Positions 1-48,051 of a stretch of 48,051 nucleotides of DNA are shown piece by piece. Position numbers and translations under genes: made by a program. Positions within the stretch are counted from its first letter, which is position 1. Each line of letters starts with the position of its first letter. Under the pieces are notes generated by a model. It worked only from the letters and a program-made list of their open reading frames with translations, searched no databases and was not told where the DNA came from. The stretch comes from Sedimentisphaerales bacterium. Lineage in GTDB: Bacteria > Planctomycetota > Phycisphaerae > Sedimentisphaerales > Anaerobacaceae. Location of the stretch: positions 1-48,051 of the forward strand of contig JAFGDN010000022.1 of assembly GCA_016932095.1 (NCBI GenBank), written 5' to 3'.

Positions 1-47
1 CTCAACAGGGCATCTAAATACCGCACAACTGCCTGGTCTCTAACCAT
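1..47 (-). CDS. 5' end of an unidentified gene running off the left edge
   Basis: On the minus strand an ATG at 47-45 follows a purine-rich GGAGAAAGG and opens a frame beginning MVRDQAVVRYLDALL that is still open at base 1. Only 15 codons are visible, so no family can be named. The ribosome-binding-like sequence sits only 3 bases from the ATG, closer than usual, so the call is tentative. It lies 255 bases downstream of the gene ending at 303 and points the same way. Confidence 0.35.
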   Translation of the reverse strand, partial: MVRDQAVVRYLDALL

Positions 48-119
48 AAACCTTTCTCCAACAACAGGACCTTAATTTTACTCAAATTCACATCAACGCT
101 TCTTCATAATTGCGAAAAT

Positions 120-182
120 GTTAAAATGGGTAATTCTTAAATCGGAGATTCAACTTAAAAATCTTTAGTTAAAATGGGTAAT
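120..182. repeat. Two exact 15-bp direct repeats, 48 bp apart
   Basis: The 15-mer GTTAAAATGGGTAAT occurs at 120-134 and again at 168-182. Both copies lie in the AT-rich gap between the minus-strand genes at 1-47 and 303-743, upstream of the former. They could be paired regulator sites for that gene; nothing else in the gap (48-302) is recognisable. Confidence 0.5.
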
Positions 183-302
183 ATGAGCAAGATAGCAAAG
201 TGTTTTTTGCGGCAATAACTATACGATATCAAATTCACAAAGTTATTATCGGGCTTATGAATTTAATAAAAATTTTTTCTTGTAGGGAAAAAAATAACCT
301 TT

Positions 303-743
303 TTACTGATTTTCAGGTGGATTTATTGGAGTTGCACCCGCCGGGGGCAAGTTAACCTGCCTGCAAATTATCGACCTTTCGCCGAGAAGGGTTTCATTGG
401 CGAAAAGCTGAAACCGGTATTCACCGGTATGATGAAAAACGATTCCCATCATATTTACCGCTACCGTTACTATCTGCTTAACGTCTTTGAAATCGACGAC
501 CTGACCCTGCTCAAAAATAACCTTGTCCTGGTTTTCCATGTCAATGAGGCGAACACGAAGTTTTGTATTGCCATGGCCGTTGGTAAGCTCGCAAAAGAAC
601 AGAATCTGGTTGTGCCGGACGGGGTAATGCTGTGCGTTTATATTCTGGACGATGTTAATAATGCTGGGCATACCTGTAATTCGGTCGAAAATTACCCTGT
701 CGCAGACAACTATCGTCAATAACAGCGGCGCAACGTTTTCCAT
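303..743 (-). CDS. Conserved protein of unknown function, DUF6941-like
   Basis: This is a 146-residue protein with no signal peptide and no membrane segment. Its opening, with CDRVIFDRITGMPSIINIVQ at about residues 14-33, is the conserved feature I associate with the DUF6941 family of small beta-rich proteins, whose role is unknown. The middle (VRLIDMENQDKV, GEYRFQLFAN) has alternating hydrophobic beta-strand character. The ATG lies 16 bases past the stop of panB, so the two are probably cotranscribed. The proline-rich tail is low complexity. The family name is from memory; the gene call is firm. Confidence 0.7.
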   Translation of the reverse strand: MENVAPLLLTIVVCDRVIFDRITGMPSIINIVQNINAQHYPVRHNQILFFCELTNGHGNTKLRVRLIDMENQDKVIFEQGQVVDFKDVKQIVTVAVNMMGIVFHHTGEYRFQLFANETLLGERSIICRQVNLPPAGATPINPPENQ

Positions 744-759
744 TTTGTATCCTTATTTT

Positions 760-1602
760 TCAAATGAGCATTTTACGCAGGCGTTCTACTTCACCCGGTT
801 TCATACGATAGCAATGTTTATCATCGGGATATTCGCCGGCTTTTACCTGTCGGGCATACTCCGTAAAAGCGGCGATTGAGGCGTTTGCCAGATTAGCATA
901 ACTTTTTGCGAATTTTGGCACAGGACCGGCTGTCAGGCCGAGTATGTCGTGAGCTATAAGAATCTGGCCATCGCAGGCAGGTCCTGAACCGATTCCAATT
1001 ACCGGAACGTCGGCTCTTTCTGTGATAATCTGGGCAACTTCAGCGCAAACGCCTTCGAGCAACAACGCGCTTGCGCCTCCTTTTACCATTTGCTCGGCCA
1101 GAGAAACAAGCTCGAAGGCCATCTCCGTTGTAGAGGCCTCGGCCTTGAACCTGCCTATTTTGCCAATGCTTTGAGGCCTTATTCCAATGTGCGCCATAAC
1201 GGCCATACCGGCATCGCTAACGGCTTTGATTATGTCGAGATATGCCCTTGTAGCCTCGATTTTAATCATTTGAGCGTTGCATTCGGAGGCAAAGCGGCCT
1301 GCGTTTTTGACCGCGTCGAAGACACCCGTGTGAAACGATAAAAAAGGCATATCAGCGACGAGGCACACGTTCGGAGCGCCTCTGCGGACGGCGGCGGTTA
1401 TGGCGACCATAAAATCCATAGTCGCCGGCAGGGTTGTATCGTGGCCAAGAATGAGCTGGGCGGCGCTATCGCCCACAAGAATCATATCGACGCCTGTCTG
1501 GGCGATATAGCCGGCGGTCGTGTAATCGTAACAACTTACAGCCACTACCTTTCTGCCCTGCCGTTTGGCTTCTATCAAATCCGCTAACGTAACCTTTTCC
1601 AT
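760..1602 (-). CDS. panB: 3-methyl-2-oxobutanoate hydroxymethyltransferase
   Basis: PanB transfers a hydroxymethyl group from methylene-tetrahydrofolate to alpha-ketoisovalerate, giving ketopantoate, the first committed step to pantothenate and CoA. The 280-residue product has the family's TIM-barrel landmarks: the opening VTLADLIEAKRQGRKVV, MILVGDSAAQLILGH with its metal-binding Asp, VADMPFLSF, IKIEA, and AHIGIRPQS. VPVIGIGSGPACDGQILIAHD near residue 200 is the classic C-terminal signature. The open frame extends to a TTG at 1623, but the ATG at 1602 with GGAA just upstream matches normal PanB starts. IlvD, which makes the same keto acid precursor, is encoded separately at 17989. A DUF6941-like gene follows 16 bases downstream. 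Confidence 0.95.
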   Translation of the reverse strand: MEKVTLADLIEAKRQGRKVVAVSCYDYTTAGYIAQTGVDMILVGDSAAQLILGHDTTLPATMDFMVAITAAVRRGAPNVCLVADMPFLSFHTGVFDAVKNAGRFASECNAQMIKIEATRAYLDIIKAVSDAGMAVMAHIGIRPQSIGKIGRFKAEASTTEMAFELVSLAEQMVKGGASALLLEGVCAEVAQIITERADVPVIGIGSGPACDGQILIAHDILGLTAGPVPKFAKSYANLANASIAAFTEYARQVKAGEYPDDKHCYRMKPGEVERLRKMLI

Positions 1603-1755
1603 AATTTCCAATAACTCCAGCAAAATAACAGCTTATCGGTTAAAAATAATAGAACAAAACCTATTTAGCAAGCGTAAAATTTGCTTGTTTTTAAGCGTTT
1701 TTTGAAGGTTTTACAAAAAAAAGCGAAAAATATTGGTTTTTTTTATTAACAGCTC

Positions 1756-1786
1756 TTGACAAAGTGACATTATAAATGTGTAGATA
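1756..1786 (+). promoter_or_regulatory. Promoter of the candidate small RNA
   Basis: A perfect -35 box TTGACA lies at 1756-1761. The best -10 is TAGATA at 1781-1786 with a 19-bp spacer, or TGTAGA at 1779-1784 with 17 bp. No plus-strand coding region follows, but a strong terminator lies about 150 bases downstream. The -10 is imperfect, so the start site is uncertain by several bases. Confidence 0.5.
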
Positions 1787-1792
1787 GGCAAA

Positions 1793-1941
1793 AGGTTTTT
1801 TTAAAGAAATTTAATGTATTAAGGCGATTATTAAGATTAAGGCAGTATCGAGGCAACAGAGGACTTGGAAACCGTCATTTTATTGGCTTTTCATCACCCT
1901 CCTCCGAAGCCAGATTCAGCGTTTTAGAATCTGGCTTTTTT
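1793..1941 (+). ncRNA. Candidate small regulatory RNA with an anti-Shine-Dalgarno loop
   Basis: About 150 bases are bounded by a sigma-70-like promoter and an intrinsic terminator, with no credible reading frame. Near the 3' end GGCTT (1885-1889) can pair with AAGCC (1907-1911), which would place CCCTCCTCC (1897-1905) in an open 17-base loop. That C-rich sequence is complementary to a Shine-Dalgarno element, the arrangement used by C-rich-loop sRNAs such as RsaE-type RNAs. The AAGCC strand is also the 5' arm of the terminator, so the two stems exclude each other. This could make the element an attenuator instead of a stable sRNA. It fills most of the 455-base gap between panB and recO; the rest of that gap is AT-rich with nothing recognisable. 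Expression is inferred, not shown. Confidence 0.45.
1907..1941 (+). terminator. Intrinsic terminator of the candidate sRNA
   Basis: A perfect 11-bp stem, AAGCCAGATTC at 1907-1917 with GAATCTGGCTT at 1927-1937, encloses a 9-base loop and runs into a run of T to 1941. Confidence 0.8.
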
Positions 1942-2058
1942 AATGTTGATATTTGTAAAATGGTGAATAGCATCAATGTTTCAATTGTCAATATAGGAAA
2001 GATATTTACTCTTTCATACATTTAAGCATTTATCCCATTTTTCACATCTTCAAAACCA

Positions 2059-2820
2059 TCATTTTAATATATATTTCGCCATTCTCGGATGTCTGCCGAG
2101 AATATCAGCGATGTAATTAATCAATAAATCCTCGGCTTCTTTTTTTATATTGTATTCCGCAGAATCGAGGGATTTGATATCAGCAAGCCCCTTTACCGTC
2201 TGAAGTTTAATCTGAATTTTATCCGGGAACGCCCCCTGGCAATCCCTGCAGATTAAGCCCTTTGCATTGACGCTGAAATAAGCCGAGTTCCAGTGAACAT
2301 TGAAAGCCCTGTTGCAATTTACGCAAAAATCAAATACGGGGCTTAGGCCGATTTCTTTGAGCAAACGCAGTTGAAACAATATAAGCAGTGCCAGGACTTC
2401 GCCGCGGCAGCCGTCAGATACTTTTACTTTTTTCCGGCTGACGTCCCGTAGAAACGTAATCAGACAATCAAACAAGCCCGGATGAGCATCATATTCCTTC
2501 GTCAGGAGGTCTATCAGCTCAACGGCAAACAGACAGCAGTGCAGGATATAAAGGTCCTGAGCTAAAACCGACGAGTTTGCGTCCCCTTCGAGCGGTTCAA
2601 ACTCGGTCAGGGGCGCCAGCTTATCACGGCCGGCGTCAGAAAAAACAATATTGCCGTATGAAAATATGTCGATAGGTCCCCCGAAAGGATTTTTATTCCG
2701 TTTTGCGCCTTTGGCAATAAGTGAGAGCTTGCCGGTGTTCCTGGCAAAAAAAGTAACTATTTGAGAGGTCTCGGAATAGTCAACCGCACGAATACAAACG
2801 GCCTGGTCGTTCGTCAGCAT
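2059..2820 (-). CDS. recO: DNA repair protein RecO
   Basis: RecO loads RecA onto SSB-coated single-stranded DNA in the RecFOR recombination pathway. The 253-residue length is typical. The N-terminal OB-fold is recognisable in DQAVCIRAVDYSETSQIVTF and in KLSLIAKGAKRNKN. The C-terminal domain carries a zinc knuckle, CVNC at about residues 166-169 and CRDC at about 191-194. Its ATG at 2820 lies inside the last codons of ybeY, a 7-base overlap that suggests translational coupling. It is the last gene of the long minus-strand run beginning near 10.26 kb. No strong terminator is visible after it. Confidence 0.93.
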   Translation of the reverse strand: MLTNDQAVCIRAVDYSETSQIVTFFARNTGKLSLIAKGAKRNKNPFGGPIDIFSYGNIVFSDAGRDKLAPLTEFEPLEGDANSSVLAQDLYILHCCLFAVELIDLLTKEYDAHPGLFDCLITFLRDVSRKKVKVSDGCRGEVLALLILFQLRLLKEIGLSPVFDFCVNCNRAFNVHWNSAYFSVNAKGLICRDCQGAFPDKIQIKLQTVKGLADIKSLDSAEYNIKKEAEDLLINYIADILGRHPRMAKYILK

Positions 2821-3293
2821 TTTTGTCGCTGTTTCTTCGATACGAGATTTCTTTTATTATCGTAAACCAAACCAAATCCCTGCTGCTGAAGGATTTCATC
2901 CTCAATGCGGTGCATCTTCTTCGCCTGCGAGGGCGCCAGGTCATTCAATCCGAGAAGGTGCAGAAGACCGTGAGTAATATACAGCGCCAATTCGGCCAAG
3001 GCGGAATGCCCCCGCTTTTCGGCCTCCGACCCGGCCCTTTGGCCGTTTACCACAAGCTCAAACAGTTTCCGACCGCCACCGAGGTCCGACAAATCAAAGG
3101 CGATACAATCGGTAGCGGTTTTACGATGCAGGAACTTCTCATTGAGCTTGCGAATCTGTTTGTTGCCTACGATTGCGATACTGATTTTCGCTTCAGCAAG
3201 ATTGAACCGCCGGCAAATTGTTCTCACCAGTTTCTTTAACTTCGCCTGATGAAAGGCGAATTCCCGCCCGCCATAAAAGGTTACAGTAAGCAT
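2814..3293 (-). CDS. ybeY: Endoribonuclease YbeY with an altered metal-site ligand
   Basis: YbeY is a zinc-dependent endoribonuclease needed for 16S rRNA 3'-end maturation and ribosome quality control. The 159-residue protein keeps the family plan: MLTVTFYGG start, NEKFLHRKTATDCIAFDL, and the metal helix ITHGLLHLLG. The usual site is H-x3-H-x5-H. Here the ligands are His108 and His112, but the third position is Asp118 (LGLND) instead of the His of GYDH. Asp can serve as third ligand in other zinc proteases with an HExxHxxGxxD site, so activity may be kept. The gene lies 19 bases after the HD phosphodiesterase-like gene and overlaps recO, within the same operon as phoH, its common neighbour in bacteria. 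Confidence 0.92.
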   Translation of the reverse strand: MLTVTFYGGREFAFHQAKLKKLVRTICRRFNLAEAKISIAIVGNKQIRKLNEKFLHRKTATDCIAFDLSDLGGGRKLFELVVNGQRAGSEAEKRGHSALAELALYITHGLLHLLGLNDLAPSQAKKMHRIEDEILQQQGFGLVYDNKRNLVSKKQRQKC

Positions 3294-3312
3294 AGCACAT
3301 TACATACACGCA

Positions 3313-4818
3313 TTATACCTGTTCGGGCGGCGTTTCCGGTGGTTTCGGATATGCGATTCGGCCGTGGTAGTAAGCCGCCACTGATTTACTTATGCTGGCC
3401 TCAATTCTGCTAAGCTCCCGCAGAGACAAGTCGCACTCGTCAAACTGGCCGTCCTGCAGCCGTCTCATCGCTATATTATGCACCACCGCTTCAATTTTCG
3501 TCGGCGTGGGCTCCGACAAAGACCTCACGGCCCCTTCAACCGCGTCGGCAATCATAATAATCGCGGCCTCTTTGGTCCTGGGTTTGGGCCCCGGATAACG
3601 AAACTCGCCCTCAGACGGAGGCGTGCTGTCGGCAGAACCGTTCTGCTCGTGCTGTTTGACCGCCCGGTCATAAAAATACTCGACCAGCGTTGTTCCGTGA
3701 TGGGTTTCAATGAATTGCCTCAATACCGCGGGCAATCCATATTCTTCGGCCAGCTCCATACCGTCTTTTATATGACCTACAATAATCAACTGGCTCATCT
3801 GCGGGGAGAGTTCCTTGTGCCAGCTTACCGAACCGAGCTGGTTTTCAACAAAATAGCCGGGTTTATTGATTTTACCGATGTCGTGATAATAAGCCCCCAC
3901 CCTGCATAAAAGGCCGTTTCGTCCGACTTCCTCGGCTGCGGCCTCGGAGATAGTGCCGATAAGCAAACTGTGACTAAACGTGCCGGGGGCTTCGATAGCG
4001 AGACGCCTTAACAACGGCTGGTTGGCATCGCTGTAATCCAGCAGAGTCATACTCGTCGCAATCCGGAATACCTTCTCAAGAACCGGCAGCAGACCCTGTA
4101 TAAGCACCCCGACGAAAAAAGTAACAGCGGCATTTGAACCCGCGGTTCTGAGCAAATCCATTGACCAGCCGGCTGAGGCAAGAAACTCACACGCCGCCGA
4201 CACCAAAAACGTTATAAACGACGCCGCCAGGCTTACCTCCAGAAGCTTCATTCTTGTCCGGATATCACTGAGGAAAAAACAAAACGGCAGCGACGCGGCA
4301 ATCATTGTAAATAACACGTTTATATTGTCGAAACGCGCCGTCGCAAGATAAGTAAGGGCACAATAGAAAAAAATCATAGCGGCGGCGAATTGCTGGCTGA
4401 AAGTAATCGTCAAAATCAAAGCCGCTGTAACGGCGGTGGCCGTGGTCCAAAAGTACTGGCCCGTCAGCGCGACGGAAATTTTAGCGGTAATCAGCAAGAG
4501 TGAAAAAAATATCGCCAGCCCAAACACTCTCGCCGGATTTCTTATAAATCGTTTTTGGTACAGGTGGATATGCATAGCGATAGCCAGACATATCAGGACT
4601 ACCATCACCGCCATAGACGCCAGCCGGGCGAGGTCAAACTGCTGAATCCATTCATACCCGAGCACCGGCACGCACAGAATCACGAACATCAGCCACGCGA
4701 CGGCGGAGTAAATGACTTCGGGACTGGCAAATCGTCCGAGGTTGCCGAAACCCCAGTCAGGATTTATCTCTTTGCGAATCCTGCCCCTGCGCGAAACTGA
4801 TTTATTGAATAAGCCCAT
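3313..4818 (-). CDS. 7TM-HD family protein, probable c-di-AMP phosphodiesterase (PgpH-like)
   Basis: The 501-residue protein has an N-terminal membrane domain with about seven hydrophobic segments (for example VIYSAVAWLMFVILCVPVL and AVTFFVGVLIQGLLPVL). A cytoplasmic HD domain follows. The HD site is clear: GTFSHSLLIG, then YYHDIGK near residue 315, VGHIKDG and ETHHGT. This is the arrangement of PgpH-type enzymes, which hydrolyse c-di-AMP. It is shorter than full-length PgpH (about 700 or more residues) and starts directly with membrane segments, so the large extracytoplasmic N-terminal domain is missing. It sits between phoH and ybeY, a conserved order across bacteria. Substrate is inferred from the family. 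Confidence 0.85.
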   Translation of the reverse strand: MGLFNKSVSRRGRIRKEINPDWGFGNLGRFASPEVIYSAVAWLMFVILCVPVLGYEWIQQFDLARLASMAVMVVLICLAIAMHIHLYQKRFIRNPARVFGLAIFFSLLLITAKISVALTGQYFWTTATAVTAALILTITFSQQFAAAMIFFYCALTYLATARFDNINVLFTMIAASLPFCFFLSDIRTRMKLLEVSLAASFITFLVSAACEFLASAGWSMDLLRTAGSNAAVTFFVGVLIQGLLPVLEKVFRIATSMTLLDYSDANQPLLRRLAIEAPGTFSHSLLIGTISEAAAEEVGRNGLLCRVGAYYHDIGKINKPGYFVENQLGSVSWHKELSPQMSQLIIVGHIKDGMELAEEYGLPAVLRQFIETHHGTTLVEYFYDRAVKQHEQNGSADSTPPSEGEFRYPGPKPRTKEAAIIMIADAVEGAVRSLSEPTPTKIEAVVHNIAMRRLQDGQFDECDLSLRELSRIEASISKSVAAYYHGRIAYPKPPETPPEQV

Positions 4819-4840
4819 ATCTGCCTTCCGAGCCGCTTAC

Positions 4841-4898
4841 CGATGATTGATTATTGCGACCTACAGATGTAACGTGAAAATATTTTTCTCAATCATCG
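4841..4898. repeat. 10-bp inverted repeat between phoH and the HD gene
   Basis: CGATGATTGA at 4841-4850 and TCAATCATCG at 4889-4898 are perfect complements separated by 38 bases. They lie in the 94-base gap between phoH and the HD phosphodiesterase-like gene, the widest gap in the middle of this operon. In the mRNA the arms could form a long hairpin just upstream of the HD gene start. It is not a terminator because no T run follows. Confidence 0.5.
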
Positions 4899-4912
4899 AT
4901 TGTTAATAATTC

Positions 4913-5881
4913 TTACTCGTTTTGCCGAGCCGCACGTTTTGACGTTACGCTTCTGCCTATTCGATAGGCGTGAACGATATTCTGAACAAGCCGATGCCTG
5001 ACAATATCGCTGCGGGTCAGCTCTACCACGCCAATTCCTTTTATACGTCGCAGGCGGTCAATTGCCTCAATCATACCACTTTTCTGTCCGGCGGGCAGGT
5101 CTATCTGGGTTATGTCGCCTGTTATTATCATTTTCGAGCCGCGTCCGAGACGCGTAAGCACCATCAGCATCTGCAGGGGCGAGGTGTTCTGGGCCTCGTC
5201 GCAGATTATCAGCGATTCATTCAGGGTCCTTCCCCGCATAAAGGCCAGGGGAATAAGCTCGATGACGTCCATCTCCATAAATTTTCTCATCTGGGAGAAA
5301 TCCATCATATCTTCGAGGGCGTCGAACAAAGGGCGCAGGTAGGGATTGACCTTTGCGGCGATATCGCCGGGGAGAAAACCGAGTTTTTCGCCCGCCTCAA
5401 CCGCGGGCCTTGCGAGAACGACGCGTCTGACCTGCCTTTTCTTGAGCATCGAGACGGCGACAGCAACCGCGAGGTAGGTCTTACCCGTTCCGGCCGGTCC
5501 TATGCAAAACGTCAGGTCGTTGGCAAGCATTGCCTGGATATAACGAAGCTGACCTTTTGTGTTCGGCTCAATTACCTTTTTGTGCGAATAGACCGTAAGC
5601 GTCTCATCGGCAACAATCGAGGTTGAATCAACGAAAACGATAAGCATCTTATTCACATCATCCGGCGTTAGTGAGCCGCGGCTGAGGAGGTGTTTTTGCA
5701 TCTTGTCGATGACCTCGGCGACCCGGTTGACAGCAGCCGACCTGCCGGCAACCAGAAGGTTATCGCCTCGGGCCGTTATCCTGACGCCAAAAGCGTCTCG
5801 CAGGAGGCGCAAATGGCTATCGGCAGGCCCGAACAGTTCAAGCTGCTTTTCGGCTGATTTGAGTTGTATGGTGATTTCCAA
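4913..5881 (-). CDS. phoH: PhoH family ATPase
   Basis: PhoH proteins are cytoplasmic P-loop ATPases linked to RNA processing, often genetically tied to YbeY. The 322-residue product has an N-terminal KH-like segment (about residues 20-62). The ATPase domain follows, with Walker A GPAGTGKT at 128-135 and Walker B LIICDEAQN with D228-E229. LARPAVEAGEKLGFLPGD and GDITQIDLP are further family signatures. The start is a TTG at 5881, preceded by AGAGGA six bases upstream. The gene follows cdsA by 10 bases. Its placement upstream of ybeY fits a role in RNA maturation; the exact reaction is unknown. Confidence 0.92.
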   Translation of the reverse strand: MEITIQLKSAEKQLELFGPADSHLRLLRDAFGVRITARGDNLLVAGRSAAVNRVAEVIDKMQKHLLSRGSLTPDDVNKMLIVFVDSTSIVADETLTVYSHKKVIEPNTKGQLRYIQAMLANDLTFCIGPAGTGKTYLAVAVAVSMLKKRQVRRVVLARPAVEAGEKLGFLPGDIAAKVNPYLRPLFDALEDMMDFSQMRKFMEMDVIELIPLAFMRGRTLNESLIICDEAQNTSPLQMLMVLTRLGRGSKMIITGDITQIDLPAGQKSGMIEAIDRLRRIKGIGVVELTRSDIVRHRLVQNIVHAYRIGRSVTSKRAARQNE

Positions 5882-5891
5882 GTTTTTTCCT

Positions 5892-6689
5892 CTATCCGGC
5901 CACTAATAAAAAAAACAAATATCCGAACGGCGCCGCTATTAGAATTGAATCGACGACGTCCAATATGCCGCCAAAACCGGGCACATTATTCGAGGCGTCT
6001 TTTTTTTCGGCGTCCCTTTTCAACATTGATTCAGCCAAATCGCCCAATTGACCAAGAAACGCAAAAACAACTCCGAAAACCACACCCAACCACCAAGACA
6101 TTATATCACAAAATACGACAAAGGCCACAGCGATAAGCACTGCAAAAACAACGGCTCCGGCCATACCTTCCCAGGTTTTGTTGGGGCTTATTACGGGCGA
6201 AAATTTATGTTTGCCGAAAAGCCGGCCAAACGTGTAAGCCCCTATGTCGGAACACTTTACGACAAATATTAACGTAAGCAGGCGCCAGGGACCGAATTCT
6301 ATGCGGACAGCAGGCACAAAGCAAGCCAGCAAACCGAGATAAATAATTGAAAAGCAGGCGCCGCCACAATTTGCAAGCACCCCTGATATACCGTATCGAA
6401 CCCGATGATACAGGAAACACATCATAACGGAAAAGGCCAGCAGAAAAAGAAAAAGTGAGAAGCGTTCAAGCCAATAAGGACTCGTGGAAAGCAAAATCGA
6501 GGCGGGAATTGAAACAGGCAGCAGGATTTTTATGTTTTTTGACGAGGCAAGTTTGGATAACTCGAACAGGCCGGCGATTTCCAGTAACGCGACAAGCCCG
6601 ATAAGCAGCAGCCCGCTTTTATCGAGCAGGACGATTGCGACAAAGGCAAGCGTCATTAGCGTCCCGAAAATCAGACGATACCTGAGCAT
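5892..6689 (-). CDS. cdsA: Phosphatidate cytidylyltransferase
   Basis: CdsA converts phosphatidic acid and CTP into CDP-diacylglycerol in the inner membrane, feeding phospholipid synthesis including the PgpA branch encoded at 12851. The 265-residue protein is mostly hydrophobic with about eight membrane segments. It has the conserved C-terminal signature: SPNKTWEG, then SMLKRDAEKKD and VPGFGGILDVVDS. Compared with the classic pattern the conserved His of PGHGG is Phe and the Arg of LDRxDS is Val. This may be usual for planctomycetes but I cannot check that. Its ATG abuts the uppS stop codon, the usual uppS-cdsA order. Confidence 0.92.
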   Translation of the reverse strand: MLRYRLIFGTLMTLAFVAIVLLDKSGLLLIGLVALLEIAGLFELSKLASSKNIKILLPVSIPASILLSTSPYWLERFSLFLFLLAFSVMMCFLYHRVRYGISGVLANCGGACFSIIYLGLLACFVPAVRIEFGPWRLLTLIFVVKCSDIGAYTFGRLFGKHKFSPVISPNKTWEGMAGAVVFAVLIAVAFVVFCDIMSWWLGVVFGVVFAFLGQLGDLAESMLKRDAEKKDASNNVPGFGGILDVVDSILIAAPFGYLFFLLVAG

Positions 6690-7487
6690 TTAACCGTCCT
6701 TCGAATCCACGACCGCCCCGAAACGCCTCGTGCGTTTGGCATAAGCCAGAATGGCTTTTTCGAGGTCCGCCTTTTCGAAATCGGGCCAGAGCGTCTCGGT
6801 CACGTAAAATTCGCAATAGGAAATCTGCCAGAGGAGAAAATTACTGACTCTCATCTCGTTTGCGGTCCGTATTAAAAGGTCGGGGTCGGGCAGACCGGCG
6901 GTATAAAGATGCGAATCAATACACTTTTCGTCGATATCCTCAAGCGACAACCGGCCGGCCTTGTGCTTTCGGGCGATTTCCCTTGTCGCGTCGATTATTT
7001 CAACCCTGCTGCCGTAGTTAAGCGCCAGCGCAAAGACCATACCGGTATTTTTTTCGGTGGCCTTGGCCGTATCGGTCAGCGCCTTTTTGACGATTTGCGG
7101 CAGGCGTTCCATCCGGCCGAGGTGAACCAGCTTGACGTTATCTTCCATAAGGGTCGGGCGCATCTTGTCCAGATATTCGGCGTAAAGGTGCATCAGGACG
7201 TCAATTTCCTCCTGCGGTCTTTTCCAGTTTTCGATGCTGAAGGAATACAGGGTAAGGACCTCGATTCCGAAATCGACGCAGCACTGGGAGATTTTTTCAG
7301 CGGTTTTGCCGCCCTGCCGGTGGCCTTCATATCGGGGCAGCCCCCTGTTCTGCGCCCATCGGCCGTTGCCGTCCATAATTATAGCGATATGGCGAGGCAT
7401 ATCCCCGGGCTTAATACCAAGCCGGGCGGCAGTTTGATTAAATCTGGTTTCTGCGTTTTTGTTCATTGTTCGTTGTTCATTGTTCAT
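6690..7487 (-). CDS. uppS: Isoprenyl transferase (undecaprenyl diphosphate synthase type)
   Basis: This cis-prenyltransferase elongates farnesyl diphosphate to the C55 carrier lipid used in cell-wall and surface-polymer export. Signatures are the catalytic HIAIIMDGNGRWA, EGHRQGG, LTLYSFSIENWKRP, NYGSR and DLLIRTANEMRVSNFLLWQ. The usual RTGGE is RTANE here. C-terminal WPDF closes the fold. The first ATG at 7487 lies in a small ATGAAC-type repeat with no clear Shine-Dalgarno, so the second ATG at 7466 is an equal candidate. It follows purA by 17 bases and touches cdsA. Confidence 0.93.
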   Translation of the reverse strand: MNNEQRTMNKNAETRFNQTAARLGIKPGDMPRHIAIIMDGNGRWAQNRGLPRYEGHRQGGKTAEKISQCCVDFGIEVLTLYSFSIENWKRPQEEIDVLMHLYAEYLDKMRPTLMEDNVKLVHLGRMERLPQIVKKALTDTAKATEKNTGMVFALALNYGSRVEIIDATREIARKHKAGRLSLEDIDEKCIDSHLYTAGLPDPDLLIRTANEMRVSNFLLWQISYCEFYVTETLWPDFEKADLEKAILAYAKRTRRFGAVVDSKDG

Positions 7488-7504
7488 TGACTACGAACTC
7501 GGAA

Positions 7505-8794
7505 CTACCGGCTATGAATATTTTTGAAAATGGTCTGTTTGCGATTAGGCCCGACGCCAATCATCGTCGCGGGTCTTTTGATGCACTTTTCTATAAAAGT
7601 AACGTAATCTTTTGCATTCTGGGGCAATCCGGTAAAATCTGTTACGCCGGTTATGTCTTCTTTCCAGCCGGGAAGCGTTTGATATACACATTTGGCTTTT
7701 ACCAGCTTGTTTATGTTGGCGGGGAAAAACGAGGTCTTTCTGCCGTCAATTTCATAAGCAACACAGATTTTCAACTCATCGAGACCAGTAAGGGTATCGA
7801 GGTGCATAAGAGCAATCGAGTCGATTGCGCCGATGGCAACCGCATAGGACGCGACGACGGCGTCAAACCAGCCGCATCTTCGAGGCCTGCCGGTTGTGGT
7901 CCCGTATTCGTGGCCTTTGTCGCGTATGTATTGGCCGATATCGTTATTCAGTTCGGTGGGGAAAGGCCCTGAGCCGACCCTCGTCGTATAGACCTTCGCA
8001 ACGCCCACAAACTCATCGACCACTTTAGCGGGAACACCAGCGCCTGCGGGCATTCCGAGAGCGCTGACGTTGACGCTTGTCACGAAAGGAAACGTCCCGT
8101 GGTCGATATCGAGCATAGTGCCCTGAGCGCCTTCAAAAAGTATTGATTTGCCTTTAGACAAGGCATTATACAAATACTCGGTTGTGTCTATGCTAAAAGG
8201 CATCAGCTTTTCGGCGTAGGATTTACATTTTTCGAATAGAACCCCCGAATCGAGCGGTTCAGCGTTATACACACATTTGAAAACCTTGTTTTTATAATCC
8301 ACGATTGCCCGCAGTTTCGGCTCAAGCTCGCCCAAACTACCCAGGTCGCCTACGCGGATTGCGTTGCTTCTGCCGACCTTGTCGGCATTGCAGGGGCCTA
8401 TGCCGCGAATAGTGGTTCCGATTTTATTCTTACCCAGCGCTTCTTCCCGTAACTGGTCTTCTTTTTTGTGATAATCGAGGACAAGGTGTGCGTTTTCGCT
8501 TATAAAAAGACGATTGTTCAGACCTACACTTTTTTTGGCAAGGCCTTCAATTTCTTCTATCAGCGTTTCAGGGTCGATGACGACGGCGTTCGTTATTACA
8601 CAGATTGTCTCAGGTCTGACCGCGCCGCTGGGAAGCAAATGCAGTGCGAAACTGTCGTTTCCAACGACAACCGTATGGCCGGCGTTTGCGCCGCCGTTAT
8701 ATCGAACGACAATTTCACTGCTTTCGGCCAAGATATCGACAACTTTGCCTTTTCCTTCATCACCCCACTGTAAGCCAATAACACATCGATTCAC
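7505..8794 (-). CDS. purA: Adenylosuccinate synthase
   Basis: PurA joins IMP and aspartate with GTP hydrolysis, the first step from IMP to AMP. The 429-residue product opens with the switch-like loop GLQWGDEGKGK. It carries RYNGGANAGHTVV, TTIRGIGPC, FEGAQGTMLDIDHGTFPFVTS, the TTGRPRRCGWFD arginine loop and a C-terminal GVGPNR. The frame is open to 8842, but the start is a GTG at 8794 because GAGGG lies 8 bases upstream and the family fold begins at once. It continues the minus-strand run with uppS 17 bases downstream. GuaAb at 28712 serves the other branch from IMP. Confidence 0.96.
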   Translation of the reverse strand: MNRCVIGLQWGDEGKGKVVDILAESSEIVVRYNGGANAGHTVVVGNDSFALHLLPSGAVRPETICVITNAVVIDPETLIEEIEGLAKKSVGLNNRLFISENAHLVLDYHKKEDQLREEALGKNKIGTTIRGIGPCNADKVGRSNAIRVGDLGSLGELEPKLRAIVDYKNKVFKCVYNAEPLDSGVLFEKCKSYAEKLMPFSIDTTEYLYNALSKGKSILFEGAQGTMLDIDHGTFPFVTSVNVSALGMPAGAGVPAKVVDEFVGVAKVYTTRVGSGPFPTELNNDIGQYIRDKGHEYGTTTGRPRRCGWFDAVVASYAVAIGAIDSIALMHLDTLTGLDELKICVAYEIDGRKTSFFPANINKLVKAKCVYQTLPGWKEDITGVTDFTGLPQNAKDYVTFIEKCIKRPATMIGVGPNRKQTIFKNIHSR

Positions 8795-8894
8795 AAGCGC
8801 AGCCCTCGATAAAAAAAACAAAATCCAAAGGATTAACCGCAACTCGATTCTCTGCGGCCTGAAAAGAGAAGTTTAAACGTTTATGCGACGGATT

Positions 8895-9383
8895 TCAACT
8901 GATTTTAGCCACCGTATGGTCAAGTATCGCCTTGAGATTATCGTAGTTTCTGTCGCTTATTTCGAGGTCGGTCTCTTTACCGTTGGGCAGCCGGTATGTA
9001 ATCGTGAATCGGCCATTCGAGTCGAAGCGGGTTTTGTCGATTTTCAGTATTGAGTCATAAGCGATATTGAGCTTATCATCGATTACAAGCCCCGTATCGT
9101 CGGCGACAACCTTTTTATTGCGAATTATAAAAAGATAGGCGCCAAACAATATAACCATACCGCCGCATGCAAGAGGCAACCATTTCTGATTCCAAACCAT
9201 AGTATCGTCCGGTTTACCGTCATTTTCAAGAACGTGCTTTTCGTAGAATGAATACCGCATTGACCATTTGTATTTGCTAAGATAGCCGTCGTACGCAAAA
9301 ACAACAGCAAAAACAAAACACAGACCCATCCAAATCAGGAATGTCTTTTTCTTGTATTTGCTCAACGGCGCCACGAGAGCCAT
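8895..9383 (-). CDS. Two-helix membrane protein with a C-terminal PH-like domain, unknown
   Basis: I do not recognise a named family. The product is 162 residues if it starts at the ATG at 9383 (MALVAPLSKYKKK), which is far more likely than the upstream in-frame start inside the preceding gene. Two membrane segments are visible, FLIWMGLCFVFAVVFAYDGY and LACGGMVILFGAYLFII. Between them is a charged loop of about 40 residues. The C-terminal 65 residues alternate hydrophobic and polar positions, resembling a small bacterial PH-like domain. It begins 14 bases after the stop of the 9398 gene and lies upstream of purA, so it probably shares the transcript. Confidence 0.7.
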   Translation of the reverse strand: MALVAPLSKYKKKTFLIWMGLCFVFAVVFAYDGYLSKYKWSMRYSFYEKHVLENDGKPDDTMVWNQKWLPLACGGMVILFGAYLFIIRNKKVVADDTGLVIDDKLNIAYDSILKIDKTRFDSNGRFTITYRLPNGKETDLEISDRNYDNLKAILDHTVAKIS

Positions 9384-9397
9384 AACAATCTCTTTCT

Positions 9398-10153
9398 TTA
9401 AGTTATCCGTTTCTGTGCGATAACGTTTATAAGCGGATGAACCAGATTGGGGACGATTTTGTCGGCCATCAATTCCTCCGCCAGCCGGCACTGGCGCTCA
9501 AAAGACCCCAGCATATCGAATTTACCTGAGCCGACGGGGTACTGTCGAACGGTAAAATACAAGCTAATCGCCTCGTCGAGCGACGCGGGCAGCTTATCGG
9601 GGTCAAAAACGCTTGTCCGCGATTCGACGCTGATTCTTGCCTGTGTGCGGTAATCGTCGGTCAGGGCGACCACTATCGAAGGTGAATAGTCGATTGCCTT
9701 TGCCGCGGGCAGGTCGCCGAGGCAGTTAAAAGCCGATGAGCCGAGTGCCTCGGCAATAATCTGGTCGTGTTCGCCGACGGAGTAAAAATCCATAGCGTAA
9801 GTAACATCGAGGGAATCCACATCGAGGCAGCTTACGCCGAGCATATAGGGAATCAATTCGAGGACGAACCTGTCCTGGCCATGCACTTCAGACAACTCCG
9901 GTGGATTTACGATTCCCGAACCGACGCGGTCGGCTTCGAGGGAGACCCAGCGGTATTGGCCGCTGGACTTATCCTCTTCGAGGCAGTATTCGTTATTCTC
10001 ACGCCGGGCAAAACGGCCCATTGCGGGGTACTGTTTCTGAATCCGCTCAAAAAACGCGAGGACCGTATCACCCTGGCTGGGCAGGTCGAGCTCGGTATTG
10101 ACGAACATATCGAGGTAAAAATCATCGCAAAGGGAACTATAAGCGTTTGCCAT
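9398..10153 (-). CDS. Conserved soluble protein of unknown function
   Basis: This 251-residue protein has no signal peptide or membrane segment. An ATG at 10153 follows AAGGA by about 11 bases and is preferred over the upstream ATG at 10180. The sequence is acidic and mixed alpha/beta, with recognisable stretches such as DRFVLELIPYMLGVSCLDVDS and YSVGEHDQIIAEAL. I cannot assign it to a family. It is the first gene after the promoter at 10236-10264, with 14 bases to the next gene, a membrane protein it may act with (inference). Confidence 0.7.
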   Translation of the reverse strand: MANAYSSLCDDFYLDMFVNTELDLPSQGDTVLAFFERIQKQYPAMGRFARRENNEYCLEEDKSSGQYRWVSLEADRVGSGIVNPPELSEVHGQDRFVLELIPYMLGVSCLDVDSLDVTYAMDFYSVGEHDQIIAEALGSSAFNCLGDLPAAKAIDYSPSIVVALTDDYRTQARISVESRTSVFDPDKLPASLDEAISLYFTVRQYPVGSGKFDMLGSFERQCRLAEELMADKIVPNLVHPLINVIAQKRIT

Positions 10154-10235
10154 AATCGCTGTTATCCTTAAAAAAACCAACCAACATCACCCTGTTGCGG
10201 CACATTCGAACGCAATCGCCGCAAACTCCGAATAT

Positions 10236-10264
10236 ATTATACGATGAGGCATCCTTTTTGCCAG
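10236..10264 (-). promoter_or_regulatory. Promoter of the long minus-strand operon
   Basis: Read on the minus strand: CTGGCA (-35, 10264-10259), a 17-bp spacer, and a perfect TATAAT (-10, 10241-10236). It gives a 5' leader of about 75 bases before the ATG at 10153. This is the only strong promoter seen before the run of nine genes ending with recO. Confidence 0.65.
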
Positions 10265-10299
10265 ATTTTTTCTGTAAAATCCCAGGTTTATCCCGTGGA

Positions 10300-12837
10300 T
10301 TAATCCCCAACAAAATAGAGGCGGCCTTTCAAATCAGGGTCGGGAAGTATTAATTCGGTGATAACAGCCCCTATTGTGCAAACGAGGGCAAAGATAAAGG
10401 CATATCTTGAACATACCATTAATAAGCTTAACAATCTCAAAACTGTGACCTTGCCAGGATAATTTATAATTGCTTCCATACTAATTGAAAGCATACCAAT
10501 AAGCACACCGGAAACAGCTGATGTGATAATTCGTTTCACTAATTTAGCGCCTCCGCAGCCGATTGTTATAACGACTCCGCACAGCAGGAGCGTCATTGCT
10601 ACGAGACCCTTGATATAACCAGGCCCCTCCATTTGCATAAATTCATTTAAATGAATAAAGCCGGTTAAGTAGAATACAAAAACCGCCAGAACGATACATA
10701 TTCCGGCGTGCCAGTAACGAGGAGCAATCGTCTCACGAATCTCAGCGCGTCGTCTCATACGTCTGCGAATCGTCAAAGGCCAGTTATAAAACAGCCCAAA
10801 TACCCAATGCTCCAGAAGCGCGCCCCTCTCGCCGAAAACGGGCACAATATGCACAATTTCGGTTGCCCAGTGGGCAGCCATAAACCTCGCAAGTATCGGA
10901 TATCGATAAGTCATCTGAATCGGGAAAGCAAGGTAGCCAATATATTTGAAAAATCCGAGGAATACTGCGATGTTATAATCCTTAAAATTGCGTTCCCTGA
11001 TTACCAGGTAAAGAACGTAAATCCCCCGGCAAAACGAACCGGGTGAAATCGGAATAACCTGAAACAAAGCAACTATGCCGGCGGCCACGGTCCAGACCTC
11101 CACCCGCGGCATTTCGGGATGCATCAGAACATAAATGAAGGCCAGCGACACCGATACGATTTGCGTAACAGGCAGCGTCATAAGATGAACGACAAGAGAT
11201 ACGAGATATTTCTGTATGTATGGCTCATTCACCTGCGAGAGAATTACGTCGGCATCCTCGTTGGTGAGCATGTGTTTTTTTTGACCTTCGGCGACCATTT
11301 CGCGCAGCCACTGCTCCCGCAAATGTGCGTGAAAATACAGACGGAACGGCCTGACGAATAAGAATATGAGCTTTTCTTTTCTGAAAGCAGAATCGGTTAC
11401 GAAACGATGCAGGCCGGGCAACACCAGAAGTAAAAACGGCAAATGAAGGAAGAACCACCAGGGCTGCCAGGCGATTCTCATCGTTTGCAGGTCGCTTAAT
11501 CGGCCTGACCTGTACCAGTCGATCGTTTTTTCGATAATTTTGCCGGTAAGCGCCCGCTTAAAATAATCCCAGCTCGATAGCAATCCGGCGTAATGACGAC
11601 GCCAGTCGGCCCTTGCCCAGAGCCGACGAATGAATTTGCCGAGAAATGGTATCAGGCCGAGCATTAAAAACAGAATCGTCCGTAATTTGCCTGCCCGAAG
11701 CTTCTTTTCCGGGCCGTCATCAACAAGGTTTCGCACCTTCCAGCCGGTAACAGCGCTATCGAGAATTGTTGACCACAAGCGCCTGTCATATAAAAGCCGA
11801 ATGTCGTTTTGAGTTATGTCTGGAACGCTATTACGATATGCCTGTTCATCGGCTTTCAATTCATCAAGCATCGGCTGCATATCAGCGAAATGCTCTTTAT
11901 TGACACGAACGAATTTTTCGAGCTTCGACACATCCCCTCGGTCAAATTGAACAAGGGAACCGCGACAGATTCCTTTTGCTATGAGCTTGAAATCCCCTGG
12001 ACTCATCGGCAAAAAGGGCAGCAGCACAAGCCCCGGTCTGAAATCGACCGCGGTCAATCCCTTCGTCGGTTCGTCGCCGGTTTCCCAACGTTTGAGCACG
12101 TTTGGCTGGCTTTTGCAGGTTGACCACTCGTATTGCCTGGCAAACTCGTATGCCCCCACATTGTGCAACAGCTTGACAAAGTCGGCCATAAAACGTTTTT
12201 TTGCGCGATATTCGGGCGAGCCGAGACGAGTTTCATCAAGCGTCCTGCCCCGCCGCCACAGCTTCAGCACGTCCATACGGTCATCGACTTCAAGCCGCCA
12301 TGTGCGCCCCTCAACCCACTCGCTCAGCTCGCCGCAACTGCCTATTTTCTCATCAATAAACGTCGCGTGGATATCAACGACGGCATTTTGGTCGCCAAAG
12401 CGTATCTGGGCCGCACGGCGGATAAATTTTTGCCAAATCGCCCCGGCCCTTGCAGCAGCGGGATTTACCTGCAACTGGAAAGGTCCCTGAAAGCCGACTG
12501 CGTAAAGAAAATTACGAAAAAAACGCGAAAAATTCGACGGCGGCACGAGGATTTTCATCGCGTATATTCCGCCCGGTTCAAGCCCCGCTGCTGAGCTGGC
12601 TTGGTTTTGAATATCGAGGATTTTCACCCTGTAAACCTGGCCCGCGAATCCGCCTCCGACGAACCGCTCGACCAGCAGACGAACTTGCGAAGAATCCCGC
12701 TTTTCAATGCCGGTTACACTATAGGTTAGCTCCGTTCCGGCCTCATACCGGCTGACGCGCATCGGCCTGTAAAGGCCAAGCCCCTTGAACTTCACCTGCA
12801 ATCGCCTGCAAATATCAGCGCTATATTGCGTCGCCAT
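10300..12837 (-). CDS. Large membrane protein with a divergent kinase-like N-terminus
   Basis: The 845-residue protein (ATG at 12837, AGGGA six bases upstream) has two parts. Residues 1 to about 350 are soluble and show kinase-fold landmarks: a glycine-rich loop VGGGFAGQVYRV, the beta-3 lysine in YAMKIL, and a hinge-like ELSEWVEGRTW. A possible metal-binding VDFRPGL follows in DFG position. The catalytic loop is unusual: LLHNVGAYEFARQYEW then SQPNVL, with no HRD/HxD. It is therefore an atypical ABC1/APH-like kinase or a pseudokinase. The second half has about eight to ten hydrophobic segments, ending with two helices near the C-terminus. It starts 13 bases after the pgpA stop, suggesting a link to phospholipid metabolism (inference). 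I know no named family for it. Confidence 0.75.
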   Translation of the reverse strand: MATQYSADICRRLQVKFKGLGLYRPMRVSRYEAGTELTYSVTGIEKRDSSQVRLLVERFVGGGFAGQVYRVKILDIQNQASSAAGLEPGGIYAMKILVPPSNFSRFFRNFLYAVGFQGPFQLQVNPAAARAGAIWQKFIRRAAQIRFGDQNAVVDIHATFIDEKIGSCGELSEWVEGRTWRLEVDDRMDVLKLWRRGRTLDETRLGSPEYRAKKRFMADFVKLLHNVGAYEFARQYEWSTCKSQPNVLKRWETGDEPTKGLTAVDFRPGLVLLPFLPMSPGDFKLIAKGICRGSLVQFDRGDVSKLEKFVRVNKEHFADMQPMLDELKADEQAYRNSVPDITQNDIRLLYDRRLWSTILDSAVTGWKVRNLVDDGPEKKLRAGKLRTILFLMLGLIPFLGKFIRRLWARADWRRHYAGLLSSWDYFKRALTGKIIEKTIDWYRSGRLSDLQTMRIAWQPWWFFLHLPFLLLVLPGLHRFVTDSAFRKEKLIFLFVRPFRLYFHAHLREQWLREMVAEGQKKHMLTNEDADVILSQVNEPYIQKYLVSLVVHLMTLPVTQIVSVSLAFIYVLMHPEMPRVEVWTVAAGIVALFQVIPISPGSFCRGIYVLYLVIRERNFKDYNIAVFLGFFKYIGYLAFPIQMTYRYPILARFMAAHWATEIVHIVPVFGERGALLEHWVFGLFYNWPLTIRRRMRRRAEIRETIAPRYWHAGICIVLAVFVFYLTGFIHLNEFMQMEGPGYIKGLVAMTLLLCGVVITIGCGGAKLVKRIITSAVSGVLIGMLSISMEAIINYPGKVTVLRLLSLLMVCSRYAFIFALVCTIGAVITELILPDPDLKGRLYFVGD

Positions 12838-12850
12838 CAGCAATCCCTGC

Positions 12851-13345
12851 TTATTTTAATATCCATACTCTTGCAGAAACAGCCATCGCTATCCCTGCAT
12901 ACAGACCCGCCATAAGGTCGTCCGCGAGAATTCCCAAACCGCCGTGAAGCTCTTCGAGCCGATACGAAGGCCAGGGTTTAATCGTGTCAAACAGCCGAAA
13001 CAAAAAGAACCCCGTCGTTACAATGGTAACAATCTGACTAATAGTCAAATCGGTATTCTCAACAAAAGTCAACACCATAAACGTAAACGCCTGGCCCGCA
13101 ACCTCGTCGGCCACCACCTCGTTAGGGTCGGCCTTACCCGTCGCGGCAACCGCAGCATCCGAAAACTTCAAACATATAACCGACCCCGCGATAAAAAACG
13201 CCAGCATCACCAAAAACTGCGGTAAGGCCTTTGCGCCGAAATAACAAACAAGCCCGAACGCAATCGCCGGCGGCAGCGAACCCCACGAGCCGGGCGCCAG
13301 AGGCAGCCGACCGAGACCAAAACATGATGTAAGCAATCTCTTCAT
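12851..13345 (-). CDS. pgpA: Phosphatidylglycerophosphatase A
   Basis: PgpA removes phosphate from phosphatidylglycerophosphate to make phosphatidylglycerol in the inner membrane. The 164-residue protein shows the family pattern: GLGRLPLAPGSWGSL at the N-terminus, VADEVAGQ with its metal-binding acidic pair, FRLFDTIKPWP, and GGLGILADDLMAGLYAG. About three to four hydrophobic helices are visible. It lies 50 bases downstream of the dGTPase-like gene and 13 bases upstream of the kinase-like membrane gene. Confidence 0.93.
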   Translation of the reverse strand: MKRLLTSCFGLGRLPLAPGSWGSLPPAIAFGLVCYFGAKALPQFLVMLAFFIAGSVICLKFSDAAVAATGKADPNEVVADEVAGQAFTFMVLTFVENTDLTISQIVTIVTTGFFLFRLFDTIKPWPSYRLEELHGGLGILADDLMAGLYAGIAMAVSARVWILK

Positions 13346-13395
13346 AAATTACACTGGTAGTATGATTAAAAGGAAAAGATTATAACAGACAGCAG

Positions 13396-14523
13396 TCAGA
13401 TTTCCTTTAACATTTTCAGGCAGAAGCGGTCGGTCATACCGGCGATGTAATCGCAGACGGCCCTCTGTAATCCCTGCATTTCAATAAACTTCCGGAAGTA
13501 ATGAGGCATCGCCTCAGGTTTGCCACAGAAATATTCAAACAATTTATCAAGCCACGTCTCGACCTGTTTTGCAACCGAAACAATATCAGTATGATGATAA
13601 AAATTGTCGAGCAGGAATCGCTCCAGTCCCAAAAGCTCATCAACGCTTCTCTTCGGCAGGGTAATCAAACTCTCCCTGCTATGATATACGTCGTCAACAC
13701 TTTCAATGCCACGCCTGTTAATCGCGATTCTGCTTTCCTCAACACATTCGCTGACGAGCTTATCTATGATGGCCTTGGCGGTTCGCGTCCTGCGAATGGT
13801 CTTGTCTTCGATTTTTTCCGCCTGAACGCGGTCCTGTGCCTGCTGAAAAAGGTCAATATCCTTCAACTGCTCTGCGTTGATAACCCTCGCGCGCAATCCG
13901 TCTTCGAGGTCGTGCGAGCTGACGGCGACCCTGTCGGCGATATTAGCGACCTGGCCTTCGAGCGAGCAGTTTGATTCGGGAAAATCGCCGCCTTCGGGAT
14001 TATCGTATGGGCTATGGTGTTTGGCCAGCCCCAGCCGGGTTTCATACATCAGATTCAGACCCGCAAAATCGGGGTATGGATGCTCAAGCAAATCCACGAC
14101 CCGCAATGATTGCCGGTTATGCTCGAAGCCGCCGAAATCCTTCATCAGGTCATTCAGGACGCCCTCGCCTGTGTGGCCGAAGGGCGAATGACCCAAATCA
14201 TGCGCAAGGCAAATCGCCTCAGTCAGGTTTTCATTAAGGCCAAGCGCCTTTGCTATTGTCCTGCCGATTTGGGCGACCTCGATTGTATGGGTAAGGCGCG
14301 TACGGTAATAGTCGTCGAGGCCGGGAGTGAAAACCTGTGTCTTGCCTTCGAGCCGGCGAAACGCGGCGCAGTGAATTATCCGATCCCTGTCGCGCTCGAA
14401 ATCAGACCGAAAGGCGTGCCGCTTTTCGGTGAACTTCCTGCCTTTGCTGACTTCTTCTGTTACCGCGTAAGGGAAAATTTTCCCGCACATATCATTTTTA
14501 TCTGCAAAGAACATACCCCCCAT
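13396..14523 (-). CDS. dgt: dGTPase-like HD-domain triphosphohydrolase
   Basis: Enzymes of this family cleave dNTPs to deoxynucleosides and tripolyphosphate, shaping the dNTP pool. The 375-residue protein has DRDRIIHCAAFRRLEGKTQVF, then RLTHTIEVAQIGRTIA, and the metal site LAHDLGHSPFGHTGE, followed by FEHNRQSLRVV. The ATG at 14523 with GAAGGG upstream is preferred. An ATG at 14544 directly after the MNT stop codon (TGAATG) would also allow re-initiation. The near-zero gap ties it to the HEPN-MNT pair just upstream. Substrate range (dGTP or other dNTPs) cannot be told from sequence. Confidence 0.9.
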   Translation of the reverse strand: MGGMFFADKNDMCGKIFPYAVTEEVSKGRKFTEKRHAFRSDFERDRDRIIHCAAFRRLEGKTQVFTPGLDDYYRTRLTHTIEVAQIGRTIAKALGLNENLTEAICLAHDLGHSPFGHTGEGVLNDLMKDFGGFEHNRQSLRVVDLLEHPYPDFAGLNLMYETRLGLAKHHSPYDNPEGGDFPESNCSLEGQVANIADRVAVSSHDLEDGLRARVINAEQLKDIDLFQQAQDRVQAEKIEDKTIRRTRTAKAIIDKLVSECVEESRIAINRRGIESVDDVYHSRESLITLPKRSVDELLGLERFLLDNFYHHTDIVSVAKQVETWLDKLFEYFCGKPEAMPHYFRKFIEMQGLQRAVCDYIAGMTDRFCLKMLKEI

Positions 14524-14544
14524 TGTTACCCTTCGAGGATACAT

Positions 14545-14865
14545 TCAAGGCGTTATCGTAATACCTTCCCGTCGGGCAATTTCGAGAATCGGACGGCTCT
14601 CGTCGGTTTCCCACTCCTTTTCACCACACGGAATCGGCTCGATACGACTGTCTGTTTCCCTCGCCAGCCAAAGCGACTTAATAAGGGAAAAATCCCGCCT
14701 CCCGTCAAATTCCGGCGCTATGACAATCAGGTCAATATCGCTCCACTGTCCGGCCCGACCTGTCGCATAAGAACCAAAAAGAATCGCTTTACGCGCGTGA
14801 ATACCCATAGAAGGCAATGACGCAAGATATTGTTTTATAGCGCCGGCAATTGTGCTTTCAACCAT
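14545..14865 (-). CDS. Minimal nucleotidyltransferase (MNT) of a HEPN-MNT pair
   Basis: This 106-residue protein carries the nucleotidyltransferase motif GSYATGRAGQWSDIDLIVI: GS at 31-32 and D43/D45, two metal-binding aspartates. In HEPN-MNT toxin-antitoxin modules the MNT protein neutralises the HEPN RNase; some do so by AMP-modifying it. AAAGGAG lies 8 bases before its ATG, inside the HEPN gene. It overlaps the HEPN gene by 31 bases, the typical coupling of such pairs. Its stop (TGA) is followed at once by an in-frame ATG of the dGTPase-like gene. Confidence 0.88.
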   Translation of the reverse strand: MVESTIAGAIKQYLASLPSMGIHARKAILFGSYATGRAGQWSDIDLIVIAPEFDGRRDFSLIKSLWLARETDSRIEPIPCGEKEWETDESRPILEIARREGITITP

Positions 14866-15221
14866 TCCAGCATCTCCTTTGCTCTGAATAACTCCTTCTT
14901 AACAGAAACCTTGTCCAACAGCATTTGCTGGGAATCGGGATAACGTCCCTCAAGCTGGTAAACCCCAAATTCGAGCAAAAAATCTTTTTGCTCTTTGCTG
15001 AGATTCAAGCCGGTAATTTTTGAAAGACGGGCAAGGTCGTGTATGCGAGGGGGAATTTCCTTTGTCTTAACAACGACATGAGCTTTAAGTGCTTTTTCAA
15101 CAGCGAGGTGCGCAAAAAAAAGACAATGGCGTAAATGCCCTTTCCCCAATAATGATTGAGCCGCCGCAAAATCCTCCTCGGCCCCCGTCTTCCAGTAGTC
15201 AATTTGTTTCTGAATTACCAT
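14835..15221 (-). CDS. HEPN-domain protein, probable toxin of the HEPN-MNT pair
   Basis: The 128-residue all-helical protein shows the HEPN pattern: an opening helix DYWKTGAEEDFAAAQSLL, the core FFAHLAVEKALKAHVV, PRIHDLARL and a C-terminal EGRYPD. HEPN proteins of this kind act as RNases or RNA-binding toxins. The catalytic RX4-6H motif seen in many active HEPN RNases is not obvious at RYPDSQQ, so activity is uncertain. The gene starts 16 bases after the HIT gene stop and overlaps the MNT gene. Confidence 0.85.
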   Translation of the reverse strand: MVIQKQIDYWKTGAEEDFAAAQSLLGKGHLRHCLFFAHLAVEKALKAHVVVKTKEIPPRIHDLARLSKITGLNLSKEQKDFLLEFGVYQLEGRYPDSQQMLLDKVSVKKELFRAKEMLEWLKAQLPAL

Positions 15222-15237
15222 TTTTTTTCACATTATA

Positions 15238-15756
15238 TCAATAACTGCCGCCGAGCGGTAAACCGCTTTGTGCGCTTGCTTGTTTCAATACATCAAGAAG
15301 CTCGGTCAAACTTTGGCTGATAAGGTATGTATCACTACAGACACGGACAAAATTGGTGTCGCCGTTCCAGCGAGGGACGACGTGAATATGCAAGTGGTCC
15401 GGCAGCCCCGCGCCGGCACATCTGCCGAAATTGAGCCCGACGTTGAAGCCGTGTGGTTTTATTGCGCTCGTAAGCGCCTTTTGTGCGTCCCTTATCAGCT
15501 TTGTCATTTCGAGAAGCTCCTCATCGGCGCCGCTGTCGAGGTCCGGGATATGCCGCAGAGGGGCTATGAGAAGATGGCCGTTGTTATAGGGAAAACGATT
15601 GAGAACTGTGATACAGTTTTTCGTTCGCCAAAGGACAAAGTTTTTATCGTCGTCCTGAGGGGTTTTGATAATCCGGCACAAGAAGCATTCGTTTTTATCG
15701 ACAAGGCCGCGAATGTAGCCGATTCGCCAGGGCGCCCAGAGGTTCTTTCTTTTCAA
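15238..15756 (-). CDS. HIT-family hydrolase (Ap4A phosphorylase/hydrolase type)
   Basis: HIT proteins act on nucleotide phosphoryl bonds, commonly AMP-linked substrates such as Ap4A. The 172-residue protein has WAPWR near the start, a CFLCRI cysteine pair, FPYNNGHLLIAPLRHI, and the catalytic triad DHLHIHVVPRW. WAPWR plus the CxxC are typical of the Ap4A-phosphorylase-like branch. The start codon is TTG at 15756 with GGAGG ten bases upstream. It precedes the HEPN-MNT pair by 16 bases. Confidence 0.9.
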   Translation of the reverse strand: MKRKNLWAPWRIGYIRGLVDKNECFLCRIIKTPQDDDKNFVLWRTKNCITVLNRFPYNNGHLLIAPLRHIPDLDSGADEELLEMTKLIRDAQKALTSAIKPHGFNVGLNFGRCAGAGLPDHLHIHVVPRWNGDTNFVRVCSDTYLISQSLTELLDVLKQASAQSGLPLGGSY

Positions 15757-15800
15757 GCCGTGAAAACCTCCAAAATACTTTGCTATTGATTCTTTTTGAC

Positions 15801-16802
15801 CTACGGGACGAGGTTCATACTCAACGTTTGCTCAATCGTAATCTTTGGATTTACTCCCAGTCCCAAAGGCACGCTCGACAGGATATTCATCGTATATTTC
15901 TGTGTGTATGAATTGGTCCGCCCGGCGTTCATATCGAAGATTTCCTGCCCCTGGCCCTGCAAATCGAGCACCTTGTAGTCGCGAAGAAAACCAAACTGCC
16001 CGCTCATCTGGAATATCTCGGTATAAGGCACCGGCCAGTCGTGAGGACTCGGATAAAGCAAAGAATATGTGCTGTCGATGACCGCTATTTGTTCGTTGGG
16101 ATCACCGCGAACCTCATGAAGCTGATAATTCACGTTACGCGCCGCAAAGAGAATCATAGGGGCCGGAACAAAAAGCTTTGATTTCCAAATTTCGCCTGCT
16201 TTAACGCCTTTAGTCGGTTTTGGAATACTCGAAATCGAATCCCAGAGAAACCACTGCAAAGCGATGAAGTCATACATCATATCCGGCGCTTTAATGAGCC
16301 CGCGGCTTCTATCACCCCTGAAGGCCCCCTGACCGACCTGCCGAATCACATCCAGCATATTCGAACGGTCTTCGATTTTGCCCGCCGGGCCGACTGTAAA
16401 CGTCCAGCTTTTGCCTGCAAAACCCTCAGCGGCATCGGCTACACCGACTGAATCCCGCATTGACACGCCGTTGCGCGTTACTTTTGCCTCTCCGCAACTG
16501 GCCGTTATCTTTGTAAGCCCGAAAGGATTCACCTCTACGGGCGTATATGTCACGGTCAGGTTAAGCGTCTCTGAAATTTTATTGATTGTTTCCTTGCCTA
16601 CCTTATCCCTGCCCGGTATCCGGCCCCAGTCAATTACGATATTTCTGCGGCTGCTAAACGTGTACTTCAGCGGCTGATTCTGCCGGAAATTCACCGTGAA
16701 CCGATAACTGTCCGGAGACAACGGCGCCCGCTTTATCGTAGGCGAGCAGCCGATGAGCGTCACGGATACAATGATACTCAAAATAATATTTCCTGCTTTC
16801 AC
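15801..16802 (-). CDS. Predicted lipoprotein, paralogue of its upstream neighbour
   Basis: The 333-residue protein starts with a lipoprotein signal (hydrophobic IILSIIVSVT and lipobox LIGC), so it is probably exported and lipid-anchored. No known family is recognised. Its body aligns with the upstream gene: FRQNQPLKYTFSSRRNI against the matching region there, and FTVGPAGKIEDRSNMLDVIRQ against FGPDNTIIRVTDLDILRQ. The pair is therefore a tandem duplication. The spacing to the upstream gene is 9 bases, a tight operon. The HIT gene begins 44 bases downstream. Confidence 0.75.
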   Translation of the reverse strand: MKAGNIILSIIVSVTLIGCSPTIKRAPLSPDSYRFTVNFRQNQPLKYTFSSRRNIVIDWGRIPGRDKVGKETINKISETLNLTVTYTPVEVNPFGLTKITASCGEAKVTRNGVSMRDSVGVADAAEGFAGKSWTFTVGPAGKIEDRSNMLDVIRQVGQGAFRGDRSRGLIKAPDMMYDFIALQWFLWDSISSIPKPTKGVKAGEIWKSKLFVPAPMILFAARNVNYQLHEVRGDPNEQIAVIDSTYSLLYPSPHDWPVPYTEIFQMSGQFGFLRDYKVLDLQGQGQEIFDMNAGRTNSYTQKYTMNILSSVPLGLGVNPKITIEQTLSMNLVP

Positions 16803-16811
16803 TGCGTCTCC

Positions 16812-17837
16812 TTATTGAATCATTTCCAAACTATATTCTCGTATGGCGGTCATCCTGAGAACAACCGGCTCGTTCGGGTCGCCCTGGCCCGGATTCGAAG
16901 GAAGCGCCGCCATCCAGCCGGAGTGAAGGTTTTCGCTGTATTTCTTAATCGCGCCGGTCGTCAAATCAATTTCGCCACCCCCGACGTAAAGGTCATTTGT
17001 ATCGAACATCTTCGGAAAACTGCCGGCTTCCTGCTGACTGCGGAATTTATCCTCGACTTCGGCGCTGGGTATCGCGTTCATTTCGATAATCGCGATTTGA
17101 TGACCGGCGACGTTTCGAACCTCTTTAATCCTGTAAATCTTTTCGTATGACTTTATGCCCATCAGGCCAAACGAAAAGGTCTTGATTTTGCTCCACGTGC
17201 CGCCCGGCTTAATGGGCTTATCGCCTGTTTGCGGCAGAAACAGCATCGAATGGCGCTCCGCTACGGCATCGGAAAGCAGAATGCTTTTCGCGGCACGGTC
17301 GTCAGGGTTATAACCGGAAAACATCTGCCTGAGAATATCCAAATCGGTTACCCGTATTATGGTGTTGTCCGGGCCGAATTCTATCATATAGCTTTTACCA
17401 AGCAGCTTGTTCAAAACGTTGCTTTTGTCTGATTCCCTGGAGCTGTCGAAATCCACGGTGGTAACGTTTTTGACGATGCCGTCATACTTAAGCGAATCGA
17501 AGGTTACCTTTGCAACGGTCTTGCCGTTGGGGTCAACGCTCTGTATCCGCTGGGTAACAACCATTTCGACCTTCTCTTCGTTGAAGCTTTCCTCGAATGC
17601 CGCCTTTTCAGGGACGGGACCCTCCCATTTAATGTTGCGTCGTTTTTGTTCCGTAATGCGATAGGCGCTCTGTTGACCCACTGTCGGTTTAATTGCGATT
17701 CTGACAGCGCCGGATTTCAACACACCGCTTGCACCGGCGGTCTCCGGCTGCTCCGGCTGAGGGCAACCACATACAAACACAATACAGCAAACGCCCACAA
17801 TCGTTATGTATCTGAAAATTCTACCTGTTACCATCAT
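16812..17837 (-). CDS. Predicted lipoprotein, first of a paralogous pair
   Basis: The 341-residue protein is best started at the ATG at 17837, with GGGAG eight bases upstream; longer frames reach 17927 but lack this. The signal is IFRYITIVGVCCIVF with lipobox VCGC, then a Pro/Glu/Gln linker and a beta-rich body. GKSYMIEFGPDNTI and PIKPGGTWSK recur in divergent form in the next gene. Function is unknown. ilvD is encoded divergently from 17989, so its promoter must lie within about 150 bases of that start. Confidence 0.75.
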   Translation of the reverse strand: MMVTGRIFRYITIVGVCCIVFVCGCPQPEQPETAGASGVLKSGAVRIAIKPTVGQQSAYRITEQKRRNIKWEGPVPEKAAFEESFNEEKVEMVVTQRIQSVDPNGKTVAKVTFDSLKYDGIVKNVTTVDFDSSRESDKSNVLNKLLGKSYMIEFGPDNTIIRVTDLDILRQMFSGYNPDDRAAKSILLSDAVAERHSMLFLPQTGDKPIKPGGTWSKIKTFSFGLMGIKSYEKIYRIKEVRNVAGHQIAIIEMNAIPSAEVEDKFRSQQEAGSFPKMFDTNDLYVGGGEIDLTTGAIKKYSENLHSGWMAALPSNPGQGDPNEPVVLRMTAIREYSLEMIQ

Positions 17838-17988
17838 TTTTTGGTCTCCCATAAACATTTTCCAAGCCAAATCAAAGATGACATTATAACCGCCAACTCC
17901 GCTGAGACAACCTAATTTTTTCTTCAAATACGGCCTGTCCGTCGATAAAATATCACCTTGACTATATTTTATGAAAAGGAATACATAT

Positions 17989-19653
17989 ATGAAAAGTGAT
18001 ACAGTAAAAGCGGGATTTCAGCGGGCGCCGCATCGGGGCTTACTTCACGCCTGCGGCGTAAGCGACGTTGATATGAACAAGCCGTTTATCGCGATTGCCA
18101 ACAGCTTTTGCGAAATCGTTCCCGGCCACGTCCATCTCAATAAAGTTGCCGAGGTTGTCAAGCAGGCCGTCCGTGAGGCCGGAGGCGTTCCCTTCGAGTT
18201 CAACACGATAGCCGTCTGCGACGGCATAGCTATGGGCCATACCGGTATGAAATACTCGCTTGCGTCGCGGGAAATCGTCGCCGACTCGGTTGAAACGATG
18301 GGAAGAGCGCATTGTTTCGACGGCATGGTCTGTATCCCGAACTGTGATAAAATCACGCCCGGTATGCTTATGGCCTCGGTCCGGCTTAATATACCAACCA
18401 TTTTTGTTACAGGCGGCCCAATGGCCGCAGGCAAACTCGCAGACAAGGCCGTTGACCTGATTAGCATTTTCGAAGGCGTCGCCAAATTCAAGGCGGAAAA
18501 GATTAATGAAGCCCAGTTAAAACAACTCGAAATGACCGGCTGCCCTACCTGTGGAAGCTGTTCAGGTATGTTCACCGCCAATTCGATGAACTGCCTCTGC
18601 GAAGCCATTGGTATGGCCCTGCCCGGCAACGGCACAATATTAGCAATCGACCCGAGGCGGCAGGAGCTTTATAAACAGGCCGGCAGACAAATCCTCAAGC
18701 TGGTCGAAAAAAATATCAGACCCCTGGATATAATCAGCGTCAAGTCGATGGATAACGCCCTCGCTCTGGATATGGCTATGGGCGGCTCGACAAATACCGT
18801 CCTGCACACGCTCGCCCTCGCCAGCGAGGCAGGCATCAAATACAACCTCGAAAGAATTAACAAAATTTCCGCCAAATGCCCCAATATCTGCAAGGTCTCG
18901 CCTTCAAGCGAATTTCACGTCGAGGATGTTGACGCCGCGGGCGGTATCAGCGCGATATTAAACGAAGTAAGCAAAGTGCCGAAACTGTTAAACCTTGATA
19001 CAATGACTGTCACAGGCCAGACCTTAGGCGAAAACATCAAAAACGCGAAAATCACTAATACCAGGGTAATTCACACAATAGATAATGGCTACTCAAAGAC
19101 CGGCGGCCTGGCCATTCTCAAAGGCAATCTCGCGCCAAACGGCGCCGTAGTTAAATCAGCCGGCGTCGCTGCCAATATGCTCAAGCATACTGGCCACGCC
19201 TGTATATTCGAAAGCCAGGAAGACGCCTGCGAAGGAATTTTAGCCGGCAAGGCCAAACCCGGCGATGTTGTCGTAATCCGCTACGAAGGCCCTAAAGGCG
19301 GTCCCGGTATGCAGGAAATGCTTAGCCCCACAAGCTACATTATGGGCGCAGGCTTAGGCGATTCCGTCGCTCTTATAACCGACGGCAGGTTCAGCGGCGG
19401 CACCCGCGGCGCCTGTATCGGCCACGTCAGCCCCGAAGCCGCAGTAGGAGGCCCCATCGGACTGCTAAAAAAAGGCGACATCATCGAAATCGACATCCCG
19501 AACCACAAAATAAACGTCAAGCTGACCACTAAAGAGCTTGCCGCAAGAAAGAAAAAGTGGAAACCGAAAAAACCGAGAATTACCACCGGCTGCTTAGGCA
19601 AATACGCAACAATGGCCACAAGCGCCGACACCGGTGCGGTATTGAAATGGTAA
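17989..19653 (+). CDS. ilvD: Dihydroxy-acid dehydratase
   Basis: IlvD dehydrates 2,3-dihydroxy-3-methylbutanoate and related acids in branched-chain amino acid synthesis, using an Fe-S cluster; its keto-acid product is also the PanB substrate. The 554-residue product has [27 protein letters not shown] and [16 protein letters not shown], carrying the cluster cysteines. [11 protein letters not shown] and GHVSPEAA lie near the C-terminus. The ATG at 17989 is chosen over 17971 because AAGGA ends 8 bases before it. The upstream lipoprotein genes are divergent; the next gene begins 219 bases on. Confidence 0.96.
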
Positions 19654-19686
19654 CTCACTGCAAGACACGGTAAACAACTAATGGGG

Positions 19687-19761
19687 GTGCTAATTTCAAA
19701 ATCAAAGCGGTATTCATATTGGGGCAGAAAACAAGGGAATAGTCCCATAAAAATTTAGCAC
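19687..19761. repeat. Inverted repeat upstream of the coiled-coil gene promoter
   Basis: GTGCTAA at 19687-19693 is complementary to TTAGCAC at 19755-19761, whose end touches the -35 box of the coiled-coil gene. The separation of about 60 bases fits paired operator half-sites or a long mRNA hairpin after ilvD. No classic terminator for ilvD is visible. Confidence 0.35.
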
Positions 19762-19790
19762 TTGAAAAAGAATCGCGTAATTGCTAAAAA
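19762..19790 (+). promoter_or_regulatory. Promoter of the giant coiled-coil gene
   Basis: TTGAAA at 19762-19767, a 17-bp spacer and TAAAAA at 19785-19790 form a good sigma-70-like promoter. It gives a leader of about 75 bases before the ATG at 19873. Confidence 0.5.
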
Positions 19791-19819
19791 AACGTTGTGA
19801 AGGAGTGGAACGTTTTTTT
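19786..19819. promoter_or_regulatory. 11-bp inverted repeat overlapping the -10 box and start site
   Basis: AAAAAAACGTT at 19786-19796 and AACGTTTTTTT at 19809-19819 are perfect complements around a 12-base centre. The repeat starts inside the predicted -10 and spans the transcription start, the position of a repressor operator. Its A/T-only outer stem and T run could alternatively end ilvD transcripts. Confidence 0.45.
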
Positions 19820-19872
19820 CACTTCTCGCCGGAAAGCAGAACGAAAACAGGAAGTGTTTTTGCGGGCTGTAT

Positions 19873-22800
19873 ATGGATGTGAACAGGGTAACGGATAACC
19901 GGGTATCAAACGAGCAGCAGGGAGAAAACAACGAGAAGTTTGTTCCCACGTGCACAATATGCGGGGAAAAGCACTGGCCGCACCACCCGCTTGTGCCCTG
20001 CTTCAACGCCAAAAAGGTAAAGGAAAGAGCAAAGCAGGAGGCAAAAGAAAAAGCGCTTGCGGACAAGCTCGCCAGAATCGAGGCCAAACGGCTGGCAAAA
20101 GAGCAGGCAAGGGAGGAGAAACTCGCAAGGATACAGGCAAAAGAGCAGGCAAAAGCGGATAAATACGCCTATCAGGCCGCTATAAAAAAAGCAGAAGAGA
20201 TTGCGCAGCGGGAAGCAAAGGCAAGGGCCGAGGCCGAAAGAATTGCCCAGGCCGAGACAAAGGCAAGGGTGGCCGCGGAAGAAAGAGCCAGGACCGAAAC
20301 AGAAGCCAGAGCCAAGGCCGAACAGCAGGCAAAAACAACCCTCGAAGAAAAAACACGCACTTTTCAGGAAGCTACCAGGCGGACCGAAAGCCGTTACCAG
20401 GCCGAAACAATCACGCGAAACCAATTACAAAAACAACTCGATACTCAAAACCAGATACTCAATGAATTACGCGAAACGCTCGATACGCAAACCCAGCAGC
20501 GAGAAACCGCCGAAGAACAGCTCCGGCAGGAAAAACAGGCCAGGCAGGACGCCGAATCAACCCTCGAAGAAAAGGTAAGTGAGTTCGGCAGGACATTGGA
20601 AGAAGTCAAATCACAGCTAAACACTCAGCAACTTGCGCTCGAGGAGGCATACGATAAGCTCAAACAATACAGTGAGAACCTGGCACAAACCGAATTACGA
20701 CTGAGGGATGAAGAGCAGGTCAGAAAAAAAACACAGGAAAAACTCGACAGGGAAATTCAGGCCAGAACCACCGCCCAAGAGCAGGCAAGATTCCAGCAAG
20801 AGCACCGGCTAAAGGCCGATGCGCTGGCCGAACAGGCGCAACAGCAAATTCAGGAGCAGACGCAGGCAAGAGTAAAGGCCGAGCAGCAGATGCGAGCCGA
20901 GCTGGAGGAAAAAGCGGTAACATACGGTCGGATAATTGCCTCACTTGAAGAAAAAGTGCGTTCGTCAGAAGAATCGCTTGCCGCCGCCCGCCAACAGTCG
21001 GCTACACAAACCGAAGCCGTTGAAGAGGCCCGGCAAAAACTCAAAGAGCAGACGGAAACAATTTCAGAATTAAAAAGCAAGGTCGAGACCCAGACAAGGA
21101 CAATAACCGAAATTCGGGAACGGCTGGATGCTCAGGCCGAGACGGTCAAATCAGCGAACCAGCAGGCACAAAGCGAAACTGCCCAGCGAGCAAAAGCCGA
21201 AGCTATGGCGCAAGCCGAACTCAACGCCAGGCGCGAGGCACAACAACAAATAGAGGTAGAAAAACAGTTGCGTCAGCAGGCCGAGGCGAAAATGCGGGCA
21301 GAGCTCGAAGAAAAGGCAAATCGCTACGGCCAGGCAATTGCACAGGCCGATGAACGACTAAACAATGCCATACGGACAAAAAAGCAGACAGAAGAAGAAT
21401 CTCAACTCCAGACACAAGCCCGGATCGAAGCAGAAAAGAGGGCTGAAAATCTCGCCGCGGCCCTCGAACAATTACGTCTGCAGTCAGACACGCAAACCGT
21501 GCGGCAAAAGGACATCGAGCAGCGGCTTCACGCCGAAACACAGGCCAAAATCGAAGCCCGGCAACAGGTAAAGGCGTTGACCGATAAGACGACCCAATTG
21601 AACCTGGCATTAACCCAAACCGAGAAAAACCTCGCCGAGTCATCAGAGAGGTTACAGCAGGAATCAAAAACTCGAATATCGGCCGAAGAAAAGGCACAAC
21701 GCCTCGTTGATGAGGCGGCCAACGCAACGGCACGGGCACAAGCCGAATTAAACGCCAGGCGCGAGGCACAACAGCAAATCGAAATTGAAAAGCAATTACG
21801 TCGGCAGGACCAGGAGAAAATGCGGGCCGAGCTTGAAGAAAAGGCAAATCGCTACGGCCAGGCAACTGCCCAGCTCGAAGAACGGCTAAAGAACGCCGTC
21901 GAAGCAAGGAAACACGCCGAGGATGAGCTGGACTTTCAAACGCAACTGCGCCTCGAAGAGGAAGAAAAGTCGCAAAACCTCACGAAAACCATCGAGCAAC
22001 TGCAAAATCAGCTAAAAATACATACAAAAGAGCAGGCGGAACTGCAAAATCGCGTGCAGAACGAAATCCAGAAACGAGCGGCGGCGGATGAAAGAGCGGG
22101 CCGGTTAAGTGAAGAGCTTGCCAAAGCGACGGCTACAACACAGGTCGAGCAAAAGGCAAGGATAGAAGCGGAAAACAAGGCACAGGAGTCGGCACAGGCA
22201 GCAATACAAATCGAAAGACAGATAAGAGCGGAGCTGGAGGAGAAAGCAAAAGGTTATGGCCAGTCAATCGCGAAGGCCGAAGGTAAAATCGTCTCGCTGA
22301 CCGACGCCCTCAGAGGCGCCGAAGAAAATCTAAACGCAGCGATAGAGTCAAAAAATATAGCCGAAAAGCAGGCAAAGGCAAACGACGAAATAGCCGCCGA
22401 GCTCGCCGAACGGCTTGGAGTTCAGACAAAGACAGCCGCTGCGCTCGAAGACAAGCTCAAAGAAGAGAATCAGGCAAGGTTGCACGCTGAAAAAACAGCA
22501 ACCGAACTCAATGAGGAAAAACAGCAGGCGTTGACCATAGCACAGGCAGAGGAAAAAGCAAAAGTCGAAGCACAACAGCAGGCCAGGCGCGAGGTCGAGA
22601 CAAGGGCCAAACTCGAGCAACGGTTCGAAGCGGTGATACAGGCGAAAATATCGGCGGAAAAACAGGCCGAGGAGCTTAATCAGGCCCGGCAGCTCGCCGA
22701 GAAAAACCTGCAAATCGAATCAGAAAATCGGGCACATGCCCAGGCGCAGGCGGCCGCAGCCGAAGAAGCCAGGGAAAGGGCAGAACAGTCGGCAAACCGG

Positions 22801-25800
22801 CAGGCACAGGCGCACGCCGAATTCGAGAAACAGATAACCGCCCAATTGGAAGAAAAGGCAAAAGTTTACTCCGGCGAAATCGCCTCGGCCCGGGAAAAAG
22901 CGAACTCATACGAGGCACAAATCGAACAGCTTCAAATACAAATCGAAGACCTGTCGCAGTCACGCACGAAACTGGCCGAACAATTATCGGCTGAGCAAAA
23001 CGCCAAAACAGAGTCAAACGAGAATATTCAAAAATTGTTGCAAAAACTTGACCATTTACAAGCCGAACTGTCGGCACAGACCACCGCCAAAGCACAGGCG
23101 GAAATGAAATTCAGCGAAGAAGTCGAGGCAAGGACAAAGGCGGAGCAAAAGGCCAACGAAGAATCGCAACAGCGTGCCAGGGCGGAAGCAATTGCCGAAG
23201 AGCAGTCAAAGATTGCCTCGCGGGCACAGGATGAAATCAGAACGCAGGCCCAAAACTGGCAAAAAGTCGAGCAGCAGATACAGGCCGAACTGGAGGAAAA
23301 GGCACAAATTTACGGCCAGACGCTCGCGAGGGCGGAAGAAAAAGCAAAGTCGCTCGCAGCAGCAAAACAAGAGGCAAACGATAAGCTCAATGAGGAGGTG
23401 CATCGCCGTTTGCAGGCAGAAGAGGCCGCAAAAGAATATCCGCAAAAGCTCACTGAACTGCAAAATCGTTTATTGACGCAGGAGCAGACAAAAATCGAGA
23501 CCGAACGGCGTTTGACCGAGGAGCAGGAAGCCAAAAGCCATCTCGAAGAACACGTATCACAGTACGCCGAGCGACTCAGTCAAGTAGAACAGGAACTCGC
23601 CACCGAAACAGCGGCCAGAATCAAAACTCAGGAGCAGTTAAAAGAGCAAATCGAGCAGCGACGGCTGGCAGAAGAAAAAGCTCAAGTGGAACTTGAGCAA
23701 AAGACCAGGGCACAGGCGCTTGCGCAGGCACAAACGCAATCCCTGATGCAGGCCGAAGAAAAGGCAGACCGCGAGGAGCAGGCAAAAATACAGGTCCTGG
23801 AACAGACCAGGGCCGAGATTGAGGAAAAAATCAGGTTTTACAGCCACGAGCTGGGCAAGACCCAGCAGCACGCCGAATCTCTCGAAAAGACGCTCAAGCA
23901 GGTCGAAGAAAAACTTTTGCAAAGTCAGTCGGCCAACGAGCAAACAGAACAGCAGATAAACCGCCTCACCGAACAGCTCGCCTCACTCGAGAACAAGCTC
24001 GATACACAGGAGGCGATTAACGCCCAACTGGAGGTCAACCTCGAAAACGAAACGCGGGTAAGAGCTGAAACACAGGAGCTTTTACAGCAGCAGGCGCAGC
24101 AAAAAGCCCGCGCAGAGGCAAGGCAGGAAATCGAGGCAAAGACCAGGGCCGAAGCCGAACAAAAAGCCAGAGAGGCAGTCGAATCGGCGGCACTGGCAAG
24201 ACAACAGGCGCAGAACCAATTCCAGCAGCAAATTGCGAATTTCACGGCGACACTATCGGATATACAATCACAGTTGAGCCGTGAAACCGCCATCAGAGCC
24301 GCCGCCGAACAGAAGATAAATTCCCAGGCCGAGACAATCGACCAGTACCTGCGTCAGGTAATATCGCTTGAACAGGATAAAGCCGCAATGGAACTGAATC
24401 TCAATGGGCTGAGAGACGCGTTCGTAAAAGCTCAAAGCGAATACGAGGCGGCAAACCTGGCCCGGCAACAGATGCAGGAGCGTCTTGAATCTGAAATTAA
24501 AACGCGAACAGACGCCCAGGAGAAGACCGACCTGCTCGCCGCCGAACTCGCAAAGGCACAGGGCAGGACCGAGGCCGAAGAAAGAGCAAGGCGTATTACC
24601 GAGGAAAAAGCCCGTGCCGAGGTCGAAACAAGAGAAAAACTCGAACAGCAGACAAGGAACCAATTAGAAGAAAAAGCAAAGGCGTACGGCCGGTCAATCG
24701 CGACCGCCCAGGAAAAGGCCAGATACTACGCCGAGGCCCTGACCGAAGCGAAGAATAAACTCGCCGAAAAAGACAAGGCAGTTGAACAAATCCACAGCAA
24801 CCTGAACACCGAAACCGAAAACCGGTTGCGCCTCGAACAACAGCTTGAAACCTACGTTAAGCAAATCGATAACCTCAGGCAGCAGCTTCGGGATGAAATA
24901 TCAGCAAGACAACAGATAGAATCGGAAACGAAAGCATTGGCCGAAGAAAACACCAGGACGCAAACCGAAGAAAAGAACCGCCTCGAACAGCAAATCGAAA
25001 CCTATAGACAGCAAACCGAGAAGCTTCAGCAGGACTTGCAGGCCGAAACGTCGGCAAGGCAACAACTCGAATCGGAAGCCAAAACGCTGGCTGAAACCGC
25101 CGTAAGAAATCACGCCGAAGAAAAAGGACGGCTCGAAAAGCAGTCGCAATCCCTGCTCAGCGAGCAGGCCAACGCCTACGAAGAGCAAATCGCGGAACTG
25201 GAAGAAAAACTGAAAATAGAACTGCAGGCAAAAGATAATCTGCAAAACCGGCTTGACCAGGAAGCCCAGGTTCGGATTTCGAACGAGCAAAAAACGAAAG
25301 AAGAATTACAGCAAAAGGTCGAGGCATACGAGCGGGTAATCAACGCCGCCGAACAACAGCTTAAAAACGAATCGCAGAAGGCATCACAGTTTGAGGAAAA
25401 GTTGAACGCTATACAGCAGGCCAGGGCCGACGCCGAACGAAAATTAGACGCTGAAACCGAGGCCAGAATATCGGCCCAGGAAAACATCAGGGCTTACGCC
25501 GACCGCCTGGCTGAGCTGGAAAAACAACAATCTCAGCTCGTCTCCGCAAAAACCGAGGTCGAACAAAAACTAATCACCGAGAGTGGAGCAAAGGAACAGA
25601 TTCAAAATCAACTGGACGTGCTGACCGCTAAAATAGTCGATACCGGGCAAAAACTGCAGCAGGAAACCATCGCAAGGAACGAAATCGAACAAAAACTGCG
25701 AGAGGAAGCCAGCGCCAGGAAAACCGCCGAGCAGAAACTCGAAGCCGAAATCCAGGCACGACTCAAAGTCGAGGAAGCATTGCAATCGCAAATGGAACCG

Positions 25801-25986
25801 GCTGCGGCCGTAAACGAACCCGCAGAATCATGGGAACAACCGTTGCCTTCCAAGAGCACAGAAATACCCCAAAAGAAGCTTGCCTGTGACTGTTGCGGCA
25901 GGGATGACTTTACCGAAGGACAACTTAAAAGGATTGATTCCGGCCACCTCTTCTGCCCTGATTGCCTCGCCGCGCTGAAAGGGTAA
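19873..25986 (+). CDS. Giant coiled-coil protein with zinc knuckles at both ends
   Basis: This 2,037-residue protein is unlike any named family I know. Residues 27-43 hold a Cys/His knuckle (C27, C30, H34, H37/H38, C43). Residues 2005-2031 hold a second one (C2005, C2008, C2028, C2031). Everything between is charged, Ala/Glu/Gln/Lys/Arg-rich heptad sequence almost without proline, glycine or aromatics: one long coiled coil. A motif of the form LEEKAxxYGxxIAxAEEK recurs near residues 156, 230, 341, 473, 650, 787, 990, 1138, 1314 and 1597. Its Tyr/Phe and Gly are nearly the only breaks. A continuous coil of about 1,950 residues would be near 290 nm long (inference at 0.15 nm per residue). There is no signal peptide, so it is probably cytoplasmic. 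The gene seems monocistronic, with only a weak ribosome site. Candidate roles: scaffold, cytoskeletal filament or tether. Confidence 0.85.
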   Translation: MDVNRVTDNRVSNEQQGENNEKFVPTCTICGEKHWPHHPLVPCFNAKKVKERAKQEAKEKALADKLARIEAKRLAKEQAREEKLARIQAKEQAKADKYAYQAAIKKAEEIAQREAKARAEAERIAQAETKARVAAEERARTETEARAKAEQQAKTTLEEKTRTFQEATRRTESRYQAETITRNQLQKQLDTQNQILNELRETLDTQTQQRETAEEQLRQEKQARQDAESTLEEKVSEFGRTLEEVKSQLNTQQLALEEAYDKLKQYSENLAQTELRLRDEEQVRKKTQEKLDREIQARTTAQEQARFQQEHRLKADALAEQAQQQIQEQTQARVKAEQQMRAELEEKAVTYGRIIASLEEKVRSSEESLAAARQQSATQTEAVEEARQKLKEQTETISELKSKVETQTRTITEIRERLDAQAETVKSANQQAQSETAQRAKAEAMAQAELNARREAQQQIEVEKQLRQQAEAKMRAELEEKANRYGQAIAQADERLNNAIRTKKQTEEESQLQTQARIEAEKRAENLAAALEQLRLQSDTQTVRQKDIEQRLHAETQAKIEARQQVKALTDKTTQLNLALTQTEKNLAESSERLQQESKTRISAEEKAQRLVDEAANATARAQAELNARREAQQQIEIEKQLRRQDQEKMRAELEEKANRYGQATAQLEERLKNAVEARKHAEDELDFQTQLRLEEEEKSQNLTKTIEQLQNQLKIHTKEQAELQNRVQNEIQKRAAADERAGRLSEELAKATATTQVEQKARIEAENKAQESAQAAIQIERQIRAELEEKAKGYGQSIAKAEGKIVSLTDALRGAEENLNAAIESKNIAEKQAKANDEIAAELAERLGVQTKTAAALEDKLKEENQARLHAEKTATELNEEKQQALTIAQAEEKAKVEAQQQARREVETRAKLEQRFEAVIQAKISAEKQAEELNQARQLAEKNLQIESENRAHAQAQAAAAEEARERAEQSANRQAQAHAEFEKQITAQLEEKAKVYSGEIASAREKANSYEAQIEQLQIQIEDLSQSRTKLAEQLSAEQNAKTESNENIQKLLQKLDHLQAELSAQTTAKAQAEMKFSEEVEARTKAEQKANEESQQRARAEAIAEEQSKIASRAQDEIRTQAQNWQKVEQQIQAELEEKAQIYGQTLARAEEKAKSLAAAKQEANDKLNEEVHRRLQAEEAAKEYPQKLTELQNRLLTQEQTKIETERRLTEEQEAKSHLEEHVSQYAERLSQVEQELATETAARIKTQEQLKEQIEQRRLAEEKAQVELEQKTRAQALAQAQTQSLMQAEEKADREEQAKIQVLEQTRAEIEEKIRFYSHELGKTQQHAESLEKTLKQVEEKLLQSQSANEQTEQQINRLTEQLASLENKLDTQEAINAQLEVNLENETRVRAETQELLQQQAQQKARAEARQEIEAKTRAEAEQKAREAVESAALARQQAQNQFQQQIANFTATLSDIQSQLSRETAIRAAAEQKINSQAETIDQYLRQVISLEQDKAAMELNLNGLRDAFVKAQSEYEAANLARQQMQERLESEIKTRTDAQEKTDLLAAELAKAQGRTEAEERARRITEEKARAEVETREKLEQQTRNQLEEKAKAYGRSIATAQEKARYYAEALTEAKNKLAEKDKAVEQIHSNLNTETENRLRLEQQLETYVKQIDNLRQQLRDEISARQQIESETKALAEENTRTQTEEKNRLEQQIETYRQQTEKLQQDLQAETSARQQLESEAKTLAETAVRNHAEEKGRLEKQSQSLLSEQANAYEEQIAELEEKLKIELQAKDNLQNRLDQEAQVRISNEQKTKEELQQKVEAYERVINAAEQQLKNESQKASQFEEKLNAIQQARADAERKLDAETEARISAQENIRAYADRLAELEKQQSQLVSAKTEVEQKLITESGAKEQIQNQLDVLTAKIVDTGQKLQQETIARNEIEQKLREEASARKTAEQKLEAEIQARLKVEEALQSQMEPAAAVNEPAESWEQPLPSKSTEIPQKKLACDCCGRDDFTEGQLKRIDSGHLFCPDCLAALKG
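21208..21871 (+). repeat. Near-identical 130-bp repeat inside the coiled-coil gene, offset 528 bp
   Basis: The stretch beginning about 21211 (coding QAELNARREAQQQIE and ending near 21341 at NRYGQAIAQ) recurs beginning about 21739 with few base changes. The offset is 528 bp, exactly 176 codons. It marks a recent internal duplication by which the coil was lengthened in whole codons. Confidence 0.7.
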
Positions 25987-26052
25987 AGGCCTGCCTTCTG
26001 AGCCGCCATAAAAATATAAAAAACCTTGATTTCAAACAAAGCCGCTCTGTTG

Positions 26053-27051
26053 CTAATCAACGACCCTTAAAACCCCCGCTGCCCTCAATTGAGACCGTTT
26101 TATACGTCTCAGAACCTCGTTTGCCTGTTCGAGCGGGAATTCTTCGATTGTCGGGACAATGGGGATTTCGGCGGCCAACGGCAAAAACTCCTCCGCGTCC
26201 CTGCGGGTAACGTTGGCGACGCTTTTGATTTCTTTTTCAAGCCAGAGATATTCGGCGTAATCGAGCGCCGGAACCGGCGTCTCTTTTCGTATCGCGTTTA
26301 TGACCAGCCGACCGCCCCTGTTTAGCACTTTTAACGCGTCCCTCACACACTCCCCTACAGGCGTAAAATCCATAATCTTTTCCAACTTGTGAGGCGGCAT
26401 ATCACCTGACCGGCCTGTCCAGGAAGCGCTTAATGATTTCGCTAATTCCGCGTGTTCCCCTGTCTTTGTAAACACATAAACGGGATTATCCGGAAATTTG
26501 TGTTTGATGATTTGAATAACGATATGGGCAGACGCCCCGAAACCGAACAGGCCGATTGTCTCACCTTTTTTAATTTCAGCCAAACAAAAAGTTCGATAGC
26601 CGATGACGCCCGCGCATAAAAGAGGCGCCGCCTGTGAATCGGTAAACCGCCTCGGGAGCGGGTATGCGTAGTCCTCTCCAATAACCATATATTCGGCGTA
26701 TCCGCCGTCGGCGTCCTTGCCTGTCCATTTCGCATCGAGGCAAAGGTTCTCCTGCCCGGCTTTACAAAAATTACATTGTCCGCAGGAGCTATACAGCCAC
26801 GTTACCCCAACCCTGTCGCCGACTTTATGTCTTGTTACCCCCCTGCCCAATTCCGCAACTTTGCCCACAACCTGATGCCCCGGCACAACCGGTAATATGG
26901 TCGCCAATCGCCCTTCCGCCTCATCCAAATCCGTCCGGCACGCCCCGCAAACGCTGACCTTAATGAGTATCTCTTTTTCTTTGGGTTTCGGTATCGGCAA
27001 TTCAATGAGTGTCAGCGGCTCGCCCGGCTTTTTCAACACCATCGCTTTCAT
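26053..27051 (-). CDS. Zinc-dependent alcohol dehydrogenase (MDR family)
   Basis: The 332-residue protein matches NAD(P)-linked medium-chain alcohol dehydrogenases. It begins MKAMVLKKPGEPL. The catalytic zinc region has VCGACRTD and PGHQVVG (Gln where many members have Glu). Four cysteines in CGQCNFCKAGQENLC bind the structural zinc. A Rossmann segment, GLFGFGASAHIVIQI, departs from the usual GxGxxG. The ATG at 27051 overlaps the stop of the macro-domain gene as ATGA, so the two are translationally coupled. Substrate cannot be told. Confidence 0.9.
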   Translation of the reverse strand: MKAMVLKKPGEPLTLIELPIPKPKEKEILIKVSVCGACRTDLDEAEGRLATILPVVPGHQVVGKVAELGRGVTRHKVGDRVGVTWLYSSCGQCNFCKAGQENLCLDAKWTGKDADGGYAEYMVIGEDYAYPLPRRFTDSQAAPLLCAGVIGYRTFCLAEIKKGETIGLFGFGASAHIVIQIIKHKFPDNPVYVFTKTGEHAELAKSLSASWTGRSGDMPPHKLEKIMDFTPVGECVRDALKVLNRGGRLVINAIRKETPVPALDYAEYLWLEKEIKSVANVTRRDAEEFLPLAAEIPIVPTIEEFPLEQANEVLRRIKRSQLRAAGVLRVVD

Positions 27052-27581
27052 AGGGCGGATTCCAGTTTGAGTTGATTCTCGAAAACACCGTAACTGTCCC
27101 TGCCGAACAGGCAAAACACAACCCTTCTTAATCCGGTCTTTCCCTTAAGATAATCAATTGTTGTCCTAAGCATAATCTGTGCGCATCGGTCTATCGGGAA
27201 GCCGAATATCCCTGCGCTTATCGCGGGAAAGGCAATGCTTTCCAATTTGTGCCCATCCGCTAATTTCAGCGAGTTTAACGTCGCGTTTTTGAGTTTTTCA
27301 TCCTCTTCACCCTCTCCCATTTGCGGCCCGACCGCGTGTATAACGTATTTTGCCTTGAGATTCCCGCCTGTGGTTATGACAGCGCCGCCCACGTATGTCC
27401 CGCCGATTTTGTAACATTCCTGCTGAATGGCCGGTCCTCCTTTTCGCCTGATTGCCCCCGCCACTCCGCCGCCCATAACCAACCGCGCGTTGGCGGCATT
27501 GACAATGGCGTCGGTATCCATTTCGGTAATATCGCCGTCAACCAGCTCCAGAATGCTGTTTCCAATATTCGTCTTCATCAT
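27048..27581 (-). CDS. Macro-domain protein, probable ADP-ribose-type deacetylase/hydrolase
   Basis: Macro domains bind ADP-ribose and hydrolyse O-acetyl-ADP-ribose or ADP-ribosyl groups. The 177-residue protein has LVDGDITEMDTDAIVNAANA, the GGGVAGAIRR loop that contacts ribose, and FPAISAGIFGFPID, the pyrophosphate loop of the YmdB/MacroD class. GGAGGAT lies about 10 bases before the ATG. The four-base overlap with the alcohol dehydrogenase gene implies a shared function, perhaps repair or recycling of NAD-derived metabolites (inference). Confidence 0.9.
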   Translation of the reverse strand: MMKTNIGNSILELVDGDITEMDTDAIVNAANARLVMGGGVAGAIRRKGGPAIQQECYKIGGTYVGGAVITTGGNLKAKYVIHAVGPQMGEGEEDEKLKNATLNSLKLADGHKLESIAFPAISAGIFGFPIDRCAQIMLRTTIDYLKGKTGLRRVVFCLFGRDSYGVFENQLKLESAL

Positions 27582-27632
27582 TAAATAGCTTATCCTCCTT
27601 CACGACAATTGAAAGTAAAATTCCGTGCAGCT

Positions 27633-27673
27633 AAAAACAAGGGCTTGCAGGTCTCTTCTTCCTGCAAGCCCTT
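27633..27673 (-). terminator. Intrinsic terminator of the PEP-CTERM-like gene
   Basis: A perfect 13-bp stem (27639-27651 with 27661-27673), loop of 9, is followed on the minus strand by GTTTTT. It lies 25 bases past the stop codon at 27698. Confidence 0.9.
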
Positions 27674-27697
27674 CAGGATTACATTTATTTCTTCAGG

Positions 27698-28357
27698 TCA
27701 GAACATCTGCTTGCGTCTCATCCAGCCGACTAACGCTGCTCCGATACCGACCATCAATACTGCCCCCGGGGCTGGAACGACGATTTGAACGAGTTGGTCC
27801 TGGCATAGCCTCCCGTTCTGGTAAAGATTTATAATTCGAACGCTGCCTATATCCGTCCAGCCGCAGCCAAGAGCGGCCTGGTAGAATTTGTCCTGCAGCG
27901 AATTATCGCCATCAACCCAGTTTTTACCTCGTTCGCCTTCGATAAACCATATTACATTCTGAAGCGCACCGGCGGAAGCGCTGCGCCCCGCGCCCGGCGT
28001 ATAGTTATACCCAAGAGCGGCTAACCCGCCATCAATAAATGCGTCGTAAAGAAACGCGGTTTTGGGGTCAAGCGGGTCGCCGGAAGAACCCACGCCCCCA
28101 TTTATTGCCTTATTGTTAATAACTACATCATAAGTATGATTAAGGTATATATACTCATTATATTCAAGACAGAACGTCTGAACAGTAGCGCCATCAATAA
28201 GGCCGGGAACACCACTTGGAATCGCTGTAAACTCACCACCTACACCACTGTAATAACCGCTTTGTCGGGTCATAGTAACCGTTGGCCCTGCCATTAGCGG
28301 ACAGGCAATTATTCCAAATGATATGATTATAATGAAACTTTTTGCTTCTCTATACAT
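27698..28357 (-). CDS. Exported protein with a PEP-CTERM-like sorting tail
   Basis: The 219-residue protein has a signal peptide (MYREAKSFIIIISFGIIACPLMAG) and a C-terminal sorting signal. The tail is VPAPGAVLMVGIGAALVG followed by the basic end WMRRKQMF. The latter has the PEP-CTERM layout with the PAPGA variant common in planctomycetes, recognised by an exosortase that is not in this window. The body is Gly/Asn-rich with two or three cysteines and a TFCLEYNEYI stretch. The ATG at 28357 follows AAAGGAG by 4 bases, better than the longer frame from 28399. It is a single-gene unit with promoter and terminator. Confidence 0.85.
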   Translation of the reverse strand: MYREAKSFIIIISFGIIACPLMAGPTVTMTRQSGYYSGVGGEFTAIPSGVPGLIDGATVQTFCLEYNEYIYLNHTYDVVINNKAINGGVGSSGDPLDPKTAFLYDAFIDGGLAALGYNYTPGAGRSASAGALQNVIWFIEGERGKNWVDGDNSLQDKFYQAALGCGWTDIGSVRIINLYQNGRLCQDQLVQIVVPAPGAVLMVGIGAALVGWMRRKQMF

Positions 28358-28461
28358 ATTGCTCCTTTCAGTCAAAATCAATGATTTGGTAAAAATCATC
28401 CTTAGTTACAAAGGCGACCTGCTTTAACCGCCTTGAGTGCCCTATTTCCCCAAGTTTATCT

Positions 28462-28490
28462 ATATTACCTATTTTAACATCGTTTGTCAA
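28462..28490 (-). promoter_or_regulatory. Promoter of the PEP-CTERM-like gene
   Basis: On the minus strand TTGACA (28490-28485), a 17-bp spacer and TAATAT (28467-28462) form a near-consensus promoter, giving a leader of about 100 bases. Confidence 0.75.
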
Positions 28491-28711
28491 TAGCTTACCA
28501 CTTATTTTTGCTTTTTTTGACGTTTTGTGGGAATCTTAAAATTACATAGACGTTTCGCTGGTGATGTAACTTATTATTTATAAACGAGTTATGAAACTTC
28601 TTCCAATCTGGGTAAATGATTAAACAGACCTGTATGGGCTTAGAATTTAATAAAAAAACTATTATGGGCTTTTAATCCATAGTAGCTTACTTTGGCTTTT
28701 TTGGATAATTT
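28491..28711. other. AT-rich gene-free gap with a short direct repeat
   Basis: This is the part of the gap not taken by the PEP-CTERM-like promoter and leader. It has no gene. TATGGGCTT occurs near 28633 and again near 28661 on the plus strand, around a run of A. No terminator with a clear stem and T run is visible for guaAb, which ends at 28712. Confidence 0.4.
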
Positions 28712-29644
28712 CTATATATACTCAACCGTCGCGGGCGGTTTTGGGGTTAAATCGTAAAGGCAGCGATTGACGCCCTTTATCTCCGTAATTCGCCTGCAAA
28801 TACGTTCCAGCTTTTCCCACGGCAGCCGAGTTGCAGTAGCCACGCGCGCGTCGATGCTTTCAATGCAGCGAACGACTATAATCTGGCCGAATTCCCGCTT
28901 GTTGTTTCTGATGCCGGTTGCGTAATCGTTAAGCAGGACGGCCAAATACTGAAATGAGTCGCTATCGGCCAGCTCTTCCTCAACTATTGCCGTTGCAGCC
29001 CGGACGGTTTCGAGACGCTCCTCAGTTACCTCGCCGACGATTCTTGCGGCCAGCGCCGGCCCCGGGAACGGTATTCTCTGCGAAATTTCCTTCGGTATGC
29101 CAAGCAGCTCAGCGACTTTTCGAACATCGTCTTTCCGCAGGGTCTTCAACGGCTCAATTACCTTGTAGCCGTATGATTTCTCGGTGTCGATGCCCAATTG
29201 AGTAAGGATATTGTGCTGACGCTTGATGCCGGCCACTGTTTCCTCGATGTCGGTCAGGATTGTGCCGTGCATCAGAAATTGCGCCCCTGATTCCTTAACA
29301 AGCCGGCTGAAAACCTTCGAATAAAAAGTATCTGTTATTGCCTGCCGTTTTTCTTCAGGGTCGGTCAGCCCCCTGAGCGCCGTGAGAAATTCCTTTCGCG
29401 AATTAACCAGCTCAACGGGTATTCCCATATCTGAGAAGATTTTGACAACTCGCTTCGGCTCACCTTCGCGCATAAGGGCGTTGTCGATAAATATGGTTTT
29501 AAGCTGATTACCGATAGCGCGGTGAGCCAGCACTGTAACCGTCGAGCTGTCAACTCCCCCGCTCAAGGCGTTTATCGCTTTGCCATTTCCTACGACTTTT
29601 TTGATTTCCGCAATCTGCTCCTCAATGAAGCGATTGTAATCCAT
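28712..29644 (-). CDS. guaAb: GMP synthase ATP-pyrophosphatase subunit (stand-alone)
   Basis: The 310-residue protein is the synthetase half of GMP synthase, converting XMP to GMP with ATP and ammonia. It has the PP-loop ALSGGVDSSTV near residue 25, GTILTDI, RIPFPGPALAARI and the C-terminal NRCLYDLTPKPPATVEY. No glutamine amidotransferase domain is fused at the N-terminus. This is the split form best known from archaea, so the GATase partner must be encoded elsewhere. The ATG follows AAAGGAT by 6 bases. tRNA-Cys lies 63 bases upstream on the same strand and may share its transcript. Confidence 0.9.
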   Translation of the reverse strand: MDYNRFIEEQIAEIKKVVGNGKAINALSGGVDSSTVTVLAHRAIGNQLKTIFIDNALMREGEPKRVVKIFSDMGIPVELVNSRKEFLTALRGLTDPEEKRQAITDTFYSKVFSRLVKESGAQFLMHGTILTDIEETVAGIKRQHNILTQLGIDTEKSYGYKVIEPLKTLRKDDVRKVAELLGIPKEISQRIPFPGPALAARIVGEVTEERLETVRAATAIVEEELADSDSFQYLAVLLNDYATGIRNNKREFGQIIVVRCIESIDARVATATRLPWEKLERICRRITEIKGVNRCLYDLTPKPPATVEYI

Positions 29645-29707
29645 TACAATATCCTTTCATATCTGAGTTTTACCTCGGCAGTAAAAGAACTTTATACCAT
29701 CTGCCAC

Positions 29708-29782
29708 AGGCGGCGGTGGGAGTCGAACCCACGAAATAACGGTTTTGCAAACCGTCGCCTTAGGCCACTTGGCTACGCCGCC
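29708..29782 (-). tRNA. tRNA-Cys (GCA)
   Basis: The minus strand folds into a cloverleaf with acceptor GGCGGCG pairing with CGCCGCC. The anticodon loop is TTGCAAA on a 5-bp stem, the T-loop is GGTTCGACT and the discriminator is U73. Anticodon GCA reads Cys. The 3' CCA is not encoded. Confidence 0.95.
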
Positions 29783-29799
29783 TTTACATTCGTTCAGAT

Positions 29800-29827
29800 A
29801 TATTATTCGCAAAACGGGGATTAGCAA
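29800..29827 (-). promoter_or_regulatory. Promoter of tRNA-Cys
   Basis: On the minus strand TTGCTA (29827-29822), a 16-bp spacer and TAATAT (29805-29800) lie 17 bases before the tRNA 5' end. Confidence 0.55.
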
Positions 29828-29934
29828 CAAAAATTATTTCGTCTTTATATCTTGTCCCAAACAAACAGACCGCCTTTGAAAGTGCCGGCAATTTGTCCTC
29901 GAAAGCATTACTTTATATCGGATTTAGTAAAGGT

Positions 29935-29964
29935 TTGACATTTTGTCGAAGAAATTGCTATATT
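29935..29964 (+). promoter_or_regulatory. Promoter of tRNA-Arg
   Basis: TTGACA (29935-29940), an 18-bp spacer and TATATT (29959-29964) end 20 bases before the tRNA. Confidence 0.75.
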
Positions 29965-29984
29965 GACCAATTGGAACGTCATAA

Positions 29985-30058
29985 GCGCCCGTAGCTCAAC
30001 TGGACAGAGTGTCGGGCTTCGAACCCGAAGGTTGCAGGTTCGACTCCTGCCGGGCGCA
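29985..30058 (+). tRNA. tRNA-Arg (UCG)
   Basis: Acceptor GCGCCCG pairs with CGGGCGC. The anticodon stem is TCGGG/CCCGA around CTTCGAA (anticodon TCG), the T-loop is GGTTCGACT and the discriminator is A73. CCA is not encoded. No terminator is visible after it. Confidence 0.95.
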
Positions 30059-30251
30059 ATTGTCTCGTTCTAACTCAATTCATAGTCCTATAATGCGCAT
30101 CTGTCTCTGATTTTCCCCATTAGTTTCATATTTTCTGTGAATCACCACGCCGAAATTGACGAAAGATAATTGAAGGGGTTTGTAAACTCAGATGTGATTA
30201 GACATACTTTGAGTAAACAACGCTGATTTTTGGTGTAATTTTACGACTCAT

Positions 30252-30267
30252 CTCGGCTTAGGCCGAG
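30252..30267 (+). promoter_or_regulatory. Short hairpin in the STAS gene leader
   Basis: CTCGGC-TTAG-GCCGAG is a perfect 6-bp GC-rich stem with a 4-base loop, about 10 bases before the Shine-Dalgarno GGAAAGGAG. It has no T run, so it is more likely an mRNA-stabilising or regulatory hairpin than a terminator. Confidence 0.4.
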
Positions 30268-30291
30268 GCGTAACCGGAAAGGAGTTATAAA

Positions 30292-30642
30292 ATGGGGATT
30301 CAGGATTTAGCGGATAACGTGATTCTTGTGGACGCCTCTCCAGAACCGAGCTTGAACGAAGAGCTGAAGAACGTTACTGAAGTAGTGCGCGAACGCGGCG
30401 ACTGCGACGTCATAATCGACTTTTCACACGTTGATATCGTAACATCATCGAGCTTATCCAAACTTCTTAAACTCAGAAAGCTGCTGTTGGACTGCAATCA
30501 CCGGCTGTTGCTGTGCAGTGTTGCTACGGCTACAAAGGCGATTTTCTCGGTAACCGCACTTGATGATATTTTTGAAATGGAGCCGGACCAGTTCGCCGCC
30601 CTGGCCGCCATCGGCAATCAGCCCGCAAACCAGCAGCTTTAA
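30292..30642 (+). CDS. STAS-domain protein, anti-sigma factor antagonist-like
   Basis: The 116-residue protein is a single STAS domain, a fold that binds anti-sigma kinases in partner-switching systems. The core strand/helix CDVIIDFSHVDIVTSSSLSKLLKLRKLL includes the region where SpoIIAA-type proteins carry the phosphorylated serine of DSSG. Here it reads TSSSL, so a phosphoacceptor serine is possible but the motif is divergent. AAAGGAG lies 8 bases before the ATG. No kinase, phosphatase or sigma factor gene is adjacent, so the partner is unknown. Confidence 0.82.
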   Translation: MGIQDLADNVILVDASPEPSLNEELKNVTEVVRERGDCDVIIDFSHVDIVTSSSLSKLLKLRKLLLDCNHRLLLCSVATATKAIFSVTALDDIFEMEPDQFAALAAIGNQPANQQL

Positions 30643-30646
30643 CCGT

Positions 30647-30928
30647 GCAACTCATACATGGCCGAACGTCAACGGCTTCACGCCGGCACGCAATTCGAGA
30701 ACAAGCATATCGGCACCATTCAAAAATAACGACTCAGGCACATTCTGCCGGGAAGCAACGTCGTTAGACATTTATATCAACTCCCGGAACTCAGCCCAGT
30801 TGCAAATCAACTGCACCAGCTTCACTGACTGATACTCCAGTTCTGCAAATTACCCGACGCCGATAGACGGCAAATACTACGTCTATTACGCGGGCAACTA
30901 CGTGTGGAGCCATTTTGAGGCAAGGTAA
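30647..30928 (+). pseudogene. Decayed gene fragment with an in-frame TGA
   Basis: After the STAS stop, one frame reads as protein-like sequence (including REATSLDIYINSRNSAQLQ) up to a TGA at 30830-30832. It continues in the same frame through YSSSANYPTPIDGKYYVYY and VWSHFEAR to a TAA at 30926-30928. A single TGG-to-TGA change (Trp to stop) would explain it. No start codon or ribosome site belongs to this frame, so it looks like the remnant of the C-terminal part of a larger, perhaps surface, protein. TGA is an ordinary stop elsewhere in the window. The rest of the gap to 31175 has no gene I can support. Confidence 0.45.
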
Positions 30929-31175
30929 CGCTTTTTAAGTCAGGAAAAAAAAGGGACTCTGCTTATATTTATTGACAAGCCAGGCCCTGATAGTTAAAAT
31001 TTCAGCATAGAGAGAATGTGTTATATATCTGCGAAATCCGTCATTTTTGGAGGACGAACGTATGAGCATATAAGAGGTTCGGTTCTGACGTATCATTTTT
31101 AAGTTTTTATTCATTCAAAGGCGGTAGAGAACTATAAAGAACTCGAACAAGCAAAATACAATGAGGTAATTTATT

Positions 31176-31988
31176 ATGAAGAAGGAAATTTGTTTTTTCG
31201 TGATTATAATGTCTTGCCTGATTGGCATCTCTGCAATTACCACAACCGGGTCAACCACTACAAGCGGAACAACAACTACTGCCATCGCAACGACAACCAG
31301 CATACCACCCGGCGGGGGAAGCACTACATCTATAACAACAACGACTACCACTGCGTCCGCGGCGAAGGTGGAAATTCTCGGCGGCGGTTTCAGCAATGGT
31401 CTGTGGCATCCCGTGCCGCAATTACCCGCCGTCAATCGCGCACTGGTTTTTATCGCTTTTGCCGAACGCTCCGGACCCACGACTTTAAATTCCGTGACGT
31501 ACGGCGGCCGGCCGATGACAAAAATCATCCAGCGCAACGTCGGCACCACATACGCACAAAACTATGTCGCGGCATTTATCCTCAATGACGCAGGCATAGC
31601 GGCGGCAACGGATGACCACTTCGCCGTATCGTGGAGCGGCGTGCCGAGTGAAGTTGAGTACGGACACGTATTTCTTCAGAACGTAAATCAATCGGTTCTT
31701 ACCGGTGCAAAGGCCAGCAGGGCCACGGCGACAGGATTTCCCAATCCGATTACGACTTCCGCCCTTTTTACGTGCAACGGAGATATGGTATTCGCCGCGG
31801 CTGAATGTGGGAACAGTGGAATATACACGATGAATAACGGCTTTAGCAGATGGTTTGCATATCGGCTGACATCGTCATCCGGTGCAGTCGGTATCAAATC
31901 CGCAACTGGCGCAAAAGAGACGCCAAGCGCCACCTTCTCGGGCACTTTGAGCCGTCAGGCGATTATCGGTTTTGTTGTTCGTCACTAA
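31176..31988 (+). CDS. Secreted Thr-rich protein of unknown function
   Basis: The 270-residue protein has a signal peptide (MKKEICFFVIIMSCLIGISA). A low-complexity Thr/Ser/Gly/Pro linker follows (about residues 21-62), like a glycosylated mucin-type spacer. A C-terminal beta-rich domain of about 200 residues ends in IGFVVRH. The domain has hydrophobic alternation (RALVFIAFAERS, LNSVTYGGRPMT) typical of a jelly-roll or carbohydrate-binding fold, but no family is recognised. GAGGT lies 10 bases before the ATG, and a terminator follows within 30 bases, so it is a single-gene unit. Confidence 0.8.
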   Translation: MKKEICFFVIIMSCLIGISAITTTGSTTTSGTTTTAIATTTSIPPGGGSTTSITTTTTTASAAKVEILGGGFSNGLWHPVPQLPAVNRALVFIAFAERSGPTTLNSVTYGGRPMTKIIQRNVGTTYAQNYVAAFILNDAGIAAATDDHFAVSWSGVPSEVEYGHVFLQNVNQSVLTGAKASRATATGFPNPITTSALFTCNGDMVFAAAECGNSGIYTMNNGFSRWFAYRLTSSSGAVGIKSATGAKETPSATFSGTLSRQAIIGFVVRH

Positions 31989-32013
31989 CAGCATTCGACA
32001 GTTTGTCTAAAAA

Positions 32014-32042
32014 GGCCGGGCGGCAAACCATCCGGCTTTTTT
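32014..32042 (+). terminator. Intrinsic terminator after the secreted Thr-rich gene
   Basis: GCCGGGCGG (32015-32023) pairs with CCATCCGGC (32028-32036) with one mismatch around loop CAAA, followed by six T. Confidence 0.85.
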
Positions 32043-32062
32043 CATTATCACAGGTTTTAGCC

Positions 32063-32113
32063 GCTTTTTAACGAAAATTTGCGTTTTTTGCGGAAAATAC
32101 GCGCTTTTTAACG
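32063..32113. repeat. 11-bp direct repeat, 40 bp apart, in an A/T-tract region
   Basis: GCTTTTTAACG occurs at 32063-32073 and 32103-32113, exactly 40 bp apart (about four helical turns). The surrounding sequence is rich in T-runs. It leads into the phased decamer modules. Confidence 0.5.
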
Positions 32114-32173
32114 GTTTTGAGCAGTTTTTGTTCGTTTTTGTTACTTTTCTGACAAGCCGAACTGGAAAACCTT

Positions 32174-32380
32174 ATTTTTACGCTGAAAACGCAGATGACC
32201 ATAGATGGCCAAGGTTTTCGACATGGCTAAGTATGGCCACCTTCATTTTTAAGCTAAAAAACGTTGTATGCAGTAGTATGACATAGTATGCCTAACTATG
32301 ACCAAGTATAACCAACAACGATTTTTACGCTGAAAACGCACTTAGACAAACTTAGACACAGTTAGACAAGGTTAGATGCT
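32174..32380. repeat. Three modules of helically phased 10-bp repeats
   Basis: Each module starts with an A/T spacer: ATTTTTACGCTGAAAACGCA at 32174-32193, identical at 32321-32340, and a diverged form ATTTTTAAGCTAAAAAACG at 32245-32263. Each spacer is followed by short units repeated every 10 bp. Module 1 has ATG(A/G)C cores at 32195, 32205, 32223 and 32233. Module 2 has TATG cores at 32267, 32277, 32287 and 32297 and a TATA at 32307. Module 3 has TTAGAC at 32342, 32352 and 32362 and TTAGAT at 32372. Unit sequence differs between modules while the 10-bp period is kept. No reading frame or promoter explains this. The gap 31989-32495 also holds a terminator and the REP-like hairpin listed separately. 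Confidence 0.8.
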
Positions 32381-32428
32381 TGATACTCGATACTCGTAAA
32401 ATCCTAAAATCGAATCAAATCCTCCGCA

Positions 32429-32444
32429 GGCGGCTTGCCCCGCC
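32429..32444. repeat. Small REP-like GC hairpin
   Basis: GGCGG-CTTGCC-CCGCC forms a 5-bp GC stem in otherwise AT-rich DNA, about 50 bp past the decamer modules. It could be a scattered extragenic palindrome or a weak end signal for the minus-strand TPR operon. Confidence 0.3.
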
Positions 32445-32495
32445 GGTTTCTTTGGACAAAAAAATGGTATCTGTTTCCATTATTCACCCCATTAT

Positions 32496-32720
32496 TCACA
32501 GGTTGGAATAGGCATCTGCCAGCCAGGGCGCAACCAAGGTTACCTTTCCGAACTCCGTTACCGCGTCATTAAAATCATTGGCGCCTTCCTTGTTTTTCAG
32601 TGCCACTGCCCCTCGGGTCATAAATCGCTCTGCCTCTTTGGGTACTGCCGGTGCCGAGTTCATTTCCAGTGCAAGTTTAATGATTTTCTCACGCAGCGCC
32701 GTGTCCGCCGGGTTATCGCT
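32496..32720 (-). pseudogene. Truncated TPR gene fragment
   Basis: Directly behind the TPR gene, a minus-strand frame continues with homology to the neighbouring genes (LALEMNSAPAVPKEAERF, then TRGAVALKNKEG and a TEFGKVTL segment). It stops at PWLADAYSNL*, exactly where the 600-residue gene continues with GVVQDKAGRY. It has no signal peptide and no proper start, so it is the remnant of a duplicated copy cut at both ends. The formal open frame reaches to 32780, inside the upstream gene. Confidence 0.7.
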
Positions 32721-33603
32721 GTCGAACGAATGGCTTCCGTACGACATGGTGCGGAGGTTGCGTATCTTCTTCCTCAACAAAGATCATGTTACCGTCTTCG
32801 CTGATGAGAACATGCGCTTCCCCTTGTGTCACAATGAAGTTCCTGCTTCGCAAGGGCCATCGCCATATGCAATCGTTGAATATGGAGCCCTTTTTCGGCC
32901 CTCCATTCCAAGGATTGTCCCAGATCGAAAACTCAACCAGCTCATCACCATCAACTTTAAGGTAAAGATGATATGCGCGATCGGGCACTCGGTTCTCTCG
33001 CCACACCCTATCTCTTAGCGTTCCAGCCAATTCTCCCTCTTTGCTCCGTTCGGTCTCCTTTCGATGTTCTTCTTCAGTATTTTTTTTCGCCGTTGCTGCA
33101 GATTCTTTCGCCGCCTTTTTCTGTTTCGCCTCCAAGATATAAATCTCATCTTGTGCCGACCGTGCCTCCTTTTCCCCAGGATTCGTGGAGATATACAGAT
33201 TCAGCGCACCGATGGCCTCGTCGTACCGCTGGGCTGCCTTCAGTGCCACGGCAAGCTTCAGGTTGGCTTCAGGCCACCACGGTGCAGCCAACAACGCCTT
33301 ATTGAATTCTTCGATGGAATCATTAAAGTCCTTAATATTATTGGCGTCCTCGAACAGGGTGAGGGCCATTACGTAATGGCGTCTTGCCTCCTCAGGAATT
33401 GCCGGCGCCGGCTTCATCTCCAGCGCAAGTTTGATAATCTTTTCCCGCAAGGCGTTGTCATTCGGGTCCTTTTGAAGCTCGGCAATATATTGCTTAAGTG
33501 TTTCCTGCGGGTTGCCTACCTGTGCCCGCACGGGGCAAGCCAAAACAAGCATCATCCCAATGCTGAATGTTGATATTAATACAATTCTCGTTTTCTGTTT
33601 CAT
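32713..33603 (-). CDS. Exported TPR protein, last gene of a three-gene cluster
   Basis: The 296-residue protein has a signal peptide (IVLISTFSIGMMLVLACPVRAQ). A TPR-like region follows (about residues 25-150: LALEMKPAPAIPEEARRHY, FNKALLAAPWWPEANLKLAVALKAAQRYDEA). Then come a Lys/Glu-rich coil and a C-terminal domain of about 100 residues (RAYHLYLKVDGDELVEF). The block LALEMKPAP is shared with the upstream gene and with the truncated copy downstream. GAGGAG lies 6 bases before the ATG at 33603. It probably works at the cell envelope with its neighbours (inference). Confidence 0.8.
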   Translation of the reverse strand: MKQKTRIVLISTFSIGMMLVLACPVRAQVGNPQETLKQYIAELQKDPNDNALREKIIKLALEMKPAPAIPEEARRHYVMALTLFEDANNIKDFNDSIEEFNKALLAAPWWPEANLKLAVALKAAQRYDEAIGALNLYISTNPGEKEARSAQDEIYILEAKQKKAAKESAATAKKNTEEEHRKETERSKEGELAGTLRDRVWRENRVPDRAYHLYLKVDGDELVEFSIWDNPWNGGPKKGSIFNDCIWRWPLRSRNFIVTQGEAHVLISEDGNMIFVEEEDTQPPHHVVRKPFVRQR

Positions 33604-33636
33604 CGTGTGCTCCTCATTCAATAAGCAACAGCGTGG

Positions 33637-35439
33637 TTATTCCTTAATTAAAGTGCAGTCGACGGTACGGTCCTGCTTTCCGTCCTCCCTCCAAAAGCTA
33701 GGATAGGTGTATTTGATCCGTCTTTGATCAGAGCTTACATTAACAGAAATGTCAATCCATCTGCCTTGTTCGAATTGGTCTGGACTATTGCGCTGCCATC
33801 TTACTCTATCAGAAACTAAACATCTTAAGCCAAGCGGTTTTGTTCTGTCACCTTCAACGTAGGCCTCAACAATATCACCAGATTTGATGAACTCCACAGT
33901 TCTTGGGTTGAGGGTCATATGCATGTCGAACCTGGTACAATCTAATTTCTCCGTCAATGCCCAGCGACCCGATATCCATCCGTATCGTTCTTGTTCCCTG
34001 CGTTCAGTCTCCACCTTCTCCTTTGCCTTCTCCTGTTTATATTCAATCTCATAAATAAGTTTTTCAACGGCGTTTCTGTCAGCGGCAGCGGGCGCAGCTA
34101 AAAGGTATAGCTTCAAGCTCCTAATGGCCGGTTCATATCGACCTGCCTTGTCCTGCACTACCCCCAGGTTGGAATACGCATCTGCCAACCAGGGCGCAGC
34201 CAAGGTTACCTTTTCGAATTCCGTCACCGCATCATTAAAATCATCGGCGTCTTTTGCGTTTTTCAATGCCACTGCCCCTCGGGTCATAAACCGTTCTGCC
34301 TCTTTGGGGACTGCCGGCGCCGGCTTCATCTCCAGCGCAAGCTCGATAATCTTTTTACGCAGGATTGTCTCACGGTACTCCTGCAGTTTACCCTTGGTTT
34401 TCCCCTCATAAAGTTTAGTCATGATTTTGAAGTCGGCCATATACTGGTTGAACGCTTCATGCAATTTTCCGTCTTTTTTCAACTCATCTGCCGTAACCGG
34501 CGCGTTGATTTGTTTCAAGGCATCAGTTGCAGATTTTCTTGCGTATTCGGCTGGGTCGTAAAGCAAGTTGCGTAATGGCTCCGCTACACTGTTGTCACCT
34601 ATTTCTCCGAGGGCATCTGCCGCAGACCACCTTACGTCACTGTCACTATCCTCTAAAGCACGAATAAGGTCAGGAACCGACTCAGCATCTTTTATCTTTC
34701 CCAGCATATAAACTGCATTGCTTTTTCTGTGAGTATTGTCAGAATGTAATTGCTGACGAAAATACGAAATTACTTCCTGAGTCACAACCATAGTAGTATA
34801 CGAATTGGGATACTCGGTCAGCAGGTTGAATGAGGAAACCATCTGCTCGTAGGATTTCTCGTATTTTTTGAAGTTACCTTGAGGTGCTAGATATGTCAAA
34901 ACGTAAAATCCACTATTGACGGGGATGACTGTATAGGCATGTTCGCCGGGGAAGATAAGTTGCTGCACATCATCCCCGAACAAGTACCCAGGATGTTTTA
35001 CCTCGTGTTTTTCCGCAGTTACGACGAATCTCTTAGACCCTTTACCGTTGATATTAACATCATGAATGGTTTTTGCTGATTTGTTTCCTGTGGAAAGAGG
35101 GTTTATAGTTTGACTGCAATAGTCATTCCCATCTGCGTACATTTCAAGCCAACCATTGGGTAGTCGATGCGTTGCATATCTTGCATAGTAACGGATGTTT
35201 AGATTAAAAGCAGGTTCGGTTGGGTGTCTGAAATTGTCCTCGGTATAGTGGTATTGCTCGAAGTCGTGAGTTACTTTCCAGCCATCCGGGACAGAAACGC
35301 TGTAATTTCCGAACATCGAGGTGTAAGAGACAGATTTTGTCTCCGCAAGGCAGACGCCCGAGCACAGAAACACGACGGCCACACATAAAAAGATGACGCA
35401 GGTCTCAATAAACTGCACAATTTTCCCTTTTGGTATCAC
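33637..35439 (-). CDS. Exported HEAT/TPR protein, middle gene of the cluster
   Basis: The 600-residue protein starts at a GTG at 35439 (AAAGGG upstream) with a signal segment (CVIFLCVAVVFLCSGVCLAE). Its parts in order are: an N-terminal domain of about 170 residues resembling fold families for exported stress proteins, and two HEAT-like repeats (LGKIKDAESVPDLIRALED, ADALGEIGDNSVAEPLRNL). Next is a TPR block (KKIIELALEMKPAPAVPKEA, ADAYSNLGVVQDKAGRYEPA), and last a C-terminal beta-rich domain. The TPR block is the source of the homology to the truncated copy at 32496. The gene sits 21 bases after the DnaJ-zinc-finger gene stop. No catalytic motif is seen, which suggests an adaptor or scaffold. 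Confidence 0.78.
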   Translation of the reverse strand: MIPKGKIVQFIETCVIFLCVAVVFLCSGVCLAETKSVSYTSMFGNYSVSVPDGWKVTHDFEQYHYTEDNFRHPTEPAFNLNIRYYARYATHRLPNGWLEMYADGNDYCSQTINPLSTGNKSAKTIHDVNINGKGSKRFVVTAEKHEVKHPGYLFGDDVQQLIFPGEHAYTVIPVNSGFYVLTYLAPQGNFKKYEKSYEQMVSSFNLLTEYPNSYTTMVVTQEVISYFRQQLHSDNTHRKSNAVYMLGKIKDAESVPDLIRALEDSDSDVRWSAADALGEIGDNSVAEPLRNLLYDPAEYARKSATDALKQINAPVTADELKKDGKLHEAFNQYMADFKIMTKLYEGKTKGKLQEYRETILRKKIIELALEMKPAPAVPKEAERFMTRGAVALKNAKDADDFNDAVTEFEKVTLAAPWLADAYSNLGVVQDKAGRYEPAIRSLKLYLLAAPAAADRNAVEKLIYEIEYKQEKAKEKVETERREQERYGWISGRWALTEKLDCTRFDMHMTLNPRTVEFIKSGDIVEAYVEGDRTKPLGLRCLVSDRVRWQRNSPDQFEQGRWIDISVNVSSDQRRIKYTYPSFWREDGKQDRTVDCTLIKE

Positions 35440-35460
35440 GGCTTTTTCCCTTTCATAGAT

Positions 35461-36966
35461 TTAGTACTCTTTTTCTTTCTGCTTGTTTACTTTGGCTCGC
35501 CCAAGTTCCACACCTTCGAGATAAGAAAGGGTGTTCTCGATGTTGCGCTGGCCGGGACTAATGGCCTGGGCCTCCTTCAGGACGCGAATTGCCTCGGCAA
35601 AGTTGCCCTTGAAAATGAATGGCACGCAGGTATCGGCTTTTCTTAGCGCCTGCGCCTCCCGTTCCTTTTGTTCTCGGTCTCTTTGGTTATTCTGCCCTTG
35701 CGCTTCGGCTCGCCCAACTTCCACACCTTCGAGATAAGAGAGGGTGTTCTCGATGTTGAATTGGCCGGGACTTATGGCTTGCGCATCCTTCAAGATACGA
35801 ATCGCCTCGGCATAATTCCCCTTGAAAATGAACGGCACACAGGTGTCGGCCTTTCTTAATGCCCGTTCCTCCCGTTCCTTCTGTTCCCGGCTCTGGCTAC
35901 TGCTTCTCTCCTGCTCCAGAAACATGCCGTAGGCAATGCTGCTGGCGTCGCGGATTTCCGGGTCTTGCGGACAGAGTTGGTGCGCTTCCCTGAGCCACAG
36001 GGCGGGCAGTGCTGCATATTGTGGATAGGCCGCGATTTGCGCCGTGGCCCTGGCTGCCATTTCCCTAGCCGCTCGGCATCGTTCTTCCAGATTCGTTTGT
36101 TCGCGCGTTTTTATCATGTGTTGGGCCAGGTAAAGCCCATCGCGAACCACAGGGTCTTGTGGACGCTCCTTGCACGCCTGCTCGAAATATTTCACCGCTG
36201 TGTAAGGGTCATGCCTTTTGAGACATTCATAACCCTCCTTGTAATTGGTGTTCTTGTACGTCTCAGGGTCAAGTTGGGCCGCGAATACCCGCTCTTTGCC
36301 TCTCACGACGTACGGGTCAACAATAATAGGCCTGTTCGGGTCCAAATGCCGTAAATCAACCAGTGAAGAATCAACCGGCGCAGGCGACGTTGAGTCCTCA
36401 ATCCCCTTGAGTCCGAGGTCGCCTGTTCCCATTTCCCCAATCCCCTTTAGCCCCAGGGTGTTGTTCATGTCGATACACTTAAGCCCGAGTTCATTCTCCG
36501 CAATCCCCTTCAAGCACCTCAATGCTTCCTGTTTTGCATCGTTGAACCGTTTTGCCTCTTCCTGTTCCTTCTTGCGCTGTTCTGCAAGCGCTCTTTGTCT
36601 TTCGGCCTCGGAATTGCGCGAAGCGGCCTGGTTGGAGGAGGGTTGATTGGATGTTGAAGACTGCTGTGATTGCACCTGGCCCGTGCCTCCACAGGTCGGA
36701 CACCGTATCCGTTTGGTGCCGGGCGAGCCGGGGCTAAAGGGATTCCGTTTGGCCGGCCGACCGCCGCACCTCGGGCATCCGTCATACGCACGCAAGCCAT
36801 TTACAACAACATATGTGGTTCCTACACCCGTGCCTCCACAATCAGGACAAGATATAAAGCCGCTGCCCCCGCAAGCTGGGCATAATTCTGCGAAGCAGCA
36901 AGCTTGTTGCCAAGTGATGAAGAGAGCAACCACCAAAGAAAAGAGCGGCAAATACCGAACTCTCAT
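35461..36966 (-). CDS. Exported protein with DnaJ-type zinc fingers and TPR-like repeats
   Basis: The 501-residue protein starts at the ATG at 36966, six bases after a strong AGGAGGG. A signal peptide (YLPLFSLVVALFITWQQACC) is followed by four CxxCGG knuckles at about residues 29-32, 40-43, 64-67 and 89-92. These are the DnaJ central zinc-finger pattern, normally cytoplasmic, here on an exported protein. After a Gln/Ser linker and a Lys/Glu coil come four LKxI repeats (LGLKGI) and TPR-like helices. Two 71-residue C-terminal repeats (ADTCVPFIFKGN, ENTLSYLEGVE) close the protein. No J domain is present. It is the first gene of the cluster; the promoter is not certain. Confidence 0.8.
   Translation of the reverse strand: MRVRYLPLFSLVVALFITWQQACCFAELCPACGGSGFISCPDCGGTGVGTTYVVVNGLRAYDGCPRCGGRPAKRNPFSPGSPGTKRIRCPTCGGTGQVQSQQSSTSNQPSSNQAASRNSEAERQRALAEQRKKEQEEAKRFNDAKQEALRCLKGIAENELGLKCIDMNNTLGLKGIGEMGTGDLGLKGIEDSTSPAPVDSSLVDLRHLDPNRPIIVDPYVVRGKERVFAAQLDPETYKNTNYKEGYECLKRHDPYTAVKYFEQACKERPQDPVVRDGLYLAQHMIKTREQTNLEERCRAAREMAARATAQIAAYPQYAALPALWLREAHQLCPQDPEIRDASSIAYGMFLEQERSSSQSREQKEREERALRKADTCVPFIFKGNYAEAIRILKDAQAISPGQFNIENTLSYLEGVEVGRAEAQGQNNQRDREQKEREAQALRKADTCVPFIFKGNFAEAIRVLKEAQAISPGQRNIENTLSYLEGVELGRAKVNKQKEKEY
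35511..35892. repeat. 213-bp tandem repeat inside the DnaJ-zinc-finger gene
   Basis: The stretch beginning caccttcgag at 35511 recurs at 35724, a 213-bp (71-codon) offset, with high identity to about 35892. It encodes the two C-terminal repeat units of the protein and points to recent duplication. Confidence 0.75.
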
Positions 36967-37270
36967 AGTTATCCCTCCTAATAGTTTCACTATAAAAACC
37001 CCGTCAATTTGTTGTTCGTATAGCATCCCCCTGCTGCATAGTAAATAATCGTCTAAATTGCCTGGGAAGATGATTAAAAAGTAATAAAATAAGAAGGGAA
37101 AATGGTGAGGAAATCCGCCTGCCCACCCACGTCAGATGAAAGGCGGACGAGAAGGTAAGAGGCAAAATTGCAACTCTTCTTCGAACGGGATATAAAGCAG
37201 ACCGCTCGTCCCTTCGATTCCACTCATGTTGGGTTCCGCCTGGTGTGGATTATCCCGACAAATCGGAGGA
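36967..37270. other. Gap between the TPR cluster and polA
   Basis: The 304-base gap has no gene I can support. It contains a 7-bp inverted repeat TCCGCCT/AGGCGGA at 37114-37147 with a 20-base loop. This might stop polA transcripts but has no good T run on the minus strand. A weak TTTACT-17-TATACG pair on the minus strand may start the TPR cluster. Confidence 0.35.
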
Positions 37271-40009
37271 TTATTTTTCTCCTAACCAGCTTGGGCCGTA
37301 GGTAATATCGACTTTCAGGGGAACGTCTAACTTTATCGCGGAGGTCATCTCGTATGAAATCCACTTGGCGTGGCGTTCGGCCTCGGCTGTAGGCAGCTCG
37401 AAGACCAGCTCGTCGTGGACCTGGAGGAGCATTTTTACGGGAAGATTTTCGGCCTCGATTTTTCGCTGGATATTGACCATCGCGACCTTGATTAAATCGG
37501 CGGCGGAACCCTGAATGACGGTATTAACGGCCAATCGGCGGGCCTGTGCCCGTTTGCCGGGATTTGGGCCGGTCAGGTTAAGGATATTTCGCCTTCGCCC
37601 AAGAATCGTCTCGGCGTAGCCGGTTTTTTGGGTCTGCTCGACGACACCATCCATAAAATCACGAATCGAGCTGTATCGGGCAAAATAGTCGTCGATGAAT
37701 TTTTTGGCCTCCTGCGGCGTCAGGCCGGTGGTATTGGCAAGGCCAAGCGCTCCCTGCCCGTAAATTATGCCGAAATTTACGGCCTTACAGCGTGAACGCA
37801 TCTCGGAAGTTACTTTTTCAATTGGAACGTTAAAAATTTGCGAGGCGACAAAACGGTGAATATCCATATCGGCGGCGAAGGCCTCCCGCAGGGCCTTATC
37901 TTTTGAAAAATGAGCCAAAAGGCGAAGCTCGATTTGCGAGTAATCGGCGCTGAGGATACAATCGGTCTTGTTTTTGGGGACAAACGCGGAACGGATTTTA
38001 CTGCCCAAAGGCGTGCGGATTGGGATATTTTGCAGGTTCGGGTCGCTGGAGCTTAATCGGCCTGTGGCAGTTACGGTCTGGTTGAAAGAGGCGTGCACCC
38101 GTCCGGTTTTGCGGTTTATGAGCGTGCCTAATTTATCGACATAGGTATTTTTCAATTTGCTCAGCGTGCGATATTCGAGAATCAAATTAATAATCGGGTG
38201 CTCGCCGGCAAGCTCTTCGAGAACAGCAGCATCAGTGCTTTGGCCTGTTTTGCCGAGGCGGACGGGTTTCAGACCGAGCCGGCTGAAAAGGATTTCGGCA
38301 AGCTGTTTGGGCGAGTCGATATTGAACGGCGTGCCGGCCGTCGTGTAAATCTCGTCAACTACCCGGTTAAGCGAACCGGTAATATCCTCCGACATATCCC
38401 TCAGAAGCTGCGTATCGAGCGATACGCCGTTGTATTCCATCTCCGCAAGGACCGATACCAACGGCATCTCGACCTCGTAAAACAGTTTCTTTATCCCAGG
38501 CTGGCTTTCGAGACGCCGGTCAAGATAGTGATATACCTGTAAGGTCATATCGGCGTCCTCGGCAGAGTATTCACAGGCCGAGGCGGTATCGACCATATCG
38601 AACGTGATTTGGTTTTTGCCTTTGCCGATTAGCGAGGAAATCGGTATTGACCGATAATTTAGAAAATCAAGGGCCATATTATCGAGGGAATGGCTTTGCC
38701 GTTGCGGGTCGAGACAATACGAGGCGACCATCGTATCGAAATAGACCCCCTTCAGGAGAAGGCCGGCATTTCGCAAAACAAGGATGTCGTATTTGAAGTT
38801 TTGCCCGATTTTTTTTACGGCAGGGTCGATAAGAATCGGCGATAGCTTATCCCGCACGTCCGCCAGAGACAGTCGTTTAGCCCCCATCGGCGCTCTAACG
38901 GCAAGGTAAAAACCGGTTTTTGGCTTCCAGGAAAAGCTGATACCTACGAGGTCCGCCCGCATCGGGAATAATGATGTGCTCTCGGTATCGATTGAAAACA
39001 ATTGCTGCTTTTTCAGCTTTTCGAGAAACGAATCGAATTTTTCCTGTGTGTCGATGAGCCGATAGTCGTGGCCGGCGGTCGCGGCGGAATCAAAATTATC
39101 GACCGGCCCGAATAATGATTGCGATTTTACGGTAACAGCCGGTTTTTCCGTTGCCGAAAGACCCATTTGCCCGATTATGCGTGCAAATCCAAGCTCGTTG
39201 AAAATTTGCGTCAGCTTCGCCGAGTCAAAGGGCTTGAGCGTGAAGCCCTTTTCGTCGATATCAAGCGGCATATCGCAATCAATCGTTACCAGCCGTTTGC
39301 TCAGGTCGATTACATCTTTCGATTTGCGCAGGTTATCGCCGCGCTTGCCTTTGATTTCATCGGCATGCGCCAGCAGGTTTTCAAGAGAGCCGTATTTTTG
39401 AATCCATTCAAGGGCGGTTTTAGGCCCGACATCGGCCACCCCCGGCACGTTATCCGAGGCATCGCCCTGAAGCGCAAGAACATCGAGGAACTGCCCAGGC
39501 GACATTTTCATTTCTTCGGACATCCGGGCTATATCGAATTCTTTATCCGTCTTGACGTCGAATGCGCGGATACGCTCGTCGAGAAGCTGGAGAACGTCTT
39601 TATCCTTCGAGCATATATACACGTCAATGCCCTGTTTCGACGCCTTTTTTGCAAGCGTCCCTATTATGTCGTCGGCCTCGAAACCATCCACACGCAGGAC
39701 GGGGATATTCATCGCCGACAGGATTTGCTCGATTCTTCGTATCTGCACGGGCATATCATCGGGCATTGGGGGGCGTTGTGCCTTGTATTCCGTGTAAATT
39801 TCGTGCCTAAAAGTAGGCGCGATGCTATCCATCGCAACGACGAGCATATCGGGCTTTTGGTTCTTAATCAGGCCCAGGACGGCCGTGGTGAAAATATACG
39901 CGGCCTTTGTCGGCTCACCGGCGGGGCTTGTCAGCCGCTGTCTCATCGGGGCAAAATACGCGGCATAAATATGAGCGTGACCATCGATTATGTAAAGCGT
40001 TTTCGGCAT
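37271..40009 (-). CDS. polA: DNA polymerase I
   Basis: The 912-residue protein fills gaps and removes primers. Its domains in order are: the 5'-3' exonuclease (YIIDGHAHIYAAYFA start, GFEADDIIGTLA, ALQGDASDNVPGV), and the 3'-5' exonuclease. The latter looks intact: FSIDTEST (DxE), GQNFKYDILVL and YSAEDADM carry the metal residues. The polymerase domain has motif A DYSQIELR near residue 690, motif B RCKAVNFGIIYG near 740 and motif C VHDELVFEL near 865. The ATG at 40009 lies 33 bases after the stop of the glycosyltransferase-like gene, which may share its promoter. Confidence 0.96.
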   Translation of the reverse strand: MPKTLYIIDGHAHIYAAYFAPMRQRLTSPAGEPTKAAYIFTTAVLGLIKNQKPDMLVVAMDSIAPTFRHEIYTEYKAQRPPMPDDMPVQIRRIEQILSAMNIPVLRVDGFEADDIIGTLAKKASKQGIDVYICSKDKDVLQLLDERIRAFDVKTDKEFDIARMSEEMKMSPGQFLDVLALQGDASDNVPGVADVGPKTALEWIQKYGSLENLLAHADEIKGKRGDNLRKSKDVIDLSKRLVTIDCDMPLDIDEKGFTLKPFDSAKLTQIFNELGFARIIGQMGLSATEKPAVTVKSQSLFGPVDNFDSAATAGHDYRLIDTQEKFDSFLEKLKKQQLFSIDTESTSLFPMRADLVGISFSWKPKTGFYLAVRAPMGAKRLSLADVRDKLSPILIDPAVKKIGQNFKYDILVLRNAGLLLKGVYFDTMVASYCLDPQRQSHSLDNMALDFLNYRSIPISSLIGKGKNQITFDMVDTASACEYSAEDADMTLQVYHYLDRRLESQPGIKKLFYEVEMPLVSVLAEMEYNGVSLDTQLLRDMSEDITGSLNRVVDEIYTTAGTPFNIDSPKQLAEILFSRLGLKPVRLGKTGQSTDAAVLEELAGEHPIINLILEYRTLSKLKNTYVDKLGTLINRKTGRVHASFNQTVTATGRLSSSDPNLQNIPIRTPLGSKIRSAFVPKNKTDCILSADYSQIELRLLAHFSKDKALREAFAADMDIHRFVASQIFNVPIEKVTSEMRSRCKAVNFGIIYGQGALGLANTTGLTPQEAKKFIDDYFARYSSIRDFMDGVVEQTQKTGYAETILGRRRNILNLTGPNPGKRAQARRLAVNTVIQGSAADLIKVAMVNIQRKIEAENLPVKMLLQVHDELVFELPTAEAERHAKWISYEMTSAIKLDVPLKVDITYGPSWLGEK

Positions 40010-40042
40010 CGCATAGGACTGTATTTCGCGGAGACAATTCTG

Positions 40043-41878
40043 TCAAGGCAGAATCGGAGCGTTTGTTGCTGATTCGATATTCGGGTCGTTTTTTTCAAGA
40101 GCGACACCGAAGCGATTACGCACATCCGAATCTTCCGGCAGCAACTTCCGAATCTGCTGATAAAGTTTTTCCGCCTCCTCAACCCTGCCCCGCCTGAAAA
40201 GCGAATCCGCGGCATCTACGACCACAGGGACCAGCTCCGGTTTAAACTGAATTGCAGCAAGAAAGTGATTAACCGCTTTGTCATACTCGCCTCGCTGCAT
40301 AAGAGCAAGGCCGAGGTTTGCATGCCCTTCGGAAAAAAAACGCATAGTTTTAACGAATCTTCGATTCCGGAAAAGTTCGTTATCAGTTATCGGGATAAGG
40401 TTTATGTTTTCGGGCAGCGGAGGCAGAAACTCCTGATACAGCTTGATTGCCTGCTCAATATCGCCTTGTTTGAAAAGGGCCGCCGCAAGGTCATTTTTGA
40501 CGAATTCGCTTTCAGGATTAATACGAAGGGCCTCCGAAAGATGCTTTATGGCTTGGTCCAGTTTGCCCTGCTTTACAAACTCCAGACCGAGGTTCTGGTG
40601 AGCCCACCAGTTTCCTTTAACAACCTTTGTCGCGTGAGTGTATAATGTTTCGCTGTTTTGCCAGTGCGCCGCCTGTAACAATGTAAGAACAGCCAAAATC
40701 GAAATTGACGCCCCGGCCATTGTCGCGAGGATAATTTTCTTATAACGCAAACGAGCAAACATCTCATCAGCCCCCCAGGCAACAATTAGAAACAACCCCG
40801 TATAAGACATATAAGTATAACGGTCGGCTCGGGACTGCAGACCCACCTGAACCAGGCCGATAACGGGAAGCATACTTATTAAATACCAAAACCAGCCGAC
40901 GGCAAACCAAGGACGTCTGCGCACCTGCCGCAAGGCCAGGATTGTTATACACAAAAGCACGAAAAAGGCAGGTCCCGTCTGCAAAAAAGACAAAGTGCTT
41001 CCGGGATGAGGATAAAAGATAGCCAGATTTACAGGCCAAAACATTTTAATAATATAGATTATGTATGACGTAACGGCATTCTCCATCCTCAAGACCAAGG
41101 GATTTTCGTAAAAATCCTGCACAAAACCTGCACTTTTTTGAATGGAAAAAGTAATCACGCCTATAATGGCCGCAAGGGCAAAAAAGGGGATTTTCTCAAT
41201 AATTAACCATTTCCAGCCGCCCCCTGCCAGCCGTGAATTGTCAGTTACCCTCCCCAGCGGCCAATAGTCAAGAAGGAGCAACAGAATCGGCAAAGTTACG
41301 AGCATCGGCTTGGCCAACAGGCCCAAAGCAAACAGCATAACTGCAAGCAAATAGAAACGGAATCCCGGATTTCTAGCGTATCGATAATACACGGTCATGG
41401 TCAAAAAACCGAAAAATGCACTAAGAACATCTTTCCGCTCGGAAGCCCAGGCAACGGATTCAACGTGAAGAGGATGCAGGGCAAATAACGCCGCTACAAA
41501 AGCGCTCGCCCAAATGTTGGCCGTCATACTTTTAAGAACTAAAAAAAGCAAAAGAACATTTGCAATATGGAACAACAGATTGGTAAGGTGATTGCCGCCG
41601 TCATTCAAACCATAAAGAGTGCAATCAAGCATGTGCGAAATTGACGTCAGAGGATGATAATTTCTGGCGTGGTCATGCGTGAAGGCCCAGACAATATTGT
41701 CCCACGTAAGGCCGGTTTTAATATGATTGTTGTTGTAAATGTACTGGTCGTCGTCAAAACTGACAAACTGGTGATGACGAACTTGCCAGTACACAGCTAA
41801 TGTGCTCGACGCAAGAGCAAGACAAATAATAAAGCTCAAGTATTTGTTTAATAAGATTATACGAAGCGTTTTAAGCAT
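40043..41878 (-). CDS. Membrane glycosyltransferase-like protein with C-terminal TPRs
   Basis: The 611-residue protein resembles the TPR-containing GT-C superfamily (dolichyl/polyprenyl-phosphate-sugar mannosyltransferase type). About ten membrane segments follow an N-terminal FVSFDDDQYIYNN loop, whose acidic residues match the GT-C catalytic DD site. ARNYHPLTSISHMLD and LFALHPLHVESVAWASERKD are typical of the TPR-GT-C family. The C-terminal 170 residues hold several TPRs (WWAHQNLGLEFVKQGKLDQA, HANLGLALMQRGEYDKA). The ATG at 41878 is preferred over the TTG at 41887. It is divergent from the spermidine-synthase-like gene. The sugar and acceptor are unknown. Confidence 0.82.
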   Translation of the reverse strand: MLKTLRIILLNKYLSFIICLALASSTLAVYWQVRHHQFVSFDDDQYIYNNNHIKTGLTWDNIVWAFTHDHARNYHPLTSISHMLDCTLYGLNDGGNHLTNLLFHIANVLLLFLVLKSMTANIWASAFVAALFALHPLHVESVAWASERKDVLSAFFGFLTMTVYYRYARNPGFRFYLLAVMLFALGLLAKPMLVTLPILLLLLDYWPLGRVTDNSRLAGGGWKWLIIEKIPFFALAAIIGVITFSIQKSAGFVQDFYENPLVLRMENAVTSYIIYIIKMFWPVNLAIFYPHPGSTLSFLQTGPAFFVLLCITILALRQVRRRPWFAVGWFWYLISMLPVIGLVQVGLQSRADRYTYMSYTGLFLIVAWGADEMFARLRYKKIILATMAGASISILAVLTLLQAAHWQNSETLYTHATKVVKGNWWAHQNLGLEFVKQGKLDQAIKHLSEALRINPESEFVKNDLAAALFKQGDIEQAIKLYQEFLPPLPENINLIPITDNELFRNRRFVKTMRFFSEGHANLGLALMQRGEYDKAVNHFLAAIQFKPELVPVVVDAADSLFRRGRVEEAEKLYQQIRKLLPEDSDVRNRFGVALEKNDPNIESATNAPILP

Positions 41879-42006
41879 CGCAGACAATATAGCGACGGGC
41901 AGGGTGAATTGTCAAAGCAATAGCATAGTTCGCTACTTTGCGTATATCTATTGCTAAGCGGTTGTGTTTAACAAACAATTTTGATATAGTGGGCGGGAAT
42001 TCGAAT

Positions 42007-44226
42007 ATGAGTAAAATCCATACAGGTCAAAATAAGCCGATTGCGCCGGTTATGCTTGGTTCGACAGTGTTCCTGGCCAGCGTCTGTCTTATGATGCTCG
42101 AGCTTTCGGCCGGACGAATGGCGGCGCGACACCTCGGCTCGTCGCTATACACCTGGACGGCCGTTATAGGCGTGGTCCTGTCGGGAATGACTATAGGTAA
42201 TTTCATCGGGGGCAGAATTGCGGACCGCTCGGCGAATAAAAAAAGCATAGGGATACTCCTGAGCGTTGCTTCCATTACCTGCGTCGGGGCCATCGTTTTG
42301 AGCAATCGCTTCGGAGCGTGGACGGTCCTGTGGCAGCTAAGCTGGCCGATGTATGTCCTTTTGTATGTTTCGACGGTGCTGATGCTGCCTTCGATATTTT
42401 TAGGCGTGATAAGCCCCGTAATCGCAAAAGCGGCGCTCGAGCATAAAACGTCAAAAGGCAGGACTATTGGCACTATATACGCATGCGGCGCAGCCGGCAG
42501 CATCGCGGGAACGTTCCTGGCGGGATTCTGGCTGATTCCGGCCCTGGGAACCACGGGTGTTATCTGGGCAAGCGCCCTGTCGCTTTTGGCAGCGGGATTG
42601 ATTTACTGCCCGTGGCACCGGGCGATAGTGCTGTGGTCGGGGATATTTATAATCCTGCTTTTTATCGGGACGGCCACAAGCCCCTGGGCCGCACGGACAG
42701 GAGCGGAGCTATCACTGCGGGAAGAACCCGACCCGAACGTCGTGTTCGAAGATGAGACACATTACTGCCACATCCTGGTCAGGAGGGAATCCGACAGGCC
42801 GGAAAAAAGAGCGTTCTTTCAGGACAAGCTCAAGCACAGCGAAATGATAATGAACGATATAAACAATCTGCAATATGATTACGCGAGGATTTACGCGGCC
42901 GCGATGGTGCAATCAGGCCGGGATATAAACGACACAGCCACGCTGACCATAGGCGGAGGAGGATTTGTTTTCCCGCGGTATCTTAAAAAACGATGGCCCT
43001 TATGCAGGGTGGACGTTGCCGAGATAGACCCCGACGTAACGCGTGCGGTCATTGAGGCATTCGGGATGCCAAAAGACCACGGCATCAACATTTTCACGAT
43101 GGACGGAAGAAATGTAATCGACGGGATTCTCGCCCGAAAACAGATGGGAGAGGTCGTGAATCGCTATGATTTTATCTATGGCGACGCCTACGACCATTTT
43201 TGTGTGCCATATCAGCTCGTCACGCGGCAGTTCAATGAAAAGTTGGCCCAAATCCTCAAAGACGACGGCTTTTATATGCTCAACCTCATTGATTTTTATG
43301 AGAGCGGGCTTGTCATAGGAAGCGTTCTTAAGACCCTTGAGCAAACATTCAAATACGTCTGTGTTTTATCAACGAAATATGAATATTACAACAGGAACAC
43401 GTTTGTCCTTATCGCATCAAAGCAGCCAATCGACATCGAAAAGATTGTCGGAGAGCTTGAAAGGGATTACAACAGCGTCTGGCTTTTAAGCCCCGAAGAA
43501 ACCCAAACGCTGAAGAACAAACCCGGCAGTATCGTCCTGACCGATAACTACGCCCCGATAGACAACCTGGCGGCGCCCATCGCTTCGCAGGAAGGCAGGG
43601 TAATAGCTTCCCAGTTTTACATAGCCGAGGCCCTGACCTACAGCCGAGTGGGACAATCGGGCGCAGCAGTCGATTTGTATATGAAGGCCATCAGGACTTA
43701 CCCGCCTTTGACGTTAAAGACCTACTATAGTATCGGTGAAGACCTGCTTATTAACCGGGAATTTCAGGAGACGGTTTACATCTGCGACATGGCGCTTCAA
43801 TATTACGCCAGGCCGCACATCAAAAACGACGTATCTGAAATCTTTTTCAACAAGGGCATAGCGCTAAAGGCACTCGGTCGGGCGCAGGAGGCAAAAATCC
43901 AGCTTAAACGGGCAATTGACGGATTCAAACGGCGTTTGCAAAAGGAACCCAAGTCGGTGGATATACTATCGAATCTCGGGATAGCGCTTGCGGAAACCGG
44001 GGATTTCGCCCAGGCCGCGGGATACTTCGAGCGTTCAATAAAAATAGCCCCGTTGAACCCGAGATACAGGTTTATGCAGGCGGAGGCCTTGATAGCACAG
44101 AAGGATTACGCCGGAGCACAAGCGGCAATAAAAGACGCGATAGACGCGATGAGACGCGCAGGCAATCAGGACGCCGCAGCAGGACTTCAGCAGCTTTTGG
44201 GCCGTGTCGCTTATGAAACGCCGTAG
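42007..44226 (+). CDS. Membrane protein fused to a spermidine-synthase-like domain and TPRs
   Basis: The 739-residue protein starts best at the ATG at 42007. Residues 1-230 hold six or more membrane helices with the pattern LELSAGRMAARHLGSSLYTWT and TIGTIYACGAAGSIAGTFLAGF, as in fused MFS/spermidine synthases. Residues 290-500 are a Rossmann methyltransferase-like domain: LTIGGGGFVFPRYL, VDVAEIDPDV and YDFIYGDAYDH are the SAM/polyamine-synthase motifs. The C-terminal 200 residues are TPRs. Polyamine activity is not certain: such fusions are often annotated as spermidine synthase without proof. It faces a TPR glycosyltransferase-like gene across about 120 bases. Confidence 0.85.
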   Translation: MSKIHTGQNKPIAPVMLGSTVFLASVCLMMLELSAGRMAARHLGSSLYTWTAVIGVVLSGMTIGNFIGGRIADRSANKKSIGILLSVASITCVGAIVLSNRFGAWTVLWQLSWPMYVLLYVSTVLMLPSIFLGVISPVIAKAALEHKTSKGRTIGTIYACGAAGSIAGTFLAGFWLIPALGTTGVIWASALSLLAAGLIYCPWHRAIVLWSGIFIILLFIGTATSPWAARTGAELSLREEPDPNVVFEDETHYCHILVRRESDRPEKRAFFQDKLKHSEMIMNDINNLQYDYARIYAAAMVQSGRDINDTATLTIGGGGFVFPRYLKKRWPLCRVDVAEIDPDVTRAVIEAFGMPKDHGINIFTMDGRNVIDGILARKQMGEVVNRYDFIYGDAYDHFCVPYQLVTRQFNEKLAQILKDDGFYMLNLIDFYESGLVIGSVLKTLEQTFKYVCVLSTKYEYYNRNTFVLIASKQPIDIEKIVGELERDYNSVWLLSPEETQTLKNKPGSIVLTDNYAPIDNLAAPIASQEGRVIASQFYIAEALTYSRVGQSGAAVDLYMKAIRTYPPLTLKTYYSIGEDLLINREFQETVYICDMALQYYARPHIKNDVSEIFFNKGIALKALGRAQEAKIQLKRAIDGFKRRLQKEPKSVDILSNLGIALAETGDFAQAAGYFERSIKIAPLNPRYRFMQAEALIAQKDYAGAQAAIKDAIDAMRRAGNQDAAAGLQQLLGRVAYETP

Positions 44227-44288
44227 AATTGATGCGGATTTTCAATGTAATGCTTTTTAACTTTTCGAACCAAAAACGAAAATAAATT

Positions 44289-45023
44289 ATGCCTGACAAG
44301 CGAGCACACAGAGGCCGTCACCCCGCCGACGCGAAATTATTCGCGGCGGGAAAAATTGCTGCGCTGCGCCAAGCGGTCTGCGATTATTCACTGCTGCTAA
44401 GCAAAGGTTACTCCGAGAAAAGTTCCCTAAAACTTGTATGCGACAAGTTTTCACTAACTGAAAGACAGCGATTAGCCGTGATGCGATGCTCCTGCTCAGA
44501 CGAGCAGCTTGTCAGCCGCAAAAACCGTCGGCTTGATATTGACGCAGTAAGGGGGCAGCCAATCGCACTTGACGGCTACAACGTTTTGATAACCATCGAA
44601 TCGGCGATGAGCGGCGGTCTGATTTTCAAAGGCCGCGACGGCTGTCTGCGCGATTTGGCAAGTATTCACGGAACGTATCGTAAAGTTACTGAAACCATAC
44701 CCGCCGTCGAACTCATCGGTAATTTTTTGCATCAGGTCGGCGTAATTGAGGCGTTGTGGTTATTGGACAGCCCTGTTTCAAACAGCGGCCGGCTTAAAAA
44801 CCTCATCCGCGAAATCGCCGAACGAAACAACTGGCAATGGCAAATCGACCTCGTTACAAGCCCCGACGCTGCGCTGATAAAAGGCGATTTTTTAGTCGCA
44901 AGCTCCGACAGCGTCGTCCTTGACGGCTGCGTAAAATGGGTCAATTTAGCCGCCGAGATAATCACACAGAAAATCCCCTCCGCAACCGTGATAGACCTAT
45001 CGCCCGATTCGGTATCGTTATAG
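44289..45023 (+). CDS. DUF434 domain-containing protein
   Basis: The 244-residue soluble protein matches the DUF434 family: RGRHPADAKLFAAGKIAALRQAV near the start, and a KLVCDKFSLTERQRLAVMRC segment. ALDGYNVLITIESAMSGG and CLRDLASIHGTYRKV are followed by LWLLDSPVSNSGRL. The conserved DGYN and DSPVSNSGR stretches recall nuclease/PIN-like or NYN-type active sites, but the function is unknown. No ribosome site is clear before the ATG. The end overlaps the ParE-type toxin gene tail to tail by six bases. Confidence 0.88.
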   Translation: MPDKRAHRGRHPADAKLFAAGKIAALRQAVCDYSLLLSKGYSEKSSLKLVCDKFSLTERQRLAVMRCSCSDEQLVSRKNRRLDIDAVRGQPIALDGYNVLITIESAMSGGLIFKGRDGCLRDLASIHGTYRKVTETIPAVELIGNFLHQVGVIEALWLLDSPVSNSGRLKNLIREIAERNNWQWQIDLVTSPDAALIKGDFLVASSDSVVLDGCVKWVNLAAEIITQKIPSATVIDLSPDSVSL

Positions 45024-45314
45024 TTGAGGTATTCCCCTTGCAGCGTGCCAGATTCTTACGATTTCCACAACATGCTCTTTAGGTTTGACTCTGTACACGA
45101 CCCTGCAGGGCTTGCGAATGACCTCCCGAATATTTGGGTCGTTAAATTCAGGGACGACACGTCCGGATTTTGGAAAATCTGACAGATGTTCAACCGTGCG
45201 GAACACATTTTTGACAAAACTTGCGGATGCCCTTGGGCGGGACTCAGCGATATAGGAGGCAAGTTCTCTCAAATCAAGACAAGCGGAGGGAGCCCAAATT
45301 AGCCTGAAAGCCAT
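45018..45314 (-). CDS. ParE/RelE-family toxin
   Basis: The 98-residue protein fits the ParE branch: FRLIWAPSACLDLRELASYIAE, FVKNVFRTVEHLSDFPKSGRVVPEF, and the C-terminal KPCRVVYRVKPKEHVVEIVRIWHAAR. ParE toxins inhibit gyrase, RelE toxins cut mRNA on the ribosome; which applies here is not known. GGAG lies 8 bases before the ATG at 45314. It overlaps the upstream antitoxin gene by 16 bases. Confidence 0.88.
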   Translation of the reverse strand: MAFRLIWAPSACLDLRELASYIAESRPRASASFVKNVFRTVEHLSDFPKSGRVVPEFNDPNIREVIRKPCRVVYRVKPKEHVVEIVRIWHAARGIPQL

Positions 45315-45484
45315 TCGGCGAACTCCTCCTTGATTTTGTCGTGGGGGATACCCTTGCCCTCGTCCAGTTCGCGCAGACCTTTGCGCACAGCTACGACGAA
45401 GTTGATTCGCTCTAGAATGTCTTCCCAAGAAACATTCTCCGGAAGCTGCTCAATCGTTTTCAAAGCTATTTCTTTGGTCGTCAT
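45299..45484 (-). CDS. Antitoxin of the ParE-type pair
   Basis: The 61-residue acidic/helical protein (TIEQLPENVSWEDILERINF) has the size and order of an addiction-module antitoxin, upstream of and overlapping the toxin. The ATG at 45484 has no Shine-Dalgarno; the promoter just upstream places the transcript start at or beside the ATG, so the mRNA is probably leaderless. The longer frame from a GTG at 45499 would begin inside the -10 box. The exact antitoxin family is not recognised. Confidence 0.8.
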   Translation of the reverse strand: MTTKEIALKTIEQLPENVSWEDILERINFVVAVRKGLRELDEGKGIPHDKIKEEFAEWLSG

Positions 45485-45490
45485 AATTAT

Positions 45491-45520
45491 ATTATACACG
45501 ATTTATAACAGGTTGTGCAA
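45491..45520 (-). promoter_or_regulatory. Promoter of the toxin-antitoxin pair, leaderless arrangement
   Basis: On the minus strand TTGCAC (45520-45515), an 18-bp spacer and a perfect TATAAT (45496-45491) leave six bases before the ATG at 45484. Confidence 0.7.
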
Positions 45521-45592
45521 TGCTTTCAAAAATCCGGTTGTGTCCTAATTTGAAAGTAAAGAGGGGAAAACGTCTATCATGCAAGAGAGTTT

Positions 45593-46090
45593 TTACCAGT
45601 GTCCAATTGTTAAGGTTATCTTTTTTTTGATGTTATGCCCTGTGTTAAACTTAACTGCTACGGTGGCTTCGATGGAGTTTTGGTTTGGTTGCAATACTAA
45701 TTTGCCTTCATCGACGCCGTTGGGGGATTTGTGGTCGCGCCCCCTCATTTTGATTCGTTCGGTTACGCCGGGCGGTATTGTTTTAGGCAAAAGTGTTGAT
45801 GATTCCCAACCAAGTTCAGCAGCCAGTCCGTTTGGCCAAATCAAATCCACTGTTGTTACAGAGCAATCTTTTGAACCCGAATTATTGATTAATAATTCAA
45901 ACCGGATTTCCGCTCCTCCTCCTGCGTCGTACGGGCGAATAATGCAATTTTGGGATTCCAATATCTGGGGCTTAGCGTGGCCTCCAAAAATAGTTAAACA
46001 ACCCACGATTATTGCTATAATTGTCGCTATCGTACCCAGTGTAGTTACTATACCCGTCCAGAAACCTTTCCAGAATTTCAATTTAATCAT
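45593..46090 (-). CDS. Single-pass membrane protein with an Ig-like extracellular domain, unknown
   Basis: The 165-residue protein has one hydrophobic segment near the N-terminus (GIVTTLGTIATIIAIIVGCLTIF). A beta-rich domain follows (IRFELLINNSGSKDCSVTTVDLIW, SIEATVAVKFNTG) with the alternating pattern of an Ig/FN3-like fold. The ATG at 46090 (MIKLKFWKG) is chosen; a TTG at 46141 is an alternative. No family is recognised. Confidence 0.65.
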   Translation of the reverse strand: MIKLKFWKGFWTGIVTTLGTIATIIAIIVGCLTIFGGHAKPQILESQNCIIRPYDAGGGAEIRFELLINNSGSKDCSVTTVDLIWPNGLAAELGWESSTLLPKTIPPGVTERIKMRGRDHKSPNGVDEGKLVLQPNQNSIEATVAVKFNTGHNIKKKITLTIGHW

Positions 46091-46196
46091 TGTCTGAGAT
46101 TTCTTATGAATAAGATTCCCTCTGAATAGATATTTTACCAATGAATTCCGGGGATACCATACTTAATCATCATCACTGATTAGCCGCTTGGAGCAT

Positions 46197-46472
46197 TTAA
46201 TTTCCGGCTTTTCTAAGCTCTTTTGCGTCCATCAAATCCTGCGGCCTGCCGCCGGCTTCTTTTGCTTTTAACCAGTCCAATTTTCCAAAATACTCAACAG
46301 TTCTTTGAAGTCCGGGCTTGTCAACATATATGTTCCTGAGCATCAGGTAATCCAATATCATGTCGAATGCTGCGTTAAAAATGGCCCGCTCTCCCTGCTG
46401 TTGCCAGAAATCGATATCGAAGCATTCCTTATCATCCTCGATACGTCCGTATGATTCTTTTATTTCTCGCAT
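46197..46472 (-). CDS. Small conserved protein of unknown function
   Basis: The 91-residue acidic helical protein begins MREIKESYGRIEDDKECFDIDFWQ and has no membrane segment. I believe similar small proteins occur sporadically in several phyla, often near nucleotidyltransferases, but cannot confirm a family. A strong promoter lies just upstream, giving a leader of about 20 bases. Confidence 0.7.
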   Translation of the reverse strand: MREIKESYGRIEDDKECFDIDFWQQQGERAIFNAAFDMILDYLMLRNIYVDKPGLQRTVEYFGKLDWLKAKEAGGRPQDLMDAKELRKAGN

Positions 46473-46500
46473 ATTTTCTCTCGTATCTGCTATGGAAGTA

Positions 46501-46529
46501 ATTATAGTATAGACCGTTAGTTACGTCAA
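46501..46529 (-). promoter_or_regulatory. Promoter of the 46197-46472 gene
   Basis: On the minus strand TTGACG (46529-46524), a 17-bp spacer and TATAAT (46506-46501). Confidence 0.8.
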
Positions 46530-46673
46530 TTAGTATCGGCAGGAAAACGTGTTATGCAAGAGGATATCCACTGCTAAATTTTATTGATTTTCTGCCGCGT
46601 TTTTGGCCGTCGCGCATTTATAATTACGATGATAGCTAATCCTTTACAAACCGGTTTTAAGAGGAAATTGAGC

Positions 46674-47258
46674 GTGGGCGAACTCAGTGGGTTAAAATTT
46701 GACCCCGACCTGATGACGCAGGCCAAGAACGACCCCGGGGCATTCACAAGGTTGTATTTAGGACACTATGACGCGGTGTTCGGGTATTGCATACACCGGC
46801 TGTTCGACAGAACTACAGCCGAGGATATCACGTCGGAAGTTTTTCTCAGGATGGTGGAAAGCTTCCAGAAATTCGAGGGCGATGAACGAATGTTCCGCAA
46901 CTGGCTTTACCGAATCGCCACAAACGCTGTTAATCAGCATTTAAGAAAGACCACCCGCCGAAACGCGATTCTGGCCTGGGTCCGGCAGTGGTCCGATAAA
47001 GACAATGCAAGTGAAGAACCTCATCCTGACGAATCAAAAGGCAATACGAACATCGTGAAAAATGCGATGCTCAAGCTCAAACCGCAGTATCAAGCTATCG
47101 TCACAATGCGTTTTTTTGAAAACCTCAAAACTGAAGAAATCGCCGAGGTGTTCGGCACAAGCGCTGGCACGGTCCGCAGCCAGTTGTCGCGGGCGATTGC
47201 CAATCTGCGTAAGCTTATCACTTCAGCTCAAATCAATGGGCAGGAGGCGACTATATGA
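46674..47258 (+). CDS. ECF-type RNA polymerase sigma factor
   Basis: The 194-residue protein has sigma region 2 (DVITSE-like TTAEDITSEVFLRMVESF, FRNWLYRIATNAVNQHLRK) and region 4 (LKPQYQAIVTMRFFENLKTEEIAEVFG, GTVRSQLSRAIANLRKL). Both are typical of extracytoplasmic function sigma factors. The start is uncertain: a GTG at 46674 has GAGGA 8 bases upstream and follows a perfect TATAAT at 46619-46624. An ATG at 46629 has no ribosome site and sits within the likely start region. The stop overlaps the next ATG as ATGA, coupling it to the partner gene. Confidence 0.9.
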   Translation: MGELSGLKFDPDLMTQAKNDPGAFTRLYLGHYDAVFGYCIHRLFDRTTAEDITSEVFLRMVESFQKFEGDERMFRNWLYRIATNAVNQHLRKTTRRNAILAWVRQWSDKDNASEEPHPDESKGNTNIVKNAMLKLKPQYQAIVTMRFFENLKTEEIAEVFGTSAGTVRSQLSRAIANLRKLITSAQINGQEATI

Positions 47259-48051
47259 ATAACGACGAAAGACAATTTGAAGAACTCGTCAAAAAAATGA
47301 CTCTCGACGACAAGCCCGATTATCGCCATCGCGACAAGCTTCAGCAGAAATTGCTGGCCGCTTTTGCTAAACGCCAATGGCACCAGGAAAGACAATCCCA
47401 AACCGGGATTTGGAGAACAATTATGCAAAGCAGAATTACAAAATTTGCAGCAGCCGCCGCTATTCTGGCCATCGCGGGCATAGTGTCGGTTCAATTAGTG
47501 ACCGGAACAAAAGCATACGCACAGGTAGTGGCGGAGATTAAAAAAGCCCGGACGGTAGTCTTTACGCTCATCACGCAGTCCAACCAAGGCAACGGAGAAA
47601 CCATAAAGACGGATTTCGCATACAAAGAGCCGGGGTATTTGAGAACAACAACCGTTGATGGTTACACAGTGATTCTCGATTCGACAATCGGCAAAATGAT
47701 ATCAATCGTGCCGCAGCTCGGTTATACCGTCGCTGATTTAAGCAGCATAACCAAGCCCGGCTCGTTTGGACCTTTGGATTCAGTTGAGGCAATGAAGAAC
47801 CTGCCTGCCGAAGCTGACGAGCAACTCGGCGCACGGGAAATCGACGGCATCGACTGCGACGGCTACAAAGTTACCCAGGGCGACCTCACAACAAATGTCT
47901 GGATAGATGCAAAAACCGGTGACCTTGTGCAGATAGAACATACATACGCAAGCGCTCCCGGTATGAACAGGATTATGAAGAACATAAAGTTCGATATCGA
48001 GCTGGATGATTCACTGTTCAGTTTGACGCCGCCTGCCGGTTTAAAGGCACA
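47255..48051 (+). CDS. Membrane-anchored partner of the ECF sigma factor (right-truncated)
   Basis: The frame opens at ATG 47255 with AGGAGG seven bases upstream and runs past the window's end, giving at least 265 residues. An N-terminal cytoplasmic part of about 50 residues (MNNDERQFEELVKKMTLDDKPDYRH) is followed by one membrane helix (ITKFAAAAAILAIAGIVSVQLV). An extracytoplasmic domain follows, with REIDGIDCDGYKVTQGDLTTN and KTGDLVQIEHTY, like LolA-type lipoprotein carriers. This is the standard planctomycete arrangement of a sigma factor and its coupled membrane partner, which may act as its anti-sigma factor (inference). Confidence 0.85.
   Translation, partial: MNNDERQFEELVKKMTLDDKPDYRHRDKLQQKLLAAFAKRQWHQERQSQTGIWRTIMQSRITKFAAAAAILAIAGIVSVQLVTGTKAYAQVVAEIKKARTVVFTLITQSNQGNGETIKTDFAYKEPGYLRTTTVDGYTVILDSTIGKMISIVPQLGYTVADLSSITKPGSFGPLDSVEAMKNLPAEADEQLGAREIDGIDCDGYKVTQGDLTTNVWIDAKTGDLVQIEHTYASAPGMNRIMKNIKFDIELDDSLFSLTPPAGLKA

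Follow-up and report, generated by a model that had tools for sequence, protein, structure and literature searches.

The coil gene and its product

The window, i.e., the whole stretch of 48,051 nucleotides that was analysed, carries on its forward strand a gene for a giant protein made up of a long coiled coil with a small cysteine/histidine cluster at either tip (Table 1). The start ATG lies at the same place in the homologues of the genus, and a homologue search recovered ORFs carrying both ends in the same genus and beyond it. The 2,037-residue ORF is a genuine protein with homologues under purifying selection: four pairs of relatives gave dN/dS values of 0.19, 0.17, 0.34, and 0.21 over their aligned codons. 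The composition is dominated by a few residues (E 16.7, A 15.5, Q 13.6, L 8.6, K 8.3, and R 7.7%), and between the tips the sequence consists almost entirely of E, A, Q, L, K, R, and T. As the eight cysteines of the whole protein are confined to positions 27, 30, and 43 and to positions 2005, 2007, 2008, 2028, and 2031, there is one Cys/His cluster per end. No TM-like segment was found (maximum 19-residue hydropathy 0.54), and a Walker A motif was absent from every family member checked.

A promoter scan of the 219-bp gap upstream of the coil gene gave no promoter-like match, and in a terminator scan the matches were no better than chance. The neighbours of the gene are not conserved beyond close relatives; an operon with ilvD was considered and rejected, as its conservation is limited to the genus. 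Immediately upstream, four relatives of the gene share an ORF of about 160–245 aa that is encoded on the other strand and runs divergently from the gene.

Table 1. Features of the coil gene in the window (nucleotide positions of the window; residues of the encoded protein).
Feature	Position	Strand	Basis or remark
Whole coding sequence, 2,037-aa giant coiled-coil protein	19873..25986	+	ATG start, without internal stop
N-finger, residues 27-43, C-x2-C-x3-H-x8-C, CTICGEKHWPHHPLVPC	19951..20001	+	Conserved in alignment
Basic start of helix, residues 44-83, net +6 here	20002..20121	+	AF2 helix from residue 46
Rod of coiled coil (residues 46-1975), one coherent period of 3.52 residues, ~287 nm if straight	20008..25797	+	
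LEEKxxxYG array, starts at residues 157 (degenerate), 231, 344, 478, 654, 788, 992, 1140, 1316, 1598	20341..24702	+	
265-nt direct repeat, copy 1	21207..21471	+	
265-nt direct repeat, copy 2	21735..21999	+	
P1190, sole proline inside the rod, possible kink	23440..23442	+	
Proline-containing flexible linker, residues 1976-2004	25798..25884	+	AF2 pLDDT
Predicted treble-clef finger, residues 2005-2037, C-x2-C-x19-C-x2-C and short helix	25885..25983	+	

Continuity and periodicity of the coil

The coiled coil is the dominant part of the protein, with about 1,930 of the 2,037 residues. Residues 43-1189 and 1191-1975 form two proline-free stretches, and prolines are near-absent in all finger-to-finger members of the family. 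Across 1,929 residues the hydrophobic positions follow a single-phase period of 3.521 residues per turn with a power of 67.0, compared to a mean of 17.5 and a maximum of 39.4 in 300 controls in which the local heptads were kept and the register was scrambled between blocks of 70 residues. The 28 blocks of the rod were phase-locked at 0.80, against 0.19 expected at random. In five other members the period peaked at 3.517-3.535, and four of them exceeded all of their own controls, the fifth falling below its best register-scrambled control (28.9 vs 30.8). A period just over 3.5 corresponds to heptads with occasional register shifts. AF2 monomer models of both ends showed an uninterrupted helix at residues 46-131 and at about 1889-1980.

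A preliminary description of this DNA, made from its letters and ORF translations, had proposed a continuous Ala/Glu/Gln-rich coil of near 290 nm. The composition, the near-absence of proline, and the single coherent period bear out the continuous coil, and 287 nm was computed for residues 46-1975 as a straight helix. Instead of a fold with many breaks, the AF2 end models, the whole-rod periodicity, and the proline-free stretches point to an unbroken one. The ten copies of a YG motif in the same description were a fair count, consisting of nine strict copies and the degenerate one at residue 157.

The nine matches to [LI]E[EQ]K...[YF][GS] compare with 0.0015 expected in shuffled sequences. The motif tyrosine occupies a heptad core position, where a regular Leu-rich heptad zone begins, and the spacing from motif to motif is mostly 14k+8 residues, which equals 1 modulo 7. 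If each motif repeat moves the register by about +1 residue, the excess over 3.5 would be roughly explained. The regular array is mainly a feature of the genus and not of the whole family. At the DNA level, the two 265-nt repeat copies are 73% identical and spaced by 528 nt, or 176 codons; Tandem Repeats Finder did not find an array.

Two unlike ends

The N end appears to be a CCHC knuckle-like, predicted zinc-binding finger, behind which a strongly basic helix begins. In 24 aligned rows the residues F23, P25, C27, C30, G31, K33, H34, W35, P36, C43, and N45 were invariant. CBS-type paralogues retain only C, C, H, and C, and these four are therefore the likely ligands. In those finger-to-finger members that were measured, the net charge of the 40 residues behind the N-finger lay between +4 and +15, whereas most rods average about -1 per 40 residues. 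Identity with the retroviral-type knuckle (zf-CCHC) was rejected, as that type needs C-x2-C-x4-H-x4-C instead of the spacing found here, and the N-finger had no Pfam match. A Foldseek search with the N-end model did not find a fold match.

At the C end, the finger (ACDCCGRDDFTEGQLKRIDSGHLFCPDCL) contains five Cys and one His in total and follows a linker in which AF2 pLDDT fell below 50 (model residues 94-110, i.e., residues 1981-1997). The AF2 model of the finger comprises short strands and a C-terminal helix (142-149) that starts from the last CxxC, with pLDDT of about 91. A CxxC knuckle, a beta hairpin, and a CxxC at the helix start, the marks of a treble clef, are all present in this model. 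It aligned structurally with HOIP RING1 (0.9-1.0 Å over 34-36 residues), FYVE (1.8-2.1 Å over 40 residues), and AreA/GATA (1.8 Å over 33 residues), which indicates the fold class alone because the Z-scores of the finger rows were under 4.5. On this model, the C-terminal cluster is a predicted zinc-binding treble clef and not a knuckle.

The sub-threshold Pfam matches of the C-finger to UPF0167 (E 0.0018) and to the TRAF RING (E 0.017) were taken as generic Cys4 similarity. Run against the sequences of the PDB, the profiles of the two fingers gave nothing under E 0.03, and in PHROGs the C-finger had a single weak match (E 0.0017) to a family for which the function is not known.

The Cys/His cluster that had been noticed at each end is thus real, all eight cysteines lying at the two tips and both fingers being conserved in the family, and such conserved ends are consistent with the docking that had been suggested for them. 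Of the "zinc knuckles at both ends", the N-terminal one holds as knuckle-like CCHC; the C-terminal one has to be replaced by the predicted treble clef. Overall, the observation in the preliminary description was confirmed and its interpretation partly supported; the recurrence of both end modules on other proteins and the basic block behind the N-finger, present throughout the finger-to-finger family, had gone unnoticed in it.

Distribution and length variation

The rod protein typifies a previously undescribed protein family of Sedimentisphaerales/Phycisphaerae, one group of planctomycetes. A profile of the N-terminal region matched in 28 of the 89 genomes of the same taxonomic family. Elsewhere in the order it matched in a single genome, from a different family, and among 392 evenly sampled genomes of the phylum only the window's own genome gave a match. 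The relatives with names belong to Phycisphaerales/Sedimentisphaerales and other planctomycete MAGs, in agreement with the planctomycete origin proposed earlier. Because it is absent from 61 of the 89 genomes of the family (some of them incomplete), the gene is accessory. Pfam gave no family match to the rod protein, and no NCBIfam model scored above its cut-off, the one to SMC being a match of generic coil that stayed far under it; this supports the earlier view of the protein as unlike known bacterial coil families.

Sixteen complete finger-to-finger members, counted stop to stop, measured 759-2,860 residues, and both fingers were present in all 16; the other members are truncated at the end of a contig or by a gap. 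The coil between the fingers ranged from about 694 to 2,749 residues, i.e., fourfold, which does not support about 290 nm as a fixed span. As the ends are conserved in every complete member and the coil is variable, selection acts on the two ends and a helical connector. Alignments of the coil below about 60% identity are unreliable, since the E/A/Q/K coil is of low complexity. In pairs of relatives with at least 60% identity, indels tended to comprise complete turns of the helix (n = 23, R 0.48, mean phase 0.04; p about 0.005 by jitter, the pairs not being independent).

A phage origin was rejected, as N-finger relatives were not found in viral contigs. The lone C-finger match in viral contigs was not counted; that protein holds several other Cys clusters.

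End modules on other proteins

A profile search found the C-finger in 47 of the 89 genomes of the family. It often ends short proteins that start with an LPGxLYQKNxRWWWKVKLPGE... domain followed by a short coil. The same domain begins tyrosine recombinases of about 440-470 residues (Phage_integrase E 1e-21); because of this N-terminal position it is taken as an arm-type domain, which would bind DNA. Proteins with an arm domain, a short coil, and the C-finger constitute a second undescribed family. Ten such proteins lack the recombinase catalytic domain. In another protein, a tyrosine recombinase catalytic domain (E 1.6e-25) ends in the C-finger. Two CHAD proteins carry the C-finger as well, L129 (Pfam, E 4.9e-51) and L133 (by eye), and so does a protein with a membrane segment predicted by eye. 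L133 has an arm domain besides CHAD and C-finger.

The N-finger also occurs elsewhere: three proteins consist of one or two N-fingers, an Ala/Lys-rich coil, and a terminal CBS pair. Two of them, from different genera, have the same two neighbours, which resemble DNA polymerase III delta and gyrA, both names being read from sequence and not via a family search. The plan shared by these proteins is head-coil-tail with exchangeable ends.

Comparison with known systems

In a survey of 2005, a continuous predicted coil of more than 400 residues was absent from the bacterial proteomes analysed, and SMC-type proteins were named as those with the longest prokaryotic coils (PMC1322226). Long coils are found in SMC, Rad50, and MukB, and the rod protein gave a weak NCBIfam SMC match (E 2.4e-6). 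SMC homology was rejected: the match scored 25.6 bits where the cut-off is 567, and the protein has no Walker A, head, or hinge, leaving a similarity of coil composition only.

The closest layout is that of the EEA1/golgin tethers, with an N-end zinc finger, a very long dimeric coil (~200 nm), and a C-end zinc domain of the treble-clef class, giving two sticky ends (PMC8491906). The order finger, long continuous coil, treble clef of EEA1 recurs in the planctomycete rod. However, no sequence homology between EEA1 and the rod protein was found, and the likeness is an analogy of layout. The N-finger is CCHC in the rod and C2H2 in EEA1; the C-finger has no HHCR and a single predicted zinc site, unlike the FYVE signature (R-R/K-HHCR) with its eight-ligand two-zinc site. 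The setting differs too, as the rod is bacterial, without Rab, PI3P, or endosome.

Among bacterial proteins, HMW2 of Mycoplasma pneumoniae, the ruler of the attachment organelle, is likewise a giant cytoplasmic coil (1,818 residues) whose length sets a physical distance (PMC8191905). HMW2 differs in that its coil is predicted in 11 segments over 1,257 residues and in its unrelated lineage; zinc fingers are not mentioned in the text consulted. By analogy with HMW2, the rod might serve as a ruler; it is homologous to neither HMW2 nor EEA1. Crescentin, FilP, and Scy, which are coiled-coil-rich or intermediate-filament-like, are also mostly coiled coil without an enzymatic domain (PMC10873595, PMC6599971, PMC7002697). 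A survey of coiled-coil-rich proteins lists cyanobacterial candidates of about 280-650 aa, and zinc is not mentioned in its text.

The C-finger resembles the dimeric bacterial treble clefs of CsfB and the ClpX N-terminal zinc domain in being a small Cys4 clef with similar spacing, and a ClpX model was among the weak Foldseek rows; unlike ClpX, it sits at the tip of a rod. The zf-C4_ClpX family was not among the Pfam matches listed for the C-finger at E up to 10, HMMER filters dropping most weak matches.

Proposed function and alternatives

The reading we favour, to which we give about an even chance, is a cytoplasmic two-ended rod serving as a tether or spacer. The chain would wind into a single long coiled coil, left-handed and of the heptad type, most likely as a parallel dimer. 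Its N end, with the CCHC finger and the short basic helix, would be a capture head, most plausibly for nucleic acid, as finger type, basicity, and parallel architecture suggest. The C end, a treble clef on a flexible linker, may be a shared docking plug for partner recognition or self-association. The rod between them would set the distance, and the in-register gain and loss of repeats seen in the indels could be used to tune its length. The occurrence of head-coil-C-finger proteins with other heads (the arm domain) and of N-finger/CBS proteins suggests a module logic that favours a two-ended tether.

A more specific form of such a tether, a chromosome organiser whose N end binds DNA and whose rod bridges or spaces DNA or anchors it via the C-finger, is possible but we would not bet on it. 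The A/K-rich basic helix behind the CCHC finger, the co-occurrence of the C-finger with putatively DNA-binding arm domains and a tyrosine recombinase, and the CBS variant that in two genomes, each from a different genus, adjoins gyrA and a gene resembling DNA polymerase III delta would fit it; the C-finger, however, is not DNA-specific, since it is also found on CHAD proteins and a membrane protein. Somewhat less probable still is a self-assembling cytoskeletal filament or scaffold, comparable to crescentin, FilP, Scy, or the HMW2 core, in which rods bundle laterally or end to end via the fingers. The fourfold difference in length among relatives speaks against it, and conserved, chemically unlike fingers at the two ends exceed what such filament proteins need, although the very high coiled-coil content, the long unbroken rod, and the homodimerisation possible for treble-clef fingers (CsfB, ClpX NTD; PMC5890618) agree with a filament, and HMW2 shows that a giant bacterial coil can serve as a length ruler (PMC8191905). 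That the ORF is an expanding low-complexity sequence, its coil driven by repeat expansion with little function beyond the ends, is very improbable and already disfavoured. Internal DNA repeats, the fourfold length range, and the patchy presence would be expected from it, but purifying selection acts on the codons of the coil (dN/dS 0.17-0.34), the helical phase is coherent along the whole rod, prolines are near-absent in all finger-to-finger members, and the ends are near-invariant.

Extending the two-ended tether beyond this protein, we speculate, with considerable doubt, that there is a bacterial class of EEA1/golgin-like two-ended tethers of roughly 100-400 nm, assembled from interchangeable parts on a head-coil-plug plan in which an N-finger, an integrase arm, or a CHAD part is at the front and a C-finger or a CBS pair at the rear. 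Such rods would connect the nucleoid of planctomycetes, or some other structure, with one C-finger receptor common to them, and would do so at defined distances. Planctomycete cell compartments and the condensed nucleoid are themselves debated (PMC5394234, PMC3440768). Unbroken rods of about 700-2,750 residues with conserved fingers and exchangeable ends would be a bacterial counterpart of the eukaryotic long-range tethers, and the two small finger modules, now defined, are directly searchable and testable.

Other genes in the window

Several further ORFs were noted on the reverse strand. Two adjoining ORFs of 128 and 106 aa (14545-15221) resemble a HEPN/MNT nucleotidyltransferase toxin-antitoxin pair. 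A 233-aa secreted-looking protein (27698-28399) has a PEP-CTERM-like tail (VPAPGAVLMVGIGAALVGWMRRKQ), and a 310-aa ORF (28712-29644) corresponds to the ATPase/C-terminal part of GMP synthase, standing separately without the amidotransferase domain. On the forward strand, positions 31176-31988 encode a mucin-like secreted protein rich in Thr/Ser.

What the first reader, a model, noticed from the sequence alone, without database searches (positions are those of the whole stretch)
32174..32380. Three modules of helically phased 10-bp repeats with changing core sequence
An almost fixed A/T spacer heads each module, and behind it short units recur every 10 bp, one helical turn, with different cores per module (ATGGCC, TATGNC, TTAGAC). 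The register is exact over five units in module 2 and four in module 3. Such helical phasing suggests a binding array for a DNA-coating or looping protein, or an expanding selfish repeat. Similar decamer repeats occur between genes in some planctomycetes, but this modular change of core is unusual.
Basis: partly seen in the sequence, partly recalled or inferred. Interest (0 to 1): 0.7.

Follow-up and report, generated by a model that had tools for sequence, protein, structure and literature searches.

The report
Dispersed helically phased intergenic DNA repeat
This is one copy of a roughly 300-bp, non-coding, modular DNA repeat scattered between genes of an uncultured planctomycete; its building blocks keep to 10-bp steps (about one turn of the double helix), so it looks like a DNA-shape or protein-wrapping element similar in kind to known bacterial interspersed mosaic repeats.

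Summary
The array is real. Within 32174-32380 the sequence matches itself at a shift of exactly 10 bp (z 5.6; none of 2000 shuffles as high), and 20 bp. It is not unique: it is one copy of a genome-wide family. Over 38 modules lag-10 identity is 0.48 (z 21) with nothing at lags 9 or 11. Box-to-box distances fall near 10n+3 bp, and the lead-to-box distance is 51-52 or about 72. Copies lie in intergenic gaps with no preferred gene orientation. Sister species carry the box with other decamers, and present/absent/short alleles at the same sites; scattered examples occur in other genera of the family. Best reading: a BIME/BOX-like interspersed mosaic repeat that behaves as a curved-DNA element, probably wrapped by or bound along one face by a nucleoid protein or gyrase. 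Dispersal and phasing are shown; the protein and function are inferred. A purely selfish repeat with decamer slippage remains a serious rival. RNA-hairpin, terminator and REP/RAYT readings are not supported.

The parts
32041..32160 (+). Lead: phased T-tracts (intrinsically curved DNA predicted); homologous lead present in about 18-20 other places
   Evidence: Lag 10/20-21/40 self-identity; R1 model match 32050-32213, E 3e-28 in own genome; top phased AA/TT window of the 48 kb
32174..32191 (+). AT box 1 (near-palindrome TTTTTAnnnTAAAAA), ATTTTTACGCTGAAAACG
   Evidence: 19 places in own genome with up to 2 mismatches vs 1 in reversed control
32193..32212 (+). Module 1 forward decamers AGATGACCAT AGATGGCCAA
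   Evidence: Sequence; same module type after the lead in other copies
32222..32239 (-). Module 1 inverted arm (reverse-complement decamers); with the forward units forms an imperfect inverted repeat
   Evidence: Inverted repeat 32175-32211/32224-32260; fold z -3.6 (+) and -5.0 (-)
32245..32260 (+). AT box 2, ATTTTTAAGCTAAAAA (71 bp after box 1)
   Evidence: PWM scan
32264..32313 (+). Module 2: five decamers, core TATG, exact 10-bp register
32321..32338 (+). AT box 3, identical to box 1 (76 bp after box 2)
32340..32379 (+). Module 3: four decamers, core TTAGA, exact 10-bp register
   Evidence: (TRF period 10, 3.5 copies)

Best explanation
An interspersed mosaic element: a non-coding, dispersed intergenic repeat made of (i) a ~120-bp lead of helically phased T-tracts, (ii) conserved AT palindromes, and (iii) runs of 10-bp units whose core changes between modules and between species. 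Shown: dispersal, architecture, strict 10-bp unit, 10-bp-step spacing, intergenic location without gene-orientation preference, turnover between sister species, lineage-specific cores. Inferred: the lead is intrinsically curved; the AT palindromes and decamers are contacted along one helical face, or wrapped, by a nucleoid-associated protein or gyrase (the way BIMEs are bound by IHF and gyrase), so that each copy pins a bend or supercoil between genes. New decamers arise by slippage and are kept when spacing stays near whole helical turns; whole elements spread by an unidentified trans-acting copying activity.
For: Dispersal: (about 20 strong R1 matches with E 6e-33 to 2e-8). Lead alignment with 10-bp-step indels. 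Spacing: lead to box 51-52, or 70-73 in four copies (the extra ~20 bp is not decamer sequence); box to box 60-64, 71-76, 82, 92, 101, 114; Rayleigh R 0.68 at period 10, p 5e-5 over all distances, p 0.01 after collapsing to six clusters, best period 10.1. Lead A/T period 10.2-10.3 in 14 copies, absent in upstream flanks. T/A-tract columns 88% conserved against 70% for linkers, p 4e-7. Phased AA/TT sum: the lead is the top 120-bp stretch in the window (tied) and in all 13 other loci tested. 38 modules: lag-10 z 21, lag-20 z 9.6, lags 9/11/21 none. Gene orientation around 16 copies read: 4 convergent, 5 divergent, 7 tandem. Sister-species alleles. Known precedents: BIMEs bound by IHF and gyrase (PMC2817692); gyrase motif with periodic AT/GC arms (PMC6379681); curved DNA pins plectonemes (PMC6301789).
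Against: No protein, binding or expression data. Decamers are exactly 10.0 bp, not 10.5, so five units drift about 85 degrees on relaxed B-DNA. The cluster-level phasing test is only p 0.01 (0.04 if the period is also fitted). Copies share descent, so copy-level statistics are not independent. A/T periodicity is weak inside the modules themselves. A full G000-type lead plus array was not found at high score outside this genome.
Confidence: 0.5

Rival explanations
1. Purely selfish, MITE-like dispersed repeat: elements are copied in trans by a transposase; decamers and boxes multiply by replication slippage or unequal recombination, and the 10-bp step is only the length of the slipping unit.
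For: Dispersal, intergenic placement without orientation preference, presence/absence between sister species; inverted-repeat modules; lineage-specific amplification.
Against: The lead is not a tandem repeat yet is phased at about 10.2 bp with tracts more conserved than linkers; extra ~20 bp between lead and box 1 in four copies is not decamer sequence. No target-site duplication or terminal inverted repeat could be read, and the single Y1 transposase hit is not flanked by AT boxes.
Confidence: 0.3
2. Array of iteron-like sites for one sequence-specific protein (as plasmid centromeres bound by ParR-type ribbon-helix-helix proteins), used in segregation or regulation.
For: Tandem 10-bp units on both orientations around a palindrome; ParR-type proteins are known to bind ~10-bp direct repeats (general knowledge; PMC9426499 located, not read).
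Against: About 20 dispersed copies with different cores within one copy; no partition genes found beside the window array; cores differ between species while the box stays.
Confidence: 0.1
3. Transcribed RNA hairpins or bidirectional terminators between genes.
For: Several modules fold well, better on the minus strand (mean z -2.5 vs -1.5); 5 terminator-like sites near the array vs 1.0 expected.
Against: Several modules with only forward decamers do not fold (z > 0 on the + strand); stem mismatches show no G-U bias for either strand (19 vs 27, p 0.30); copies are not enriched between convergent genes (4 of 16); no Rfam match except two tRNAs.
Confidence: 0.07

Closest known systems
BIME / REP elements (enterobacteria, pseudomonads)
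   Same: Dispersed intergenic mosaic of short palindromes and spacer motifs; units in alternating orientation; lineage-specific; BIMEs are bound by IHF and gyrase (PMC2817692)
   Different: No GTAG-type headed REP, no RAYT next to the repeat found, strict 10-bp units and a long phased T-tract lead
BOX elements of Streptococcus pneumoniae (boxA-boxB(n)-boxC)
   Same: Fixed end module followed by a variable number of inner modules, intergenic, length varies (PMC3049150)
   Different: Inner unit there is a ~45-bp boxB (size from general knowledge); here a 10-bp unit inside ~73-bp modules; no TSD/TIR demonstrated here
Strong gyrase sites / gyrase consensus motif
   Same: Anisotropic DNA with AT/GC phased near the helical repeat over ~130 bp (PMC6379681)
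   Different: Published period 10.75, symmetric arms about a cleavage site; here 10.2 in a one-sided lead; cleavage not tested
ParR-type centromeres (parC iterons)
   Same: Runs of ~10-bp direct repeats
   Different: Single plasmid locus with par genes; here ~20 dispersed chromosomal copies with changing cores

Membership tests
BIME/REP | Dispersed, extragenic, many copies per genome | tested here: met
BIME/REP | 20-40-nt REP palindrome with GTAG-type head | tested here: not met
   The conserved palindrome is TTTTTAnnnTAAAAA with CTCA/TTGCG flanks
BIME/REP | Cognate RAYT gene flanked by the repeats | tested here: not met
   One Y1_Tnp match in the genome (25.8 bits), no AT box within its 2.7-kb locus
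BIME/REP | Binding by IHF or gyrase | not testable with these tools
   Needs ChIP or gel shift
MITE | Terminal inverted repeats and target-site duplication | tested here: inconclusive
   Sister-species alleles differ but intergenic flanks are too divergent for a clean empty site
BOX-like modular repeat | Fixed end module plus variable number of inner modules | tested here: met
   Lead followed by 1-3 modules with a variable number of decamers
Structured RNA family (Rfam) | Match at gathering score | tested here: not met
   Only two tRNAs in the window
ParR/parC centromere | Adjacent par operon | tested here: not met
   Genes around the window array: collagen/glue-like, TPR, HEAT, DNA polymerase A, STAS; genes beside other copies not annotated by family
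Strong gyrase site | Gyrase cleavage/binding | not testable with these tools
   Only AT phasing measured

The most novel reading that the evidence does not exclude
A DNA-shape repeat family in which selection holds helical phase while letting the letters change: a phased curved lead plus 10-bp units spread between genes to position supercoils or a coating protein across a planctomycete chromosome, a sequence-flexible nucleoid-organising code.
Probability: 0.25. Interest if true: 0.7.

Novelty: new variant of a known kind. Interest (0 to 1): 0.45.

Why it matters
If the phasing is under selection, these copies are natural replicates (about 20 in one genome, with 10-bp-step indels) for testing whether intergenic repeats act through DNA shape rather than sequence. 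They would also add a planctomycete counterpart to BIMEs and could explain assembly breaks: several contig ends of this genome lie inside copies (C3, C51, C26, C31, C91).

Tried and rejected
Structured RNA: no Rfam match, no strand-specific wobble signature in the stems. Terminator or promoter role: gene orientations around the copies are as expected at random. REP/RAYT: single weak Y1 transposase, not flanked by boxes. Empty-site and TSD reading: attempted in four orthologous intergenic regions of G001/G002/G003; alleles differ (absent, short, long) but flanks are too diverged for a clean junction. Ortholog of the window site itself: identity to the sister species is too low and no syntenic array site was recovered. 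Viral contigs: three box matches, none with decamers. Random box matches in unrelated genera treated as chance; those I read (L137, L139, L148) carry no decamers. Literature on planctomycete intergenic decamers: nothing found.

Full report
WHAT WAS CHECKED. The finding describes three modules of 10-bp repeats at 32174-32380. The sequence holds them. Three AT boxes lie at 32174, 32245 and 32321; module 2 has five and module 3 four units in exact register. Module 1 has two forward units (32195, 32205) and then a pair at 32223 and 32233 that is out of their register and reads better as an inverted arm. Self-identity at a shift of 10 bp is 0.44 against 0.26 in dinucleotide-preserving shuffles (z 5.6, 0 of 2000), with lag 20 at z 3.0.

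IT STARTS EARLIER. Upstream, 32041-32160 is a stretch of T-tracts phased at 10, 20-21 and 40 bp. Summing AA/TT steps by helical phase, this is the strongest 120-bp stretch in the whole 48 kb (17.7, tied with one other place; mean 4.7, sd 2.6). It belongs to the same element.

IT IS A FAMILY. BLAST in the window's own genome (2.95 Mb, 94 contigs) gives dozens of partial matches; the 18-base box with up to 2 mismatches occurs 19 times against 1 for the reversed control. Aligned copies share lead, box and decamers. A sequence model of lead plus box finds about 20 places with E from 6e-33 to 2e-8 in this genome.

ANATOMY. Lead (~120 bp, phased T-tracts) - short linker - CTCA TTTTTAnGCTAAAAA CG (the AT box, a near-palindrome) - decamers - box - decamers, one to three modules. 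In 38 modules from about 16 loci identity at lag 10 is 0.48 (z 21) and at lag 20 0.38 (z 9.6), with nothing at 9, 11 or 21 (shuffle of single letters). The first module is usually of type AGATGGACAC, the second of type ACTTAGCATT/AGTATGCAT; so the change of core seen in the window is a family pattern. Some modules carry the units in both orientations and form long imperfect inverted repeats (window modules 1 and 2, C16, C70, C31); others carry forward units only.

PHASING. Lead-to-box distance is 51-52 bp in most copies and 70-73 in four, a jump of two turns by sequence that is not decamer repeat. Box-to-box distances are 60-64, 71-76, 82, 92, 101 and 114 bp. A Rayleigh test at period 10 gives R 0.68 over all (p 5e-5); collapsed to six clusters p is 0.01, or 0.04 when the period is fitted (best 10.1). 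The lead's A/T content has a period of 10.2-10.3 bp, absent from the upstream flank and weak within the modules. Tract columns are 88% conserved and linkers 70% (p 4e-7). The lead is the most strongly phased 120-bp stretch in each of 13 other loci. These copies share descent, so p-values over copies are optimistic.

CONTEXT. Of 16 with a gene on each side, 4 are convergent, 5 divergent and 7 tandem (my count), which is what random placement gives; this speaks against a terminator or promoter role. Around the window copy the genes are a collagen/glue-like protein (31176-31988, +) and TPR/HEAT-repeat proteins and DNA polymerase A on the other strand.

RELATIVES. Same-genus genomes carry the box with other decamers, mainly ACTTGCCCCT, often closed by an inverted copy. 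At orthologous intergenic sites (genes about 88-90% identical) one species has a long element, another a short one, a third none. No clean target-site duplication was legible. In 89 genomes of the family, strong lead+box matches occur only in this genome, but CTCATTTTTnnGCTnAAAACG with up to 1 mismatch occurs in 7 genomes outside the genus with 0 in the reversed control; some of those have phased T- or A-tracts beside it by eye (L213, L211); one found separately is significant (L122, period 10.5, 0 of 200 shuffles), most are not. In the rest of the class it is rare (3 genomes). So the box appears old in the family, and the amplified form recent and local.

MECHANISM. Shown: dispersal, modularity, 10-bp unit, stepwise spacing, turnover. 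Inferred: the lead is curved, and boxes plus decamers are contacted along one face or wrapped by a nucleoid protein or gyrase. Precedents are BIMEs, bound by IHF and gyrase (PMC2817692), the 130-bp gyrase motif with phased arms (PMC6379681), and pinning of plectonemes by curved DNA (PMC6301789). Against a strict one-face model, 10.0 bp is not 10.5, and five units drift by about 85 degrees unless the DNA is overwound or wrapped. The main rival is a selfish repeat whose decamers multiply by slippage; it explains the modules but not the phased, non-repetitive lead.

RNA AND REP READINGS. Stems show 19 G-T and 27 A-C mismatches (p 0.30), so neither strand looks like a conserved RNA, although the minus strand folds somewhat better. 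There is no Rfam hit but two tRNAs. The genome has one Y1-type transposase match, not flanked by boxes.

VERDICT. A real, dispersed, helically phased mosaic repeat: a new variant of a known kind of element. Function unproven.

Noticed in passing
window 32382-32396: GATACTC heptamer doublet right after module 3; similar CTCGATACTCG / GTATCTCGTATCTC runs follow other copies (C85, C2).
   Followed up: no
window 35490-35894: Two 213-bp tandem copies (84% alike) inside the TPR-protein gene 35461-37026.
   Followed up: no
window 7459-7489: TTGTTCA heptamer repeated 4.4 times.
   Followed up: no
window 28712-29644 (-): Stand-alone GMP-synthase-like ATPase with GMP_synt_C but no glutaminase domain matched, near a macro-domain gene and a tRNA pair (29708-29782 -, 29985-30058 +).
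   Followed up: no
G000:C3:1-72, C51:1-72, C26:1-80, C31:1-80, C91 end: Contig ends lie inside copies of the element, so the true copy number is probably higher than counted.
   Followed up: partly
L221 (G096:C333:424-444): Another genus has tandem CACCCTCATTTTTGG... boxes with AAGATCGTC units: same plan, different core.
   Followed up: partly
L094 and L088 (G001:C57, C61): Runs of TCTTAGCAGAACGGTTTTCG-like ~20-bp units beside a box, possibly another expanding repeat in the sister species.
   Followed up: no
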